A DNA stretch of 38,943 bases from Oscillospiraceae bacterium. GTDB taxonomy: Bacteria > Bacillota > Clostridia > Oscillospirales > Oscillospiraceae. Positions 1 through 38,943 of the stretch are shown here, piece after piece. Position 1 is the first letter of the stretch. The number at the start of each line of letters is the position of its first letter. A program made the position numbers and the translations under genes. The notes under the pieces are model-generated. The model saw only the letters and a list, made by a program, of their open reading frames with translations. It was not told the origin of the DNA and did no database searches. The stretch spans positions 1 through 38,943 of the forward strand of contig JAGBEA010000037.1 in assembly GCA_017937195.1 (NCBI GenBank), given 5' to 3'.

Positions 1-2621
1 GCCGTCAGCACGGAGGTGTCAAAGCGGCTGGCGCCTGCAAGGCGAACCACATCGCGGCCCGTTGCCCGCAGCTGCTCCTCCACGGCGGGCTTCACAGCGC
101 CGGTGCCGCCCACCAGCACGAACTCGCCGTCGGTGTTCTCATTGAGGAATGTCATCTGCGCAGCGCTGACGGTGTCATCCACCAGCAGAATGGGCAGACC
201 CAGCGCGGAGGCGGAAAGGCTGTCAGCAAAGTTATAGGCGGTGCAGACCAGCACGGGGTCGCCGCTTTCAATACCGGCCTCCTCCAAAATCAGCAGGTTG
301 GTCTCAAAGCGGCTGGCACCGGCGAGGCGCTTGAAGGTGTAGCCCTCATCCTCCACGGCGCGCAGGGTATCGCTGACGATGGTGGTGCCGCCGAGGGCAT
401 AGACAACGCCGCCCTCCTCCACATTTTCAAGGATGTAGTCGATGACATCTGCCATATTGTCGTTATCGGTCAGCAGGATGGGCGCATCCATCTCAGCTGC
501 CAGATAGCTGCCGGCCAGAGCGTCGGCAAAGTTCATACCGCTGGTGACGATGGCTGCGGGGAACTTGTCCACGCCCATAACCTCCTTCAGCGCGTCAGCG
601 CTCTTGAAGGCGGTGTCAAAGCGGTTGGAGCCTGCAAGGCGGGTCACGCCGTCCACCGCGGGAGCAGCCGATACCACGAACGCAGGAGATGCCACATAGG
701 CATACGAATAGGTGTTGGCCACATAGGTGTCGCTGGTCTGCTCCCACATCTTACCGTCGACGGTCACCTGCAGCGATTCATGCAGCTTATGGGTATGACC
801 TGCGGAGCCATCGATGCGTACCTGATTGGTGTAGCGGTAAACGCCCTCAGTGAAGGTATCGCCGTTATAGCGCTGCCACTCCTCACCGTCATACTTCTCC
901 CAATCGCCCATACTGTCGGGAACGTTGACCATATCGCCCACGGTGAAGGTGAAGTCATACACAGTCTCCACCGTGCCGCCCAGCGCAGGCACTTCCATAT
1001 CGCTGGTACCTACAATGTATCTGACCGTCTCACGGGTGGCGGGGTCGGGCTGGGTGAAGCCCACCAGCACCTGAATCTCCTCGTAGAGACCTGCGCCGTC
1101 GGTGACGCGGATGGTCACTGCCACATTGTTGCCGCTGGCGGTGGGGGTGCCGCTGACGGTGCCGTCAGCGCTGACATTGACCCACTCAGCACCGGAGGTC
1201 TTGCTGAAGGTATACTCCGGCGTGCCGCCTACCACGGCAGAAGCCACAGAGTAAGAGGGGATAGGCTGACCGACATAGTTCTCGCCAATGTCAAAGAGGG
1301 AGCTGTCGGTGAACACCAGAGGCAGCGGTTCCCACTCCACCTCAAATGAAGGGGATGCCATATAGGCATAGGTGTAGGTGAGCGCACCGTAAACCTCGCC
1401 GATCTGTTCCCAAGCCTTGCCGTCAATGGTAACGCTGAAGACCGGTGCCAGCTTGTGGGTGGAACCATAGCCGGTGTCGCTGTCAATGCGCAGCTGGTTG
1501 GTGAAGCGATACGTACCTTCCTGGAAGGTTGGACTGTCATAGCGCTGCCACTCCTCACCGTCATACTTCTCCCAATGGCCCATAGAAGCGGGAACTCCCG
1601 CTATGCCGCCTTCAAAGGTGAAGTCATAGGCAAGTTTTACCTCGTCGCCATAGGCGGGCGCCACCATATTGGAGGTGCCGGTGAAAGATGCCACCTCGGT
1701 GCGCTCATCGCCCACATAATAGAAATATCGGAACGGGGATTTCCACTTGTTGGAGATCTCGATACCGCCGTTGTAAGCCAAATCGTCCACAGCCACCAGC
1801 GTCACATCGTAGCAGCCGTTGCTGAGGCTATGGGACGCGGCATATGCCCGCATATCCACGCTGCGCTCGGCAGAGGCTTCCACATATTTACCGGCGGTGC
1901 CAATGTTGACATAGTAGCCGGCGGCGCCATCATAGGCGTCCCAGGTCAGCACGCCGTCCGTGAACTTCACATTGGCGATATCCTCCTTGGGGGCGTAGCG
2001 CACCACCGCGGCCGCGCTGCGTGCGGAGAAATCGCTGTCCTCGTAGCCCTCATAGTGGCCGCCGGAGGAAGCCTCTGCCATCACGCGGAACTCATACTTC
2101 ACGCCGTTTTCCACAGAAAAGCTACACTCGTTGGTGGTGGTGTATTGGTATGACAAACGGGAGTCGTCGCCTTCCTCAAACAGCTCCACAAAATAGATCT
2201 GCGCGTGCTCCACGGCGTCCCACTTGGCAAGACCGTCCTCCCAGCGGAGGTTGGTGGGGGCGGGCAGCTTGCCCTTGGAGGTGTAGGCATACTCACAGCT
2301 CCAATCCTGAGAGAGCCGCGTTCTTTCCGCGTCCCGTGCGTAGATGGTGAAGGTGTAAGTGTCACTCTCATAGCCGAAAGATGCCAGCTTGTCCTTCAGA
2401 TCGACGCTGAGCGGTTCGGTGCTCGACACCTTGCCGCCACCGCCGCCGACAGACCAGGAATACTCGGCTGCGCCGTCCACCGCATCCCAAGTCACCACGC
2501 CGTCGTTGATGGCAATGTTGGGGATCACCGGCAGTTCCTCTGCCCCCACGGTGGCGGGGAGCAGCGACAGCGCCATCACCAGCGCCATCACAAATGCAAA
2601 AAACCGTCTGCTTGTTTTCAT
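1..2621 (-). CDS. Cell-wall-binding repeat 2 surface protein (C-terminus outside window)
   Basis: Secreted surface protein, 873 codons visible, cut by the left window edge. Residues 1-27 form a signal peptide (basic MKTSRR start, hydrophobic core, cleavage near VGAEE). Residues about 30-320 contain three Fn3-like modules, each with a WDA(V/Y) core. Two near-identical modules (around residues 325-440 and 545-645, each with WEKYDGEEWQRY) flank an Ig-like putative-adhesion domain. From about residue 650 come PF04122 cell-wall-binding repeats, recognised by RLAGSNRFDTA and two later RLAGASRF motifs with FADAL(A/S) and LGGT-type motifs. PF04122 repeats bind the protein non-covalently to cell wall polymers; the Fn3/Ig part presumably faces outward. 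The ATG at 2621 has AAAGGGAG upstream. Several modules are nearly duplicated, as in recombining surface proteins. The ligand is unknown. Confidence 0.9.
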   Translation of the reverse strand, partial: MKTSRRFFAFVMALVMALSLLPATVGAEELPVIPNIAINDGVVTWDAVDGAAEYSWSVGGGGGKVSSTEPLSVDLKDKLASFGYESDTYTFTIYARDAERTRLSQDWSCEYAYTSKGKLPAPTNLRWEDGLAKWDAVEHAQIYFVELFEEGDDSRLSYQYTTTNECSFSVENGVKYEFRVMAEASSGGHYEGYEDSDFSARSAAAVVRYAPKEDIANVKFTDGVLTWDAYDGAAGYYVNIGTAGKYVEASAERSVDMRAYAASHSLSNGCYDVTLVAVDDLAYNGGIEISNKWKSPFRYFYYVGDERTEVASFTGTSNMVAPAYGDEVKLAYDFTFEGGIAGVPASMGHWEKYDGEEWQRYDSPTFQEGTYRFTNQLRIDSDTGYGSTHKLAPVFSVTIDGKAWEQIGEVYGALTYTYAYMASPSFEVEWEPLPLVFTDSSLFDIGENYVGQPIPSYSVASAVVGGTPEYTFSKTSGAEWVNVSADGTVSGTPTASGNNVAVTIRVTDGAGLYEEIQVLVGFTQPDPATRETVRYIVGTSDMEVPALGGTVETVYDFTFTVGDMVNVPDSMGDWEKYDGEEWQRYNGDTFTEGVYRYTNQVRIDGSAGHTHKLHESLQVTVDGKMWEQTSDTYVANTYSYAYVASPAFVVSAAPAVDGVTRLAGSNRFDTAFKSADALKEVMGVDKFPAAIVTSGMNFADALAGSYLAAEMDAPILLTDNDNMADVIDYILENVEEGGVVYALGGTTIVSDTLRAVEDEGYTFKRLAGASRFETNLLILEEAGIESGDPVLVCTAYNFADSLSASALGLPILLVDDTVSAAQMTFLNENTDGEFVLVGGTGAVKPAVEEQLRATGRDVVRLAGASRFDTSVLT

Positions 2622-2656
2622 AAGCGTTCTCCCTTTCGTGTCAAAAAGATTTGCCC

Positions 2657-2694
2657 GTCCTGCGGAGCAATTGACCCTTTTTTCATCGCAGGAC
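2657..2694 (-). other. 5' leader hairpin of the surface-protein mRNA
   Basis: Perfect 8-bp inverted repeat (2657-2664 with 2687-2694, loop 22) inside the predicted leader, between the promoter at 2712 and the start codon at 2621. It could stabilise the mRNA 5' end. No riboswitch family was recognised. Confidence 0.4.
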
Positions 2695-2711
2695 TTGTTT
2701 GCTGCTCTTAT

Positions 2712-2740
2712 ATTATACTTTTGCCCCATCCCACACAACA
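2712..2740 (-). promoter_or_regulatory. Putative promoter of the surface-protein gene (weak -35)
   Basis: A perfect -10 TATAAT reads leftwards at 2717-2712. The -35 region near 2735-2740 (TGTTGT) is poor. A strong -10 with a weak -35 fits activator-dependent transcription, with the three repeats at 2757-2787 as candidate activator boxes. The promoter is read from sequence only. Confidence 0.5.
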
Positions 2741-2756
2741 CACCACCCCTGCAAAA

Positions 2757-2787
2757 GGGTGGGAAATCGGGTGGGAAAAAGGGTGGG
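2757..2787. repeat. Three GGGTGGG boxes at 12-bp period (possible activator site or G-quadruplex)
   Basis: GGGTGGG occurs at 2757, 2769 and 2781, each followed by a 5-bp spacer (AAATC, AAAAA, then other sequence), giving an exact 12-bp period. This makes six runs of three G on the plus strand, enough to fold a G-quadruplex. Relative to the leftward promoter at 2712-2740 the boxes lie roughly 50-80 bp upstream of the start point, a usual place for activators. The neighbouring LuxR-type regulator is the obvious candidate, by inference only. Confidence 0.5.
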
Positions 2788-2812
2788 ATGGCGAAAAAAT
2801 TTTGATTATGCA

Positions 2813-2855
2813 CAAAAAAAGAAAGCGCGCCCTGCCACGATGGGCAAAGCGCACT
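2813..2855 (-). terminator. Terminator after the LuxR-type gene
   Basis: Imperfect stem between 2822-2832 and 2842-2855 (GC-rich arms). On the minus strand it is followed by a run of seven T (opposite 2814-2820). It lies immediately past the stop codon at 2867. Confidence 0.6.
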
Positions 2856-2866
2856 TTTCGATGCGG

Positions 2867-3910
2867 TTATGTGGTTTCTCTGCTGCGCAGCTGCTTGTAC
2901 ACCTCCCACAGTTCCTTGCGGGAGGAGACGCCCAGCTTGCTGTAGAGGTTTTTGTTGTGGTACTTCAGCGTGTTCTCCTTGATGTTCAGCGCCAGCAGCA
3001 CATCCTTGGTGGCGGTGTGGGCGATGTACAGCTCGTAAATCATCTGCTCGGTGGGGGTCAGCTCCTCCAGCCCCTCGGTGAAGGCGGTCAGCTTCGCCTC
3101 ATCCACCGCGCCGTCAGCAGCAGGCTGCTCGGCACTCACCGCACCCAGCTGCGCCTTCAGCCGCGCATTTTCCGCCATCACGGTGTTCACGCCCAGCAAA
3201 AACAGCTCCGTAATGATGTAGGATACAGACAGCATCTCAAAATCGATCCGCACCAGCTGCTCGATGAGCCACACGCAGATGTTCACCAGCACCGCCATCA
3301 GCAGGATCACCGCGTGGGTGGCGGACTCCACCTGCTTTTTGGCGTGGGCGCGGAAGATCACCGCGATCATCGCCACAAAGTAGCCCAGCAGGTAGAACAG
3401 ATACAAGCTGTGCCACGGGCCGTAGACCTTCTCCAGCGTGCCTACGCCGTTGACCACGGCAAAGGTCACATCCTTATAGTAGATGTCCAGATAGCCGGGG
3501 CTTGCCGCCACAAACAGCACCACTCCGCTGACCGCCGACAGCAGCCACACCAGCCACTTGGGATAGGCGGTCTTAGTGGCGCGCAGGATGATCATCAGCA
3601 TGGTCAGCGGCAAAAACACAGAGCCCAGATAGGCGATGCGGTTGGCCATCAGCGCCATCTCCAGCGCGGTGGACATCGCCAGCAGCAGGTAGCTCACATT
3701 CACCACCGTCACGCAGAAGAAGAGGAACAAAACCCACATCTCTTTCTTCCGCACCAGAACACAGTAGCCCACCAGCAGCACGGTGGCCAGCGCCGCCGTG
3801 ACGCCGTAGAGCGCCGTCAAGCTGCCGCTTTTGTCGCCCACAGCGCCGCAGCCGCTGAGCGTCATTATTAAGAAAAGAATGCCCGCAAGCATTGCCGGCA
3901 GCTTTTTCAT
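2867..3910 (-). CDS. Membrane-bound LuxR-family regulator with 7TM N-terminus
   Basis: 347-aa one-component regulator anchored in the membrane. The N-terminus (MKKLPAMLAGILFLIM) leads into a lipobox-like LSGC, then about seven hydrophobic helices up to residue ~215, resembling the 7TM sensor module usually fused to histidine kinases. A short linker leads to a C-terminal LuxR/GerE helix-turn-helix (about residues 280-340: LTPTEQMIYELYI, ENTLKYHNKNLYSKLGV). No kinase, receiver or ATP-binding domain is present, so signal sensing and DNA binding appear to be in one protein. The start at 3910 is chosen because AGAGGGA precedes it by about 6 nt; an in-frame ATG lies 18 nt upstream. The nearest plausible target is the downstream surface-protein gene. 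The signal is unknown. Confidence 0.8.
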   Translation of the reverse strand: MKKLPAMLAGILFLIMTLSGCGAVGDKSGSLTALYGVTAALATVLLVGYCVLVRKKEMWVLFLFFCVTVVNVSYLLLAMSTALEMALMANRIAYLGSVFLPLTMLMIILRATKTAYPKWLVWLLSAVSGVVLFVAASPGYLDIYYKDVTFAVVNGVGTLEKVYGPWHSLYLFYLLGYFVAMIAVIFRAHAKKQVESATHAVILLMAVLVNICVWLIEQLVRIDFEMLSVSYIITELFLLGVNTVMAENARLKAQLGAVSAEQPAADGAVDEAKLTAFTEGLEELTPTEQMIYELYIAHTATKDVLLALNIKENTLKYHNKNLYSKLGVSSRKELWEVYKQLRSRETT

Positions 3911-3940
3911 AAAAATCCCTCTTTGCACAGTTGTTTTTGT

Positions 3941-3969
3941 ACTATATCACATTTTTCCGTCATTCACAA
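3941..3969 (-). promoter_or_regulatory. Promoter of the LuxR-type gene
   Basis: -35 TTGTGA (3969-3964), 17-bp spacer, -10 TATAGT (3946-3941), reading leftwards, 31 bp before the start codon. Confidence 0.6.
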
Positions 3970-4001
3970 GGGTGCAGGCGGTTTTTTCCCGCATTTCACG
4001 C

Positions 4002-4035
4002 AAAAAATGGGCAGCACGGCGCACCGTACTGCCCA
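4002..4035 (-). terminator. Terminator of the malQ operon
   Basis: 12-nt arms with one mismatch (4008-4019 with 4024-4035, loop 4). On the minus strand they are followed by six T. Lies 14 bp after the malQ stop. Confidence 0.85.
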
Positions 4036-4048
4036 CCTATTTTGCTTT

Positions 4049-5533
4049 TTATCTGCCGTACAGCGTGGTAACGGCGGCGATGCGCTTGGCCAGTTTCTTG
4101 GAAGCCTCGCCCTTGAGCATACGCCACTGCCAGTTGCCGCTCTGCGTGCCGGGGGTGTTCATCCGGTGACCCTCGCCCAGCTCCAGATAGTCCTGCATCT
4201 GCGCCACGAACAGCTTGGCAACGCTGCCCATACCGCCGCGGATGAGACCCCAGTTGAAGCCCTCCTTCTCGTTCAGTCCCAGATACTCGGTGGCGAACTT
4301 GATGTCCTCCGCCTTGGCCTCCTTGCGCCACAGCGCAACGGGGCTGTTATCGTGGGTGCCGGTATAGCAGATGCAATTCTCGCCGTACACGTGGGGCAGG
4401 TAGCTGGTGGAATCACGGGAATCGAAGGCAAACACCAGCACCTTCATACCGGGCAGCTTGCTGTCACGCAGCAGCTGCGCCACCTCGGGGGTGGGATAGC
4501 CCAGATCCTCGGCGATGAACTCCAGCTCCGGGAACCAGCCCATCACCGCGTTGACAAAGCTCATACCGGGGCCCTTGACCCAGTGGCCGTTCTTGGCGGT
4601 AGTCTCGCCATAGGGCACTGCCCAGTAGCTCTCCAGACCACGGAAATGGTCGATACGGATCACATCGAACAGCTTCCCCGCGCCGTCCACGCGGCGGATC
4701 CACCAGCCGAAGCCGTCATCCTGCATCACGTCCCAGCGGTACAGGGGGTTGCCCCACAGCTGACCGTCCTCGCTGAAATAGTCGGGGGGAACGCCGGACA
4801 CCTCGGTGGGTACATTGCGCTCGTCCAGCTGGAAGCTCTCGGGCTCGGACCAAACATCGGCGCTGTCCAGCGCCACATAGATGGGCAGGTCGCCGATGAT
4901 GCGGATGCCCTTTTGGTGGATATACTCCTTCAGCTTGTTCCACTGCTTGAAGAACAAGAACTGCAGATAGATGAAAAACTCCACATCCTCGCGCAGCTTC
5001 AACCGATACTCTTCCAGCACGGCGCTGCTCTTACGCAGGCGGATATCCTCGTCCCACTCCGTCCACGCCTTCATACCGAAATGGCGTTTGCACGCCATAA
5101 AGAGGGCGTAATCGGGCAGCCAGCGCTTGTTTTCCTCCAGGAAAACCGCCACCTCTGCGCTGTCGCGCTTCCAGCCGCGCTCCTTGGCCTTGGCCAGCAC
5201 GGCAAAGCGGCCGTCATAAATGCGGCTGTAGTCCACATAGCGGGGATCCTCGCCCCAGTTGATGGAGGTGATCTCCTTCTTCTTCAAAAGGCCGTCCGCC
5301 ACCAGCATATCCAGATCAATAAAGTAGGGATTGCCGGCATAGGTGGAAAAGCTCTGATAGGGGGAGTCACCGTAGCTGGTGGGCCCCATAGGCAGCAGCT
5401 GCCAGTATTTCTGGCCGGCTGCGGAGAGGAAATCGGCAAAATCATAGGCGGCTTTGCCCAGCGTGCCGATACCGTAGGGGGACGGAAGGGACGAAATGGG
5501 CATCAGAATGCCGCTGCTTCTTTTCATGGTCAT
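4049..5533 (-). CDS. malQ: 4-alpha-glucanotransferase (amylomaltase, GH77)
   Basis: 494 aa, full family length. Cytoplasmic enzyme that disproportionates maltodextrins by moving alpha-1,4-glucan segments between chains, releasing glucose. GH77 signatures are visible: SSGILMPISSLPSPYGIG at the N-terminus, SDVWSEPE and VPPDYFSEDGQLWGNPLY in the middle, the nucleophile segment IRIDHFRG, the acid/base segment AEDLGY and the C-terminal YTGTHDNSP. Start ATG at 5533 (MTMKRSS) has GAAAG about 10 nt upstream; a second ATG is two codons further in. Last gene of the sugar operon, 88 bp after the permease gene. Its presence suggests the transporter imports maltose or maltodextrin. Confidence 0.95.
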   Translation of the reverse strand: MTMKRSSGILMPISSLPSPYGIGTLGKAAYDFADFLSAAGQKYWQLLPMGPTSYGDSPYQSFSTYAGNPYFIDLDMLVADGLLKKKEITSINWGEDPRYVDYSRIYDGRFAVLAKAKERGWKRDSAEVAVFLEENKRWLPDYALFMACKRHFGMKAWTEWDEDIRLRKSSAVLEEYRLKLREDVEFFIYLQFLFFKQWNKLKEYIHQKGIRIIGDLPIYVALDSADVWSEPESFQLDERNVPTEVSGVPPDYFSEDGQLWGNPLYRWDVMQDDGFGWWIRRVDGAGKLFDVIRIDHFRGLESYWAVPYGETTAKNGHWVKGPGMSFVNAVMGWFPELEFIAEDLGYPTPEVAQLLRDSKLPGMKVLVFAFDSRDSTSYLPHVYGENCICYTGTHDNSPVALWRKEAKAEDIKFATEYLGLNEKEGFNWGLIRGGMGSVAKLFVAQMQDYLELGEGHRMNTPGTQSGNWQWRMLKGEASKKLAKRIAAVTTLYGR

Positions 5534-5572
5534 AGTCAAATTTCTTTCAAATATTTGGGGTGAATAGGAATG

Positions 5573-5597
5573 AAGGGGGAGCAAGCCGCTCCCCCTT
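5573..5597. other. Intercistronic stem-loop between permease and malQ
   Basis: Inverted repeat AAGGGGGAGC / GCTCCCCCTT around a short loop, with no U-tract on either side. It looks more like an mRNA processing or stability element within the operon than a strong terminator. Confidence 0.45.
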
Positions 5598-5621
5598 ATT
5601 ATTTCAGGTTCGCAGATGGGA

Positions 5622-6470
5622 TCAGCCCTTCACAGCACCGGCAGCAACGCCCTTGATGATGTGCTTCTGGCAGGTCAGATAGAACACGATCACGGGGACG
5701 ATGCTCAGCAGGATCAGCGCCATGGTAGCGCCCAGATCCACGCTGCCGAAGCTGCCCTTGAGGTACTGGATGTGGATGGGGATGGTCATATACTCGGTGC
5801 GGTCCAGCACAAGGTAGGGCAGCAGATAGTCGTTCCATACCCACATGATTTCCAGCACGCCCACGGAGATCAGCGTCGGCTTGAGCATAGGCAGCACCAC
5901 CAAAAAGAAGGTGCGCACGGGGCCGCAGCCGTCGATGGCTGCCGCTTCTTCGATCTCCAGCGGGATGCTCTTGACGAAGCCCACGAACATAAACACCGCA
6001 AGACCTGCGCCAAAGCCCAGATAGATGATGGGGATGGTCCAGGGCTTGTTCAGACCCAGAGAGTCCGCCGTACGGGACAGAGTGAACATCACCATCTGGA
6101 AGGGGACCACCATGGAGAACACGCACAGGAAGTACACCGTCTTGCTGATCGTGCTGCCCACGCGGGAGATATACCACGCCGCCATAGAGGTGCAGATCAG
6201 GATCAGCGCAACGGACATCACCGTGATGATCACGCTGTACAGCACAGACTTGAAGAAGGGATAGTTACCAAAGGTCATACCCTTGATATAGTTGGCCCAG
6301 CCCACAAAGCTCTCCCCATCAGGGATGGCAAAGGGGTTGAGGTTGATGGCTGCGTTGCTCTTAAAGGAGTTCATCAGCACCAAAAAGATGGGCAGAAGAT
6401 ACACCACAGCGATGATGGCAAAGATGACTGTCAGCGCAGTCTTGTTCTTGTCTTTTTTCTTCAGTTTCAT
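5622..6470 (-). CDS. Carbohydrate ABC transporter permease (MalG-type)
   Basis: 282 aa, six predicted membrane helices starting with VIFAIIAVVYLLPIFLVLM. Carries the EAA loop that docks the ATPase (EIEEAAAIDGCGPVRTFFL followed by PMLKP) about 70-90 residues from the C-terminus, as in MalG/CUT1 permeases. Forms the channel with the permease at 6470-7387. Its ATG overlaps the stop of that gene (TAATG at 6472-6468), so translation is probably coupled. The substrate is inferred from malQ to be an alpha-glucan; the permease sequence alone does not prove this. Confidence 0.9.
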   Translation of the reverse strand: MKLKKKDKNKTALTVIFAIIAVVYLLPIFLVLMNSFKSNAAINLNPFAIPDGESFVGWANYIKGMTFGNYPFFKSVLYSVIITVMSVALILICTSMAAWYISRVGSTISKTVYFLCVFSMVVPFQMVMFTLSRTADSLGLNKPWTIPIIYLGFGAGLAVFMFVGFVKSIPLEIEEAAAIDGCGPVRTFFLVVLPMLKPTLISVGVLEIMWVWNDYLLPYLVLDRTEYMTIPIHIQYLKGSFGSVDLGATMALILLSIVPVIVFYLTCQKHIIKGVAAGAVKG

Positions 6471-7387
6471 TACTGCTGTACCTCCTTACTGCGGGTTGCA
6501 TTAAGCTGGAGCAGGCTGATGGCCGCCACCACCACAAAGAAGATCACGGCCTTGGCCTGTCCCACGCCGCGGTTGGTGGCCTGAGAGGTGAAGGCGTTGA
6601 CGATGTTCAAAGCCAGCATTTCCGTGGTCTTGATGATCTCGCCGCCCTCCTGAATGAAGGGACGACCCTCGGTCAGTGCCAGGTTCTGATCGTACAGCTT
6701 GAAGCCGTTGGTGAGAGACAGGAAGGTGCAGATGGTGAAGGAGGGCATCATATTGGGGATGGTCACGTGGATCAGCGTATCCCAGCTGCTGGCGCCGTCG
6801 ATACGGGCGGCCTCCATCATATCCTCAGGGATGGCCTGCAAGCCTGCGATATAGATGATCATCATATAGCCGATCTGCTGCCAGCAAAGCAGAATGATCA
6901 GACCCCAGAAGCCGTACTCGGTCTCCATCACAACAGAGGTGTTGAAGCGGATCAGAATACCGTCAAAGATCATGGACCAGATATAGCCCAGCACGATGCC
7001 GCCGATCAGGTTAGGCATAAAGAAGACGGTGCGGAACAGATTGGCGCCGCGCATCTTCTGGGTCAGTGCATAGGCTACGGTAAAGGCCAGCACATTGATC
7101 AGCAGCAGCGACACAACGGCAAACAGCGCCGTGTACCAGAATGCGTGCAGGAAGCTGGGGTCCGTAAAGGCGGTCTTATAGTTGCTCAGACCCGCCCACT
7201 GCGCATCGCTGGTCAGACGGAATTTACAGAAGGACAGATAGATACCCTGCAGGAAGGGATAGAGAAAGCCGATGCAGAAGGCAGCGAAAGTGGGCAGCAG
7301 AAACAGCCACACCATCCGCTGGATCGGCCGGCGGACCAGCCACGAGTTCAGCGCGGCAGCGTCCCGGGACTTTTTCCGGATTTTCAT
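6470..7387 (-). CDS. Carbohydrate ABC transporter permease (MalF-type)
   Basis: 305 aa CUT1 sugar permease with a cytoplasmic basic N-terminus (MKIRKKSRD), first helix MVWLFLLPTFAAFCIGFLYP and the EAA loop DMMEAARIDGASSWDTLIHV. It lacks the large periplasmic P2 loop of enterobacterial MalF, as usual in Firmicutes. Separated from the upstream binding-protein gene by 156 bp containing a long stem-loop, and overlapping the next permease by one base. Confidence 0.9.
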   Translation of the reverse strand: MKIRKKSRDAAALNSWLVRRPIQRMVWLFLLPTFAAFCIGFLYPFLQGIYLSFCKFRLTSDAQWAGLSNYKTAFTDPSFLHAFWYTALFAVVSLLLINVLAFTVAYALTQKMRGANLFRTVFFMPNLIGGIVLGYIWSMIFDGILIRFNTSVVMETEYGFWGLIILLCWQQIGYMMIIYIAGLQAIPEDMMEAARIDGASSWDTLIHVTIPNMMPSFTICTFLSLTNGFKLYDQNLALTEGRPFIQEGGEIIKTTEMLALNIVNAFTSQATNRGVGQAKAVIFFVVVAAISLLQLNATRSKEVQQ

Positions 7388-7470
7388 AGCAACCTCTCCT
7401 ATCGTAAAGTTTGCGAAAACACAAAATATACCACGCCGGACGCCTCATGCAGCGTCTGGCATGAAATGGC

Positions 7471-7512
7471 GAAACGCCGGGGCGAGCGGAAGGCCCGCCC
7501 CGGCATTGTTTC
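7471..7512 (-). terminator. Attenuating stem-loop between binding-protein and permease genes
   Basis: Perfect 9-bp GC stem (7476-7484 with 7496-7504), extended after a 3-nt bulge by GAAAC/GTTTC (7471-7475 with 7508-7512). The U-tract is poor. Such partial terminators after solute-binding-protein genes usually keep permease expression lower than binding-protein expression. Confidence 0.6.
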
Positions 7513-7543
7513 GTATGAGATAGGGTAAAACCGTTTGGCTGGA

Positions 7544-8830
7544 TTAGCCGGCAGTGTACTCCTTGTACTCCTTGGCCCAAGTGTCAACGAAAGCGGTCTT
7601 CACGTTGTCCCAGGAAGCGCCCTTGACGGTGTACTGGGAGATAGCATCGATGACGGCAGCACGCCAGTCGTCAGTGCCGGGGGTGTAGATGAAGGACCAG
7701 TCAACGTTGTAGTTGCCATTGGCGATCAGAGCATCGGAAGCCTTGCAGAAGATGTTCTCCACGGGCTTGGCAGCCTTGAAGGGGCTAGCGCCGAACTGCT
7801 CAGCCATCATGGTGGTGCCGGACTCGGAGGTAACAACCCACTTCAGGAAGTCCAGAGTGGCCTTGATGTCAGCCTCGGAAGCCTTGGCGTTCACAGCCCA
7901 GTAGTTCTCAGTACCGGTGCACAGACCGGCCTTCTCTTCGCCTTCAACACCGATGTACAGGGGGATCATGGTCAGATCCTCGGCCTTCATATTGAAGCCC
8001 TTGGAAGCATCCAGAACCAGATTGTTGTACTCCCAGGAACCGTTCTGGAAGAACACAGCCTTGCCCTGACCGAACTCGGCCTCGGACATGTCACTGGTAG
8101 CGGTGGACAGAGCAGCGCCGGTGGTGGCGGAGCAGGTGGTGTACAGATCCCACAGGTTCTTCAGGTTCTCAACATACTTACCGGTAACGGTAGCGGGCAT
8201 ACCGGAGACATTGTTGTCACGGAACTCATAGAACAGAGCCACGCTGGACAGGTGACCGGAGAAACGCCAGTTGGAGCTGCCATCCAGACCGGCAGAGGAG
8301 AAGGCATCGAAGCCCAGCTCAGCGCTGCGGGCGTGGATATCCTCGGCAACCTTCTTCAGGTCGGCGAAGTTCTTGATGTCGCTGACTTCGTAGCCAGCCT
8401 TCTTCAGCAGAGCCTTGTTGGTGATCAGACCGTAGGTCTCCACGCAGTAAGCAACGGAAGCGATCTCGCCGTTGTCCTTGGTGATAACTGCACCCTCAGC
8501 GGCCAGCTCGTTGACCACGTCGGTACCGGTCAGGTCATAGCAGTAGTCGCCCCAGGACTTCAGGCCGCCCACGTTCACCTGGAACAGGGTGGGAGCTTCC
8601 TTCTTGTCCATCTCTGCAACTAGAGTGTCCTCGTAAGTACCGGAGGCAGCGGTCACGACCTTGACGGGGATGCCGGTAGCCTTGGTGTACTCGTCAGCCA
8701 GCTGCTGCCAAGCGGCGTCAGCCTCGGGCTTGAAGTTCAGGTAGTAGACAGAGGCCTCGTCCTTCTTGCCGCAAGCGACCAGGGACAGAACCATGACGAG
8801 AGCCAGAGCCATTGCAAGAAACTTTTTCAT
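7544..8830 (-). CDS. Sugar ABC transporter substrate-binding lipoprotein
   Basis: 428 aa. Type II signal peptide with lipobox (LSLVAC, Cys at residue 20) anchors it to the outer face of the membrane. The body has the layout of CUT1 solute-binding proteins (SBP family 1): YYLNFKPEADAAWQQLADEY near the start and an AVFFQNGSWEYNN motif of the ligand-binding fold mid-protein. Captures the sugar and delivers it to the two permeases. SD AAGGAG lies about 10 nt before the ATG. Only 60 bp separates it from the LacI gene, so it is co-transcribed. Codons are strongly biased to the preferred set, suggesting high expression. Confidence 0.9.
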   Translation of the reverse strand: MKKFLAMALALVMVLSLVACGKKDEASVYYLNFKPEADAAWQQLADEYTKATGIPVKVVTAASGTYEDTLVAEMDKKEAPTLFQVNVGGLKSWGDYCYDLTGTDVVNELAAEGAVITKDNGEIASVAYCVETYGLITNKALLKKAGYEVSDIKNFADLKKVAEDIHARSAELGFDAFSSAGLDGSSNWRFSGHLSSVALFYEFRDNNVSGMPATVTGKYVENLKNLWDLYTTCSATTGAALSTATSDMSEAEFGQGKAVFFQNGSWEYNNLVLDASKGFNMKAEDLTMIPLYIGVEGEEKAGLCTGTENYWAVNAKASEADIKATLDFLKWVVTSESGTTMMAEQFGASPFKAAKPVENIFCKASDALIANGNYNVDWSFIYTPGTDDWRAAVIDAISQYTVKGASWDNVKTAFVDTWAKEYKEYTAG

Positions 8831-8890
8831 GTTTACTATGCTCCTTCTTGAAAGTTTTTATTTATTTTCTCTCCCCCACGGGAGTGAAAA

Positions 8891-9904
8891 TCAGTGTAAT
8901 TTCCGCACCGAAGCGCCGGCGCGGTAGGTGGTGGGCAGGATCTCGTGGCGGTTATGCCCCTTACCCTGCACCATATCCAACAGGATGTCCACGCTGCGCT
9001 GTCCCATTTCCTCCATAGGCTGGCACAGTGTAGTCAGTGGCGGATCGATATACTCCGACACCTCCAGACCGTCGATGGCGATCACCGAGCAGTCCTTCGG
9101 CACCTTGCGCCCCGCCTCACGCAGCGCACGCATAGCGCCGATGGCCATATTGTCGGCAATGGAGAAGATGGCGGTGAATTCCACGCCCTGCCGCAGCTTT
9201 TCCGCCACAGCCTTATAGGCGCCTTGAATATCGAAGCTGCCGGTGCTGATGACCAGCTCCTCCTCCAGCGGCAGACCGTTCTCCCGCAGCGCCTTCATAT
9301 AGCCCTGATAGCGCAGCTGGCTGATGGAGCGGTCGTCCTCACGGGAGATCAGCGCCGCGATGCGGCGGTGTCCGTGATCATAGAGGGTCTGCACCGCGCG
9401 GTGCGCCTCCTCCTCATCGGCGATAGACACGGAGGAATAGGTGTCGCGCAGCAGCGTGCCGTACGGATTGCCGTAAGAACAGCACACAAACGGCACATTC
9501 AGTGCCGCCAGTTCAGCCGGTGTATAATCCGAGCGTCCGCCCAGAAAGATGATGCCCTGTAAACGCTTGTCGCGCTCCATCATGGCGCCGCATTTCACCT
9601 CGTCATCGCCGCTTCCGATCTGCTGCATGACCATAGTAAATCCGTGGGCAGTGATGCGTGCTTCAATGGCGTGGATGATGTCGGTATAGAACGGGTTGGA
9701 TACGCCGCGCACCACAAGACCGATGGTGTCGGACTTGGTCTTCACCAGATCGCGGGCACTGTTGTTGGGGATATAGTTGCTGCTCTGGATCACCGACAGC
9801 ACCTTACGGCGATTCTCCTCGCTGACGTCGGGTCGGTCATTGAGCACGCGGGATACAGTGCTGATACTGACGCCGCACAGCTTCGCAATGTCCTTGATCG
9901 TCAC
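8891..9904 (-). CDS. LacI-family regulator of the alpha-glucan operon
   Basis: 337 aa. N-terminal LacI helix-turn-helix (TIKDIAKLCGVSISTVSRVL, residues 2-21), hinge (SSNYIPNNSARDLV), then a periplasmic-binding-protein-like effector domain (DTIGLVVRGVSNPFY, IAIDGLEVSEYIDPPLTT). Start codon is GTG at 9904, preceded by a G-rich SD (AGGGGGG) at 8 nt; no better start fits the domain. First gene of its operon and located directly after a palindrome of LacI type (9952-9971), so autorepression together with the whole transporter operon is likely. Effector unknown, probably a maltodextrin or derivative. Confidence 0.9.
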   Translation of the reverse strand: MTIKDIAKLCGVSISTVSRVLNDRPDVSEENRRKVLSVIQSSNYIPNNSARDLVKTKSDTIGLVVRGVSNPFYTDIIHAIEARITAHGFTMVMQQIGSGDDEVKCGAMMERDKRLQGIIFLGGRSDYTPAELAALNVPFVCCSYGNPYGTLLRDTYSSVSIADEEEAHRAVQTLYDHGHRRIAALISREDDRSISQLRYQGYMKALRENGLPLEEELVISTGSFDIQGAYKAVAEKLRQGVEFTAIFSIADNMAIGAMRALREAGRKVPKDCSVIAIDGLEVSEYIDPPLTTLCQPMEEMGQRSVDILLDMVQGKGHNRHEILPTTYRAGASVRKLH

Positions 9905-9951
9905 GCTGTATCCCCCCTATTCGGTATCTTTTCCCCCTGAAAGCCTTCCGG

Positions 9952-9971
9952 AAACATTACCGGTAACGTTT
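9952..9971. promoter_or_regulatory. LacI-family operator palindrome
   Basis: 20-bp palindrome centred on CCGG between 9961 and 9962, arms AAACRTTA / TAAYGTTT with a single asymmetric pair. It lies about 12-31 bp downstream of the predicted start of transcription, a position where a bound LacI protein blocks elongation. Confidence 0.8.
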
Positions 9972-9989
9972 TCAGTTCTTTCGACTACT

Positions 9990-10018
9990 ATGTTATCAAT
10001 TTTGCGCTTTTCTGTCAA
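9990..10018 (-). promoter_or_regulatory. Promoter of the alpha-glucan operon
   Basis: Consensus -35 TTGACA (10018-10013), 17-bp spacer, -10 TAACAT (9995-9990), reading leftwards into lacI, the binding protein, permeases and malQ. Confidence 0.8.
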
Positions 10019-10109
10019 CGGCTTTTCTCTTTTTTTCCCTTTTCAACAGTTTCGCCGTTATTTTTTGTGCATAATCCACATATGTCTGTTGTTCCCCATT
10101 TTTCGCCGT

Positions 10110-10143
10110 CAAAACAGCCGCCGTAAAGCTCTGCGGCGGCTGT
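10110..10143 (-). terminator. Terminator of the NUDIX-DUF523 operon
   Basis: Perfect 10-bp stem (10114-10123 with 10134-10143), followed on the minus strand by TTTTG. Lies 13 bp after the DUF523 stop codon. Confidence 0.75.
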
Positions 10144-10156
10144 CATCGGTGCAGAT

Positions 10157-10594
10157 TCAGTTGTCGCGCAGAAATGCCGCCAGCTCCGATTCACCCAGCA
10201 CGCGCACTCCCGCATTTTGCAGCAGCTGCGCCGCTGTGCCCCAGCCGTCCGCCAATGTGCCGGTGAAGCTGCCGTCATAGATGCGCCCGCTGCCGCAGGA
10301 GGGACTTTTCTCCTTCAGCACCGCCACCGTGCAGCCCAGCTTCCGCGCCAGCTCCAGCGCCTGCTGCGCACCGCGCAGATATGCCTCCGTCACATCCCGT
10401 CCGTCCTTGGTTACCACTCTCTCCCCCTGCCGCTCGGCAGGCACGCGGGGTGTAGGCAGACCGCCCAGCTGCTCAGGACACACCGGCACCACCTGATAAC
10501 GGCGGCACAGCTCATCGATCAGCGGATACTGCTTGCTCTTGCCGTCATAGCGGCACGCCGTACCCAGCAGGCAGGCACTGACAAGGATCTTCAT
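10157..10594 (-). CDS. DUF523 protein (TudS thiouracil-desulfidase family)
   Basis: 145 aa, full family length. DUF523/TudS proteins bind a [4Fe-4S] cluster through three Cys and remove sulfur from thiolated compounds such as 2-thiouracil. The three family Cys are present: C8 in LVSACLLG, C39 in VVPVCPEQLGG and C100 in EKSPSCGSG. Translationally coupled to the upstream NUDIX gene by an ATGA overlap. The two enzymes together could serve salvage or clean-up of damaged or thio-modified nucleotides; that link is inference from their adjacency. Confidence 0.85.
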   Translation of the reverse strand: MKILVSACLLGTACRYDGKSKQYPLIDELCRRYQVVPVCPEQLGGLPTPRVPAERQGERVVTKDGRDVTEAYLRGAQQALELARKLGCTVAVLKEKSPSCGSGRIYDGSFTGTLADGWGTAAQLLQNAGVRVLGESELAAFLRDN

Positions 10595-11070
10595 CGACCC
10601 ACCTCCAGTTCCCGTCCGTCCAGCACGGCCTGTACCAGCTTTTCTCCATCATAGCGCAGCTTCAGCGAGAAAAAAGGTGCATTCTGTCGCAGCAGACGCA
10701 AAAAGATGCGGTCGCCCTCCCACTGGGGCAGCGCCGCCAGCCGGTCCTTGCCGATCCACTCCAGCACGCCCTCGTCGCAGGTGCGCACCTCCCCCTGCCA
10801 CGCAGTGGCGGTGAACAGATGCATATACTCCGTCTCCCAACGGTCGGACACAAAGGTCACCAAGCCGCGGTAGCGATAGTCGGTCAGCATCAGCCCCGTC
10901 TCCTCCCGTGTCTCCCGCAGCACGCACTCCTCCGGACTCTCGCCGTCCTCAAATTTTCCGCCGATACCGATCCATTTGTCGTGATTGGCGTCGTTCTCCT
11001 TTTTCACGCGGTGCAGCATCAGATACTCACCGTGCTCGTTCTCTATGTAGCATAAGGTTGACAGCAGCAT
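10591..11070 (-). CDS. NUDIX hydrolase (MutT/8-oxo-dGTPase-like)
   Basis: 159 aa. The complete NUDIX box is visible: GGKFEDGESPEEC then VLRETREETGLML (GX5EX7REUXEEXGU). Members hydrolyse nucleoside diphosphates linked to a second moiety; the short N-terminus (LLSTLCYIENEHGEYLMLHR) resembles 8-oxo-dGTP diphosphatases of Firmicutes. The start ATG at 11070 is chosen because GAGGGGG lies 8 nt upstream; another ATG two codons earlier abuts that SD. First gene of a two-gene operon, with its promoter back-to-back with that of the DUF1653 gene. Confidence 0.85.
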   Translation of the reverse strand: MLLSTLCYIENEHGEYLMLHRVKKENDANHDKWIGIGGKFEDGESPEECVLRETREETGLMLTDYRYRGLVTFVSDRWETEYMHLFTATAWQGEVRTCDEGVLEWIGKDRLAALPQWEGDRIFLRLLRQNAPFFSLKLRYDGEKLVQAVLDGRELEVGR

Positions 11071-11094
11071 CGTCATCCCCCTCTCTTGATTTCT

Positions 11095-11138
11095 ATTGTA
11101 CCATATTCTTGGCAAAGCTGCCAAGTATATGCTATAAT
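11095..11138. promoter_or_regulatory. Divergent back-to-back promoters sharing a palindrome
   Basis: Rightward promoter: -35 TTGGCA (11109-11114), 18-bp spacer, -10 TATAAT (11133-11138). Leftward promoter: -35 TTGGCA (11124-11119), 18-bp spacer, -10 TACAAT (11100-11095). Both -35 hexamers lie in one palindrome (11108-11125, arms CTTGGCA/TGCCAAG), so the arrangement is symmetric about its centre. A regulator bound there would affect both operons; symmetry may also be coincidental to the -35 sequence. Confidence 0.75.
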
Positions 11139-11165
11139 ACAGAAAACAGCAAGGGAGGAAATTTT

Positions 11166-11381
11166 ATGGCAATCATACAACCCGGGAAATACCGTCACTT
11201 CAAGGGCGGCGAATATCGCGTCATCGGCACTGCGCGGCACAGCGAAACAATGGAAGAACTGGTGGTCTATCAGGCGCTGTATGACGATGGCAGTCTGTGG
11301 GTGCGCCCCGCCGCTATGTGGTCAGAGCAAGTGGTGCGCGACGGCTATTGCGGTCCGCGCTTCATACGGATGGAAGATTGA
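11166..11381 (+). CDS. DUF1653 domain protein
   Basis: 71 aa, the usual size for a free-standing DUF1653 protein. Recognised by PGKYRHFKGGEYRVIGTARH and the later VVYQALYDDGSLWVRP and MW segments. Function unknown in the family. Perfect SD (AAGGGAGGA) 7 nt before the ATG. Overlaps or abuts the YgjP-type protease gene, so they form a two-gene operon. Confidence 0.85.
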   Translation: MAIIQPGKYRHFKGGEYRVIGTARHSETMEELVVYQALYDDGSLWVRPAAMWSEQVVRDGYCGPRFIRMED

Positions 11382-11383
11382 CC

Positions 11384-11896
11384 GTGGAGTATACACTGAT
11401 CCGCTCCAAGCGGCGCACGCTGGCGGTGGAGATTACACGGGACGGACGGGTGGTGGTACGCGCACCGCAGCGGATGGCGCAGACCGTCATCGACACCTTC
11501 CTCGCCTCCCGCGCCGATTGGATCGCCACCCATCTGCAGCGGCGGCAGCAGCACTTGGAAAGCCACCCACCGCTGACGGAGCAGGAGATCACCGCGCTGC
11601 GTAAAAAGGCGAAGGCTGTGCTTCCGGAAAAGGTACAGCACTGGGCGCAGCGGATGGGCGTACAGCCCACAGGGGTAAAGATCACCTCCGCCCGCACCCG
11701 CTTTGGCAGCTGCAGCAGCAAGAACAGTCTGTGCTTCTCCCTCTATCTGATGGATTATCCGGAAGCTGCCATCGATGCGGTGGTGGTGCACGAGCTGGCG
11801 CACATCCGCCACAAGAACCACTCCAGCGCCTTCTATGCCGAGGTGGAGCGCTGGCTGCCGGACTATCGGCAGCGCGCCAAGCTGCTGAAACGGTAA
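11384..11896 (+). CDS. YgjP-type (DUF45) zinc metallopeptidase
   Basis: 170 aa. Shows the zinc motif HELAHIRHKNHSSAFY (HExxH plus the downstream His/Glu region) and the family segment TRFGSCSSKNSLCFSLYL. Related to SprT/YgjP cytoplasmic proteases; substrate unknown. No ATG fits: GTG at 11384 has GGAAG 7 nt upstream, and TTG at 11378, overlapping the previous stop (TTGA), is the alternative. The stop codon lies in a 19-bp sequence repeated at 12373-12391; see the repeat block. Confidence 0.85.
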   Translation: MEYTLIRSKRRTLAVEITRDGRVVVRAPQRMAQTVIDTFLASRADWIATHLQRRQQHLESHPPLTEQEITALRKKAKAVLPEKVQHWAQRMGVQPTGVKITSARTRFGSCSSKNSLCFSLYLMDYPEAAIDAVVVHELAHIRHKNHSSAFYAEVERWLPDYRQRAKLLKR

Positions 11897-11908
11897 AAAG
11901 AGTGCCGC
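11890..11908 (+). repeat. 19-bp direct repeat, left copy
   Basis: Identical to 12373-12391. Includes the stop codon of the protease gene. The right copy is the 5' arm of an intact terminator; this left copy lacks the other arm. The 483-bp repeat block lies between them. Confidence 0.8.
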
Positions 11909-11914
11909 GTACCT

Positions 11915-12028
11915 CAAGAGTACTTCTTCGCGCTTCGCGCTCAGGGCACACCCCAAGAGTACTTCTTCGCGCTTCGCGCTCAGGGCGCACCCCAAGAGTA
12001 CTTCTTCGCGCTTCGCGCTCAGGGCGCG
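11915..12028. repeat. Three tandem 39-bp repeats
   Basis: Copies begin at 11915, 11954 and 11993 (exact 39-bp period, one substitution between copies 1 and 2, third copy 36 bp). Each holds a small GCGC-TTC-GCGC hairpin and an AGTACT palindrome. No spacers and no cas genes, so not CRISPR. The minus strand reads as 13-residue repeats in an open frame, but there is no ribosome site to support a gene. Confidence 0.85.
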
Positions 12029-12060
12029 TAAAACGGACTGTCTTTTACATTTCACCGACC

Positions 12061-12120
12061 TCAAAGGCCCCCTTGCCTAAAGGGGGCTGTCACGGTGCAA
12101 GCCGTGACTGGGGGATTACC
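12061..12120. repeat. Two-hairpin intergenic repeat element
   Basis: Two consecutive stems: 12067-12074 with 12080-12087 (GCCCCCTT/AAGGGGGC) and 12089-12095 with 12102-12108 (GTCACGG/CCGTGAC), followed by TGGGGGATT. From memory, this kind of sequence is a frequent dispersed, non-coding element in gut Oscillospirales genomes. No transposase is nearby. Confidence 0.65.
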
Positions 12121-12180
12121 CATCCGCGCTGACGCTCACGCAATCCCTGCTATGCCGATGGCTTGTCCTGTCGCCGACGG

Positions 12181-12247
12181 CCTCTTTTCTTTCCAACAGC
12201 GGAAAGAAAAGAGGAAAAGAAACGCCGCAAGGAACCGATGGTTCCTT
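12181..12247. repeat. Pair of perfect inverted repeats in the intergenic block
   Basis: 14-bp perfect inverted repeat with 6-nt loop (12181-12194 with 12201-12214), then 8-bp perfect inverted repeat with 3-nt loop (12229-12236 with 12240-12247). The open frame over it on the minus strand has no ribosome site. Probably a dispersed REP/MITE-like element. Confidence 0.65.
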
Positions 12248-12372
12248 GACCTCCTTTAGCCTGTCGCAGATTTCCGTAAGCCGCTAAATGTGGCATTGCC
12301 TGTGTGTCTAACCCGCTCAGCCGCTTACTCTGCACAAATGTAGAAAAGCTGCTTCTATCGTCTTTTCGTTAT

Positions 12373-12391
12373 ACGGTAAAAAGAGTGCCGC
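12373..12391 (+). repeat. 19-bp direct repeat, right copy
   Basis: Identical to 11890-11908 and part of the yfcE terminator stem. Offset 483 bp from the left copy. Confidence 0.8.
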
Positions 12392-12414
12392 AGCGCCAAG
12401 CTGCAGCACTCTTT
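12379..12414 (-). terminator. Terminator of the yfcE gene
   Basis: 14-bp stem with one mismatch (12380-12393 with 12401-12414), loop 7, followed by TTAC on the minus strand. On the plus strand it is followed by CTCTTTT, so it may work both ways and could once have served the protease gene too. Confidence 0.75.
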
Positions 12415-12419
12415 CTCTT

Positions 12420-12965
12420 TTAGTCGAGCTTCTTTTCCCGATATACCGTGCCGTCCATCTCGCAGAAGGTCGCTCCTTCGCGATCCAGCAGCAGATAGCC
12501 GCGGTGTCCCTCATCCTTGGGCAGCGCCGGAGAGCCGGGGTTGAGATAGAGAAAATCCGGATGCACGCGGCAGGCCGCCACGTGGGTGTGACCGGTCACC
12601 AGCACACCGCCCTTGACGATGGCAGGGGGCGCGTCCTCGCCCCACTGGTCACCGTGGGTCACAAATGCCATCTTCTCGCCCAGATCCAGCAGCAGATAGT
12701 CCGCCATAATGGGGAACTGCAGCATCACCTGATCGATGGAGGCGTCGCAGTTGCCCCGCACCGCCACCGTGCGCTCCTTCACGCTGTTCAAAAGAGCGGC
12801 GCAGCGCTGGGGATCGTGTCCCTCCGGCAGCGGATTGCGCGGTCCGTGGTAGAGAATATCGCCCAGCAGGATCAGCCGATCCGCCTGCTCGCGCTCAAAT
12901 GCCTCCAGCAGCTTTTCGCACCAATAGGCGCTGCCGTGCAGATCCGATGCGATCATCCATTTCAT
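12420..12965 (-). CDS. yfcE: YfcE-family phosphodiesterase
   Basis: 181 aa calcineurin-like metallophosphoesterase. Metal-binding motifs in order: ASDLHG, LGDILYHGPRN, VRGNCD, THGDQ and TGHTH. YfcE proteins are manganese-dependent phosphodiesterases of uncertain natural substrate. Excellent SD (GAGGAGG) before the ATG at 12965. Single-gene unit, divergent from ilvE. A second, shorter member of the superfamily is encoded at 19421-19885. Confidence 0.9.
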   Translation of the reverse strand: MKWMIASDLHGSAYWCEKLLEAFEREQADRLILLGDILYHGPRNPLPEGHDPQRCAALLNSVKERTVAVRGNCDASIDQVMLQFPIMADYLLLDLGEKMAFVTHGDQWGEDAPPAIVKGGVLVTGHTHVAACRVHPDFLYLNPGSPALPKDEGHRGYLLLDREGATFCEMDGTVYREKKLD

Positions 12966-13069
12966 AGCTTGTAGCCTCCTCGTGTTTTCTTGTGTGCATC
13001 ATACCATATTTCCGGCGGGCGCGCCACTGTTTCTTTGCAGGGATTTTCTGCGATTTGCGGAAAAATAAC

Positions 13070-13098
13070 TTGTCAGCAGGGCAATCTTGCCATATAAT
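13070..13098 (+). promoter_or_regulatory. Promoter of ilvE
   Basis: -35 TTGTCA (13070-13075), 17-bp spacer, -10 TATAAT (13093-13098). The leader to the ATG at 13149 is about 45 nt, with no attenuator seen. Confidence 0.8.
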
Positions 13099-13148
13099 CA
13101 AACTAACCATAATCACTCAAACTCAATCTAAGAAAAGAGGTTTATGCT

Positions 13149-14219
13149 ATGCTGAACATCCGTATCGAAAAGACCGCCTGCCCCAAGGCCAAACCCGCTG
13201 ACGAGAGCAAGCTGGGCTTTGCCAAGATCTTTACCGACCATATGTTCGTGATGGACTATGCCGAGGGTAAGGGCTGGCACGATGCCCGCGTCGTCCCCTA
13301 TGCTCCCTTCGCTCTGGATCCTGCCACCGCGGTGCTGCACTACGCCCAGGAGCTGTTCGAGGGCATGAAGGCCTACCGTACCGCCGAGGGTAAGATCCAG
13401 CTGTTCCGCCCCGAGTGCAACGCACAGCGCTTCGTGGACGGCTGCGAGCGTATGGGCATCCCCCCCGTTCCCGTTGAGGACTTCATCGATGCCGTCAAGG
13501 CTCTGGTGAAGGTGGATGAGGAGTGGGTCCCCCATATGGACGGCACCAGTCTGTACATCCGCCCCTTCGTCATCGCCACTGATGTGGGTCTGGGCGTGCA
13601 CGCCTCCAAGAACTATATCTTCTGCGTCATCGCCGCTCCCTCCGGCGCCTACTATGCCGAGGGCATCAACCCCGTGAAGATCTACGTGGAAGACGAGTAC
13701 ATCCGCGCAGCACCCGGTCTGACCGGCGCTGTCAAGTGCGGCGGTAACTACGCTGCCTCCATCAAGGCCGGCGAGCTGGCTGAGAAGAAGGGCTACTCTC
13801 AGGTTCTGTGGCTGGACGGCGTGGAGAAGAAGTACGTGGAAGAAGTGGGCGCGATGAACATTATGTTCAAGATCGACGGTAAGATCTATACCGCCGCCTG
13901 CAACGGCACCGTGCTGCCCGGCGTCACCCGCCGCAGCATTATCGAGCTGTGCCGCGACTGGGGCTATGAGGTCATCGAGGGCAAGCTGGCCATCGCTGAC
14001 ATTATGCAGGCCGGCCGCGAGGGCAAGCTGGAAGAGGTCTGGGGCACCGGTACCGCAGCCGTGGTCTCCCCCGTCAAGGAGCTGACCTGGAAGGACGAGA
14101 GCGTACAGATCAGCGGCGGCAAGATCGGCGAGCTGACCCAGAAGCTGTACGACACCCTGACCGGCATCCAGTGGGGCAAACTGCCTGACACCAAGGGCTG
14201 GATCGTGGCAGTGGACTGA
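13149..14219 (+). CDS. ilvE: Branched-chain amino acid aminotransferase
   Basis: 356 aa, fold-type IV PLP enzyme that interconverts Leu, Ile and Val with their 2-keto acids. Features: QELFEGMKAYRT, LYIRPF, VKCGGNYAAS with the PLP lysine K196, and GTGTAAVVSPV near the C-terminus binding the phosphate. Full length for the long (BCAT2-like) subfamily. SD AAGAGG precedes the ATG. Codons are strongly biased to the preferred set, indicating high expression. Monocistronic, with its own promoter and a strong terminator. Confidence 0.95.
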   Translation: MLNIRIEKTACPKAKPADESKLGFAKIFTDHMFVMDYAEGKGWHDARVVPYAPFALDPATAVLHYAQELFEGMKAYRTAEGKIQLFRPECNAQRFVDGCERMGIPPVPVEDFIDAVKALVKVDEEWVPHMDGTSLYIRPFVIATDVGLGVHASKNYIFCVIAAPSGAYYAEGINPVKIYVEDEYIRAAPGLTGAVKCGGNYAASIKAGELAEKKGYSQVLWLDGVEKKYVEEVGAMNIMFKIDGKIYTAACNGTVLPGVTRRSIIELCRDWGYEVIEGKLAIADIMQAGREGKLEEVWGTGTAAVVSPVKELTWKDESVQISGGKIGELTQKLYDTLTGIQWGKLPDTKGWIVAVD

Positions 14220-14254
14220 TTGGCACGATAGCGTAACTGTTACATAAAGCATTT

Positions 14255-14289
14255 GACCCGACCTGCAAACCGCAGGTCGGGTCTTTTTT
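14255..14289 (+). terminator. ilvE terminator
   Basis: 12-bp perfect stem (14255-14266 with 14272-14283), 5-nt loop, followed by TTTTTT. Confidence 0.9.
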
Positions 14290-14361
14290 GGTGCGGCGCA
14301 GAGCCGAAATCATTTCGGTAAATATCCTATTGGCCAATTTACTTCTATTTGGTAATGTTCT

Positions 14362-14871
14362 TTATTTTTTCTTCCATATTAGGAAAATAACCACAACCGC
14401 TCCGATAAGAGCAACTGGAGATAATCTTACAAAAAACCATTCAAATGCATGAAGAAGAACTCCGACAACGGCTCTTTCAGGGTCGCTGTAATCCCATCCT
14501 AAATATGGGCTGCCCAGGTTAATTAAGAGCACCCAAATTGCTATTATGGCAACAGCGAATAGGCTAAAAAATACTGTTAACTTTTTTTGTTTCGCATTTC
14601 TACTCAAAGTAAGTTGCAAATTAATAATTTCCAGTTTTTCAGAAATCACCTTTAGGTCATTTACTTCTGTCTGTTCAACAATTTCTCCAAGCAAAATACT
14701 TACAGGTGTGTCGAGTGCCTCTGATAAAGAAATTAACATATCAGCGTCTGGTACAGACAAGCCTTGTTCCCATTTTGAGATTGTTTGGCGAACTACATTC
14801 AACTTGACAGCAAGTTCTTCTTGAGATAATCCTTTTGATTTTCGGATCGCCTTTATGTTTTCGCTCAGCAT
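14362..14871 (-). CDS. XRE-family regulator with C-terminal membrane helices
   Basis: 169 aa. N-terminal HTH_3 domain (residues 1-60: IRKSKGLSQEELAVKLNVVR, TISKWEQG), a short coiled linker, then two hydrophobic segments (KLTVFFSLFAVAIIAIWVLLIN and SPVALIGAVVVIFLIWKKK). This layout is common for membrane-tethered repressors in Firmicutes. The gene is clearly more AT-rich than its neighbours, suggesting horizontal acquisition. Its promoter is overlapped by a perfect palindrome, consistent with autoregulation. No target genes are linked. The SD is weak (AAAGGCGG about 12 nt upstream). Confidence 0.8.
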   Translation of the reverse strand: MLSENIKAIRKSKGLSQEELAVKLNVVRQTISKWEQGLSVPDADMLISLSEALDTPVSILLGEIVEQTEVNDLKVISEKLEIINLQLTLSRNAKQKKLTVFFSLFAVAIIAIWVLLINLGSPYLGWDYSDPERAVVGVLLHAFEWFFVRLSPVALIGAVVVIFLIWKKK

Positions 14872-14905
14872 GAGGAATACCGCCTTTCTTTTAGTCGTCG
14901 CCTAT

Positions 14906-14946
14906 ATTGTATCGAATGATACCCGTTGCTACAAGCAACGGGTATC
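14906..14946 (-). promoter_or_regulatory. XRE promoter with palindromic operator
   Basis: -10 TACAAT (14911-14906), 17-bp spacer, weak -35 TTGTAG (14934-14929). A perfect 13-bp inverted repeat with a 3-nt loop (14918-14930 with 14934-14946) covers the -35 and spacer, so a bound dimer would exclude RNA polymerase. It has no U-tract and is not a terminator. Confidence 0.6.
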
Positions 14947-15068
14947 AACATTTAGGTTTTGCAACTAAAATTAACAAACCACCAAATTCATGGTTTATCG
15001 TTCCGCATTTTCCATTTTATCACAGCTCTGCAGTACATACAAGAACCCTGCCGGCATCTCCCCCACGC

Positions 15069-15096
15069 AAAAGCGCAGCCCGAAGGCTGCGCTTTT
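15069..15096 (-). terminator. Terminator of the ABC ATPase gene
   Basis: 12-bp perfect stem (15069-15080 with 15085-15096) with CGAA/TTCG loop. The arms begin and end in runs of A/T, so it can act in both directions. Confidence 0.85.
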
Positions 15097-15109
15097 TTAA
15101 TGCAGGAGT

Positions 15110-16282
15110 TTACCACTCCAGATTCTTTTCCGTTTCCTTGCTGAACACGTGCACCACATTGCCGCCGAAGATCAGATTGACCTCGCTGCCCATGGCAAAA
15201 TTGTTGCTGCCGCCGGCGGTGGGGACGATGACGATCACATCCTTGCCCGCGGCACTCACGTGCAGATGGACGGAGGAGCCCATCATCTCGGACACGTCCA
15301 CCTTGCCCTTAACGCCGTCTGCGCACAGAACGATATGCTCGGGACGGACGCCCAGGATCACATCCTGCTCCGGCACTTCCTTGGCGGCGAGGCGAGCCTG
15401 CTTATCCTCAGCCAGCTCCACGCAGATGCCGCCCACTTCCACCGCGTACTTACCGTCCTTCTTCACCAGCTTGGCGTCAAACTGGTTCATACGGGGCATA
15501 CCGATGAAGCCTGCAACAAACAGATTGGCGGGATGATCAAAGACCTCCTGAGGCGTGCCGATCTGCTGGATAAAGCCGTCACGCATAATGACGATGCGGT
15601 CGCCCAGCGTCATTGCCTCGGTCTGGTCGTGGGTAACATAGATAAAGGTGGTGTTGATGCGCTCACGCAGCTTAATGAGCTCTGCGCGCATCTGGTTACG
15701 CAGCTTGGCGTCCAGATTGGACAGCGGCTCGTCCATCAGCATCACCTGCGGATCGCGCACGATGGCGCGGCCGATGGCCACACGCTGGCGCTGACCGCCG
15801 GACAGTGCCTTGGGCTTGCGGTTCAGATACTGGGTGATGTCCAGAATCTCGGCAGCCTCGCGCACACGGCGGTCGATCTCCGCCTTGTCCACCTTCTTCA
15901 GCTTCAAAGAGAAGGCCATATTGTCGTACACCGTCATATGAGGATACAGAGCATAGCTCTGGAACACCATGGCGATGTTGCGGTCCTTGGGCTCCACATC
16001 GTTCATCAGCTCCTCGCCGATGTACAGCTCGCCGCCGGAGATGTCCTCCAGACCTGCGATCATACGCAGCGTGGTGGACTTACCGCAACCGGAGGGACCC
16101 ACCAGCACGATAAATTCCTTGTCGGCGATCTCCAGATTGAACTTCTGAACGGCGACAACGCCCTCTTCGGTGATCTGCAGATTCGTCTTCTTCTCGGGCT
16201 CTGCGCCCTTCTTGCCCTTTTTCTTCTTGGGCTCGGAGTGGGGGTAGACCTTCTTAAGATCCTTCAAAATGACTTTTGCCAT
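15110..16282 (-). CDS. msmX: MsmX/UgpC-type sugar ABC transporter ATPase
   Basis: 390 aa. Walker A GPSGCGKSTT, Q-loop VFQSYALYPH, signature LSGGQRQRVAIGRA, Walker B VMLMDEP, H-loop YVTHDQTEA, then a C-terminal TOBE/MalK-type regulatory domain with GVRPEH. This subfamily energises several different sugar importers, so it could serve the ATPase-less permease pair at 5622-7387. Unusual: about 28 extra residues between the first strand and the A-loop (residues ~14-42), lysine-rich (PKKKKGKKG). The ATG at 16282 fits the family start (MAKVILKDL), though the SD is close (GGAAAG, 2 nt). An in-frame GTG at 16336 is an unlikely start. Confidence 0.9.
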   Translation of the reverse strand: MAKVILKDLKKVYPHSEPKKKKGKKGAEPEKKTNLQITEEGVVAVQKFNLEIADKEFIVLVGPSGCGKSTTLRMIAGLEDISGGELYIGEELMNDVEPKDRNIAMVFQSYALYPHMTVYDNMAFSLKLKKVDKAEIDRRVREAAEILDITQYLNRKPKALSGGQRQRVAIGRAIVRDPQVMLMDEPLSNLDAKLRNQMRAELIKLRERINTTFIYVTHDQTEAMTLGDRIVIMRDGFIQQIGTPQEVFDHPANLFVAGFIGMPRMNQFDAKLVKKDGKYAVEVGGICVELAEDKQARLAAKEVPEQDVILGVRPEHIVLCADGVKGKVDVSEMMGSSVHLHVSAAGKDVIVIVPTAGGSNNFAMGSEVNLIFGGNVVHVFSKETEKNLEW

Positions 16283-16470
16283 AACTTTCCGGCCGTGAAC
16301 GATGTGCCTCCGCATCATCGCTCTCGCGGTCAGCACGAAGCCGACACCGCATTACAACAGGTCTCCACACTGTTGCACCGCCAGCCGCAGCGGTCCTTGT
16401 TCCTCCTTCAGTTTACCGCCGTAAGCCATAAAGTGGAGTGGTGTTACAGCGGCAGGAATAAGATAAATTT

Positions 16471-16499
16471 ATCATAGCACACAAAAGTTGCAAAAGCAA
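16471..16499 (-). promoter_or_regulatory. Promoter of the msmX-type gene
   Basis: -35 TTGCTT (16499-16494), 17-bp spacer, -10 TATGAT (16476-16471), reading leftwards. It implies a leader of about 180 nt before the ATG at 16282. The leader holds a small inverted repeat around 16354-16374 (CAACAG/CTGTTG); I recognise no known riboswitch. Confidence 0.55.
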
Positions 16500-16522
16500 C
16501 GGCAAAACCTGCCGCTTTTTGT

Positions 16523-16559
16523 GAAAAACGACCGTGAAATTCAACAATTTCACGGTCGT
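16523..16559 (-). terminator. Terminator of the aminotransferase gene
   Basis: 14-bp perfect stem (16528-16541 with 16546-16559), 4-nt loop, followed on the minus strand by five T. Confidence 0.9.
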
Positions 16560-16571
16560 AATTTCGTCATT

Positions 16572-17843
16572 TTACACACCAAGCTGTTCCAGAGCCGCCA
16601 GACGGACGCTGTTGCACAGCACCGCGATGGCCTGCTCCAGCTCCGCCACGGGGGGCAGTGTGGGAGCAATGCGGATGTTGGAATCGTTGGGATCGACGCC
16701 GTAGGGATAGGTGGCGCCGGCGCCGGTCATCACCACGCCTGCCTCCTTGCACAGTGCCAGGGTGCGCTTGGCGGTACCGGGCATAGCGTCCAGCGACACG
16801 AAGTAGCCGCCCTTGGGGCGCTTGTAGGTGGCGATTCCCAACGGTGCGATCTCGCGGTCCAGCGCATCCAGCACAGCGCGGAACTTGGGCGCCAGAATCG
16901 CCGCGTGGCGCTGCATCAGCGCAAGGGTGGTATCCTTATCTTTGAGATAGCGCACGTGGCGCAGCTGATTGATCTTGTCAAAGCCGATAGTCTGGATGCC
17001 GATCAGCTTGGTGAAATAGTCGATATTCGCGCGGCTTGCTGCCATCACCCCCACACCGGCGCCGGGGAAGGTCACCTTGGAGGTGGAGGCAAACTCATAG
17101 ACCATATCGGCGTTGCCGCAGCTCTCGCAAAGGGCGATGATGTCGGCAAAGGGGACATACTCACCTTCAAACTCGTGGATGCAGTAGGCATTGTCCCACA
17201 TCAGCATAAAGTCGGGGGCTGCCGGCTTCATGGAGGCAAGACGGCGGATGGTCTCATCGGAGTAGATGATGCCCTCGGGGTTGGAGTACTTAGGCACATT
17301 CCACATACCCTTCACCGCAGGGTCGGCAATCAGCTGCTCCACCAGGTCCATATCGGGACCCTCGTCCGTCATAGGCACGGTGATCAGCTCCATACCGAAG
17401 GACTCGCTGACCTTGAAATGGCGGTCATAGCCGGGGGCGGGACACAGCCATTTCACCTTTTCCAGCTTGCTCCAGGGCTTTTCGCTGTGCAGAAGACCGT
17501 GGGTATAGGCCTTGGAAACGGCATCGTACATCAGCTGCAAGCTGGCGTTGCCGCCGACGAACACCTGCTCGGCCTTGCAGCCGAGGATGTCGGCAAACAG
17601 ACGGCGCGCCGAGGGCAGCCCTGCCACCTCACCGTAGTTGCGGCTTTCGATGCCCTCGTCCACATAGTCATCGACCGTCACAAGGACGTTCATCATATCC
17701 ATCACAAGGTTCAGCTGCTCGCTGCCGGGCTTACCGCGGGCCATATTCAGCTTCAGTCCCAGTGCTTTTTGCTGTTCATAGGCAGCCTTCACCGCGGCAT
17801 ATTCCTGCTGCCGCTGCTGCAGTGTCATTTCCGTATATTTCAT
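16572..17843 (-). CDS. PLP-dependent aminotransferase (class I, subgroup Ic type)
   Basis: 423 aa. Fold-type I aminotransferase with LNMARGKPGSEQLNL near the N-terminus, CPAPGYDRHF in the middle, the PLP-lysine segment EFASTSKVTFPGAGVG and a C-terminal SNIRIAPTLPP carrying the substrate-carboxylate Arg. These features match the family containing the subgroup Ic aspartate aminotransferases (PF12897) rather than classical AspC. Probably aspartate transamination in the cytoplasm; substrate assignment is moderate. Own promoter overlapping the end of the upstream nitrilase gene and own terminator. Confidence 0.85.
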   Translation of the reverse strand: MKYTEMTLQQRQQEYAAVKAAYEQQKALGLKLNMARGKPGSEQLNLVMDMMNVLVTVDDYVDEGIESRNYGEVAGLPSARRLFADILGCKAEQVFVGGNASLQLMYDAVSKAYTHGLLHSEKPWSKLEKVKWLCPAPGYDRHFKVSESFGMELITVPMTDEGPDMDLVEQLIADPAVKGMWNVPKYSNPEGIIYSDETIRRLASMKPAAPDFMLMWDNAYCIHEFEGEYVPFADIIALCESCGNADMVYEFASTSKVTFPGAGVGVMAASRANIDYFTKLIGIQTIGFDKINQLRHVRYLKDKDTTLALMQRHAAILAPKFRAVLDALDREIAPLGIATYKRPKGGYFVSLDAMPGTAKRTLALCKEAGVVMTGAGATYPYGVDPNDSNIRIAPTLPPVAELEQAIAVLCNSVRLAALEQLGV

Positions 17844-17880
17844 CGGTGCAGTTCCTTTCTTCTTTTTGTTCCTGCCTTTT

Positions 17881-17909
17881 AGTATACCACATTATGCCGG
17901 TCAGTACAA
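17881..17909 (-). promoter_or_regulatory. Promoter of the aminotransferase gene
   Basis: -35 TTGTAC (17909-17904) overlapping the nitrilase stop codon, 17-bp spacer, -10 TATACT (17886-17881). Confidence 0.65.
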
Positions 17910-18719
17910 TTCCTTTTGACACACTTCGTAAAAATCGTCGCGCCGCGCCGACAGAATGGGCAGCTGGCGGCGGATATCGTCCACCCGCTCCATATCCAGT
18001 TCTGTCACAGATACCTGCGGCTGCTCGTTGCACTGCTTGACCACGCTGCCCCACGGCTCGCAGACGATACTGTGACCCCACGCGGTATAGCTGGCTCCAT
18101 TGTCACGGGCGGGGGATGTGCCAACGGTGTAGCACTGGTTATCCACCGCACGCTGGCGGAACAGCAGTTCCCAATGGGCAGGGCCGGTGGTCATATTGAA
18201 GGCGGCAGGCACAAACAGCACCTTGGCGCCCCGCAGCGCCATCAGCCGCGCCAGCTCTTCAAACCGGAAGTCAAAACAGATGCACACGCCCATCACGCCC
18301 CACGGCGTTTCAAAAGTGGTCACATCGCTGCCTGCGGCAAACACAGCGGACTCGCAAAAGCTCTGTCCGCCCTCCACATCGATATCGAAAAGGTGGGTCT
18401 TGCGGTGCCGCGCCACGCATTTGCCCTCGGGGTCGAAGACATAGCAGGTGTTGTACAGCTTCCCCTCACACAGCTCGGGAATGCTGCCGCCCACCAGATA
18501 GATTTGCTTTTCACGCGCCAGCGCCGACATAGCCTGCCACGCCTCGCCGCCCTCCTCTTCTGCATAGTCGCGGAACAAGGCATTGTCATAGGGGCAGCAG
18601 AACATCTCCGGCAGCACGGCGATGTCCACCGCGCCCGACCAGCGCACCATATTGCACGCCCGCTGGATATTGGCGGTCTTATCCGCGCTGACGGGCATCT
18701 GGATCTGGGCGATCTTCAC
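17901..18719 (-). CDS. Carbon-nitrogen hydrolase (Nit2/omega-amidase-like)
   Basis: 272 aa nitrilase-superfamily amidase. Catalytic triad visible: E38 in VLPEMFCCPY, K107 in RHRKTHLFDID and C148 in CICFDFRF. The THLFDID and NMTTGPAHW-type motifs point to the Nit2 branch, which hydrolyses alpha-keto acid amides or deaminated metabolites; exact substrate uncertain. The GTG at 18719 is preferred: GGGAGG lies 6-7 nt upstream and it overlaps the stop of the upstream ArsC-like gene (GTGA). An in-frame ATG at 18734 is possible but overlaps more. Third gene of the smr-arsC-like-nit operon. Confidence 0.85.
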   Translation of the reverse strand: MKIAQIQMPVSADKTANIQRACNMVRWSGAVDIAVLPEMFCCPYDNALFRDYAEEEGGEAWQAMSALAREKQIYLVGGSIPELCEGKLYNTCYVFDPEGKCVARHRKTHLFDIDVEGGQSFCESAVFAAGSDVTTFETPWGVMGVCICFDFRFEELARLMALRGAKVLFVPAAFNMTTGPAHWELLFRQRAVDNQCYTVGTSPARDNGASYTAWGHSIVCEPWGSVVKQCNEQPQVSVTELDMERVDDIRRQLPILSARRDDFYEVCQKELY

Positions 18720-19063
18720 AGCCGTTCCTCCCATTCCGCTTCCTTGAAGCCCACCAGCACGAAGCCGTCACCGATCAGCAGCGGACGCTTGACCAGCATA
18801 CCGTCGGTGGCAAGCAGCGCGATCATCTCCTCATCACTCATTTCCGGCAGCTTGTCCTTGAGCTGCATAGATTTATACAGAAGTCCGCTGGTGTTGAAAA
18901 ACTTCTTCAGCGGCAGACCGGACAGCGCTGCCCAGTCGCGCAGCTCCTGCGCGGTGGGGTTGTCGGTCTTGATGTCGCGCAGGGTATAGGGGATATGGTG
19001 ACTGTCCAGCCAAGCCTGCGCTTTGCGGCAGGTGGAGCATTTGGGATAACAGATAAACAGCAT
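18716..19063 (-). CDS. ArsC/Spx-like thioredoxin-fold protein
   Basis: 115 aa, full family length. N-terminal CYPKCSTCRKA gives the thioredoxin-like Cys-x-x-Cys, and RDIKTDNPTAQEL and LLATDGMLVKRPLLI are the family's other blocks. Arsenate reductase/Spx/YffB-type proteins are glutathione- or thiol-linked reductases or transcription factors; the C-terminal KRPLLI favours the YffB/ArsC branch. No arsenic genes are nearby, so arsenate reduction is not supported by context. Start ATG at 19063 has GAGAGGG 8 nt upstream. 17 bp after smr, overlapping the nitrilase gene. Confidence 0.85.
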   Translation of the reverse strand: MLFICYPKCSTCRKAQAWLDSHHIPYTLRDIKTDNPTAQELRDWAALSGLPLKKFFNTSGLLYKSMQLKDKLPEMSDEEMIALLATDGMLVKRPLLIGDGFVLVGFKEAEWEERL

Positions 19064-19080
19064 AAGGCTTGCCCTCTCTT

Positions 19081-19320
19081 TCAAAATTCTCGCAGCACCA
19101 GTTCGGTGGTGCCGGCATTTCCCTCCAGCCGGCGCACCTGCGGATGCTTTTCGTACTCGCTGCGCAGCATATCGCGCAGCGCCGTTCCGCCGTGGAAACC
19201 GTGGATGCAGCGGATGCGATAGGTGCCGGCCGTGGCGCGGCGCAGCGCGGCGTCCACTGCCACCTTCGCCTGATAGGTATTCTTTCCATGGAGATCCAGC
19301 TCCACGATCCCAGCACGCAT
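19081..19320 (-). CDS. Stand-alone Smr-domain protein
   Basis: 79 aa consisting only of an Smr domain: ELDLHGKNTYQAK (LDxHG motif), IHGFHGGTALRDMLR (HGxG-type catalytic loop). Smr domains are nucleases acting on DNA or on stalled-ribosome mRNA; small stand-alone forms are common in Clostridia. SD GAGAGGGGG 8 nt before the ATG. First gene of the operon with the ArsC-like and nitrilase genes. Confidence 0.85.
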   Translation of the reverse strand: MRAGIVELDLHGKNTYQAKVAVDAALRRATAGTYRIRCIHGFHGGTALRDMLRSEYEKHPQVRRLEGNAGTTELVLREF

Positions 19321-19346
19321 CCCGTCCGCCCCCTCTCTTTGCGTTT

Positions 19347-19392
19347 ATTGTACTGGAAAGAAATTGAACTTGCAACTCTTTCCTGCTATAAT
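19347..19392. promoter_or_regulatory. Divergent back-to-back promoters (smr / phosphoesterase)
   Basis: Rightward: -35 TTGAAC (19364-19369), 17-bp spacer, -10 TATAAT (19387-19392). Leftward: -35 TTGCAA (19375-19370), 17-bp spacer, -10 TACAAT (19352-19347). The two -35 hexamers abut, so polymerases would compete for one 12-bp segment. Confidence 0.75.
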
Positions 19393-19420
19393 AGCCACAG
19401 AATGTTGCACGGAGGAGCCT

Positions 19421-19885
19421 ATGAAGATCCTTGTATTATCCGATTCCCACGGCAACGTGGACAATATGGCGCGGTGCGTGGAAATGGTGCAGCCACGGCA
19501 CATTCTGCACTTGGGCGACTGCATCCGCGATGCTGAGGCGCTCCACGACTTGTTCCCCCATATCCCGATGACCGCCGTGCCCGGCAACTGCGATTGGGGG
19601 CGCAGTGAGGAGGGCGAAAAGCTCATTGAGCTGTCCGGCCGCCGCATCCTCTTGATGCACGGACATACCCGCGCCGTCAAATCCACCACTATGCGCGCCC
19701 GCTATGCCGCGCGCGAGTGCGGCGCGGACATTTTGCTGTTCGGTCACACCCACTACTCTATGGTGGACTATGACGGCACGCTTTATGTGATGAATCCCGG
19801 CTCGGTGGGCGACTATCACGCCCCCACCTACGGCGTCATCACCATTGAGAGCGGTCGGACGGACTGCTCGGTTTACAGACTGTAA
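19421..19885 (+). CDS. YfcE/MJ0936-type metallophosphoesterase
   Basis: 154 aa calcineurin-like phosphodiesterase. Motifs: [27 protein letters not shown] and FGHTHYS, all metal ligands present. SD GGAGGAG before the ATG at 19421. First gene of an operon with endonuclease IV (14-bp gap) and a hydrolase. Natural substrate unknown. Confidence 0.9.
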
Positions 19886-19899
19886 AAGGAGGCTATCCT

Positions 19900-20733
19900 A
19901 TGTTTCATATCGGCTGTCACCTCTCCCCCTCCGCCGGTTTTCTGGCTATGGGACAGACGGCAAAGGCGATTGACGCCACCACGTTCCAGTTTTTCACCCG
20001 CAATCCGCGGGGCAGCAAGGCAAAGCCCATCGACGGCGCTGACGCCGCTGCGCTGATGGCGTTTATGGCGGAAAACGGCTTTGGCAAGGTGGTCGCCCAC
20101 GCGCCCTACACCATCAACCCCTGCTCCAAGGATGAGCGCACGCGGGAGTTCGCCCTGCAGACTATGGCGGACGATTTGCAGCGCATGGAGCATTTACCCG
20201 GCAATTACTATAACTTCCACCCCGGCAGCCATACCGGCTTGGGCACAGAAACGGGCATCGCCCTCATCGCCGACACCCTCAACGCCATCCTGACTCCCGA
20301 TCAACACACCACCGTGCTGCTGGAGACCATGGCGGGCAAGGGCACGGAGATCGGCGGACGGTTTGAAGATCTGCGAGAAATCCTCGACCGCGTGGAGCTG
20401 GCGGAGCATATGGGCGTATGCCTTGATACCTGCCATGTGTCGGATGCAGGGTATGACATCGTAAACGACTTGGACGGCGTTTTGGCGGAGTTTGACCGCG
20501 TCATCGGTCTTGAGCGGCTGTGCGCCATCCACATCAACGACAGCTTGAACCCCCTCGGCGCCCACAAAGACCGCCACGCCCGCATCGGTGAGGGTTTCAT
20601 CGGCACGGAGGCGTTTGCGCGCATCATCAACCATCCGGCACTGCGGCAGCTGCCCTTCGTGCTGGAGACCCCCAACGAGCTGCCCGGCTACGCCGCCGAG
20701 ATCTCGCTGCTGCGCAGTCTGCAGCAGGATTGA
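19900..20733 (+). CDS. nfo: Endonuclease IV (apurinic/apyrimidinic endonuclease)
   Basis: 277 aa, full length. Zinc-dependent TIM-barrel enzyme of base excision repair that cuts 5' of abasic sites. Family motifs: [58 protein letters not shown] and the [11 protein letters not shown] block carrying the metal ligands. Perfect SD AAAGGAGG before the ATG. The last 160 codons match a typical Nfo without gaps. Confidence 0.95.
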
Positions 20734-20753
20734 CCCTTTAAGGAGTTTTGACT

Positions 20754-21728
20754 ATGAATCCTCTGATCCTTGTTCTCATCATCGCTGCCGCTCTGGTGCT
20801 TTTGGTGCTGCTCATCTCCTATCTCTGCTTCCGTATGGCGTTCTACAGTCCCGACAGCGATCGCCCCACCCCCGATGAGATCCGTCTGCCGGAGGGCAGC
20901 ATCTATGTGCCCTACCACGAGGATATGACGCGCTGGATATTGGAAATGCGAGCTATGCCCCACGAGGATGTGTCCATCACCTCCTTTGACGGGCTAACAC
21001 TGCGGGGCAAGTTCTATGAATACGCACCCGGTGCGCCTATCGAGCTGATGATCCACGGCTGGCGCGGCACGGCGGAGCGGGACCTGTGCGGCGGTGTGCA
21101 GCGCTGCTTCTCCATCGGACGCAGTGTGCTGCTGATCGACCAGCGCGCCGCCGGCAGCAGCGAGGGAAACGTGATCTCCTTCGGCATCAACGAGCACCGC
21201 GACTGCCTTGCGTGGGTGGATTTCCTCTGCGACCGCTTTGGTGACCGCCCCATTATCCTTACCGGCATCTCTATGGGAGCCTCCACGGTGATGATCGCCG
21301 CCGGCGAGGAGCTGCCGGACAATGTGGTGGGTGTTATCGCCGACTGCGGCTTCACCTCCGCACGCGACATCATCCGCAAGGTCATCCGTGATATGAAGCT
21401 GCCGCCCGCCCTCGGCTATCCTTTTGTGAAGCTGGGCGCGTATTTGTTCGGCGGCTTCCGGCTGGAGGAGAAGTCGGCGGTGGAGGCGATGCGCCGCTGC
21501 CGCATCCCCGTGTTCTTCATCCACGGTACCGGCGACCGGTTCGTCCCCTATGAAATGAGCCGGCAGTGCTATGAAGCCTGCGCCGCGCCCAAGTTTCTCT
21601 TCACCGTACCCGACGCCGGACACGGGCTGGGCTATCTCAAGGATCAGGCGGGCTATGTCCGTGAGCTGATCCGCTTTTCCCAAGCCAACGGCATCCCCAT
21701 TGACCCCAACGGCACAACCATTTCGTAG
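20754..21728 (+). CDS. Membrane-anchored alpha/beta hydrolase
   Basis: 324 aa. One N-terminal membrane helix (PLILVLIIAAALVLLVLLISYL) then an alpha/beta hydrolase domain. Nucleophile Ser in TGISMGAS, Asp in FIHGTGDRFVP, His in VPDAGHGLGY; oxyanion region MIHGWRGT. Resembles the YqkD/BAAT family of serine hydrolases. Orientation (catalytic domain in or out) cannot be told from sequence. AAGGAG precedes the ATG at 20754; a TTG two codons earlier is less likely. 20 bp after nfo; last gene of the operon. Confidence 0.85.
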   Translation: MNPLILVLIIAAALVLLVLLISYLCFRMAFYSPDSDRPTPDEIRLPEGSIYVPYHEDMTRWILEMRAMPHEDVSITSFDGLTLRGKFYEYAPGAPIELMIHGWRGTAERDLCGGVQRCFSIGRSVLLIDQRAAGSSEGNVISFGINEHRDCLAWVDFLCDRFGDRPIILTGISMGASTVMIAAGEELPDNVVGVIADCGFTSARDIIRKVIRDMKLPPALGYPFVKLGAYLFGGFRLEEKSAVEAMRRCRIPVFFIHGTGDRFVPYEMSRQCYEACAAPKFLFTVPDAGHGLGYLKDQAGYVRELIRFSQANGIPIDPNGTTIS

Positions 21729-21730
21729 CA

Positions 21731-21766
21731 AAAAAGCAGGTATGACCCGTGTCATACCTGCTTTTT
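21731..21766. terminator. Bidirectional terminator between hydrolase and ygiQ
   Basis: 16-bp perfect stem (21731-21746 with 21751-21766), 4-nt loop, with five T on one side and five A on the other. Serves the converging genes on both strands. Confidence 0.9.
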
Positions 21767-21767
21767 A

Positions 21768-23798
21768 TTACTTTTTGCGCCGTTTGGCAAATTCCGCCTT
21801 TTTCTTGGCAGACATAGGCGGTTTGTTGCCGGAATTGCCCTTTTTACCGCGGGCGCTGCGCTCACGGCTGTCGGTCTTGCCGCGGGTTTCATCGCGGCGG
21901 GTATCACGGCGATCGGTCTTGCCGCGCTTATCGTCCCGTTTTCCCTTGTCGCCGCGACCTTTGGCGGTCTTCTTATCCTCATCCTTCTTCTCGAAGCTGA
22001 CGCCGTGGGGCGGACGGATCAGACACTCCTTGCCGTAGCCGATCAGGTCGGTGCGCTCGGCCTTTTTCAGCGCCTCGATCACCAGCGGACGCTTCTCCGG
22101 CTTGCCCCACTGCAAAAGGGCGCGCTGCAGCGCCTTTTCGTGCGCATCGCGGGCAACATATACCTCGCTCATATCCCGCGGATCAATGCCGGTATAGTAC
22201 ATACAGGTGGACAGCGTACCCGGCGTGGGATAGAAGTCCTGCACCTGCTCGGGCTGGCGGCCGTTCTTGTGGAGGAACTCCGCCAGCTCCACCGCATCCT
22301 TCAGCGTGCAGCCGGGATGGGAGGACATCAAATACGGCACCAGATACTGCTCCTTGCCATCGCGCTCGTTCAGCTTGCGGTACTGCCGCCAGAACTTCTC
22401 AAACACGTCGAAATGGGGCTTGCCCATATAGTCCAGCACCGAGCTGACGCAGTGCTCCGGCGCCACCTTCAGCTGACCGGAGATGTGGTGCTTGACCAGC
22501 TGGGAGAAGAACTCCTTGTTCTTGTCCTGCAGCATATAGTCATAACGGATGCCGCTGCGCACAAACACCTTCTTGATACCGGGGATCTTCTGCAGCTCAC
22601 GCAGCAGTTTTGTGTACTCGCTGTGGTCGGCATCCAAATTCTTGCACGGCTCCGGCGCAAGGCAGCTCTTGCCCTTGCACATACCGCGCCGCTTCTGCTC
22701 GGCGCAGGAGGTATGGCGGAAGTTGGCGCTGGGGCCGCCCACATCGTGGATATAGCCCTTGAACTGGGGATCTTGCACCAAGATCTCCGCCTCGCGCACC
22801 ACCGACTCGATGCTGCGGGAGGTGACCATGCGCCCCTGATGGAACGCCAGCGCACAGAAGTTGCAGCCGCCAAAGCAGCCGCGGTTATGGGTGATGGAGA
22901 AGCGCACCTCCTCAATAGCAGGCACATCCTCCTCGTACATAGGATGCACCTCGCGCACATAGGGCAGGTCGTACAGCTTGTCCAGCGCCTCGCGGTTGAG
23001 GGGTCTTGCAGGAGGATTCACCACCAGCAGCCGCCCCTCGCAAGGCTGCAAAATGGCCTTGCCGCGGATGGGATCGTGCTCATCGTACTGGATCTTGGTG
23101 GCGATGGCGTACTCCTTCTTATCCGCGCACACCGCCTCATAGGACGGACAATCGGTGCGGTGGAACTTGCAGCCGCTGTCATCGGCGGCGATGTACGCCG
23201 TGCCGGGCACATCGGTGATCTCCGTCACCGGCACCTTGCGGCTCAGCCGCTTGGCGATTTCGCGTGTGGCGGATTCGCCCATACCGTAGACCAATAGATC
23301 TGCCGGCGCGTCAAAGAGGATGCTGCGGCGCACCTTGTCGTCCCAGTAGTCATAGTGGGCAAAGCGGCGCAGCGACGCCTCCAGTCCGCCGATGACGATG
23401 GGGGTGTCGGGGAACGCCTCACGGGCGCGGTTGGCGTATACGATGGTGGGGCGGTCGGGACGGCAGCCCATCTTGCCGCCGGGGCTGTACAGATCCCGCA
23501 CGCGGCGGCGCTTGGCAACTGTGTAATGCGCCACCATGGAGTCCAGATTGCCGCCGCCGATCATCACGCCGTAGCGGGGCTTGCCCATAGCCAGAAAGTC
23601 CTGACAGTCCTTCCACTCCGGCTGGGCAAGGATCGCCACGCGGAAGCCGTCTGCCTCCAGCGCACGGGCGATCAGCGTCGTACCAAAGCTGGGATGATCG
23701 ATGTATGCGTCGGCGGTGACCACCAGAAAATCGTAGTAGTACCAGCCCCGATCGTGCATCTCCTCCCGACTGACGGGCAGAAACTCAATTCCTCTCAT
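21768..23798 (-). CDS. ygiQ: YgiQ-family radical SAM protein
   Basis: 676 aa. The YgiQ N-terminal domain (DFLVVTADAYIDHPSFGTT, GGLEASLRRFAHYDYWDDK) is followed by a radical SAM core with the cluster motif CFGGCNFC (CxxxCxxC). Function of the family is not established. The C-terminal ~75 residues are almost only Lys, Arg, Asp, Gly (KGRGDKGKRDDKRGKTDRR-like), a low-complexity basic tail that may bind nucleic acid. ATG at 23798 overlaps the stop of the upstream phosphatase-GNAT gene (ATGA). Confidence 0.9.
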   Translation of the reverse strand: MRGIEFLPVSREEMHDRGWYYYDFLVVTADAYIDHPSFGTTLIARALEADGFRVAILAQPEWKDCQDFLAMGKPRYGVMIGGGNLDSMVAHYTVAKRRRVRDLYSPGGKMGCRPDRPTIVYANRAREAFPDTPIVIGGLEASLRRFAHYDYWDDKVRRSILFDAPADLLVYGMGESATREIAKRLSRKVPVTEITDVPGTAYIAADDSGCKFHRTDCPSYEAVCADKKEYAIATKIQYDEHDPIRGKAILQPCEGRLLVVNPPARPLNREALDKLYDLPYVREVHPMYEEDVPAIEEVRFSITHNRGCFGGCNFCALAFHQGRMVTSRSIESVVREAEILVQDPQFKGYIHDVGGPSANFRHTSCAEQKRRGMCKGKSCLAPEPCKNLDADHSEYTKLLRELQKIPGIKKVFVRSGIRYDYMLQDKNKEFFSQLVKHHISGQLKVAPEHCVSSVLDYMGKPHFDVFEKFWRQYRKLNERDGKEQYLVPYLMSSHPGCTLKDAVELAEFLHKNGRQPEQVQDFYPTPGTLSTCMYYTGIDPRDMSEVYVARDAHEKALQRALLQWGKPEKRPLVIEALKKAERTDLIGYGKECLIRPPHGVSFEKKDEDKKTAKGRGDKGKRDDKRGKTDRRDTRRDETRGKTDSRERSARGKKGNSGNKPPMSAKKKAEFAKRRKK

Positions 23799-24844
23799 AG
23801 TGCTTTGTCCTCATAACCGATGTATTGTTCCAAAATATCCTCATCCACCGCGTAGAAACCGTACTTCTCCCAGAAGCCGCGATACTGCGGATCTTCGCAC
23901 CGCAGACGCAGCCGGTCACAGCCCTTTTCGCGGTAATAGCGCACCGCCTGACCCAGCGGCGGGATACCCAGCCCCCGTCCGCGGTACTCGGGGCATATCC
24001 AGTACTGTCCCACCCAGCCGATGCCGTCTGCTGTTTGCTCCGTCAAAAGCTGCACAAGACCGATCACCTTGCCATCCATATACACTGCAAGGCACTCGCC
24101 CTCCTGCGGTACGCGGACGCCCAGCGCCGCAAGCGCTGTGGCAGCTTCCTCACTCATCGGGCGGTAATACTGCCCGTTATCGAACATTTTCTCGCTTTTC
24201 CACCACTTTTGCTTGGCAAAGGTGGATGCGCCCGCCTCCACAAGATGGCTGTTGTCATCGCGGTACACCACACGCAGCGTTTCGCCGTCCCATTCAAGGC
24301 AGGACACCGCCGTGTTGTCGCCGTGGGGTGTCTGTCCCAGTTCCTGCAGAGAAAGTCCCTGCAGCGTGCCCAGTGTGATACGCAGCACCGCGCCGTGGCT
24401 GACCACCGCCACTGTCTTGCCCTCGTTGGCTTTGGCGATGCGTTTTAGCGCCGCGATCATCCGGTCGCGGGCGTGTGCCACACTCTCGCCGCCCTCGATC
24501 TCCCATTGTGAGAGGTCGCGGTTGAAGTTGTACATCTGTTGGGGGTCTTCCATGGTCAGCTCCTGCCATGTCCGCCCCTCCCAGCTGCCCATATTCACCT
24601 CGCGCAGCTGCTCATCCAGCCGCACTTCCAAGCCCTTTGGCTCATAGATGGCGCGGGCGGTGGTGCGTGCGCGGAACAGATCGCTGCTGTACACCGCGTC
24701 GATCTGCACCGATTCAAACCGCTTTTTCAGCGCTGCCAGCTGCTGGTAGCCCCGGGGCGTGATGATACCGTTATAGTGCCCCTGCGCGATGCGGTAGAGA
24801 TTGCCCTCCGCCTCGGCGTGGCGCACCAGATAAATCGTCGTCAT
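23795..24844 (-). CDS. Histidine phosphatase-GNAT acetyltransferase fusion
   Basis: 349 aa, two enzymes in one chain. Residues 1-~205 form a phosphoglycerate-mutase-like histidine phosphatase (YLVRHAEAEGN with catalytic His9, YSSDLFRARTTA, VVSHGAVLR). Residues ~210-349 form a GNAT domain (VGQYWICPEYRGRGLGIPPL with the acetyl-CoA loop, then FWEKYGF). Substrates are unknown; the link suggests successive steps on one metabolite or a shared regulatory role. Good SD (AAAGGAGAAGG). Middle gene of the pyrF-like/fusion/ygiQ operon, 13-bp gap upstream and ATGA overlap downstream. No frameshift or linker stop separates the domains. Confidence 0.9.
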   Translation of the reverse strand: MTTIYLVRHAEAEGNLYRIAQGHYNGIITPRGYQQLAALKKRFESVQIDAVYSSDLFRARTTARAIYEPKGLEVRLDEQLREVNMGSWEGRTWQELTMEDPQQMYNFNRDLSQWEIEGGESVAHARDRMIAALKRIAKANEGKTVAVVSHGAVLRITLGTLQGLSLQELGQTPHGDNTAVSCLEWDGETLRVVYRDDNSHLVEAGASTFAKQKWWKSEKMFDNGQYYRPMSEEAATALAALGVRVPQEGECLAVYMDGKVIGLVQLLTEQTADGIGWVGQYWICPEYRGRGLGIPPLGQAVRYYREKGCDRLRLRCEDPQYRGFWEKYGFYAVDEDILEQYIGYEDKAL

Positions 24845-24857
24845 TTCCTTCTCCTTT

Positions 24858-25580
24858 TTACAGTACCGTGACCCACTGCTTCATAGCCTTGACGGCGGCG
24901 CTCACTGCCGCATCCATATCCTGCGCGTACTGGATCTCCTCGTCCACCACCAGCGCGCCGTGACCGTACTCATCAAAGGCGTAGCTTGCCGCCTCGCCGT
25001 CACAGTGGGTGAGGATCATAAAAGTCTTTTCCAAACGGCGGCGCAATTCACGGATATCCAGCGAATAGCCGGTCTCGATCACCGCACCTGCGCCGCGGCG
25101 TGCCATCTGCTCGCCCACCGCCGCATACAGCTTGCGGTCGCCTGCCATCAGATTCTGCACCTCGCCAGCTGCAGGGTTTGCGGTACGCAGCACGGCAAAA
25201 GCCGCCTTGTCCTCCGGTACGGCGCACACATCGCCGCCCATATAGGGCATCACCGTGATGGCATCCGCCTCGGGCACAGCCGCCAGCCACGCACCGCTGT
25301 CGCAGGCGCGGCAATCCACGATCACATAGAATTCGCGCGCCTTCGCCTCGTGCACCAACTGACACAGCGCCGTAAAACCCTCTGCACCGCCGGCAATGTA
25401 GCGCTCGGCGCGGAGACAGACGGCGCTCAGCTTGCCTGCCGCAGCATCCAGCGCCGCGATGCCCGATTGCAGCATCGCCGCCGCCTGCGGAGATTCCAGC
25501 CGCTCTGCGTGGGGAGAGAGTCCCAGCGCCACCGGTGTTTTGCAGCTGCGGATGCGCTGCTGTAAGATGGAAATGGACAT
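24858..25580 (-). CDS. Degenerate orotidine-phosphate-decarboxylase-like protein
   Basis: 240 aa. Aligns by eye with type 2 OMP decarboxylase (PyrF): VALGLSPHAERL at strand 1, GAEGFTALCQLVHEAK, the DAITVMPYMGGD barrel segment and VLRTANPAAGEVQNLMAGD. The catalytic D-x-K-x-x-D motif reads D89-C-R-A-C-D94, so the essential Lys is Arg. The upstream substrate Lys region also lacks Lys (VCLRAE). It therefore probably does not decarboxylate OMP and may bind another nucleotide or sugar phosphate. First gene of its operon with a good promoter. Calling it pyrF would be wrong without biochemical support. Confidence 0.65.
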   Translation of the reverse strand: MSISILQQRIRSCKTPVALGLSPHAERLESPQAAAMLQSGIAALDAAAGKLSAVCLRAERYIAGGAEGFTALCQLVHEAKAREFYVIVDCRACDSGAWLAAVPEADAITVMPYMGGDVCAVPEDKAAFAVLRTANPAAGEVQNLMAGDRKLYAAVGEQMARRGAGAVIETGYSLDIRELRRRLEKTFMILTHCDGEAASYAFDEYGHGALVVDEEIQYAQDMDAAVSAAVKAMKQWVTVL

Positions 25581-25616
25581 AGGGTGATCCTCGCTTCAAA
25601 GTTTTCTATCTTTTTT

Positions 25617-25645
25617 ATTATAAACGCAAGCACACTTTTTGGCAA
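25617..25645 (-). promoter_or_regulatory. Promoter of the pyrF-like/phosphatase-GNAT/ygiQ operon
   Basis: -35 TTGCCA (25645-25640), 17-bp spacer, -10 TATAAT (25622-25617), reading leftwards, 37 bp before the ATG. Confidence 0.75.
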
Positions 25646-25717
25646 TTGTCTGTTGCAGGAATTTTCCCCATTGCTGCGGATAAACTATCTGCGTACCAAA
25701 AAAGGAGTGATCAGAAG

Positions 25718-25894
25718 ATGTGTCGTACCGGTTCGTATTTATGCGGTATGGGCGCCGGATTGATGATCGGCGCGATCGTGGGTGCGGCAATGCTCGCCAA
25801 GCCGGAAACCAGAAAAACTGCAGTGGGTAAAACCATGCAGAAGGTGGGTAACGCAGTGGATTCGGCTGTGGAGTCCGTCGCAGACATGATGTAA
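25718..25894 (+). CDS. Small YtxH-like membrane protein
   Basis: 58 aa. Short polar start (MCRTGSYLC), one hydrophobic glycine-rich helix (GMGAGLMIGAIVGAAMLA), then a soluble amphipathic tail (TMQKVGNAVDSAVESVADMM). Resembles YtxH/gas-vesicle-type small envelope stress proteins, but too short for a firm assignment. AAGGAG lies about 12 nt before the ATG. Followed by a stem-loop terminator. Confidence 0.65.
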   Translation: MCRTGSYLCGMGAGLMIGAIVGAAMLAKPETRKTAVGKTMQKVGNAVDSAVESVADMM

Positions 25895-25918
25895 CAAGGC
25901 AAAATCGGGTGTCGCAGC

Positions 25919-25959
25919 AAGGCGGAGCAGGGTGCGTGCAGCGCTCTCTGCTCCGCCTT
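25919..25959 (+). terminator. Stem-loop after the YtxH-like gene
   Basis: 12-bp perfect stem (25919-25930 with 25948-25959), 17-nt loop, weak U-tract (GAAATTTCTT). Confidence 0.6.
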
Positions 25960-25991
25960 GAAATTTCTTCACTAATTTTGTCATTTTCTTC

Positions 25992-26019
25992 TTGACAACT
26001 GCAATATCTTTGGTATAAT
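25992..26019 (+). promoter_or_regulatory. tRNA-Ser promoter
   Basis: -35 TTGACA (25992-25997), 16-bp spacer, -10 TATAAT (26014-26019): both hexamers at consensus, as expected for a stable RNA. Confidence 0.85.
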
Positions 26020-26051
26020 AATCAATGCTGTCGTTCAGCAAAAGTGAATAC

Positions 26052-26143
26052 GGAGTAGTATCGAAGTGGTCATAACGAGCACGACTGGAAATCGTGTAGT
26101 CGCCAAAAGCGGCTCGAGAGTTCGAATCTCTCCTACTCCGCCA
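26052..26143 (+). tRNA. tRNA-Ser (anticodon GGA), CCA encoded
   Basis: 92 nt. Acceptor stem GGAGTAG (26052-26058) pairs with CTACTCC (26133-26139), discriminator G, encoded CCA. Anticodon arm CACGA-CTGGAAA-TCGTG places anticodon GGA at 26087-26089 (reads UCC/UCU). The long variable arm is typical of tRNA-Ser, and the T-arm is GAGAG-TTCGAAT-CTCTC. Followed by a strong terminator. The 3' half is a typical phage/ICE attachment site and is duplicated downstream. Confidence 0.95.
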
Positions 26144-26181
26144 AAACGAAAAGCACACCGAAAGGTGTGCTTTTTTGTTTT
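26141..26181 (+). terminator. tRNA-Ser terminator
   Basis: 11-bp core stem (26149-26159 with 26164-26174), GAAA loop, extended by further pairing of CCAAAAC with GTTTTGG and containing a T-run on the descending arm. Confidence 0.85.
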
Positions 26182-26214
26182 GGTGGAAAACGGAGGAGAG
26201 AGTTGAATTTCTGT

Positions 26215-26291
26215 CGTGATATGCCGGTGGCATATCACGCCGACAGCGCGCACGTTGTCGGTCTCCTCTATTTTCGCCCTACGGGCGAAAA
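26215..26291. repeat. Three consecutive hairpins between two copies of the tRNA 3' end
   Basis: Stems: 26215-26225 with 26229-26239 (11 bp, loop 3), 26240-26245 with 26256-26261 (6 bp), 26271-26279 with 26283-26291 (9 bp, TTTTCGCCC/GGGCGAAAA). No coding potential. Looks like a compact structured dispersed repeat attached to the tRNA duplication. Confidence 0.6.
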
Positions 26292-26297
26292 TGCAAC

Positions 26298-26320
26298 CGA
26301 ATCTCTCCTACTCCGCCAAA
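26298..26320 (+). repeat. Duplicate of the tRNA-Ser 3' end (att-like copy B)
   Basis: 23 bases identical to 26123-26145 of the tRNA gene region (from CGAATC through CCAAA), 175 bp downstream. Followed by an AATAACCGTCA/TGACGGTTATT terminator hairpin ending near 26362. This is the signature of site-specific integration at a tRNA gene. Confidence 0.8.
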
Positions 26321-26321
26321 G

Positions 26322-26362
26322 AATAACCGTCATTCTGATACATCGGATTGACGGTTATTTTA
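26322..26362 (+). terminator. Hairpin after the tRNA 3'-end copy B
   Basis: 11-bp stem AATAACCGTCA / TGACGGTTATT with a 16-nt loop, followed by TTAT. It bounds the left side of the orphan-gene island. Confidence 0.6.
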
Positions 26363-26433
26363 TGCCCAAAATCGGTATTTTAAAAACTTTTTGGGAGAGA
26401 AATCTCTAAATTGACAATTTAATTTCACTTCAA

Positions 26434-26518
26434 ATCGTTAAAACACAGATAATCGTTAAATTACAACCATAATCGTTGATTTATAACAGTGATCGTTAAA
26501 TTACAGGCGGTAATCGTT
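26434..26518. repeat. Five ATCGTT repeats at ~20-bp spacing upstream of a lipoprotein gene
   Basis: ATCGTT(A/G)A occurs at 26434, 26452, 26472, 26492 and 26513 (spacings 18, 20, 20, 21), about two helical turns, so on one DNA face. The last copy runs into the -35 box. Consistent with cooperative binding of a regulator; no replication genes are near, so plasmid iterons are unlikely. Confidence 0.6.
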
Positions 26519-26545
26519 GAAAAATAACTTTGAGTCTGTTATTAT
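26517..26545 (+). promoter_or_regulatory. Promoter of the orphan lipoprotein gene
   Basis: -35 TTGAAA (26517-26522), 17-bp spacer, -10 TATTAT (26540-26545), with the fifth ATCGTT repeat ending in the -35. Confidence 0.65.
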
Positions 26546-26579
26546 ATTTACAACGAAAATTGCAAAGGAGAGATTGATT

Positions 26580-27122
26580 ATGAAAACACGGCGTTTTATT
26601 ACTATGATTCTGTGCTTGTTTGCTGTTCTCTCTCTGCTGACTTCTTGTTCTGGCTATAATACCCAAATGCAAAATCACTTAAGCGACGAGGCAAACTATC
26701 ATTCTTTCTGCGGTATAATCTGCGATATTTATTATTTTGACGCAGAGAATAAAAAAGTAAGCCTTCTGGCATCAGATGTAATCCCCGATTGCGATGTTGT
26801 CGTTGAACTGACATTTGAAGATGAACGTGACACAATAAAAAAGTTCTTAGGTAGTGAGCCAAACTCGGAATGGTCTTTGACTGAGTATAGGTTTGCGTTT
26901 GACATTACAAAAGAGAATAATCAAATTCTTGTGGAAAATGGATTCTATGACATCGTTTCTATAAATACCCCTATCGAAATAACCGCATCAACCTTTATCT
27001 ATATGGATTCTAATTTCTTCTTTATTGCTGCGGTCACTTATAATGAAACAACGTTTTTGACTTTTGAAGATGGAATCCAAAATATTCGGGAATTTATTAA
27101 TGAACATAAGAGTTTGCTGTGA
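26580..27122 (+). CDS. Orphan lipoprotein in tRNA-linked island
   Basis: 180 aa. Signal peptide MKTRRFITMILCLFAVLSLL with lipobox LTSC (Cys23), then a soluble extracytoplasmic domain rich in Asp/Glu and aromatic residues (CDIYYFDAENKKVSLLASDV). No family recognised. AAAGGAGAG before the ATG. Markedly AT-rich compared with the ~58% GC-looking neighbours, a sign of transfer. Preceded by the ATCGTT repeat array and promoter and followed by repeat unit C. Could be an exported immunity-like or adaptation protein; that is speculation. Confidence 0.75.
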   Translation: MKTRRFITMILCLFAVLSLLTSCSGYNTQMQNHLSDEANYHSFCGIICDIYYFDAENKKVSLLASDVIPDCDVVVELTFEDERDTIKKFLGSEPNSEWSLTEYRFAFDITKENNQILVENGFYDIVSINTPIEITASTFIYMDSNFFFIAAVTYNETTFLTFEDGIQNIREFINEHKSLL

Positions 27123-27140
27123 GAAAGAGGTAACAATATT

Positions 27141-27298
27141 TTTGCACCCCCTTTTCTCAAAATGCACCCCCAAAAAATGACTTTGCACCCCCGTTCCTTA
27201 AAAGGGGGTGCATTTGTATGATAGTTTCAAACCGAATCTCTCCTGCTCCGTGCCCCGCAGCTTTCCAAGTTGCGGGGCTTTTCTTTTCATGATATAAT
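27141..27298 (+). repeat. Cassette-boundary repeat unit C (tRNA 3' end, terminator, promoter)
   Basis: In order: TGCACCCCC boxes (three, in the segment from 27141 to 27192) and an inverted partner (27204-27212), a shared segment with TGATAGTTTC, a 19-bp relative of the tRNA-Ser 3' end (27232-27250, one substitution, CTACTCC to CTGCTCC), a terminator stem (27252-27259 with 27271-27278 plus TTTTC) and a promoter (-35 TTGCGG 27270-27275, 17 bp, -10 TATAAT 27293-27298). Homologous to unit D at 27841-27993. Confidence 0.75.
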
Positions 27299-27319
27299 GC
27301 GGTAAAAGGCGGTGATTGA

Positions 27320-27838
27320 ATGAGCAAAATACTTGGTTCTTGGAGCGGAATGAGAAAATACTTGGAACAAGAGATGCTTGCGGAATCGTTACGAGGAAGA
27401 ATTAGGTATGGTTGCACATCTTATGTCGGGATGGACGGGTGCCACATCTTCGAGATTTATATTGACGGCAAACAAGTGAAACGCTTTTCGTGGGAAACTG
27501 TTAACTCCTATTTTATTGATAATGGATATACGAGTAATAATGCTCCAAGTGGTATAGGCGAGTATTGGACAGAGTTTTGGCCATTACTTGATAAACATCC
27601 TATAACGGATCGAACAGAATATACTGACGAAGAGTTTTGTAATGCCCTCGAGAATTATCGCAACCAGGATATCCAAGAAAGTCTACGCTCAAATAATCCG
27701 CTAATCAGAATGTTTGCGATTTTTGACAGAAGGGTTGGCAAACGAACACTTACCAAATTGGAATCCGAACTCGATAAACAGCCAGAGTGGTTACAACAAA
27801 TGTACTTGCTTCGTTTCAGAGCGGAGTTGAACGAATAA
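27320..27838 (+). CDS. Orphan cytoplasmic protein (possibly SF0329-like)
   Basis: 172 aa, no signal or membrane helix. Begins SKILGSWSGMRKYLEQEMLAESLRGRIRYGCTSY and IFEIYIDGKQVKRFSW, a layout resembling the poorly characterised SF0329 family; resemblance is from memory and weak. AT-rich, with TTA, AGA and ATA codons rare in neighbours, consistent with transfer. Transcribed from the promoter inside repeat unit C; start ATG preceded by AAAGGCGGTGA. Followed at once by repeat unit D. Function unknown. Confidence 0.65.
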   Translation: MSKILGSWSGMRKYLEQEMLAESLRGRIRYGCTSYVGMDGCHIFEIYIDGKQVKRFSWETVNSYFIDNGYTSNNAPSGIGEYWTEFWPLLDKHPITDRTEYTDEEFCNALENYRNQDIQESLRSNNPLIRMFAIFDRRVGKRTLTKLESELDKQPEWLQQMYLLRFRAELNE

Positions 27839-27840
27839 AT

Positions 27841-27993
27841 TTTGCCCCCTAAACCCGATTTGCACCCCCTAAAATGACCTTGCACCCCCTGCTCTCAAGG
27901 GGGTGCATTTGTATGATAGTTTCAAGCCGAATCTCTCCTGCTCCGCGCCCTGCAGCTTTCCAAGTTGCGGGGCTTTTCTTTTTGTAGTATAAT
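27841..27993 (+). repeat. Cassette-boundary repeat unit D (tRNA 3' end, terminator, promoter)
   Basis: Homologue of unit C: TGCACCCCCT boxes with inverted partner (27881-27890 with 27898-27907), TGATAGTTTC, tRNA 3'-end relative (27927-27945), terminator stem (27947-27954 with 27966-27973, one G-T pair) and promoter (-35 TTGCGG 27965-27970, 17 bp, -10 TATAAT 27988-27993). Confidence 0.75.
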
Positions 27994-28013
27994 CGGCATT
28001 GAGGTGAGAAACG

Positions 28014-28343
28014 ATGATTTCCTACGACGATATTGTAAAAGTATTTGCCCACGATCTGCAGGGAAAGAGCTGCATCGAGATCGAGTTTACGGTGGATGGC
28101 GATCCCCATTACCTCTCCTGCTGGATGGGCAAAACACCCGACCGAACCGACAGCAAAAAGGAACTTTTCTGGTACGGATTAGCCTACGACGGCTCGGAAT
28201 CCTATGCTTTTGATCACTTTGAAACCTTTATCACCGCCGACGTTTTTGACGGGAAATCGCTGCAGGAGATCTGGCCGCAGATCCGCATTCTGTCCATCGA
28301 CAGCTGCGATCCGGAGTGGCGGCTCAGCTATTATCTGGACTAA
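28014..28343 (+). CDS. Orphan small cytoplasmic protein
   Basis: 109 aa, acidic, rich in aromatic residues (HYLSCWMGKTPDRT, LFWYGLAYDGSESYAF, FDGKSLQEIWP). No membrane segment, no family recognised. SD GAGGTGAG at 6 nt. Expressed from the promoter in repeat unit D and followed after 18 bp by a second orphan gene with its own perfect SD, so the two make a small operon. Size, acidity and context resemble immunity-type proteins, but there is no toxin gene in view. Confidence 0.7.
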   Translation: MISYDDIVKVFAHDLQGKSCIEIEFTVDGDPHYLSCWMGKTPDRTDSKKELFWYGLAYDGSESYAFDHFETFITADVFDGKSLQEIWPQIRILSIDSCDPEWRLSYYLD

Positions 28344-28361
28344 GCGAAAGGAGGGTCTCTC

Positions 28362-28850
28362 ATGCCTTACGATCCTGAACACTATCTCCACCGCGACACA
28401 GACGCCGCTGCCGTTTCGCTTCACGACTGTTTCGCGTCCGAGGTTCGCTACGAGGCCGGCACACTCTCTTTTGTTTTTGCCGACGGCTTTTGGATCGGCA
28501 CGGAGCATCCGGCAAATCCTTTGGGTGAAATTGTCCGAACCGACCGCGCAATGGCGGCTTTCATTTTCGACAAACTCGCTGGGGATAACCTCTCTGTCTA
28601 TGTCTTTCAGCGGACTCTTCTGGGCAGAACGATCCGCCGACAGTGGTCTGTTTCACAGCTGACAGATCGCATCAACTGTGGAGATATCCGTCTGGAATTT
28701 CTCTATCAGTACAAGGGCGACTGTCACCGGATCGTGGAATGCTGCCTGCACAGCAAAAAGCGTCCGTATCTGTACGAATGTCAGCTATATCTCCCGGCAA
28801 AAAGTGCTTTTTATTGCTGGAACAACCTACAAGAAGATGCGAAATGGTGA
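28362..28850 (+). CDS. Orphan protein, second gene of the unit-D cassette
   Basis: 162 aa, soluble, no recognised family. Cys- and Tyr-rich C-terminal part (YQYKGDCHRIVECCLHSKK, YECQLYLPAKSAFYCWNN). Strong SD (AAAGGAGG). GC content is near that of the chromosome, unlike the two genes upstream. Its stop is 4 bp before the glycerate kinase ATG, which lacks a good SD, so kinase translation may be coupled to this gene. Confidence 0.65.
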   Translation: MPYDPEHYLHRDTDAAAVSLHDCFASEVRYEAGTLSFVFADGFWIGTEHPANPLGEIVRTDRAMAAFIFDKLAGDNLSVYVFQRTLLGRTIRRQWSVSQLTDRINCGDIRLEFLYQYKGDCHRIVECCLHSKKRPYLYECQLYLPAKSAFYCWNNLQEDAKW

Positions 28851-28854
28851 TTAT

Positions 28855-29997
28855 ATGAACATTTTTATTGCCATCGATTCATTCAAGGGCAGCTTGTCCT
28901 CGCTGCAGGCAGGCAATGCCGCCGCCGAGGGGATCCGCCGCGTGTTCCCCGATGCCCACATCCACATCGCTCCCGTGGCTGACGGCGGCGAGGGGACAGC
29001 GGAGGCGTTGGTAGGCGCACTGAACGGACAGATGCAGTCTGTCACCGTCCGCGATCCGCTGGGCAGGGACATCACGAGCCAATACGGCATCGTGCCGCCC
29101 CACACTGCGGTGATGGAGATGTCCGCCGCCGCAGGTCTGACCCTGCTCGCCCCACAAGAGCGCGATCCGCGGCGCACCACCACCTACGGCGTGGGACAGA
29201 TGATCCGCCACGCTATTGGCAAGGGCTGCCGTGATTTTCTCATCGGCATCGGCGGCAGTGCCACCAACGATGGCGGCGCCGGTATGCTGCAGGCGCTGGG
29301 CTTTGATCTGCTGGACGGCAGCGGCCAGCCCATCCCCTACGGTGCGGCGGGACTTGCCGCGCTGCGTGAGATCCGCTGCGACAACGCCATGCCGGAGCTG
29401 GCGGAGTGCAGCTTCCGCATCGCCTGCGATGTGAACAATCCGCTGTGCGGCGAAAACGGCTGCAGCGCCGTGTACGGTCCGCAAAAGGGCGCCGACAGCG
29501 CTGCGGTGACGGAGATGGACGGCTGGCTCGCCCGCTATGCACGCCTTGTACAGTCCGTCTTCCCTGCCGCCGACCCAGACACAGCCGGCGCAGGCGCGGC
29601 AGGCGGTCTGGGATTTGCCTTCCTTGCATTCTTAAACGGCACGCTTGTCCGCGGTATCGACCTTGTGCTGCAGCAGCTGAACGCCGCGCAGCACATCGCC
29701 GCAGCTGACCTCGTCATCACCGGCGAGGGGCGGCTGGATGCCCAGACAGTGATGGGCAAAGCGCCTGCCGGTATCGCCGCCCTTGCCAAGCAATACGGCA
29801 AACCGGTGATCGCTTTCGCCGGCAGCGTGACGGAGCAGGCAAAGGTCTGCAATGACCACGGCATCGACGCCTACTTCCCCATCGTGCGGGGCGTCTGCAC
29901 ACTGGAGGAGGCGATGGACACCGCAAACGCCGCCGCCAATCTTGCCGACACCGCCCATCAGGTCTTTCGCCTGCTGCAGCTGTCCGGCACAAACTGA
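28855..29997 (+). CDS. glxK: Glycerate kinase (GlxK/GarK family)
   Basis: 380 aa, full family length. ATP-dependent phosphorylation of D-glycerate. Motifs: IAIDSFKGSLSS at the N-terminus, PVADGGEGT, FLIGIGGSATNDGGAGML (glycine-rich catalytic loop) and DLVITGEGRLDAQTV with the catalytic acidic residues near the C-terminus. The ATG at 28855 fits the family start exactly but has no clear SD. Own terminator at 30008-30043. Its native promoter is not seen between it and the orphan gene, so it may depend on the unit-D promoter. Confidence 0.95.
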   Translation: MNIFIAIDSFKGSLSSLQAGNAAAEGIRRVFPDAHIHIAPVADGGEGTAEALVGALNGQMQSVTVRDPLGRDITSQYGIVPPHTAVMEMSAAAGLTLLAPQERDPRRTTTYGVGQMIRHAIGKGCRDFLIGIGGSATNDGGAGMLQALGFDLLDGSGQPIPYGAAGLAALREIRCDNAMPELAECSFRIACDVNNPLCGENGCSAVYGPQKGADSAAVTEMDGWLARYARLVQSVFPAADPDTAGAGAAGGLGFAFLAFLNGTLVRGIDLVLQQLNAAQHIAAADLVITGEGRLDAQTVMGKAPAGIAALAKQYGKPVIAFAGSVTEQAKVCNDHGIDAYFPIVRGVCTLEEAMDTANAAANLADTAHQVFRLLQLSGTN

Positions 29998-30007
29998 ATT
30001 ACCCGAC

Positions 30008-30043
30008 AAAAACCGGACTTCAGTGGCTTGAAGTCCGGTTTTT
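30008..30043 (+). terminator. 36-bp terminator hairpin, copy 1
   Basis: Arms AAAACCGGACTTCA / TGAAGTCCGGTTTT, loop GTGGCT, U-tract. Identical over 36 bases to 31004-31039, so the recombinase gene lies between direct copies. Confidence 0.9.
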
Positions 30044-30083
30044 ATGCCGCCAAATTGGCTATAACTATCCTTGGCGGCAAGCA
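30044..30083 (+). other. Leader inverted repeat before the recombinase gene
   Basis: TGCCGCCAA ... TTGGCGGCA, 9-bp perfect arms around a ~20-nt AT-rich loop that contains TATAAC. Could be an operator over the recombinase promoter or an mRNA structure. No good -35 is visible. Confidence 0.4.
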
Positions 30084-30104
30084 ACCCCCTTTGGAGGAAT
30101 CGTT

Positions 30105-30944
30105 ATGAACAAAAGAATTTTATCTCCCCACCATCTGTCTGCCTTCCGGCAGCACCTGACAGATGACGAAAAGAGCCCCGTCACCATTGAAAAATACCTG
30201 CGCGATGCAACTGTATTTTTTCACTTTTCCGCCGGACGCGAGGTGACCAAGGCTCTGACACTGGCATACAAACAGCATCTGCAGGACAGCGGCTATGCGG
30301 TGCGCTCGGTCAACTCAATGCTGGCGGCAATGAACAGTCTGCTGACCGATCTGGGTTGGGACGATTGCAAAGTGAAAAACCTGCGCTGTCAGCGCCCCAC
30401 CTACCGCGCGGCAAACAAGGAGCTGACCAAAGCCGACTATCTTCTGCTTCTGCAGGCGGCGCAGCCGAACCCACATCTGCGGCTGATTCTGCAGACGATC
30501 TGCGCCACCGGTATCCGCGTATCGGAGCTGCGGTATTTCACCGTGGAGGCGATACAACACGGTGAGATCTCGGTGCGGTGCAAAAACAAGATCCGCACCA
30601 TTCTGCTGCCGGAAAAGCTGCGGTGTCGGCTGTTGTCCTACGCCAAAGACCGCGACATCCTCGAGGGCGCCATCTTTCTGTCTAAGGCAGGCAGCCCCAT
30701 CGACCGCAGCAGTATTTGGGCGCAGATGAAGCGGCTGGCGGCAGCGGCAGGCGTCGATCCTGATAAGGTCTATCCACACAATCTGCGCAAGCTGTTCGCC
30801 CGCACCTTCTACGGCGCAGAGAAGGATATCGCCAAGCTGGCAGATATTTTAGGGCACAGCAGTATCGACACCACACGCATCTATATTATGACCACCGGCG
30901 TGGAGCACCGCAAAAAGCTGGATCGTCTGGGGTTGGTGGTCTGA
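30105..30944 (+). CDS. Tyrosine recombinase (Xer/RecV-like)
   Basis: 279 aa. N-terminal SAM-like core-binding domain (residues ~1-95), C-terminal catalytic domain. All catalytic residues are visible: R138 in ATGIRVSELRY, K162 (KNKIRTI), H225 and R228 in YPHNLRKLFA, H251 in LGHSSIDTTRIY and the nucleophile Y260. Size and single-domain make-up match chromosomal Xer-type or phase-variation recombinases rather than large phage integrases. SD GGAGG. Adjacent to a pair of dif-like sites in inverted orientation, its presumed substrate. Phage or conjugation genes are absent. Confidence 0.9.
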   Translation: MNKRILSPHHLSAFRQHLTDDEKSPVTIEKYLRDATVFFHFSAGREVTKALTLAYKQHLQDSGYAVRSVNSMLAAMNSLLTDLGWDDCKVKNLRCQRPTYRAANKELTKADYLLLLQAAQPNPHLRLILQTICATGIRVSELRYFTVEAIQHGEISVRCKNKIRTILLPEKLRCRLLSYAKDRDILEGAIFLSKAGSPIDRSSIWAQMKRLAAAAGVDPDKVYPHNLRKLFARTFYGAEKDIAKLADILGHSSIDTTRIYIMTTGVEHRKKLDRLGLVV

Positions 30945-30952
30945 ACGCAAAA

Positions 30953-30980
30953 GCGCCACATAATCCGAATTATGTAATTT
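30953..30980. other. dif-like recombination site, left
   Basis: 11-bp arm GCGCCACATAA (30953-30963), 6-bp centre TCCGAA (30964-30969), 11-bp arm TTATGTAATTT (30970-30980): the 11-6-11 layout of Xer/dif sites, with TTATGTAA strongly dif-like. 19 bases (30957-30975) form a perfect inverted repeat with 31278-31296. Confidence 0.7.
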
Positions 30981-31003
30981 TTCCTATCCCTTTCAACTAC
31001 ATA

Positions 31004-31039
31004 AAAAACCGGACTTCAGTGGCTTGAAGTCCGGTTTTT
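31004..31039 (+). terminator. 36-bp terminator hairpin, copy 2 (inside invertible segment)
   Basis: Identical to 30008-30043. In this orientation it ends recombinase transcription. Since the stem is symmetrical and flanked by A-run and T-run, it should work in both orientations. Confidence 0.85.
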
Positions 31040-31201
31040 GTCACACTGTTTTTGCTATACTTGCAAATAATCCCGTTAAAAAAGCGCATTAAAACCAAGC
31101 CTCTGTCCCAAATGACAGCGGCATCCAAATTTTTCTGGTAATTTTCTTGCTTTTTTGGCGGTTTTTTCAGCGAAATCCCTCTGTTATTTAATGCACAAAC
31201 C

Positions 31202-31230
31202 TTGCATTATTTGTCGATTTATGAGATAAT
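31202..31230 (+). promoter_or_regulatory. Promoter of the sipW surface operon
   Basis: -35 TTGCAT (31202-31207), 17-bp spacer, -10 GATAAT (31225-31230). Only good rightward promoter seen between the terminator and sipW; it lies inside the predicted invertible segment. Confidence 0.65.
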
Positions 31231-31272
31231 GTACACCTTAATATTTATAATAGGTATTATAGTTTCTTTTTT

Positions 31273-31300
31273 GCGCCACATAATTCGGATTATGTGACAC
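31273..31300. other. dif-like recombination site, right
   Basis: 11-bp arm GCGCCACATAA (31273-31283), centre TTCGGA (31284-31289), arm TTATGTGACAC (31290-31300). The centre is the exact reverse complement of the left site's centre, so strand exchange between the two sites predicts inversion, not deletion. Confidence 0.7.
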
Positions 31301-31342
31301 TGAAAACCTGGAACCAGTACCGCAAAAGGAGTTGATCGACGG

Positions 31343-31873
31343 TTGAACCGGACGCTTAAAAAAATATGCAGCTGGGGCAGCGGTGTGCTGGTGGCGCTGG
31401 TGGTGCTGCTGGCTGTGGCGCTGGTCGGTGTCCGTTTGATCGGTCTGCAGCCGTATATGGTTCTTTCCGGCTCTATGGAACCCACCTACCACGTAGGCTC
31501 GCTGGTCTATGTCAAAGATGTGGATTACAAGGAGCTGACCGTGGGCGACCCCATTACTTATCTCATCAACGAGGACACTGTGGTGACCCACCGCATCATC
31601 GAGGTGCTGGTGGATGAAAATGACCCCGATGTGATCCGATATTTCACCAAGGGCGATGCCAACGAATCCCCGGACGGCGAATCCGTCCACTATCGGAATG
31701 TTTTGGGCAAACCGGTGTTCACCATCCCCTATCTTGGCTATGTGTCCAACTACATCCAGCATCCGCCCGGAATGTATGTGGCCATCTCGGCAGGTGCGAT
31801 CCTGATTCTGCTGGTGTTCCTGCCGGATCTTTTCGAAAAGGACGAGAAGAAAAAGAAATCTGACGAAGCATAA
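31343..31873 (+). CDS. sipW: SipW-type (ER-type) signal peptidase I
   Basis: 176 aa. N-terminal membrane helix (GVLVALVVLLAVALVGV), catalytic Ser44 in MVLSGSMEPTYHVGSLV, His83 in VVTHRI in place of the bacterial Lys (hallmark of SipW/ER-type enzymes), then SGDANE-like KGDANESPDGE and a C-terminal membrane helix. Cleaves the special signal peptides of TasA-like proteins at the outer membrane face. Start is TTG at 31343, AAAGGAG 12 nt upstream; no better codon fits the first helix. First gene of the operon containing four of its likely substrates. Confidence 0.92.
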   Translation: MNRTLKKICSWGSGVLVALVVLLAVALVGVRLIGLQPYMVLSGSMEPTYHVGSLVYVKDVDYKELTVGDPITYLINEDTVVTHRIIEVLVDENDPDVIRYFTKGDANESPDGESVHYRNVLGKPVFTIPYLGYVSNYIQHPPGMYVAISAGAILILLVFLPDLFEKDEKKKKSDEA

Positions 31874-31964
31874 TCCCCGTACCCCCACGCATCGCGCGTG
31901 ATCATATAACTGTTAACCGTACTTCCTGCGGGAAGTAATCAAAATGACAAAGGAGAGAAACAAC

Positions 31965-32570
31965 ATGAAAAAGAAGAGCACTAAGATTTTGTTGGTGGTG
32001 TTCTGCGCAGTACTGCTGGTGCTGGGCAGCGTGATGGGCACCGTGGCCTATCTGACCTCCGATGCCTCCGTGGAAAACACTTTCACCGTCGGTGATGTGG
32101 AGATCACCCTGCTGGAGACCGATGTGGACGTCTACGGCGTAAAGGACGGCGACACCCGCGTGGCTGCCAACCAGTACAAGCTGCTGCCTGGCCGCGAGTA
32201 TGTCAAGGATCCCGAGATCACCGTTACCAAGGGCAGCGAGGAATGCTGGCTGTTTGTGGTGATCGACAACGGCATCGAAGCTTTCGAGGCTGCTGACAAC
32301 ACCATCGCCGACCAGCTGGCCGATAACGACTGGACCCCCGTTGCCACCGGCAGCAACATCTACTATCACGCCAAGGTCAACGCACTGGATGCCGCCCAGA
32401 CCGTCCCCGTGTTTGAGGGCTTCACCATCGCTGACGAGGCTGACGCCGTCACCGGTTGGGATGCCATCTCCGCCGCTGCCACCAAGGTCACCGTTACCGC
32501 CTATGCCATTCAGGCTGACGGTATGCCCACCTTCACCGATGCCGCCAAGGCACTGGGTCTGATCTCCTGA
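31965..32570 (+). CDS. SipW-dependent TasA/camelysin-like exported protein 1
   Basis: 201 aa. SipW-type signal region: KKKSTKILLVVFCAVLLVLG then MGTVAYLTSDASVENTFTVG, followed by VEITLLETD, the pattern of TasA/camelysin-like matrix proteins. Later ECWLFVVIDNG and VTVTAYAIQADG motifs recur in its three neighbours. Expected to be exported and processed by SipW, possibly polymerising into surface fibres. Excellent SD (AAAGGAGAG). Preferred codons, suggesting high expression. No cell-wall anchor motif. Confidence 0.88.
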   Translation: MKKKSTKILLVVFCAVLLVLGSVMGTVAYLTSDASVENTFTVGDVEITLLETDVDVYGVKDGDTRVAANQYKLLPGREYVKDPEITVTKGSEECWLFVVIDNGIEAFEAADNTIADQLADNDWTPVATGSNIYYHAKVNALDAAQTVPVFEGFTIADEADAVTGWDAISAAATKVTVTAYAIQADGMPTFTDAAKALGLIS

Positions 32571-32631
32571 TCAACGTATCTGACAGAGTTCACTCTGAGA
32601 TAAATCAACCAAAAGAAAGAAGGATCTACCG

Positions 32632-33216
32632 ATGCAAGCAAAGAAAAGTGTAAGCACCAAGGCAGTGGTTCTGCTGCTGGCTCTCGTTCTGCTGCTGGGC
32701 TGCGGTCTGGGCGGCACGCTGGCATGGCTGTCCGCCAAGACGGATCCCGTGGTGAATACCTTCACCGCCGGCAATATCAAGATCACCCTGACCGAGGAAG
32801 GCGCTGTCAACAACGCCCAGTCCTTCAAGATGGTCCCCGGTATCGAGATTGAGAAGAAGCCCGTCGTCTCCGTTTTGGCCAACAGCGAGGAGTGCTGGCT
32901 GTTCGTCAAGGTGGAGGAGAGCGCCACTGTGGCAACCTACCTGACCTACTCCGTTGACTCCGCCATCTGGCAGCCCGTCCCCGGCGAGAGCGGCGTGTTC
33001 TTCAAGAGCATCTCCGCCGCTGATGCCAAGGCCGGCGTCAGCTACGATGTGCTGACCGGCGACATCGTCACCGTCAACTCCGGCGTCACCCAGGATCAGA
33101 TGGATGCCGTCACCGATGCCACCGCCCCCAAGCTGACCTTCACCGCCTACGCCGTGCAGAAGTACGGTTTTGACGATGTGGCAGACGCCTGGGACGAGGC
33201 TGAAAAGCTGGGTTAA
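32632..33216 (+). CDS. SipW-dependent TasA/camelysin-like exported protein 2
   Basis: 194 aa, paralogue of the preceding gene. Signal STKAVVLLLALVLLLGCGLG followed by GGTLAWLSAKTDPVVNTFTAG and IKITLTE, then ECWLFVKVEES and LTFTAYAVQKYGF. SD AAGGAAGG. Separated by 61 bp, no terminator between. Weak lipobox-like LLGCG in the signal is coincidental to this class, since SipW processing follows the AWLS segment. Confidence 0.88.
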   Translation: MQAKKSVSTKAVVLLLALVLLLGCGLGGTLAWLSAKTDPVVNTFTAGNIKITLTEEGAVNNAQSFKMVPGIEIEKKPVVSVLANSEECWLFVKVEESATVATYLTYSVDSAIWQPVPGESGVFFKSISAADAKAGVSYDVLTGDIVTVNSGVTQDQMDAVTDATAPKLTFTAYAVQKYGFDDVADAWDEAEKLG

Positions 33217-33247
33217 TCCCATCAAAAACCGAAAGGAATAAACGACT

Positions 33248-33943
33248 ATGAAGAAAAAGCTCGTTGCACTGTGTCTGTGCGTTGCGATGCTGGCCATCGC
33301 CATTGTGGGCGGCACGCTGGCATACTTCACCGATACCGATGCCAAGACCAACACCTTTACGCTGGGCAAGGTGGAGATCACCCTGACTGAGCCCAACTAT
33401 GTCACCACCGAGGACGACGGCAGCCTGAAGGTCTTCCCCGGTCAGAGCTATGCCAAGGATCCCACCATCACCGTGGCGGCTGATTCTGAGGATTGCTACA
33501 TCGTGGCTACCGTTACCGTTTCCGAGCTGGCTGCGCTGAAGGCTCTGTACGCCAATGATCCCGAAGTGCTGCAGCCCTGGGGTCTGTCTTTGGCAGGCGC
33601 CGGCGGTCTGGTCAGCGGCGGCGTGGCAGATTATGATCCCACTCCCGCCACCGACAACAATATGGGCGGCACGATGCTCAGCAAGGACGGCGCCGAGGTG
33701 GCTTTCGTCACCTATGCCGAGAATGCCAACGCTGACACCCTGACCTACACCTACTATTTCAAGCAGATCCACTCCGCTAACGACAGCGAGGTGCTGTTTG
33801 ACACCGTCAACGTCCCCGCCATCATCACCAATGACAGCCTGACCAACGGCATTGCCATCGAGGTCAACGCTTACGCCATTCAGGAGATCGGCTTCAACGA
33901 CGTTTACGAGGCCTATGCCGCTTACGTGGCACAGAACGGCTGA
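33248..33943 (+). CDS. SipW-dependent TasA/camelysin-like exported protein 3
   Basis: 231 aa, the longest paralogue. Signal KKKLVALCLCVAMLAIAIVG then GGTLAYFTDTDAKTNTFTLG, VEITLTEPN. Central insertion (VLQPWGLSLAGAGGLVSGG) absent from neighbours, closing segment IEVNAYAIQEIGF. The GGTLAYFTDTD motif is nearly the family consensus. 31 bp after protein 2. A strong double hairpin follows it. Confidence 0.88.
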   Translation: MKKKLVALCLCVAMLAIAIVGGTLAYFTDTDAKTNTFTLGKVEITLTEPNYVTTEDDGSLKVFPGQSYAKDPTITVAADSEDCYIVATVTVSELAALKALYANDPEVLQPWGLSLAGAGGLVSGGVADYDPTPATDNNMGGTMLSKDGAEVAFVTYAENANADTLTYTYYFKQIHSANDSEVLFDTVNVPAIITNDSLTNGIAIEVNAYAIQEIGFNDVYEAYAAYVAQNG

Positions 33944-33960
33944 TCTACATCAACCCATAT

Positions 33961-34029
33961 CCCTGCGCCCCCTGCGGGCGCAGGGCATACAAGGATACCC
34001 GACCTTTTTCGGATACCCTTGTATGCCCT
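33961..34029 (+). other. Two overlapping hairpins between surface genes 3 and 4
   Basis: First stem 33961-33970 with 33976-33985 (10 bp perfect, loop 5). Second stem 33982-33994 with 34017-34029 (13 bp perfect, with partly paired inner CCGA/TCGG). The stems share bases 33982-33985, so they compete at the overlap. No U-tract. Likely an mRNA processing or attenuation element that sets expression of the last two genes. Confidence 0.55.
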
Positions 34030-34095
34030 GATAATATTAAATATGTATACCATCCGTTTTTTGACGGTTTTACTCTTGTGAAAGGGAGTGTGACT

Positions 34096-34677
34096 ATGAA
34101 AAACAAGAAAAGGAAAATTTTATATGTGGCGGTGGTGGCCATCTGTCTGTCGATTCTGACCGGCAGCACACTGGCATACTTCACCACGACGGATACGGCG
34201 CACAATGTCATCACCTCCGGTGATATCGACATTGAGGTGGTGCAGCAGGAGCTGCAAGGCGGCGTGCTGCAGCCCATCGCCTCCGCCCAGCTGCGGATGA
34301 TGCCCAGCACCTCCGTCAGCCGTGTTGTTTCTGTGACCAACAAGGCCGAGCGCGCTTGGGTGCGGATGAGCTATTCCCTCACCGTTTACGATGGGGAGGA
34401 GCAACCCCTGCCTCTGTCGCAGGAGGAGCTACGTAAAGTCGTCCTCATCTCCCCTGACGCGGAGCAGTGGACGCTGCAGGATGGCTGGTGGTACTACAAC
34501 CACGACCTGAAGACCGGTGAGAGCACCGCTCCTTTGTTTGAGTCGGTGACCTTCTCCGGCGTCCATATGAACGATGTGTACCAAGGCTGCACCGTGGAGC
34601 TGACCGTCACCGCGCAGGCGGTACAGTATGCCCATAACGGCATCCGCGGACAGGAAATCACCGGCTGGCCGGAATAA
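34096..34677 (+). CDS. SipW-dependent TasA/camelysin-like exported protein 4
   Basis: 193 aa, most divergent paralogue. Signal KKRKILYVAVVAICLSILTG then GSTLAYFTTTDTAHNVITSG, IDIEVVQQE; later VTNKAERAWVRMSYSL and ELTVTAQAVQYAHNGI. SD AAAGGGAG before the ATG at 34096. Tryptophan-rich middle region. Sits 22 bp before the giant repeat protein gene, so it may form its anchor or tip, as minor TasA-like proteins (TapA-like role) do; this is inference. Confidence 0.85.
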   Translation: MKNKKRKILYVAVVAICLSILTGSTLAYFTTTDTAHNVITSGDIDIEVVQQELQGGVLQPIASAQLRMMPSTSVSRVVSVTNKAERAWVRMSYSLTVYDGEEQPLPLSQEELRKVVLISPDAEQWTLQDGWWYYNHDLKTGESTAPLFESVTFSGVHMNDVYQGCTVELTVTAQAVQYAHNGIRGQEITGWPE

Positions 34678-34699
34678 GTAAGGAAGGAGTCGACGAAAA

Positions 34700-37600
34700 A
34701 TGAAAAAGAAACTGTTAGCGCTTTTGTTGACCTTCCTGATGCTGGTCAACCTTGTACCCCCCGATGTATTTGCCGCCACAGCAAGCGGCGAGGAGAGCGC
34801 AGCCATCACCATTCCCGCCTGCTCCGGCTCTCCCACCTGCTGGGGCACGGTCAACGGCGATCCCATCCACAACCACGTGGACGGCTGCGCCAGAAAAGAT
34901 TATCTGAAGGACTATGTCACCTCCTCCACCGCCGCGGACATCGCCGCTGTGTGGAGCGGCTTCACCGCCGAGGAGCAGGCAGATATCCTGCTGATGGTGC
35001 AGGCCTATACCGGCTATATCGATGAGCTGAAGGCCTTGGTGGATACCGGCACCACTCCCGAGCCGGAGCTGCCCAGTGTTTCCACCACCGTCACCGTTGA
35101 CGGCGTGGAGCAGACCGTCACCGTCAAGGGCGAGACGCTGCCTGAGGGTGCCAAGCTGACTGTTACTCCGGTGGCAAATGAAGCAGTCCTTTTGCCGGAG
35201 CTGGATATTGCCAATGGTTTCCTTTGGGATATCAAGGTACAGAACGGTAATAACAGTATTTGGCAGCCCGCTGACGGCGATACTGTCAATGTGACACTCC
35301 CCATTCCCAATGTTCCTAATGACAATTCTCTGAATATCATCCACGTTCTGGATACCCCGGAAGCAATCGAAAAAGCTTTGCGTAACGGAACTGCCCAAAT
35401 CGGTAGTGTTGCCGGCGAAAGTGATGCTGTCAAGCAGACCTTTGCCGCAGCTGTTTCCGCATATGCGCAGGTAACCGGTGAAGCCGATACCTTTGCTGCG
35501 GAATATTATGAAAATATCCCCGTTATTGACGGCTATATTACTTTTTCAACATCTGGCTTCTCTATTTATTCCTGGAACGGATCTTTCTCGCACACCCGCT
35601 ACGAAAACACCACTGACGACCGTTATGTTTTGAGATCGAACAACGGCGGAACACTGTATATGACCCGCAATCAGCTTATCCATCTGGACTCCGGTGAAAA
35701 TGCCGGTGACCAGGATAACTGGACATTCAGCGGTCCTTATAGCATCGACAGTTGGAGCACCAACGACCGCCCCAGACTTCGCGTTAACTCCGATGCTACT
35801 ATCGGCGCTACAATTACGGTCAATGTCGCTTGGGGCGGTTTTTTGGGCATCGGCAAGTATAATCACACGATTTATCTGGTAGTGGTTGAAGAGCGCACCG
35901 TAACATTCAATGGCAACGGCGGTACTCCCGAATCTGCCTCGGCAACTGCCATTACCGATAACGGATCTCATGTCCAAAATGTGACCCTTCCCAATTCCTC
36001 CACCACCTCCCGCACCGGCTATACACTCACCGGCTGGAAACTCAACAATACCGGCACCAACTATGCCCCCGGTGCCAGCTATATGCCCTCCTCGTCCGGT
36101 CAGACGCTGTATGCCCAGTGGTCGGCAAACAACTACACCCTTACCTTTAACGCAAACGGCGGCTCTGTTTCTCCCGCCAGCAAAACTGTGACCTATGACA
36201 GCGCCTACGGCGATCTGCCCACCCCCAGTCGCACCAACTACCGTTTCCTCGGCTGGTATACGGCGGCATCCGGCGGCACGCAGGTCACCTCCGCCACGGT
36301 ACATAAGACCGCCGGCAACACCACGATTTATGCCCACTGGACTTGGGATGTGCAGATCACCAACACCTATGACGGCTATCTGCGCCCCGCAGGCGCTACT
36401 CCTGCCAGCTACAAGTGGTATCGCGACTCCGCCAGCTATGTGGATAAAAACACCACCTGGAACAACAGCTGGACTGCTGTGTCCTCCTCCAATCTCAGCG
36501 GCAACAATGTGAACGTGCTGAAGGACAAGGGCTATGTGCAGGAGGACAGCAGCACCGTATCCGGCGACGCCGTATCCGGCATCAAGTACCGCTACCGCTT
36601 GGACGCTTTGGACAGCTCCGGCAATGTGATCGGCTCCGCCTATTACACGGTCAACTTCGGCGACCACATCCTCAACAGCAGCTTTGAAGCGCCCTACCAA
36701 GGTCCGAAAACCTGCATGGGCTATGTCTATAATCAGGAGAACATCTTCTGGAGCTCCACCGTCACCGGTGAGATACACAGCGGTCGCCCGTGGGACATTG
36801 AGCTTGTCGGCTCCGAGTCAGCCGGTTTCAGCAATAAGATTGCCTTTGACGGCGATCAGTATGCCGAGATCAACGCCAACGCGGCAGCAGCTCTGTATCA
36901 GGATGTGATCACCGAGCCCAACAGCTACTTTGGCTGGTCGCTGAGTCACTCCTGCCGTCTGACCTCCGGCACGGACACTATGTATGTGCTGATCGCGCCC
37001 TCCAACACGGCGCGCTTTGTGGAAACGCAGGACGAGCTGGACATCCTCATCAACAACGCCAAGAGCGTCGCTGATGCCGCTGCCACCGAGGAAGCCAAGG
37101 CGGATGTTATGTCCGGCGAGACCCAGCTGACCGCCACCGTTGACGGACAGACCGTGGTCTACCGCATCTGGGAAATCAGCTCCGCCTTTAACGACGTCAC
37201 TACCTGGACGCTGCACTCCGGCAACTACTATGTGCCTGCCGGTCAGCAGATGACCCGCTTCTTCTTTGCCGCCGGCGAGACCGCTGCCACCGCGCAGGGC
37301 GACACCACAAACGGCGACACCATCGGCAATCTGGTGGATTCCGTGTCCTTTGCCGACAAGATCTACTACACCGTTAACTACTATCTGGACGGCAAGCTGC
37401 TGCCCCAGTATGGTGAAAGCGGCGGTGGCGATGCCGGTGATGTGATTTACTCCAACACCGACACCATCAACGCCATCCTCAATAATGGCGCCACCATGCT
37501 GCAGAGCGTGTATCTGAACAACACCTATCAGGCAGTGTCCGACCAGCCCTCTATGACGCTGGCAGAGAATCGCGCCAACAACCTGCACCTGAACTTCGCT

Positions 37601-38943
37601 TCCAACTACACGCTGACCTTTAACTTCAACGGCAGCGGAAGAGCTGACAGCTCTTTCACCGTCACCTACAACTCCAGCAACTACTATGAGGTCAACTGGC
37701 TGGATCCCGTCCGTGACGGTCACTCCTTCGACGGCTGGTTCACCCTGTCCGAGGGCGGCGTACAGGTGTACAGCGATGACGGCTACTGCCTTGAGGGCGA
37801 TTACTGGGACAGCAACAACCGCTGGATCGGTTCTTCCGACCTGACGGTATATGCCCATTGGACGCCCCTGCCCTACACCGTTACTTGGGTAGACGGCGAC
37901 GGCAAAACGCTGAAGACCGACAGCGTCCTCTACGGCGACACGCCTGCTTACACCGGCGCAACGCCTACCAAGAAGGCAGATGCCCAGTACACCTACACCT
38001 TCAACGGTACTTGGTCGCCTGCCATCAGCGCTGTCACCGGCGATGCTACCTACACGGCGCAGTTTGACAGAACCGTCAACAAGTACACCGTCACTTGGGT
38101 CAACCACGACGGCTCCCTTCTGGAGACCGACACCAATGTCCCCTACGGCACTGACCCCAGCTATGACGGCGCTGCGCCCACCAAGCCCGCCGACAGCGAA
38201 TACACCTACAAGTGGGTAGGCTGGAATCCTACGGTCTCTGCAGTCACCGGCAATGTCATTTATGTGGCAAGCTATGACCGCACCCCCATCCCCTACACTG
38301 TCACTTGGGTGGACGGCGATGGTAAGACCTTGAAGACCGAGTCCTATTATTCCAACGATATCCCCTCTTATACCGGTGCAACGCCCACCAAGAAGGCGGA
38401 TGACCAGTATATTTACACCTTCAACGGCAAATGGTCGCCTGCTATCGTACCGGTCACCGGCGATGCCACTTACACAGCGCAGTTTGACAGTGCCGTCAAT
38501 GAGTACACCGTCACTTGGGTGGACGGTGACGGCAAGACGCTGGGTGAGACCGTCTATAAGTACGGCGATACCCCCGCCTACACCGGCGCTGCGCCCACCA
38601 AGAAGGCTACCGACCAGTACACCTACACCTTCAACGGTACTTGGTCGCCCGAGATCGTGACGGTCACCGGCGATGCCACCTACACCGCACAGTTTGACAA
38701 GACCGTCAATTCCTACACCGTCACTTGGGTGGACGGTGACGGCAAGACACTGGGCGAGACCGTCTATAAGTACGGCGATACCCCTGCCTACACCGGCGCT
38801 GCGCCCACCAAGAAGGCGGATGCCCAGTATACCTACACCTTCAACGGTACTTGGTCGCCCGAGATCGTGACGGTCACCGGCGATGCCACCTACACCGCAC
38901 AGTTTGACAAGACCGTCAATTCCTACACCGTCACTTGGGTGGA
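34700..38943 (+). CDS. Giant InlB-type repeat surface protein (C-terminus outside window)
   Basis: 1414 codons visible, cut by the right edge. Signal peptide KKKLLALLLTFLMLVNLVPP, cleavage near VFAATA. Residues ~30-390: unique region with an H/C-rich patch (CWGTVNGDPIHNHVDGC). Listeria-Bacteroides (InlB B) repeats at ~395-475, ~477-550 (each with a GYTLTGW- or RFLGWYT-type turn and ending YAQW/YAHW) and ~970-1055. Then a carbohydrate-binding-like middle part (FGDHILNSSFEAP, ~650-880). From residue 1059 a tandem array of 70-residue repeats starts YTVTWVDGDGKTL. SD AAGGAAGGAG. Probable adhesin; cell-wall anchor not visible. Confidence 0.9.
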   Translation, partial: MKKKLLALLLTFLMLVNLVPPDVFAATASGEESAAITIPACSGSPTCWGTVNGDPIHNHVDGCARKDYLKDYVTSSTAADIAAVWSGFTAEEQADILLMVQAYTGYIDELKALVDTGTTPEPELPSVSTTVTVDGVEQTVTVKGETLPEGAKLTVTPVANEAVLLPELDIANGFLWDIKVQNGNNSIWQPADGDTVNVTLPIPNVPNDNSLNIIHVLDTPEAIEKALRNGTAQIGSVAGESDAVKQTFAAAVSAYAQVTGEADTFAAEYYENIPVIDGYITFSTSGFSIYSWNGSFSHTRYENTTDDRYVLRSNNGGTLYMTRNQLIHLDSGENAGDQDNWTFSGPYSIDSWSTNDRPRLRVNSDATIGATITVNVAWGGFLGIGKYNHTIYLVVVEERTVTFNGNGGTPESASATAITDNGSHVQNVTLPNSSTTSRTGYTLTGWKLNNTGTNYAPGASYMPSSSGQTLYAQWSANNYTLTFNANGGSVSPASKTVTYDSAYGDLPTPSRTNYRFLGWYTAASGGTQVTSATVHKTAGNTTIYAHWTWDVQITNTYDGYLRPAGATPASYKWYRDSASYVDKNTTWNNSWTAVSSSNLSGNNVNVLKDKGYVQEDSSTVSGDAVSGIKYRYRLDALDSSGNVIGSAYYTVNFGDHILNSSFEAPYQGPKTCMGYVYNQENIFWSSTVTGEIHSGRPWDIELVGSESAGFSNKIAFDGDQYAEINANAAAALYQDVITEPNSYFGWSLSHSCRLTSGTDTMYVLIAPSNTARFVETQDELDILINNAKSVADAAATEEAKADVMSGETQLTATVDGQTVVYRIWEISSAFNDVTTWTLHSGNYYVPAGQQMTRFFFAAGETAATAQGDTTNGDTIGNLVDSVSFADKIYYTVNYYLDGKLLPQYGESGGGDAGDVIYSNTDTINAILNNGATMLQSVYLNNTYQAVSDQPSMTLAENRANNLHLNFASNYTLTFNFNGSGRADSSFTVTYNSSNYYEVNWLDPVRDGHSFDGWFTLSEGGVQVYSDDGYCLEGDYWDSNNRWIGSSDLTVYAHWTPLPYTVTWVDGDGKTLKTDSVLYGDTPAYTGATPTKKADAQYTYTFNGTWSPAISAVTGDATYTAQFDRTVNKYTVTWVNHDGSLLETDTNVPYGTDPSYDGAAPTKPADSEYTYKWVGWNPTVSAVTGNVIYVASYDRTPIPYTVTWVDGDGKTLKTESYYSNDIPSYTGATPTKKADDQYIYTFNGKWSPAIVPVTGDATYTAQFDSAVNEYTVTWVDGDGKTLGETVYKYGDTPAYTGAAPTKKATDQYTYTFNGTWSPEIVTVTGDATYTAQFDKTVNSYTVTWVDGDGKTLGETVYKYGDTPAYTGAAPTKKADAQYTYTFNGTWSPEIVTVTGDATYTAQFDKTVNSYTVTWV
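37874..38943 (+). repeat. Tandem 210-bp (70-residue) repeats
   Basis: Repeat starts (TACACYGTYACTTGGGT) at 37874, 38084, 38294, 38504, 38714 and 38924: exactly 210 bp apart. Five full copies and the start of a sixth. The copies starting at 38504 and 38714 are nearly identical at DNA level, while those at 38084 and 38294 have diverged. The array probably continues past the window. Confidence 0.95.

Follow-up and report, generated by a model that had tools for sequence, protein, structure and literature searches.

Organization of the putative switch locus

The locus analyzed here raises the question of whether the short intergenic segment between a tyrosine recombinase gene and a sipW-like gene is an invertible promoter, turned around by the neighboring enzyme. 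The locus lies within a stretch of 38,943 nucleotides from an Oscillospiraceae bacterium (contig JAGBEA010000037.1 of assembly GCA_017937195.1), which we named the window; its genome is designated G000. The elements of the putative switch are as follows.

30008..30043, unstranded: 36-bp terminator repeated exactly, located between the recombinase gene and the gene before it
30105..30944, plus strand: tyrosine recombinase (invertase), 279 aa (PF00589, E 4e-24)
30953..30980, unstranded: left recombination site, GCGCCACATAA TCCGAA TTATGTAATTT (arm 11 bp, center 6 bp, arm 11 bp)
30970..31283, unstranded: segment between both 6-bp centers, predicted to invert by analogy with the crossover window of relatives
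31004..31039, unstranded: terminator-type hairpin, 15-bp perfect stem, A/T tracts on both strands
31202..31230, plus strand: candidate extended -10 promoter towards sipW, TTGCAT-17-(TGA)GATAAT
31273..31300, unstranded: right recombination site, inverted, GCGCCACATAA TTCGGA TTATGTGACAC (center 31284-31289)

As claimed in the original prediction, two sites of 11-6-11 layout could be confirmed from the sequence at 30953-30980 and 31273-31300, and their centers, TCCGAA on the left and TTCGGA on the right, are mutual reverse complements. The inverted arms comprise 24 nt with 92% complementarity and a spacing of 302 nt, and their core is the perfect 19-nt inverted repeat that had been described as common to both sites. 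These repeats flank a short intergenic segment, the left site lying 8 bp from the recombinase gene and the right site 42 bp from the sipW-like gene (31343). In the left site the strong arm GCGCCACATAA lies on the outside, in the right site on the inside; identity to it is 6/11 in TTATGTAATTT, the left inner arm, and 9/11 in TTATGTGACAC. Owing to this placement of the GCGCCACATAA arms, a flip would yield one fully symmetric left site, in agreement with what had been foreseen.

The site pattern was also searched for in the whole genome G000. Allowing up to three mismatches, five matches were found, three of which represent these two sites (with 0, 0 and, on the opposite strand, 2 mismatches), while the remaining two lie elsewhere with 3 mismatches each. 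Since a reversed control pattern gives 4 matches, the 3-mismatch level corresponds to chance. The window sites resemble dif in the 11-6-11 layout and in the motif CATAA..TTATGT, inner arms that are the same as in dif. A Firmicutes-type dif pattern finds no counterpart in G000 even when three mismatches are allowed. The pattern of the window interior is absent from viral_contigs, and no flipped copy of the window locus was present among the genomes and loci compared.

For the hairpin at 31004-31039, folding energies of -22.8 and -22.1 kcal/mol (z -6.9 and -7.5) are predicted for the two strands. The hairpin was not listed in the terminator scan of the window; the strong fold on both strands and the A/T tracts on either side fit the bidirectional terminator that had been proposed. 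In G000, the 26-nt core of this terminator matches (up to three mismatches) only the copies at 30008-30043 and 31004-31039. The two copies form a 36-bp direct repeat, 996 bp apart, that brackets the recombinase gene and the left site, and a homologous deletion between them would lose both, locking the switch. Terminator duplication was rejected as a trait of the family, since among 75 loci the window alone showed an exact share of at least 18 nt; the negative is a weak one, as only 38 of 98 loci had at least 300 nt of upstream sequence.

The recombinase and its linkage to inverted sites

The recombinase ORF is intact and encodes all catalytic residues, so that a complete R-K-HxxR-H-Y enzyme adjoins the segment. 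Among the 98 site-linked members of the family, the window included, R138, K162, H225, R228 and H251 are kept in all and Y260 in 97. The enzyme falls below every curated NCBIfam cut-off for XerC, XerD, XerS or XerA (bits/cut-off: XerA-arch 130.4/220, XerD 98.1/329.6, XerC 86.9/335.15, XerS 52.9/267), and among solved structures it is nearest to chains 1a0p (XerD) and 4a8e, the latter having been deposited as probable XerC-like. Two further PF00589 genes are located elsewhere in the window genome, and their products are presumably XerD and XerC, judging by sequence. An annotated psrA of a Streptococcus dysgalactiae plasmid record shares 32% identity with the window recombinase, and a 33% relative on Ruminococcus albus 7 pRUMAL02 (L214) adjoins two type I restriction hsdS genes in a PsrA-type arrangement.

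Relatives of the recombinase (E 1e-30) were found in 32 of 99 genomes sampled from genus to order, counting that of the window, and in 9 of 32 genomes of its genus; at 1e-60, at least 105 of 400 genomes of its family carry one. The largest number of matches in a single genome is 15 (G051). Within the listing of these at least 105 genomes, loci for the linkage analysis were fetched largely from the upper part. The sample, which includes the window, consisted of 138 matches, 130 of them full-length and 119 with at least 350 bp downstream; L008-L038 and L099-L123 were omitted from the count as covered by wider fetches or other loci, or because others were preferred (L008 and L098 are the same contig stretch). 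Site pairs had to start between -30 and +80 nt around the recombinase stop codon, with the partner 120-700 nt further on.

An inverted site pair with a score of at least 14 was detected downstream of 94 of the 119 recombinase copies and in none of 595 dinucleotide shuffles; at a score of at least 13 the numbers were 98/119 and 2/595. At the latter score the pair is absent in 21 of the 119 copies, four of which (L127, L082, L083, L095) have one further away. The closest relatives of the window recombinase, two enzymes in G006 (L039; 66% and 64-65% identical), have no site pair; their genes (G006:C56:2427-3236 and 6500-7336) lie on the same strand about 3 kb apart. The 6-bp centers agree in inverted register in 98/98 loci and none is self-complementary, a within-locus match that is partly built into the pair finding. 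The diversity between loci, with 67 different centers across the 98, is not. In that part of the family to which the window belongs the half-site reads ACATAA; elsewhere it is ACAAAA, ACAGAA, ACGGAA or ACATTA. Since the half-sites vary across the family, a dedicated invertase with its own sites appears likelier than the host Xer/dif system. The claim of a linked tyrosine recombinase is thus borne out by the intact enzyme and by the family-wide linkage, whereas the description of the sites as dif-like suits the window and only part of its family.

Named records with site pairs include Pusillibacter faecalis (strain MM59), Subdoligranulum variabile (two; strain TSDC17.2-1.1) and Monoglobus pectinilyticus; in P. 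faecalis, the next annotated gene after the cassette encodes an S-layer-domain protein. A phage origin was considered and rejected: none of 13 pattern-matching stretches in viral_contigs encodes a relative, and the single relative in the phage collection (43%) is without a site pair. Some loci carry third sites, namely two right sites in L040 (G006:C56) and tandem left sites in L079:3535-3880 (G077; 63 bp apart) and in G093 (contig end of L008/L098; about 40 bp), which could permit deletions and alternative inversions. Five cassettes of G051 (L050, L055, L056, L057 and L059) have an identical 248-nt interior, which suggests recent copying of the module.

Inversion among relatives

Comparison of relatives shows that cassettes of this recombinase family invert as a unit, with the crossover inside the sites. 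The clearest pairs share flanks and differ in the orientation of the interior. In the single-contig genome G431, two places (L202 and L203) encode identical recombinases and have 218-nt interiors that are 100% identical but in opposite orientation, between collinear flanks of 960 nt (100%) and 2799 nt (99.5%). L075 and L076, from two species of the window's genus (G025 and G003), have inverted interiors (94.8% over 252 nt) between collinear flanks (96%). Additionally, the interior of L137 runs opposite to those of L158, L152 and L141 (76-81%), with long shared cargo in the case of L158 only. In L075/L076 and L202/L203, differences in the outer arms stay with the flank and those in the inner arms travel with the segment; because the outer arms are fixed and the inner arms swapped, the strands must have been exchanged inside the site. 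The crossover window measures 17 nt in L075/L076 and 13 nt in L202/L203, and each contains the 6-bp center. Many related pairs have the same orientation (e.g. L183/L191, L046/L047, L132/L134, L135/L151), which is expected also without flipping; the comparison covers no pairs with the G051 copies L050, L055, L057 and L059. Both orientations exist among relatives.

Several contigs break at the sites. The recombinase contig of G027 ends at CATAATGTTGATTATGT, 6 nt past the left-site center, and a second G027 contig starts with the identical last 55 nt and runs into the segment in the OFF orientation. As a 17-nt repeat alone would not split a graph having a 55-nt overlap, the read graph was probably branched, with two continuations in the reads. 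Five of eight further contig starts end 1-8 nt past an apparent left-site center (G282:C6, G304:C28, G304:C5, G348:C101 and G302:C36), the center being judged from the half-site pattern with the partner site missing; in the other three (L226-L228) the break is not inside the left site. G093:C33 also ends 6 nt past a left-site center. No partner contig overlapping the broken ends was found in G304 (one of two ends) or G302. Among the matches listed, contigs stop no more than 120 nt past the recombinase at 11 of 99 minus-strand places, and no more than 120 nt ahead of it at 1 of 90 plus-strand places (Fisher p 0.0055; the window, four partial matches and one distant match, in G090, left out). 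For some of these 11 breaks there may be different reasons, such as the multi-copy situation in G051 or the truncated gene in G066:C9.

Promoter geometry and the probable state of the window

Both strands of the 98 segments were scored for promoters with approximate weights, a clear call requiring a score above 9 and a 2-bit lead. Clear calls point outward, away from the recombinase, in 20 segments and inward in 61, with 17 uncalled. The end of the -10 element lies 50-80 nt from the segment edge in 15 of the 20 outward and 56 of the 61 inward calls, compared to 4/37 and 6/54 in shuffled interiors. A flipping unit would be expected to show just such a shared geometry. The hairpin stands upstream of the promoter in the family, and when segments are oriented by the promoter, the strongest one falls in their second quarter in 45/61 cases versus 17/52 in shuffles (the window labeled ON by hand). 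At 90% recombinase identity, 87 clusters comprise 46 with OFF only, 14 with ON only and 1 with both, the rest being without a call in position; the excess of OFF-only over ON-only clusters has a binomial p of 4e-5. In a quick recombinase tree with 35 open forks, at least 15 ON/OFF changes occur over 17 ON and 56 OFF rows, a raw count in which the window (by geometry) and L203 (by identity to L202) were set to ON by hand.

In the window, the candidate promoter is weak by consensus, TTGCAT (31202-31207) matching at 3/6 and GATAAT (31225-31230) at 5/6 positions, with TGA as the extended -10. A consensus promoter scan lists none on the plus strand and two on the minus strand, where 1.0 is expected. 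Without a position rule, the window scores 8.4 outward and 9.7 inward, which leaves its direction undecided; when the position range of the family is applied, the outward candidate scores 8.3 and the best inward one 4.4. Between the end of the -10 element and the outer edge of the site core there are 66 nt, which is the commonest distance among the 81 called loci (12/81). Since this candidate promoter stands at the commonest position of the family and points at sipW, the orientation as sequenced is read as ON. The ON orientation that had been claimed is thus supported by the family comparison of promoter position and direction; the claimed -35/17/-10 promoter is a candidate with the stated hexamers, 17-nt spacing and family position, but it has a weak consensus, is absent from the scan list and is not singled out by the score without the position rule.

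Genes downstream of the proposed switch and cargo of the family

The genes behind the right site of the window are as follows.

31343..31873, plus strand: SipW-like signal peptidase starting at TTG (above the TIGR02228 cut-off with 103.7 bits)
31965..32570, plus strand: secreted protein, signal peptide of the SipW type, judged TasA-like from its context (above the TIGR04088 cut-off with 29.4 bits)
32632..33216, plus strand: secreted protein, signal peptide of the SipW type (above the TIGR04088 cut-off with 22.9 bits)
33248..33943, plus strand: BsaA/camelysin-like protein (PF12389 and TIGR04088 above cut-off, TIGR04090 below)
34078..34677, plus strand: BsaA/camelysin-like protein (PF12389 and TIGR04088 above cut-off, TIGR04090 below), putatively cotranscribed
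34700..38941, plus strand: large Listeria-Bacteroides repeat protein that leaves the contig end (PF09479, 100.5 bits), putatively cotranscribed

The peptidase also scores 107.4 bits with the SipW model NF046067, below its cut-off of 190, and the products of 31965..32570 and 32632..33216 match no Pfam family. All four genes scanned behind the peptidase exceed the TIGR04088 cut-off, in keeping with an operon of the SipW-TasA/BsaA type. In SipW-TasA of B. subtilis and in clostridial BsaA-SipW, a dedicated signal peptidase adjoins secreted fibre-type substrates.

A second sipW-like case under such a switch is L079 (G077), in another family of the order: the cassette, with its duplicated left site, immediately precedes a sipW-like gene (39% identity over 117 residues), and a relative of P0004 follows about 3 kb on. 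In L047 (G045), a sipW-like gene lies about 3.8 kb behind the cassette. Within the window's genus, five other species have sipW-like and TasA/BsaA-like genes, and a sixth has a sipW-like gene alone. These loci (L184-L189) were considered as hidden switches and rejected, as none of the six has a relative of the recombinase (P0001) at 1e-5 within the fetched 6-9 kb. Inverted repeats were searched for at five of the sipW-like loci, and only L184 has a pair, of 14 nt and without site character.

Cargo was scanned in 70 downstream outward-strand ORFs of loci L007-L202 picked by length (plus P0002 for the window); the longest ORF is on the opposite strand in 16/94 loci, and some scanned ORFs may be shadow frames. 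Among the best 25 of 36 families, DUF4379 (treble clef) is the commonest with 12/70 ORFs, followed by PIR1-like_C (11), pilin-type N_methyl (7), Phage_int_SAM_1 (6), Listeria-Bacteroides repeats (5), ZnF_RZ (4), BspA-type LRR (3), ResIII (3) and DEAD (3), where one ORF may match several families; single cases include flagellin, SLH, collagen and GGDEF. Phage_int_SAM_1 is a phage-integrase N-terminal domain, so that these six cargo ORFs point to a further recombinase. No paper joining an inverton and DUF4379 was listed in the literature searched.

Proposed mechanism and alternative explanations

Taken together, the comparisons make it highly probable that the window carries a self-contained flip switch controlling sipW and the surface-protein genes. 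The tyrosine recombinase would bind the four similar half-sites and exchange strands within the 6-bp centers, whereby the intervening segment, terminator then promoter, would be inverted. In the ON state, as sequenced, sipW and the genes for SipW-dependent surface proteins would be transcribed by the rightward promoter, with the terminator halting read-through from the recombinase. After a flip (OFF), the promoter would read left, antisense into the recombinase, and the terminator would sit between promoter and sipW; this state should yield antisense RNA over the recombinase gene. We infer continued flipping of the window copy, activity of the named promoter and its use for transcription of the downstream genes. 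The invertible promoter with adjacent recombinase, the central claim of the original prediction, is accordingly upheld for the relatives by inverted interiors, both promoter orientations and the site linkage.

Three other explanations have to be weighed. It is unlikely that the cassette is locked or decaying in the window strain, either no longer flipping or no longer driving sipW. Such decay would fit the weak -35 and -10 hexamers, the left inner arm with its poor match to the strong arm, the lack of site pairs in the nearest relatives (G006) and the contig that passes unbroken through the window sites, but the catalytically complete enzyme, the perfect 19-nt core with identical centers and a promoter at the same position as in the family argue for a working unit. 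Even less probable is inversion by host XerC/XerD, instead of the adjacent enzyme, at captured dif-like sites. The host system was not our first choice because the half-sites change from one part of the family to another while the linkage to the recombinase stays constant; the dif-like inner arms and the presumed XerD and XerC of the genome are the points in its favor.

That the palindromes are repressor operators, with no inversion at all, we consider extremely improbable. Each site is near-palindromic and of the size of a repressor operator, yet inverted interiors between collinear flanks, the occurrence of the promoter in both orientations, and asymmetric centers that match in inverted register (in part a product of the pair search) all speak for recombination. 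The self-contained flip switch hence remains the preferred reading.

Implications

If this switch operates, a TasA/SipW-type surface layer is predicted to be made by only part of a clonal population in this lineage of Clostridia. By the rule derived from the family (recombinase on the left, promoter some 66 nt from the edge, terminator upstream of the promoter), the ON/OFF state and the targets could be read from assemblies. A contig breaking off inside a site may also be an inexpensive hint of a live switch. Recurrent cargo marks genes for which phase variation is perhaps preferred, i.e. DUF4379, pilin-type N-methyl, repeat adhesins, helicase/restriction-type genes and recombinases.

A broader picture is offered tentatively, since its four parts may well not hold jointly: a portable flip module of the Clostridia order, own-arm specificity, antisense feedback in the OFF state and control of a fibre layer in the window. 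The module would begin with the recombinase and the left site, continue with a terminator, a promoter whose -10 lies some 66 nt from the edge and the right site, and be followed by any cargo, and its copy in the window would govern a fibre-type surface layer. Own-arm recognition would let many modules exist side by side in one genome, as the 15 recombinase matches of G051 might indicate. OFF-state antisense transcription through the recombinase would reduce switching and make OFF more heritable, which would explain the 46 OFF-only versus 14 ON-only clusters.

Comparison with known systems

In E. coli fimS, acted upon by FimB/FimE, a promoter-bearing segment of about 300 bp is flanked by short inverted repeats, with tyrosine recombinases nearby. 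The window differs from it in having a single recombinase, palindromic sites that resemble dif, a segment with a strong hairpin terminator of its own, and cargo of the SipW/TasA type instead of fimbrial cargo. PsrA invertases shuffle hsdS coding sequence; they are, like the window enzyme, related tyrosine recombinases working on inverted repeats, whereas the window system would invert a promoter segment.

The fim switch measures 296 bp according to PMC5903667, where inversion signatures are described in 15 Firmicutes samples, 14 of them Clostridia, and RecV appears as the master recombinase for some, not all, C. difficile sites. The RecV and other C. difficile switches resemble the window in that inverted repeats of Clostridia, some of them acted on by a recombinase, turn a neighboring gene ON or OFF (PMC5903667); unlike RecV-controlled sites, most switches of the window's family carry their own recombinase directly upstream. 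The parallel with fimS and RecV that had been drawn is thus supported by the family comparison.

A closer relation may exist to inverton group 139, which according to PMC11892184 comprises 33 invertons from the human gut, 32 of the class Clostridia, and shows a significant linkage to a tyrosine-type recombinase nearby (invertase group 35). The linked recombinase is described there as enriched in the orientation inaccessible to the inverton promoter. Group 139 and invertase group 35 may well be the window's family. The main text of that paper is without SipW, signal peptidase or camelysin. In literature searches that covered subscription journals thinly, we found neither a SipW/TasA operon under an invertible promoter nor a paper on invertible DNA and a tyrosine recombinase in Oscillospir-. 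The novelty originally claimed holds for the SipW/TasA target, for which these searches gave no published report, but not for recombinase-linked invertons as such, which are established in Clostridia (PMC11892184, PMC5903667). As far as our searches reach, what is new is a SipW/TasA-type operon under a recombinase-linked inverton, together with the fixed architecture of the cassette. Compared to the SipW-TasA and BsaA-SipW operons, the operon of the window is distinguished by the probable flip switch in front of it.
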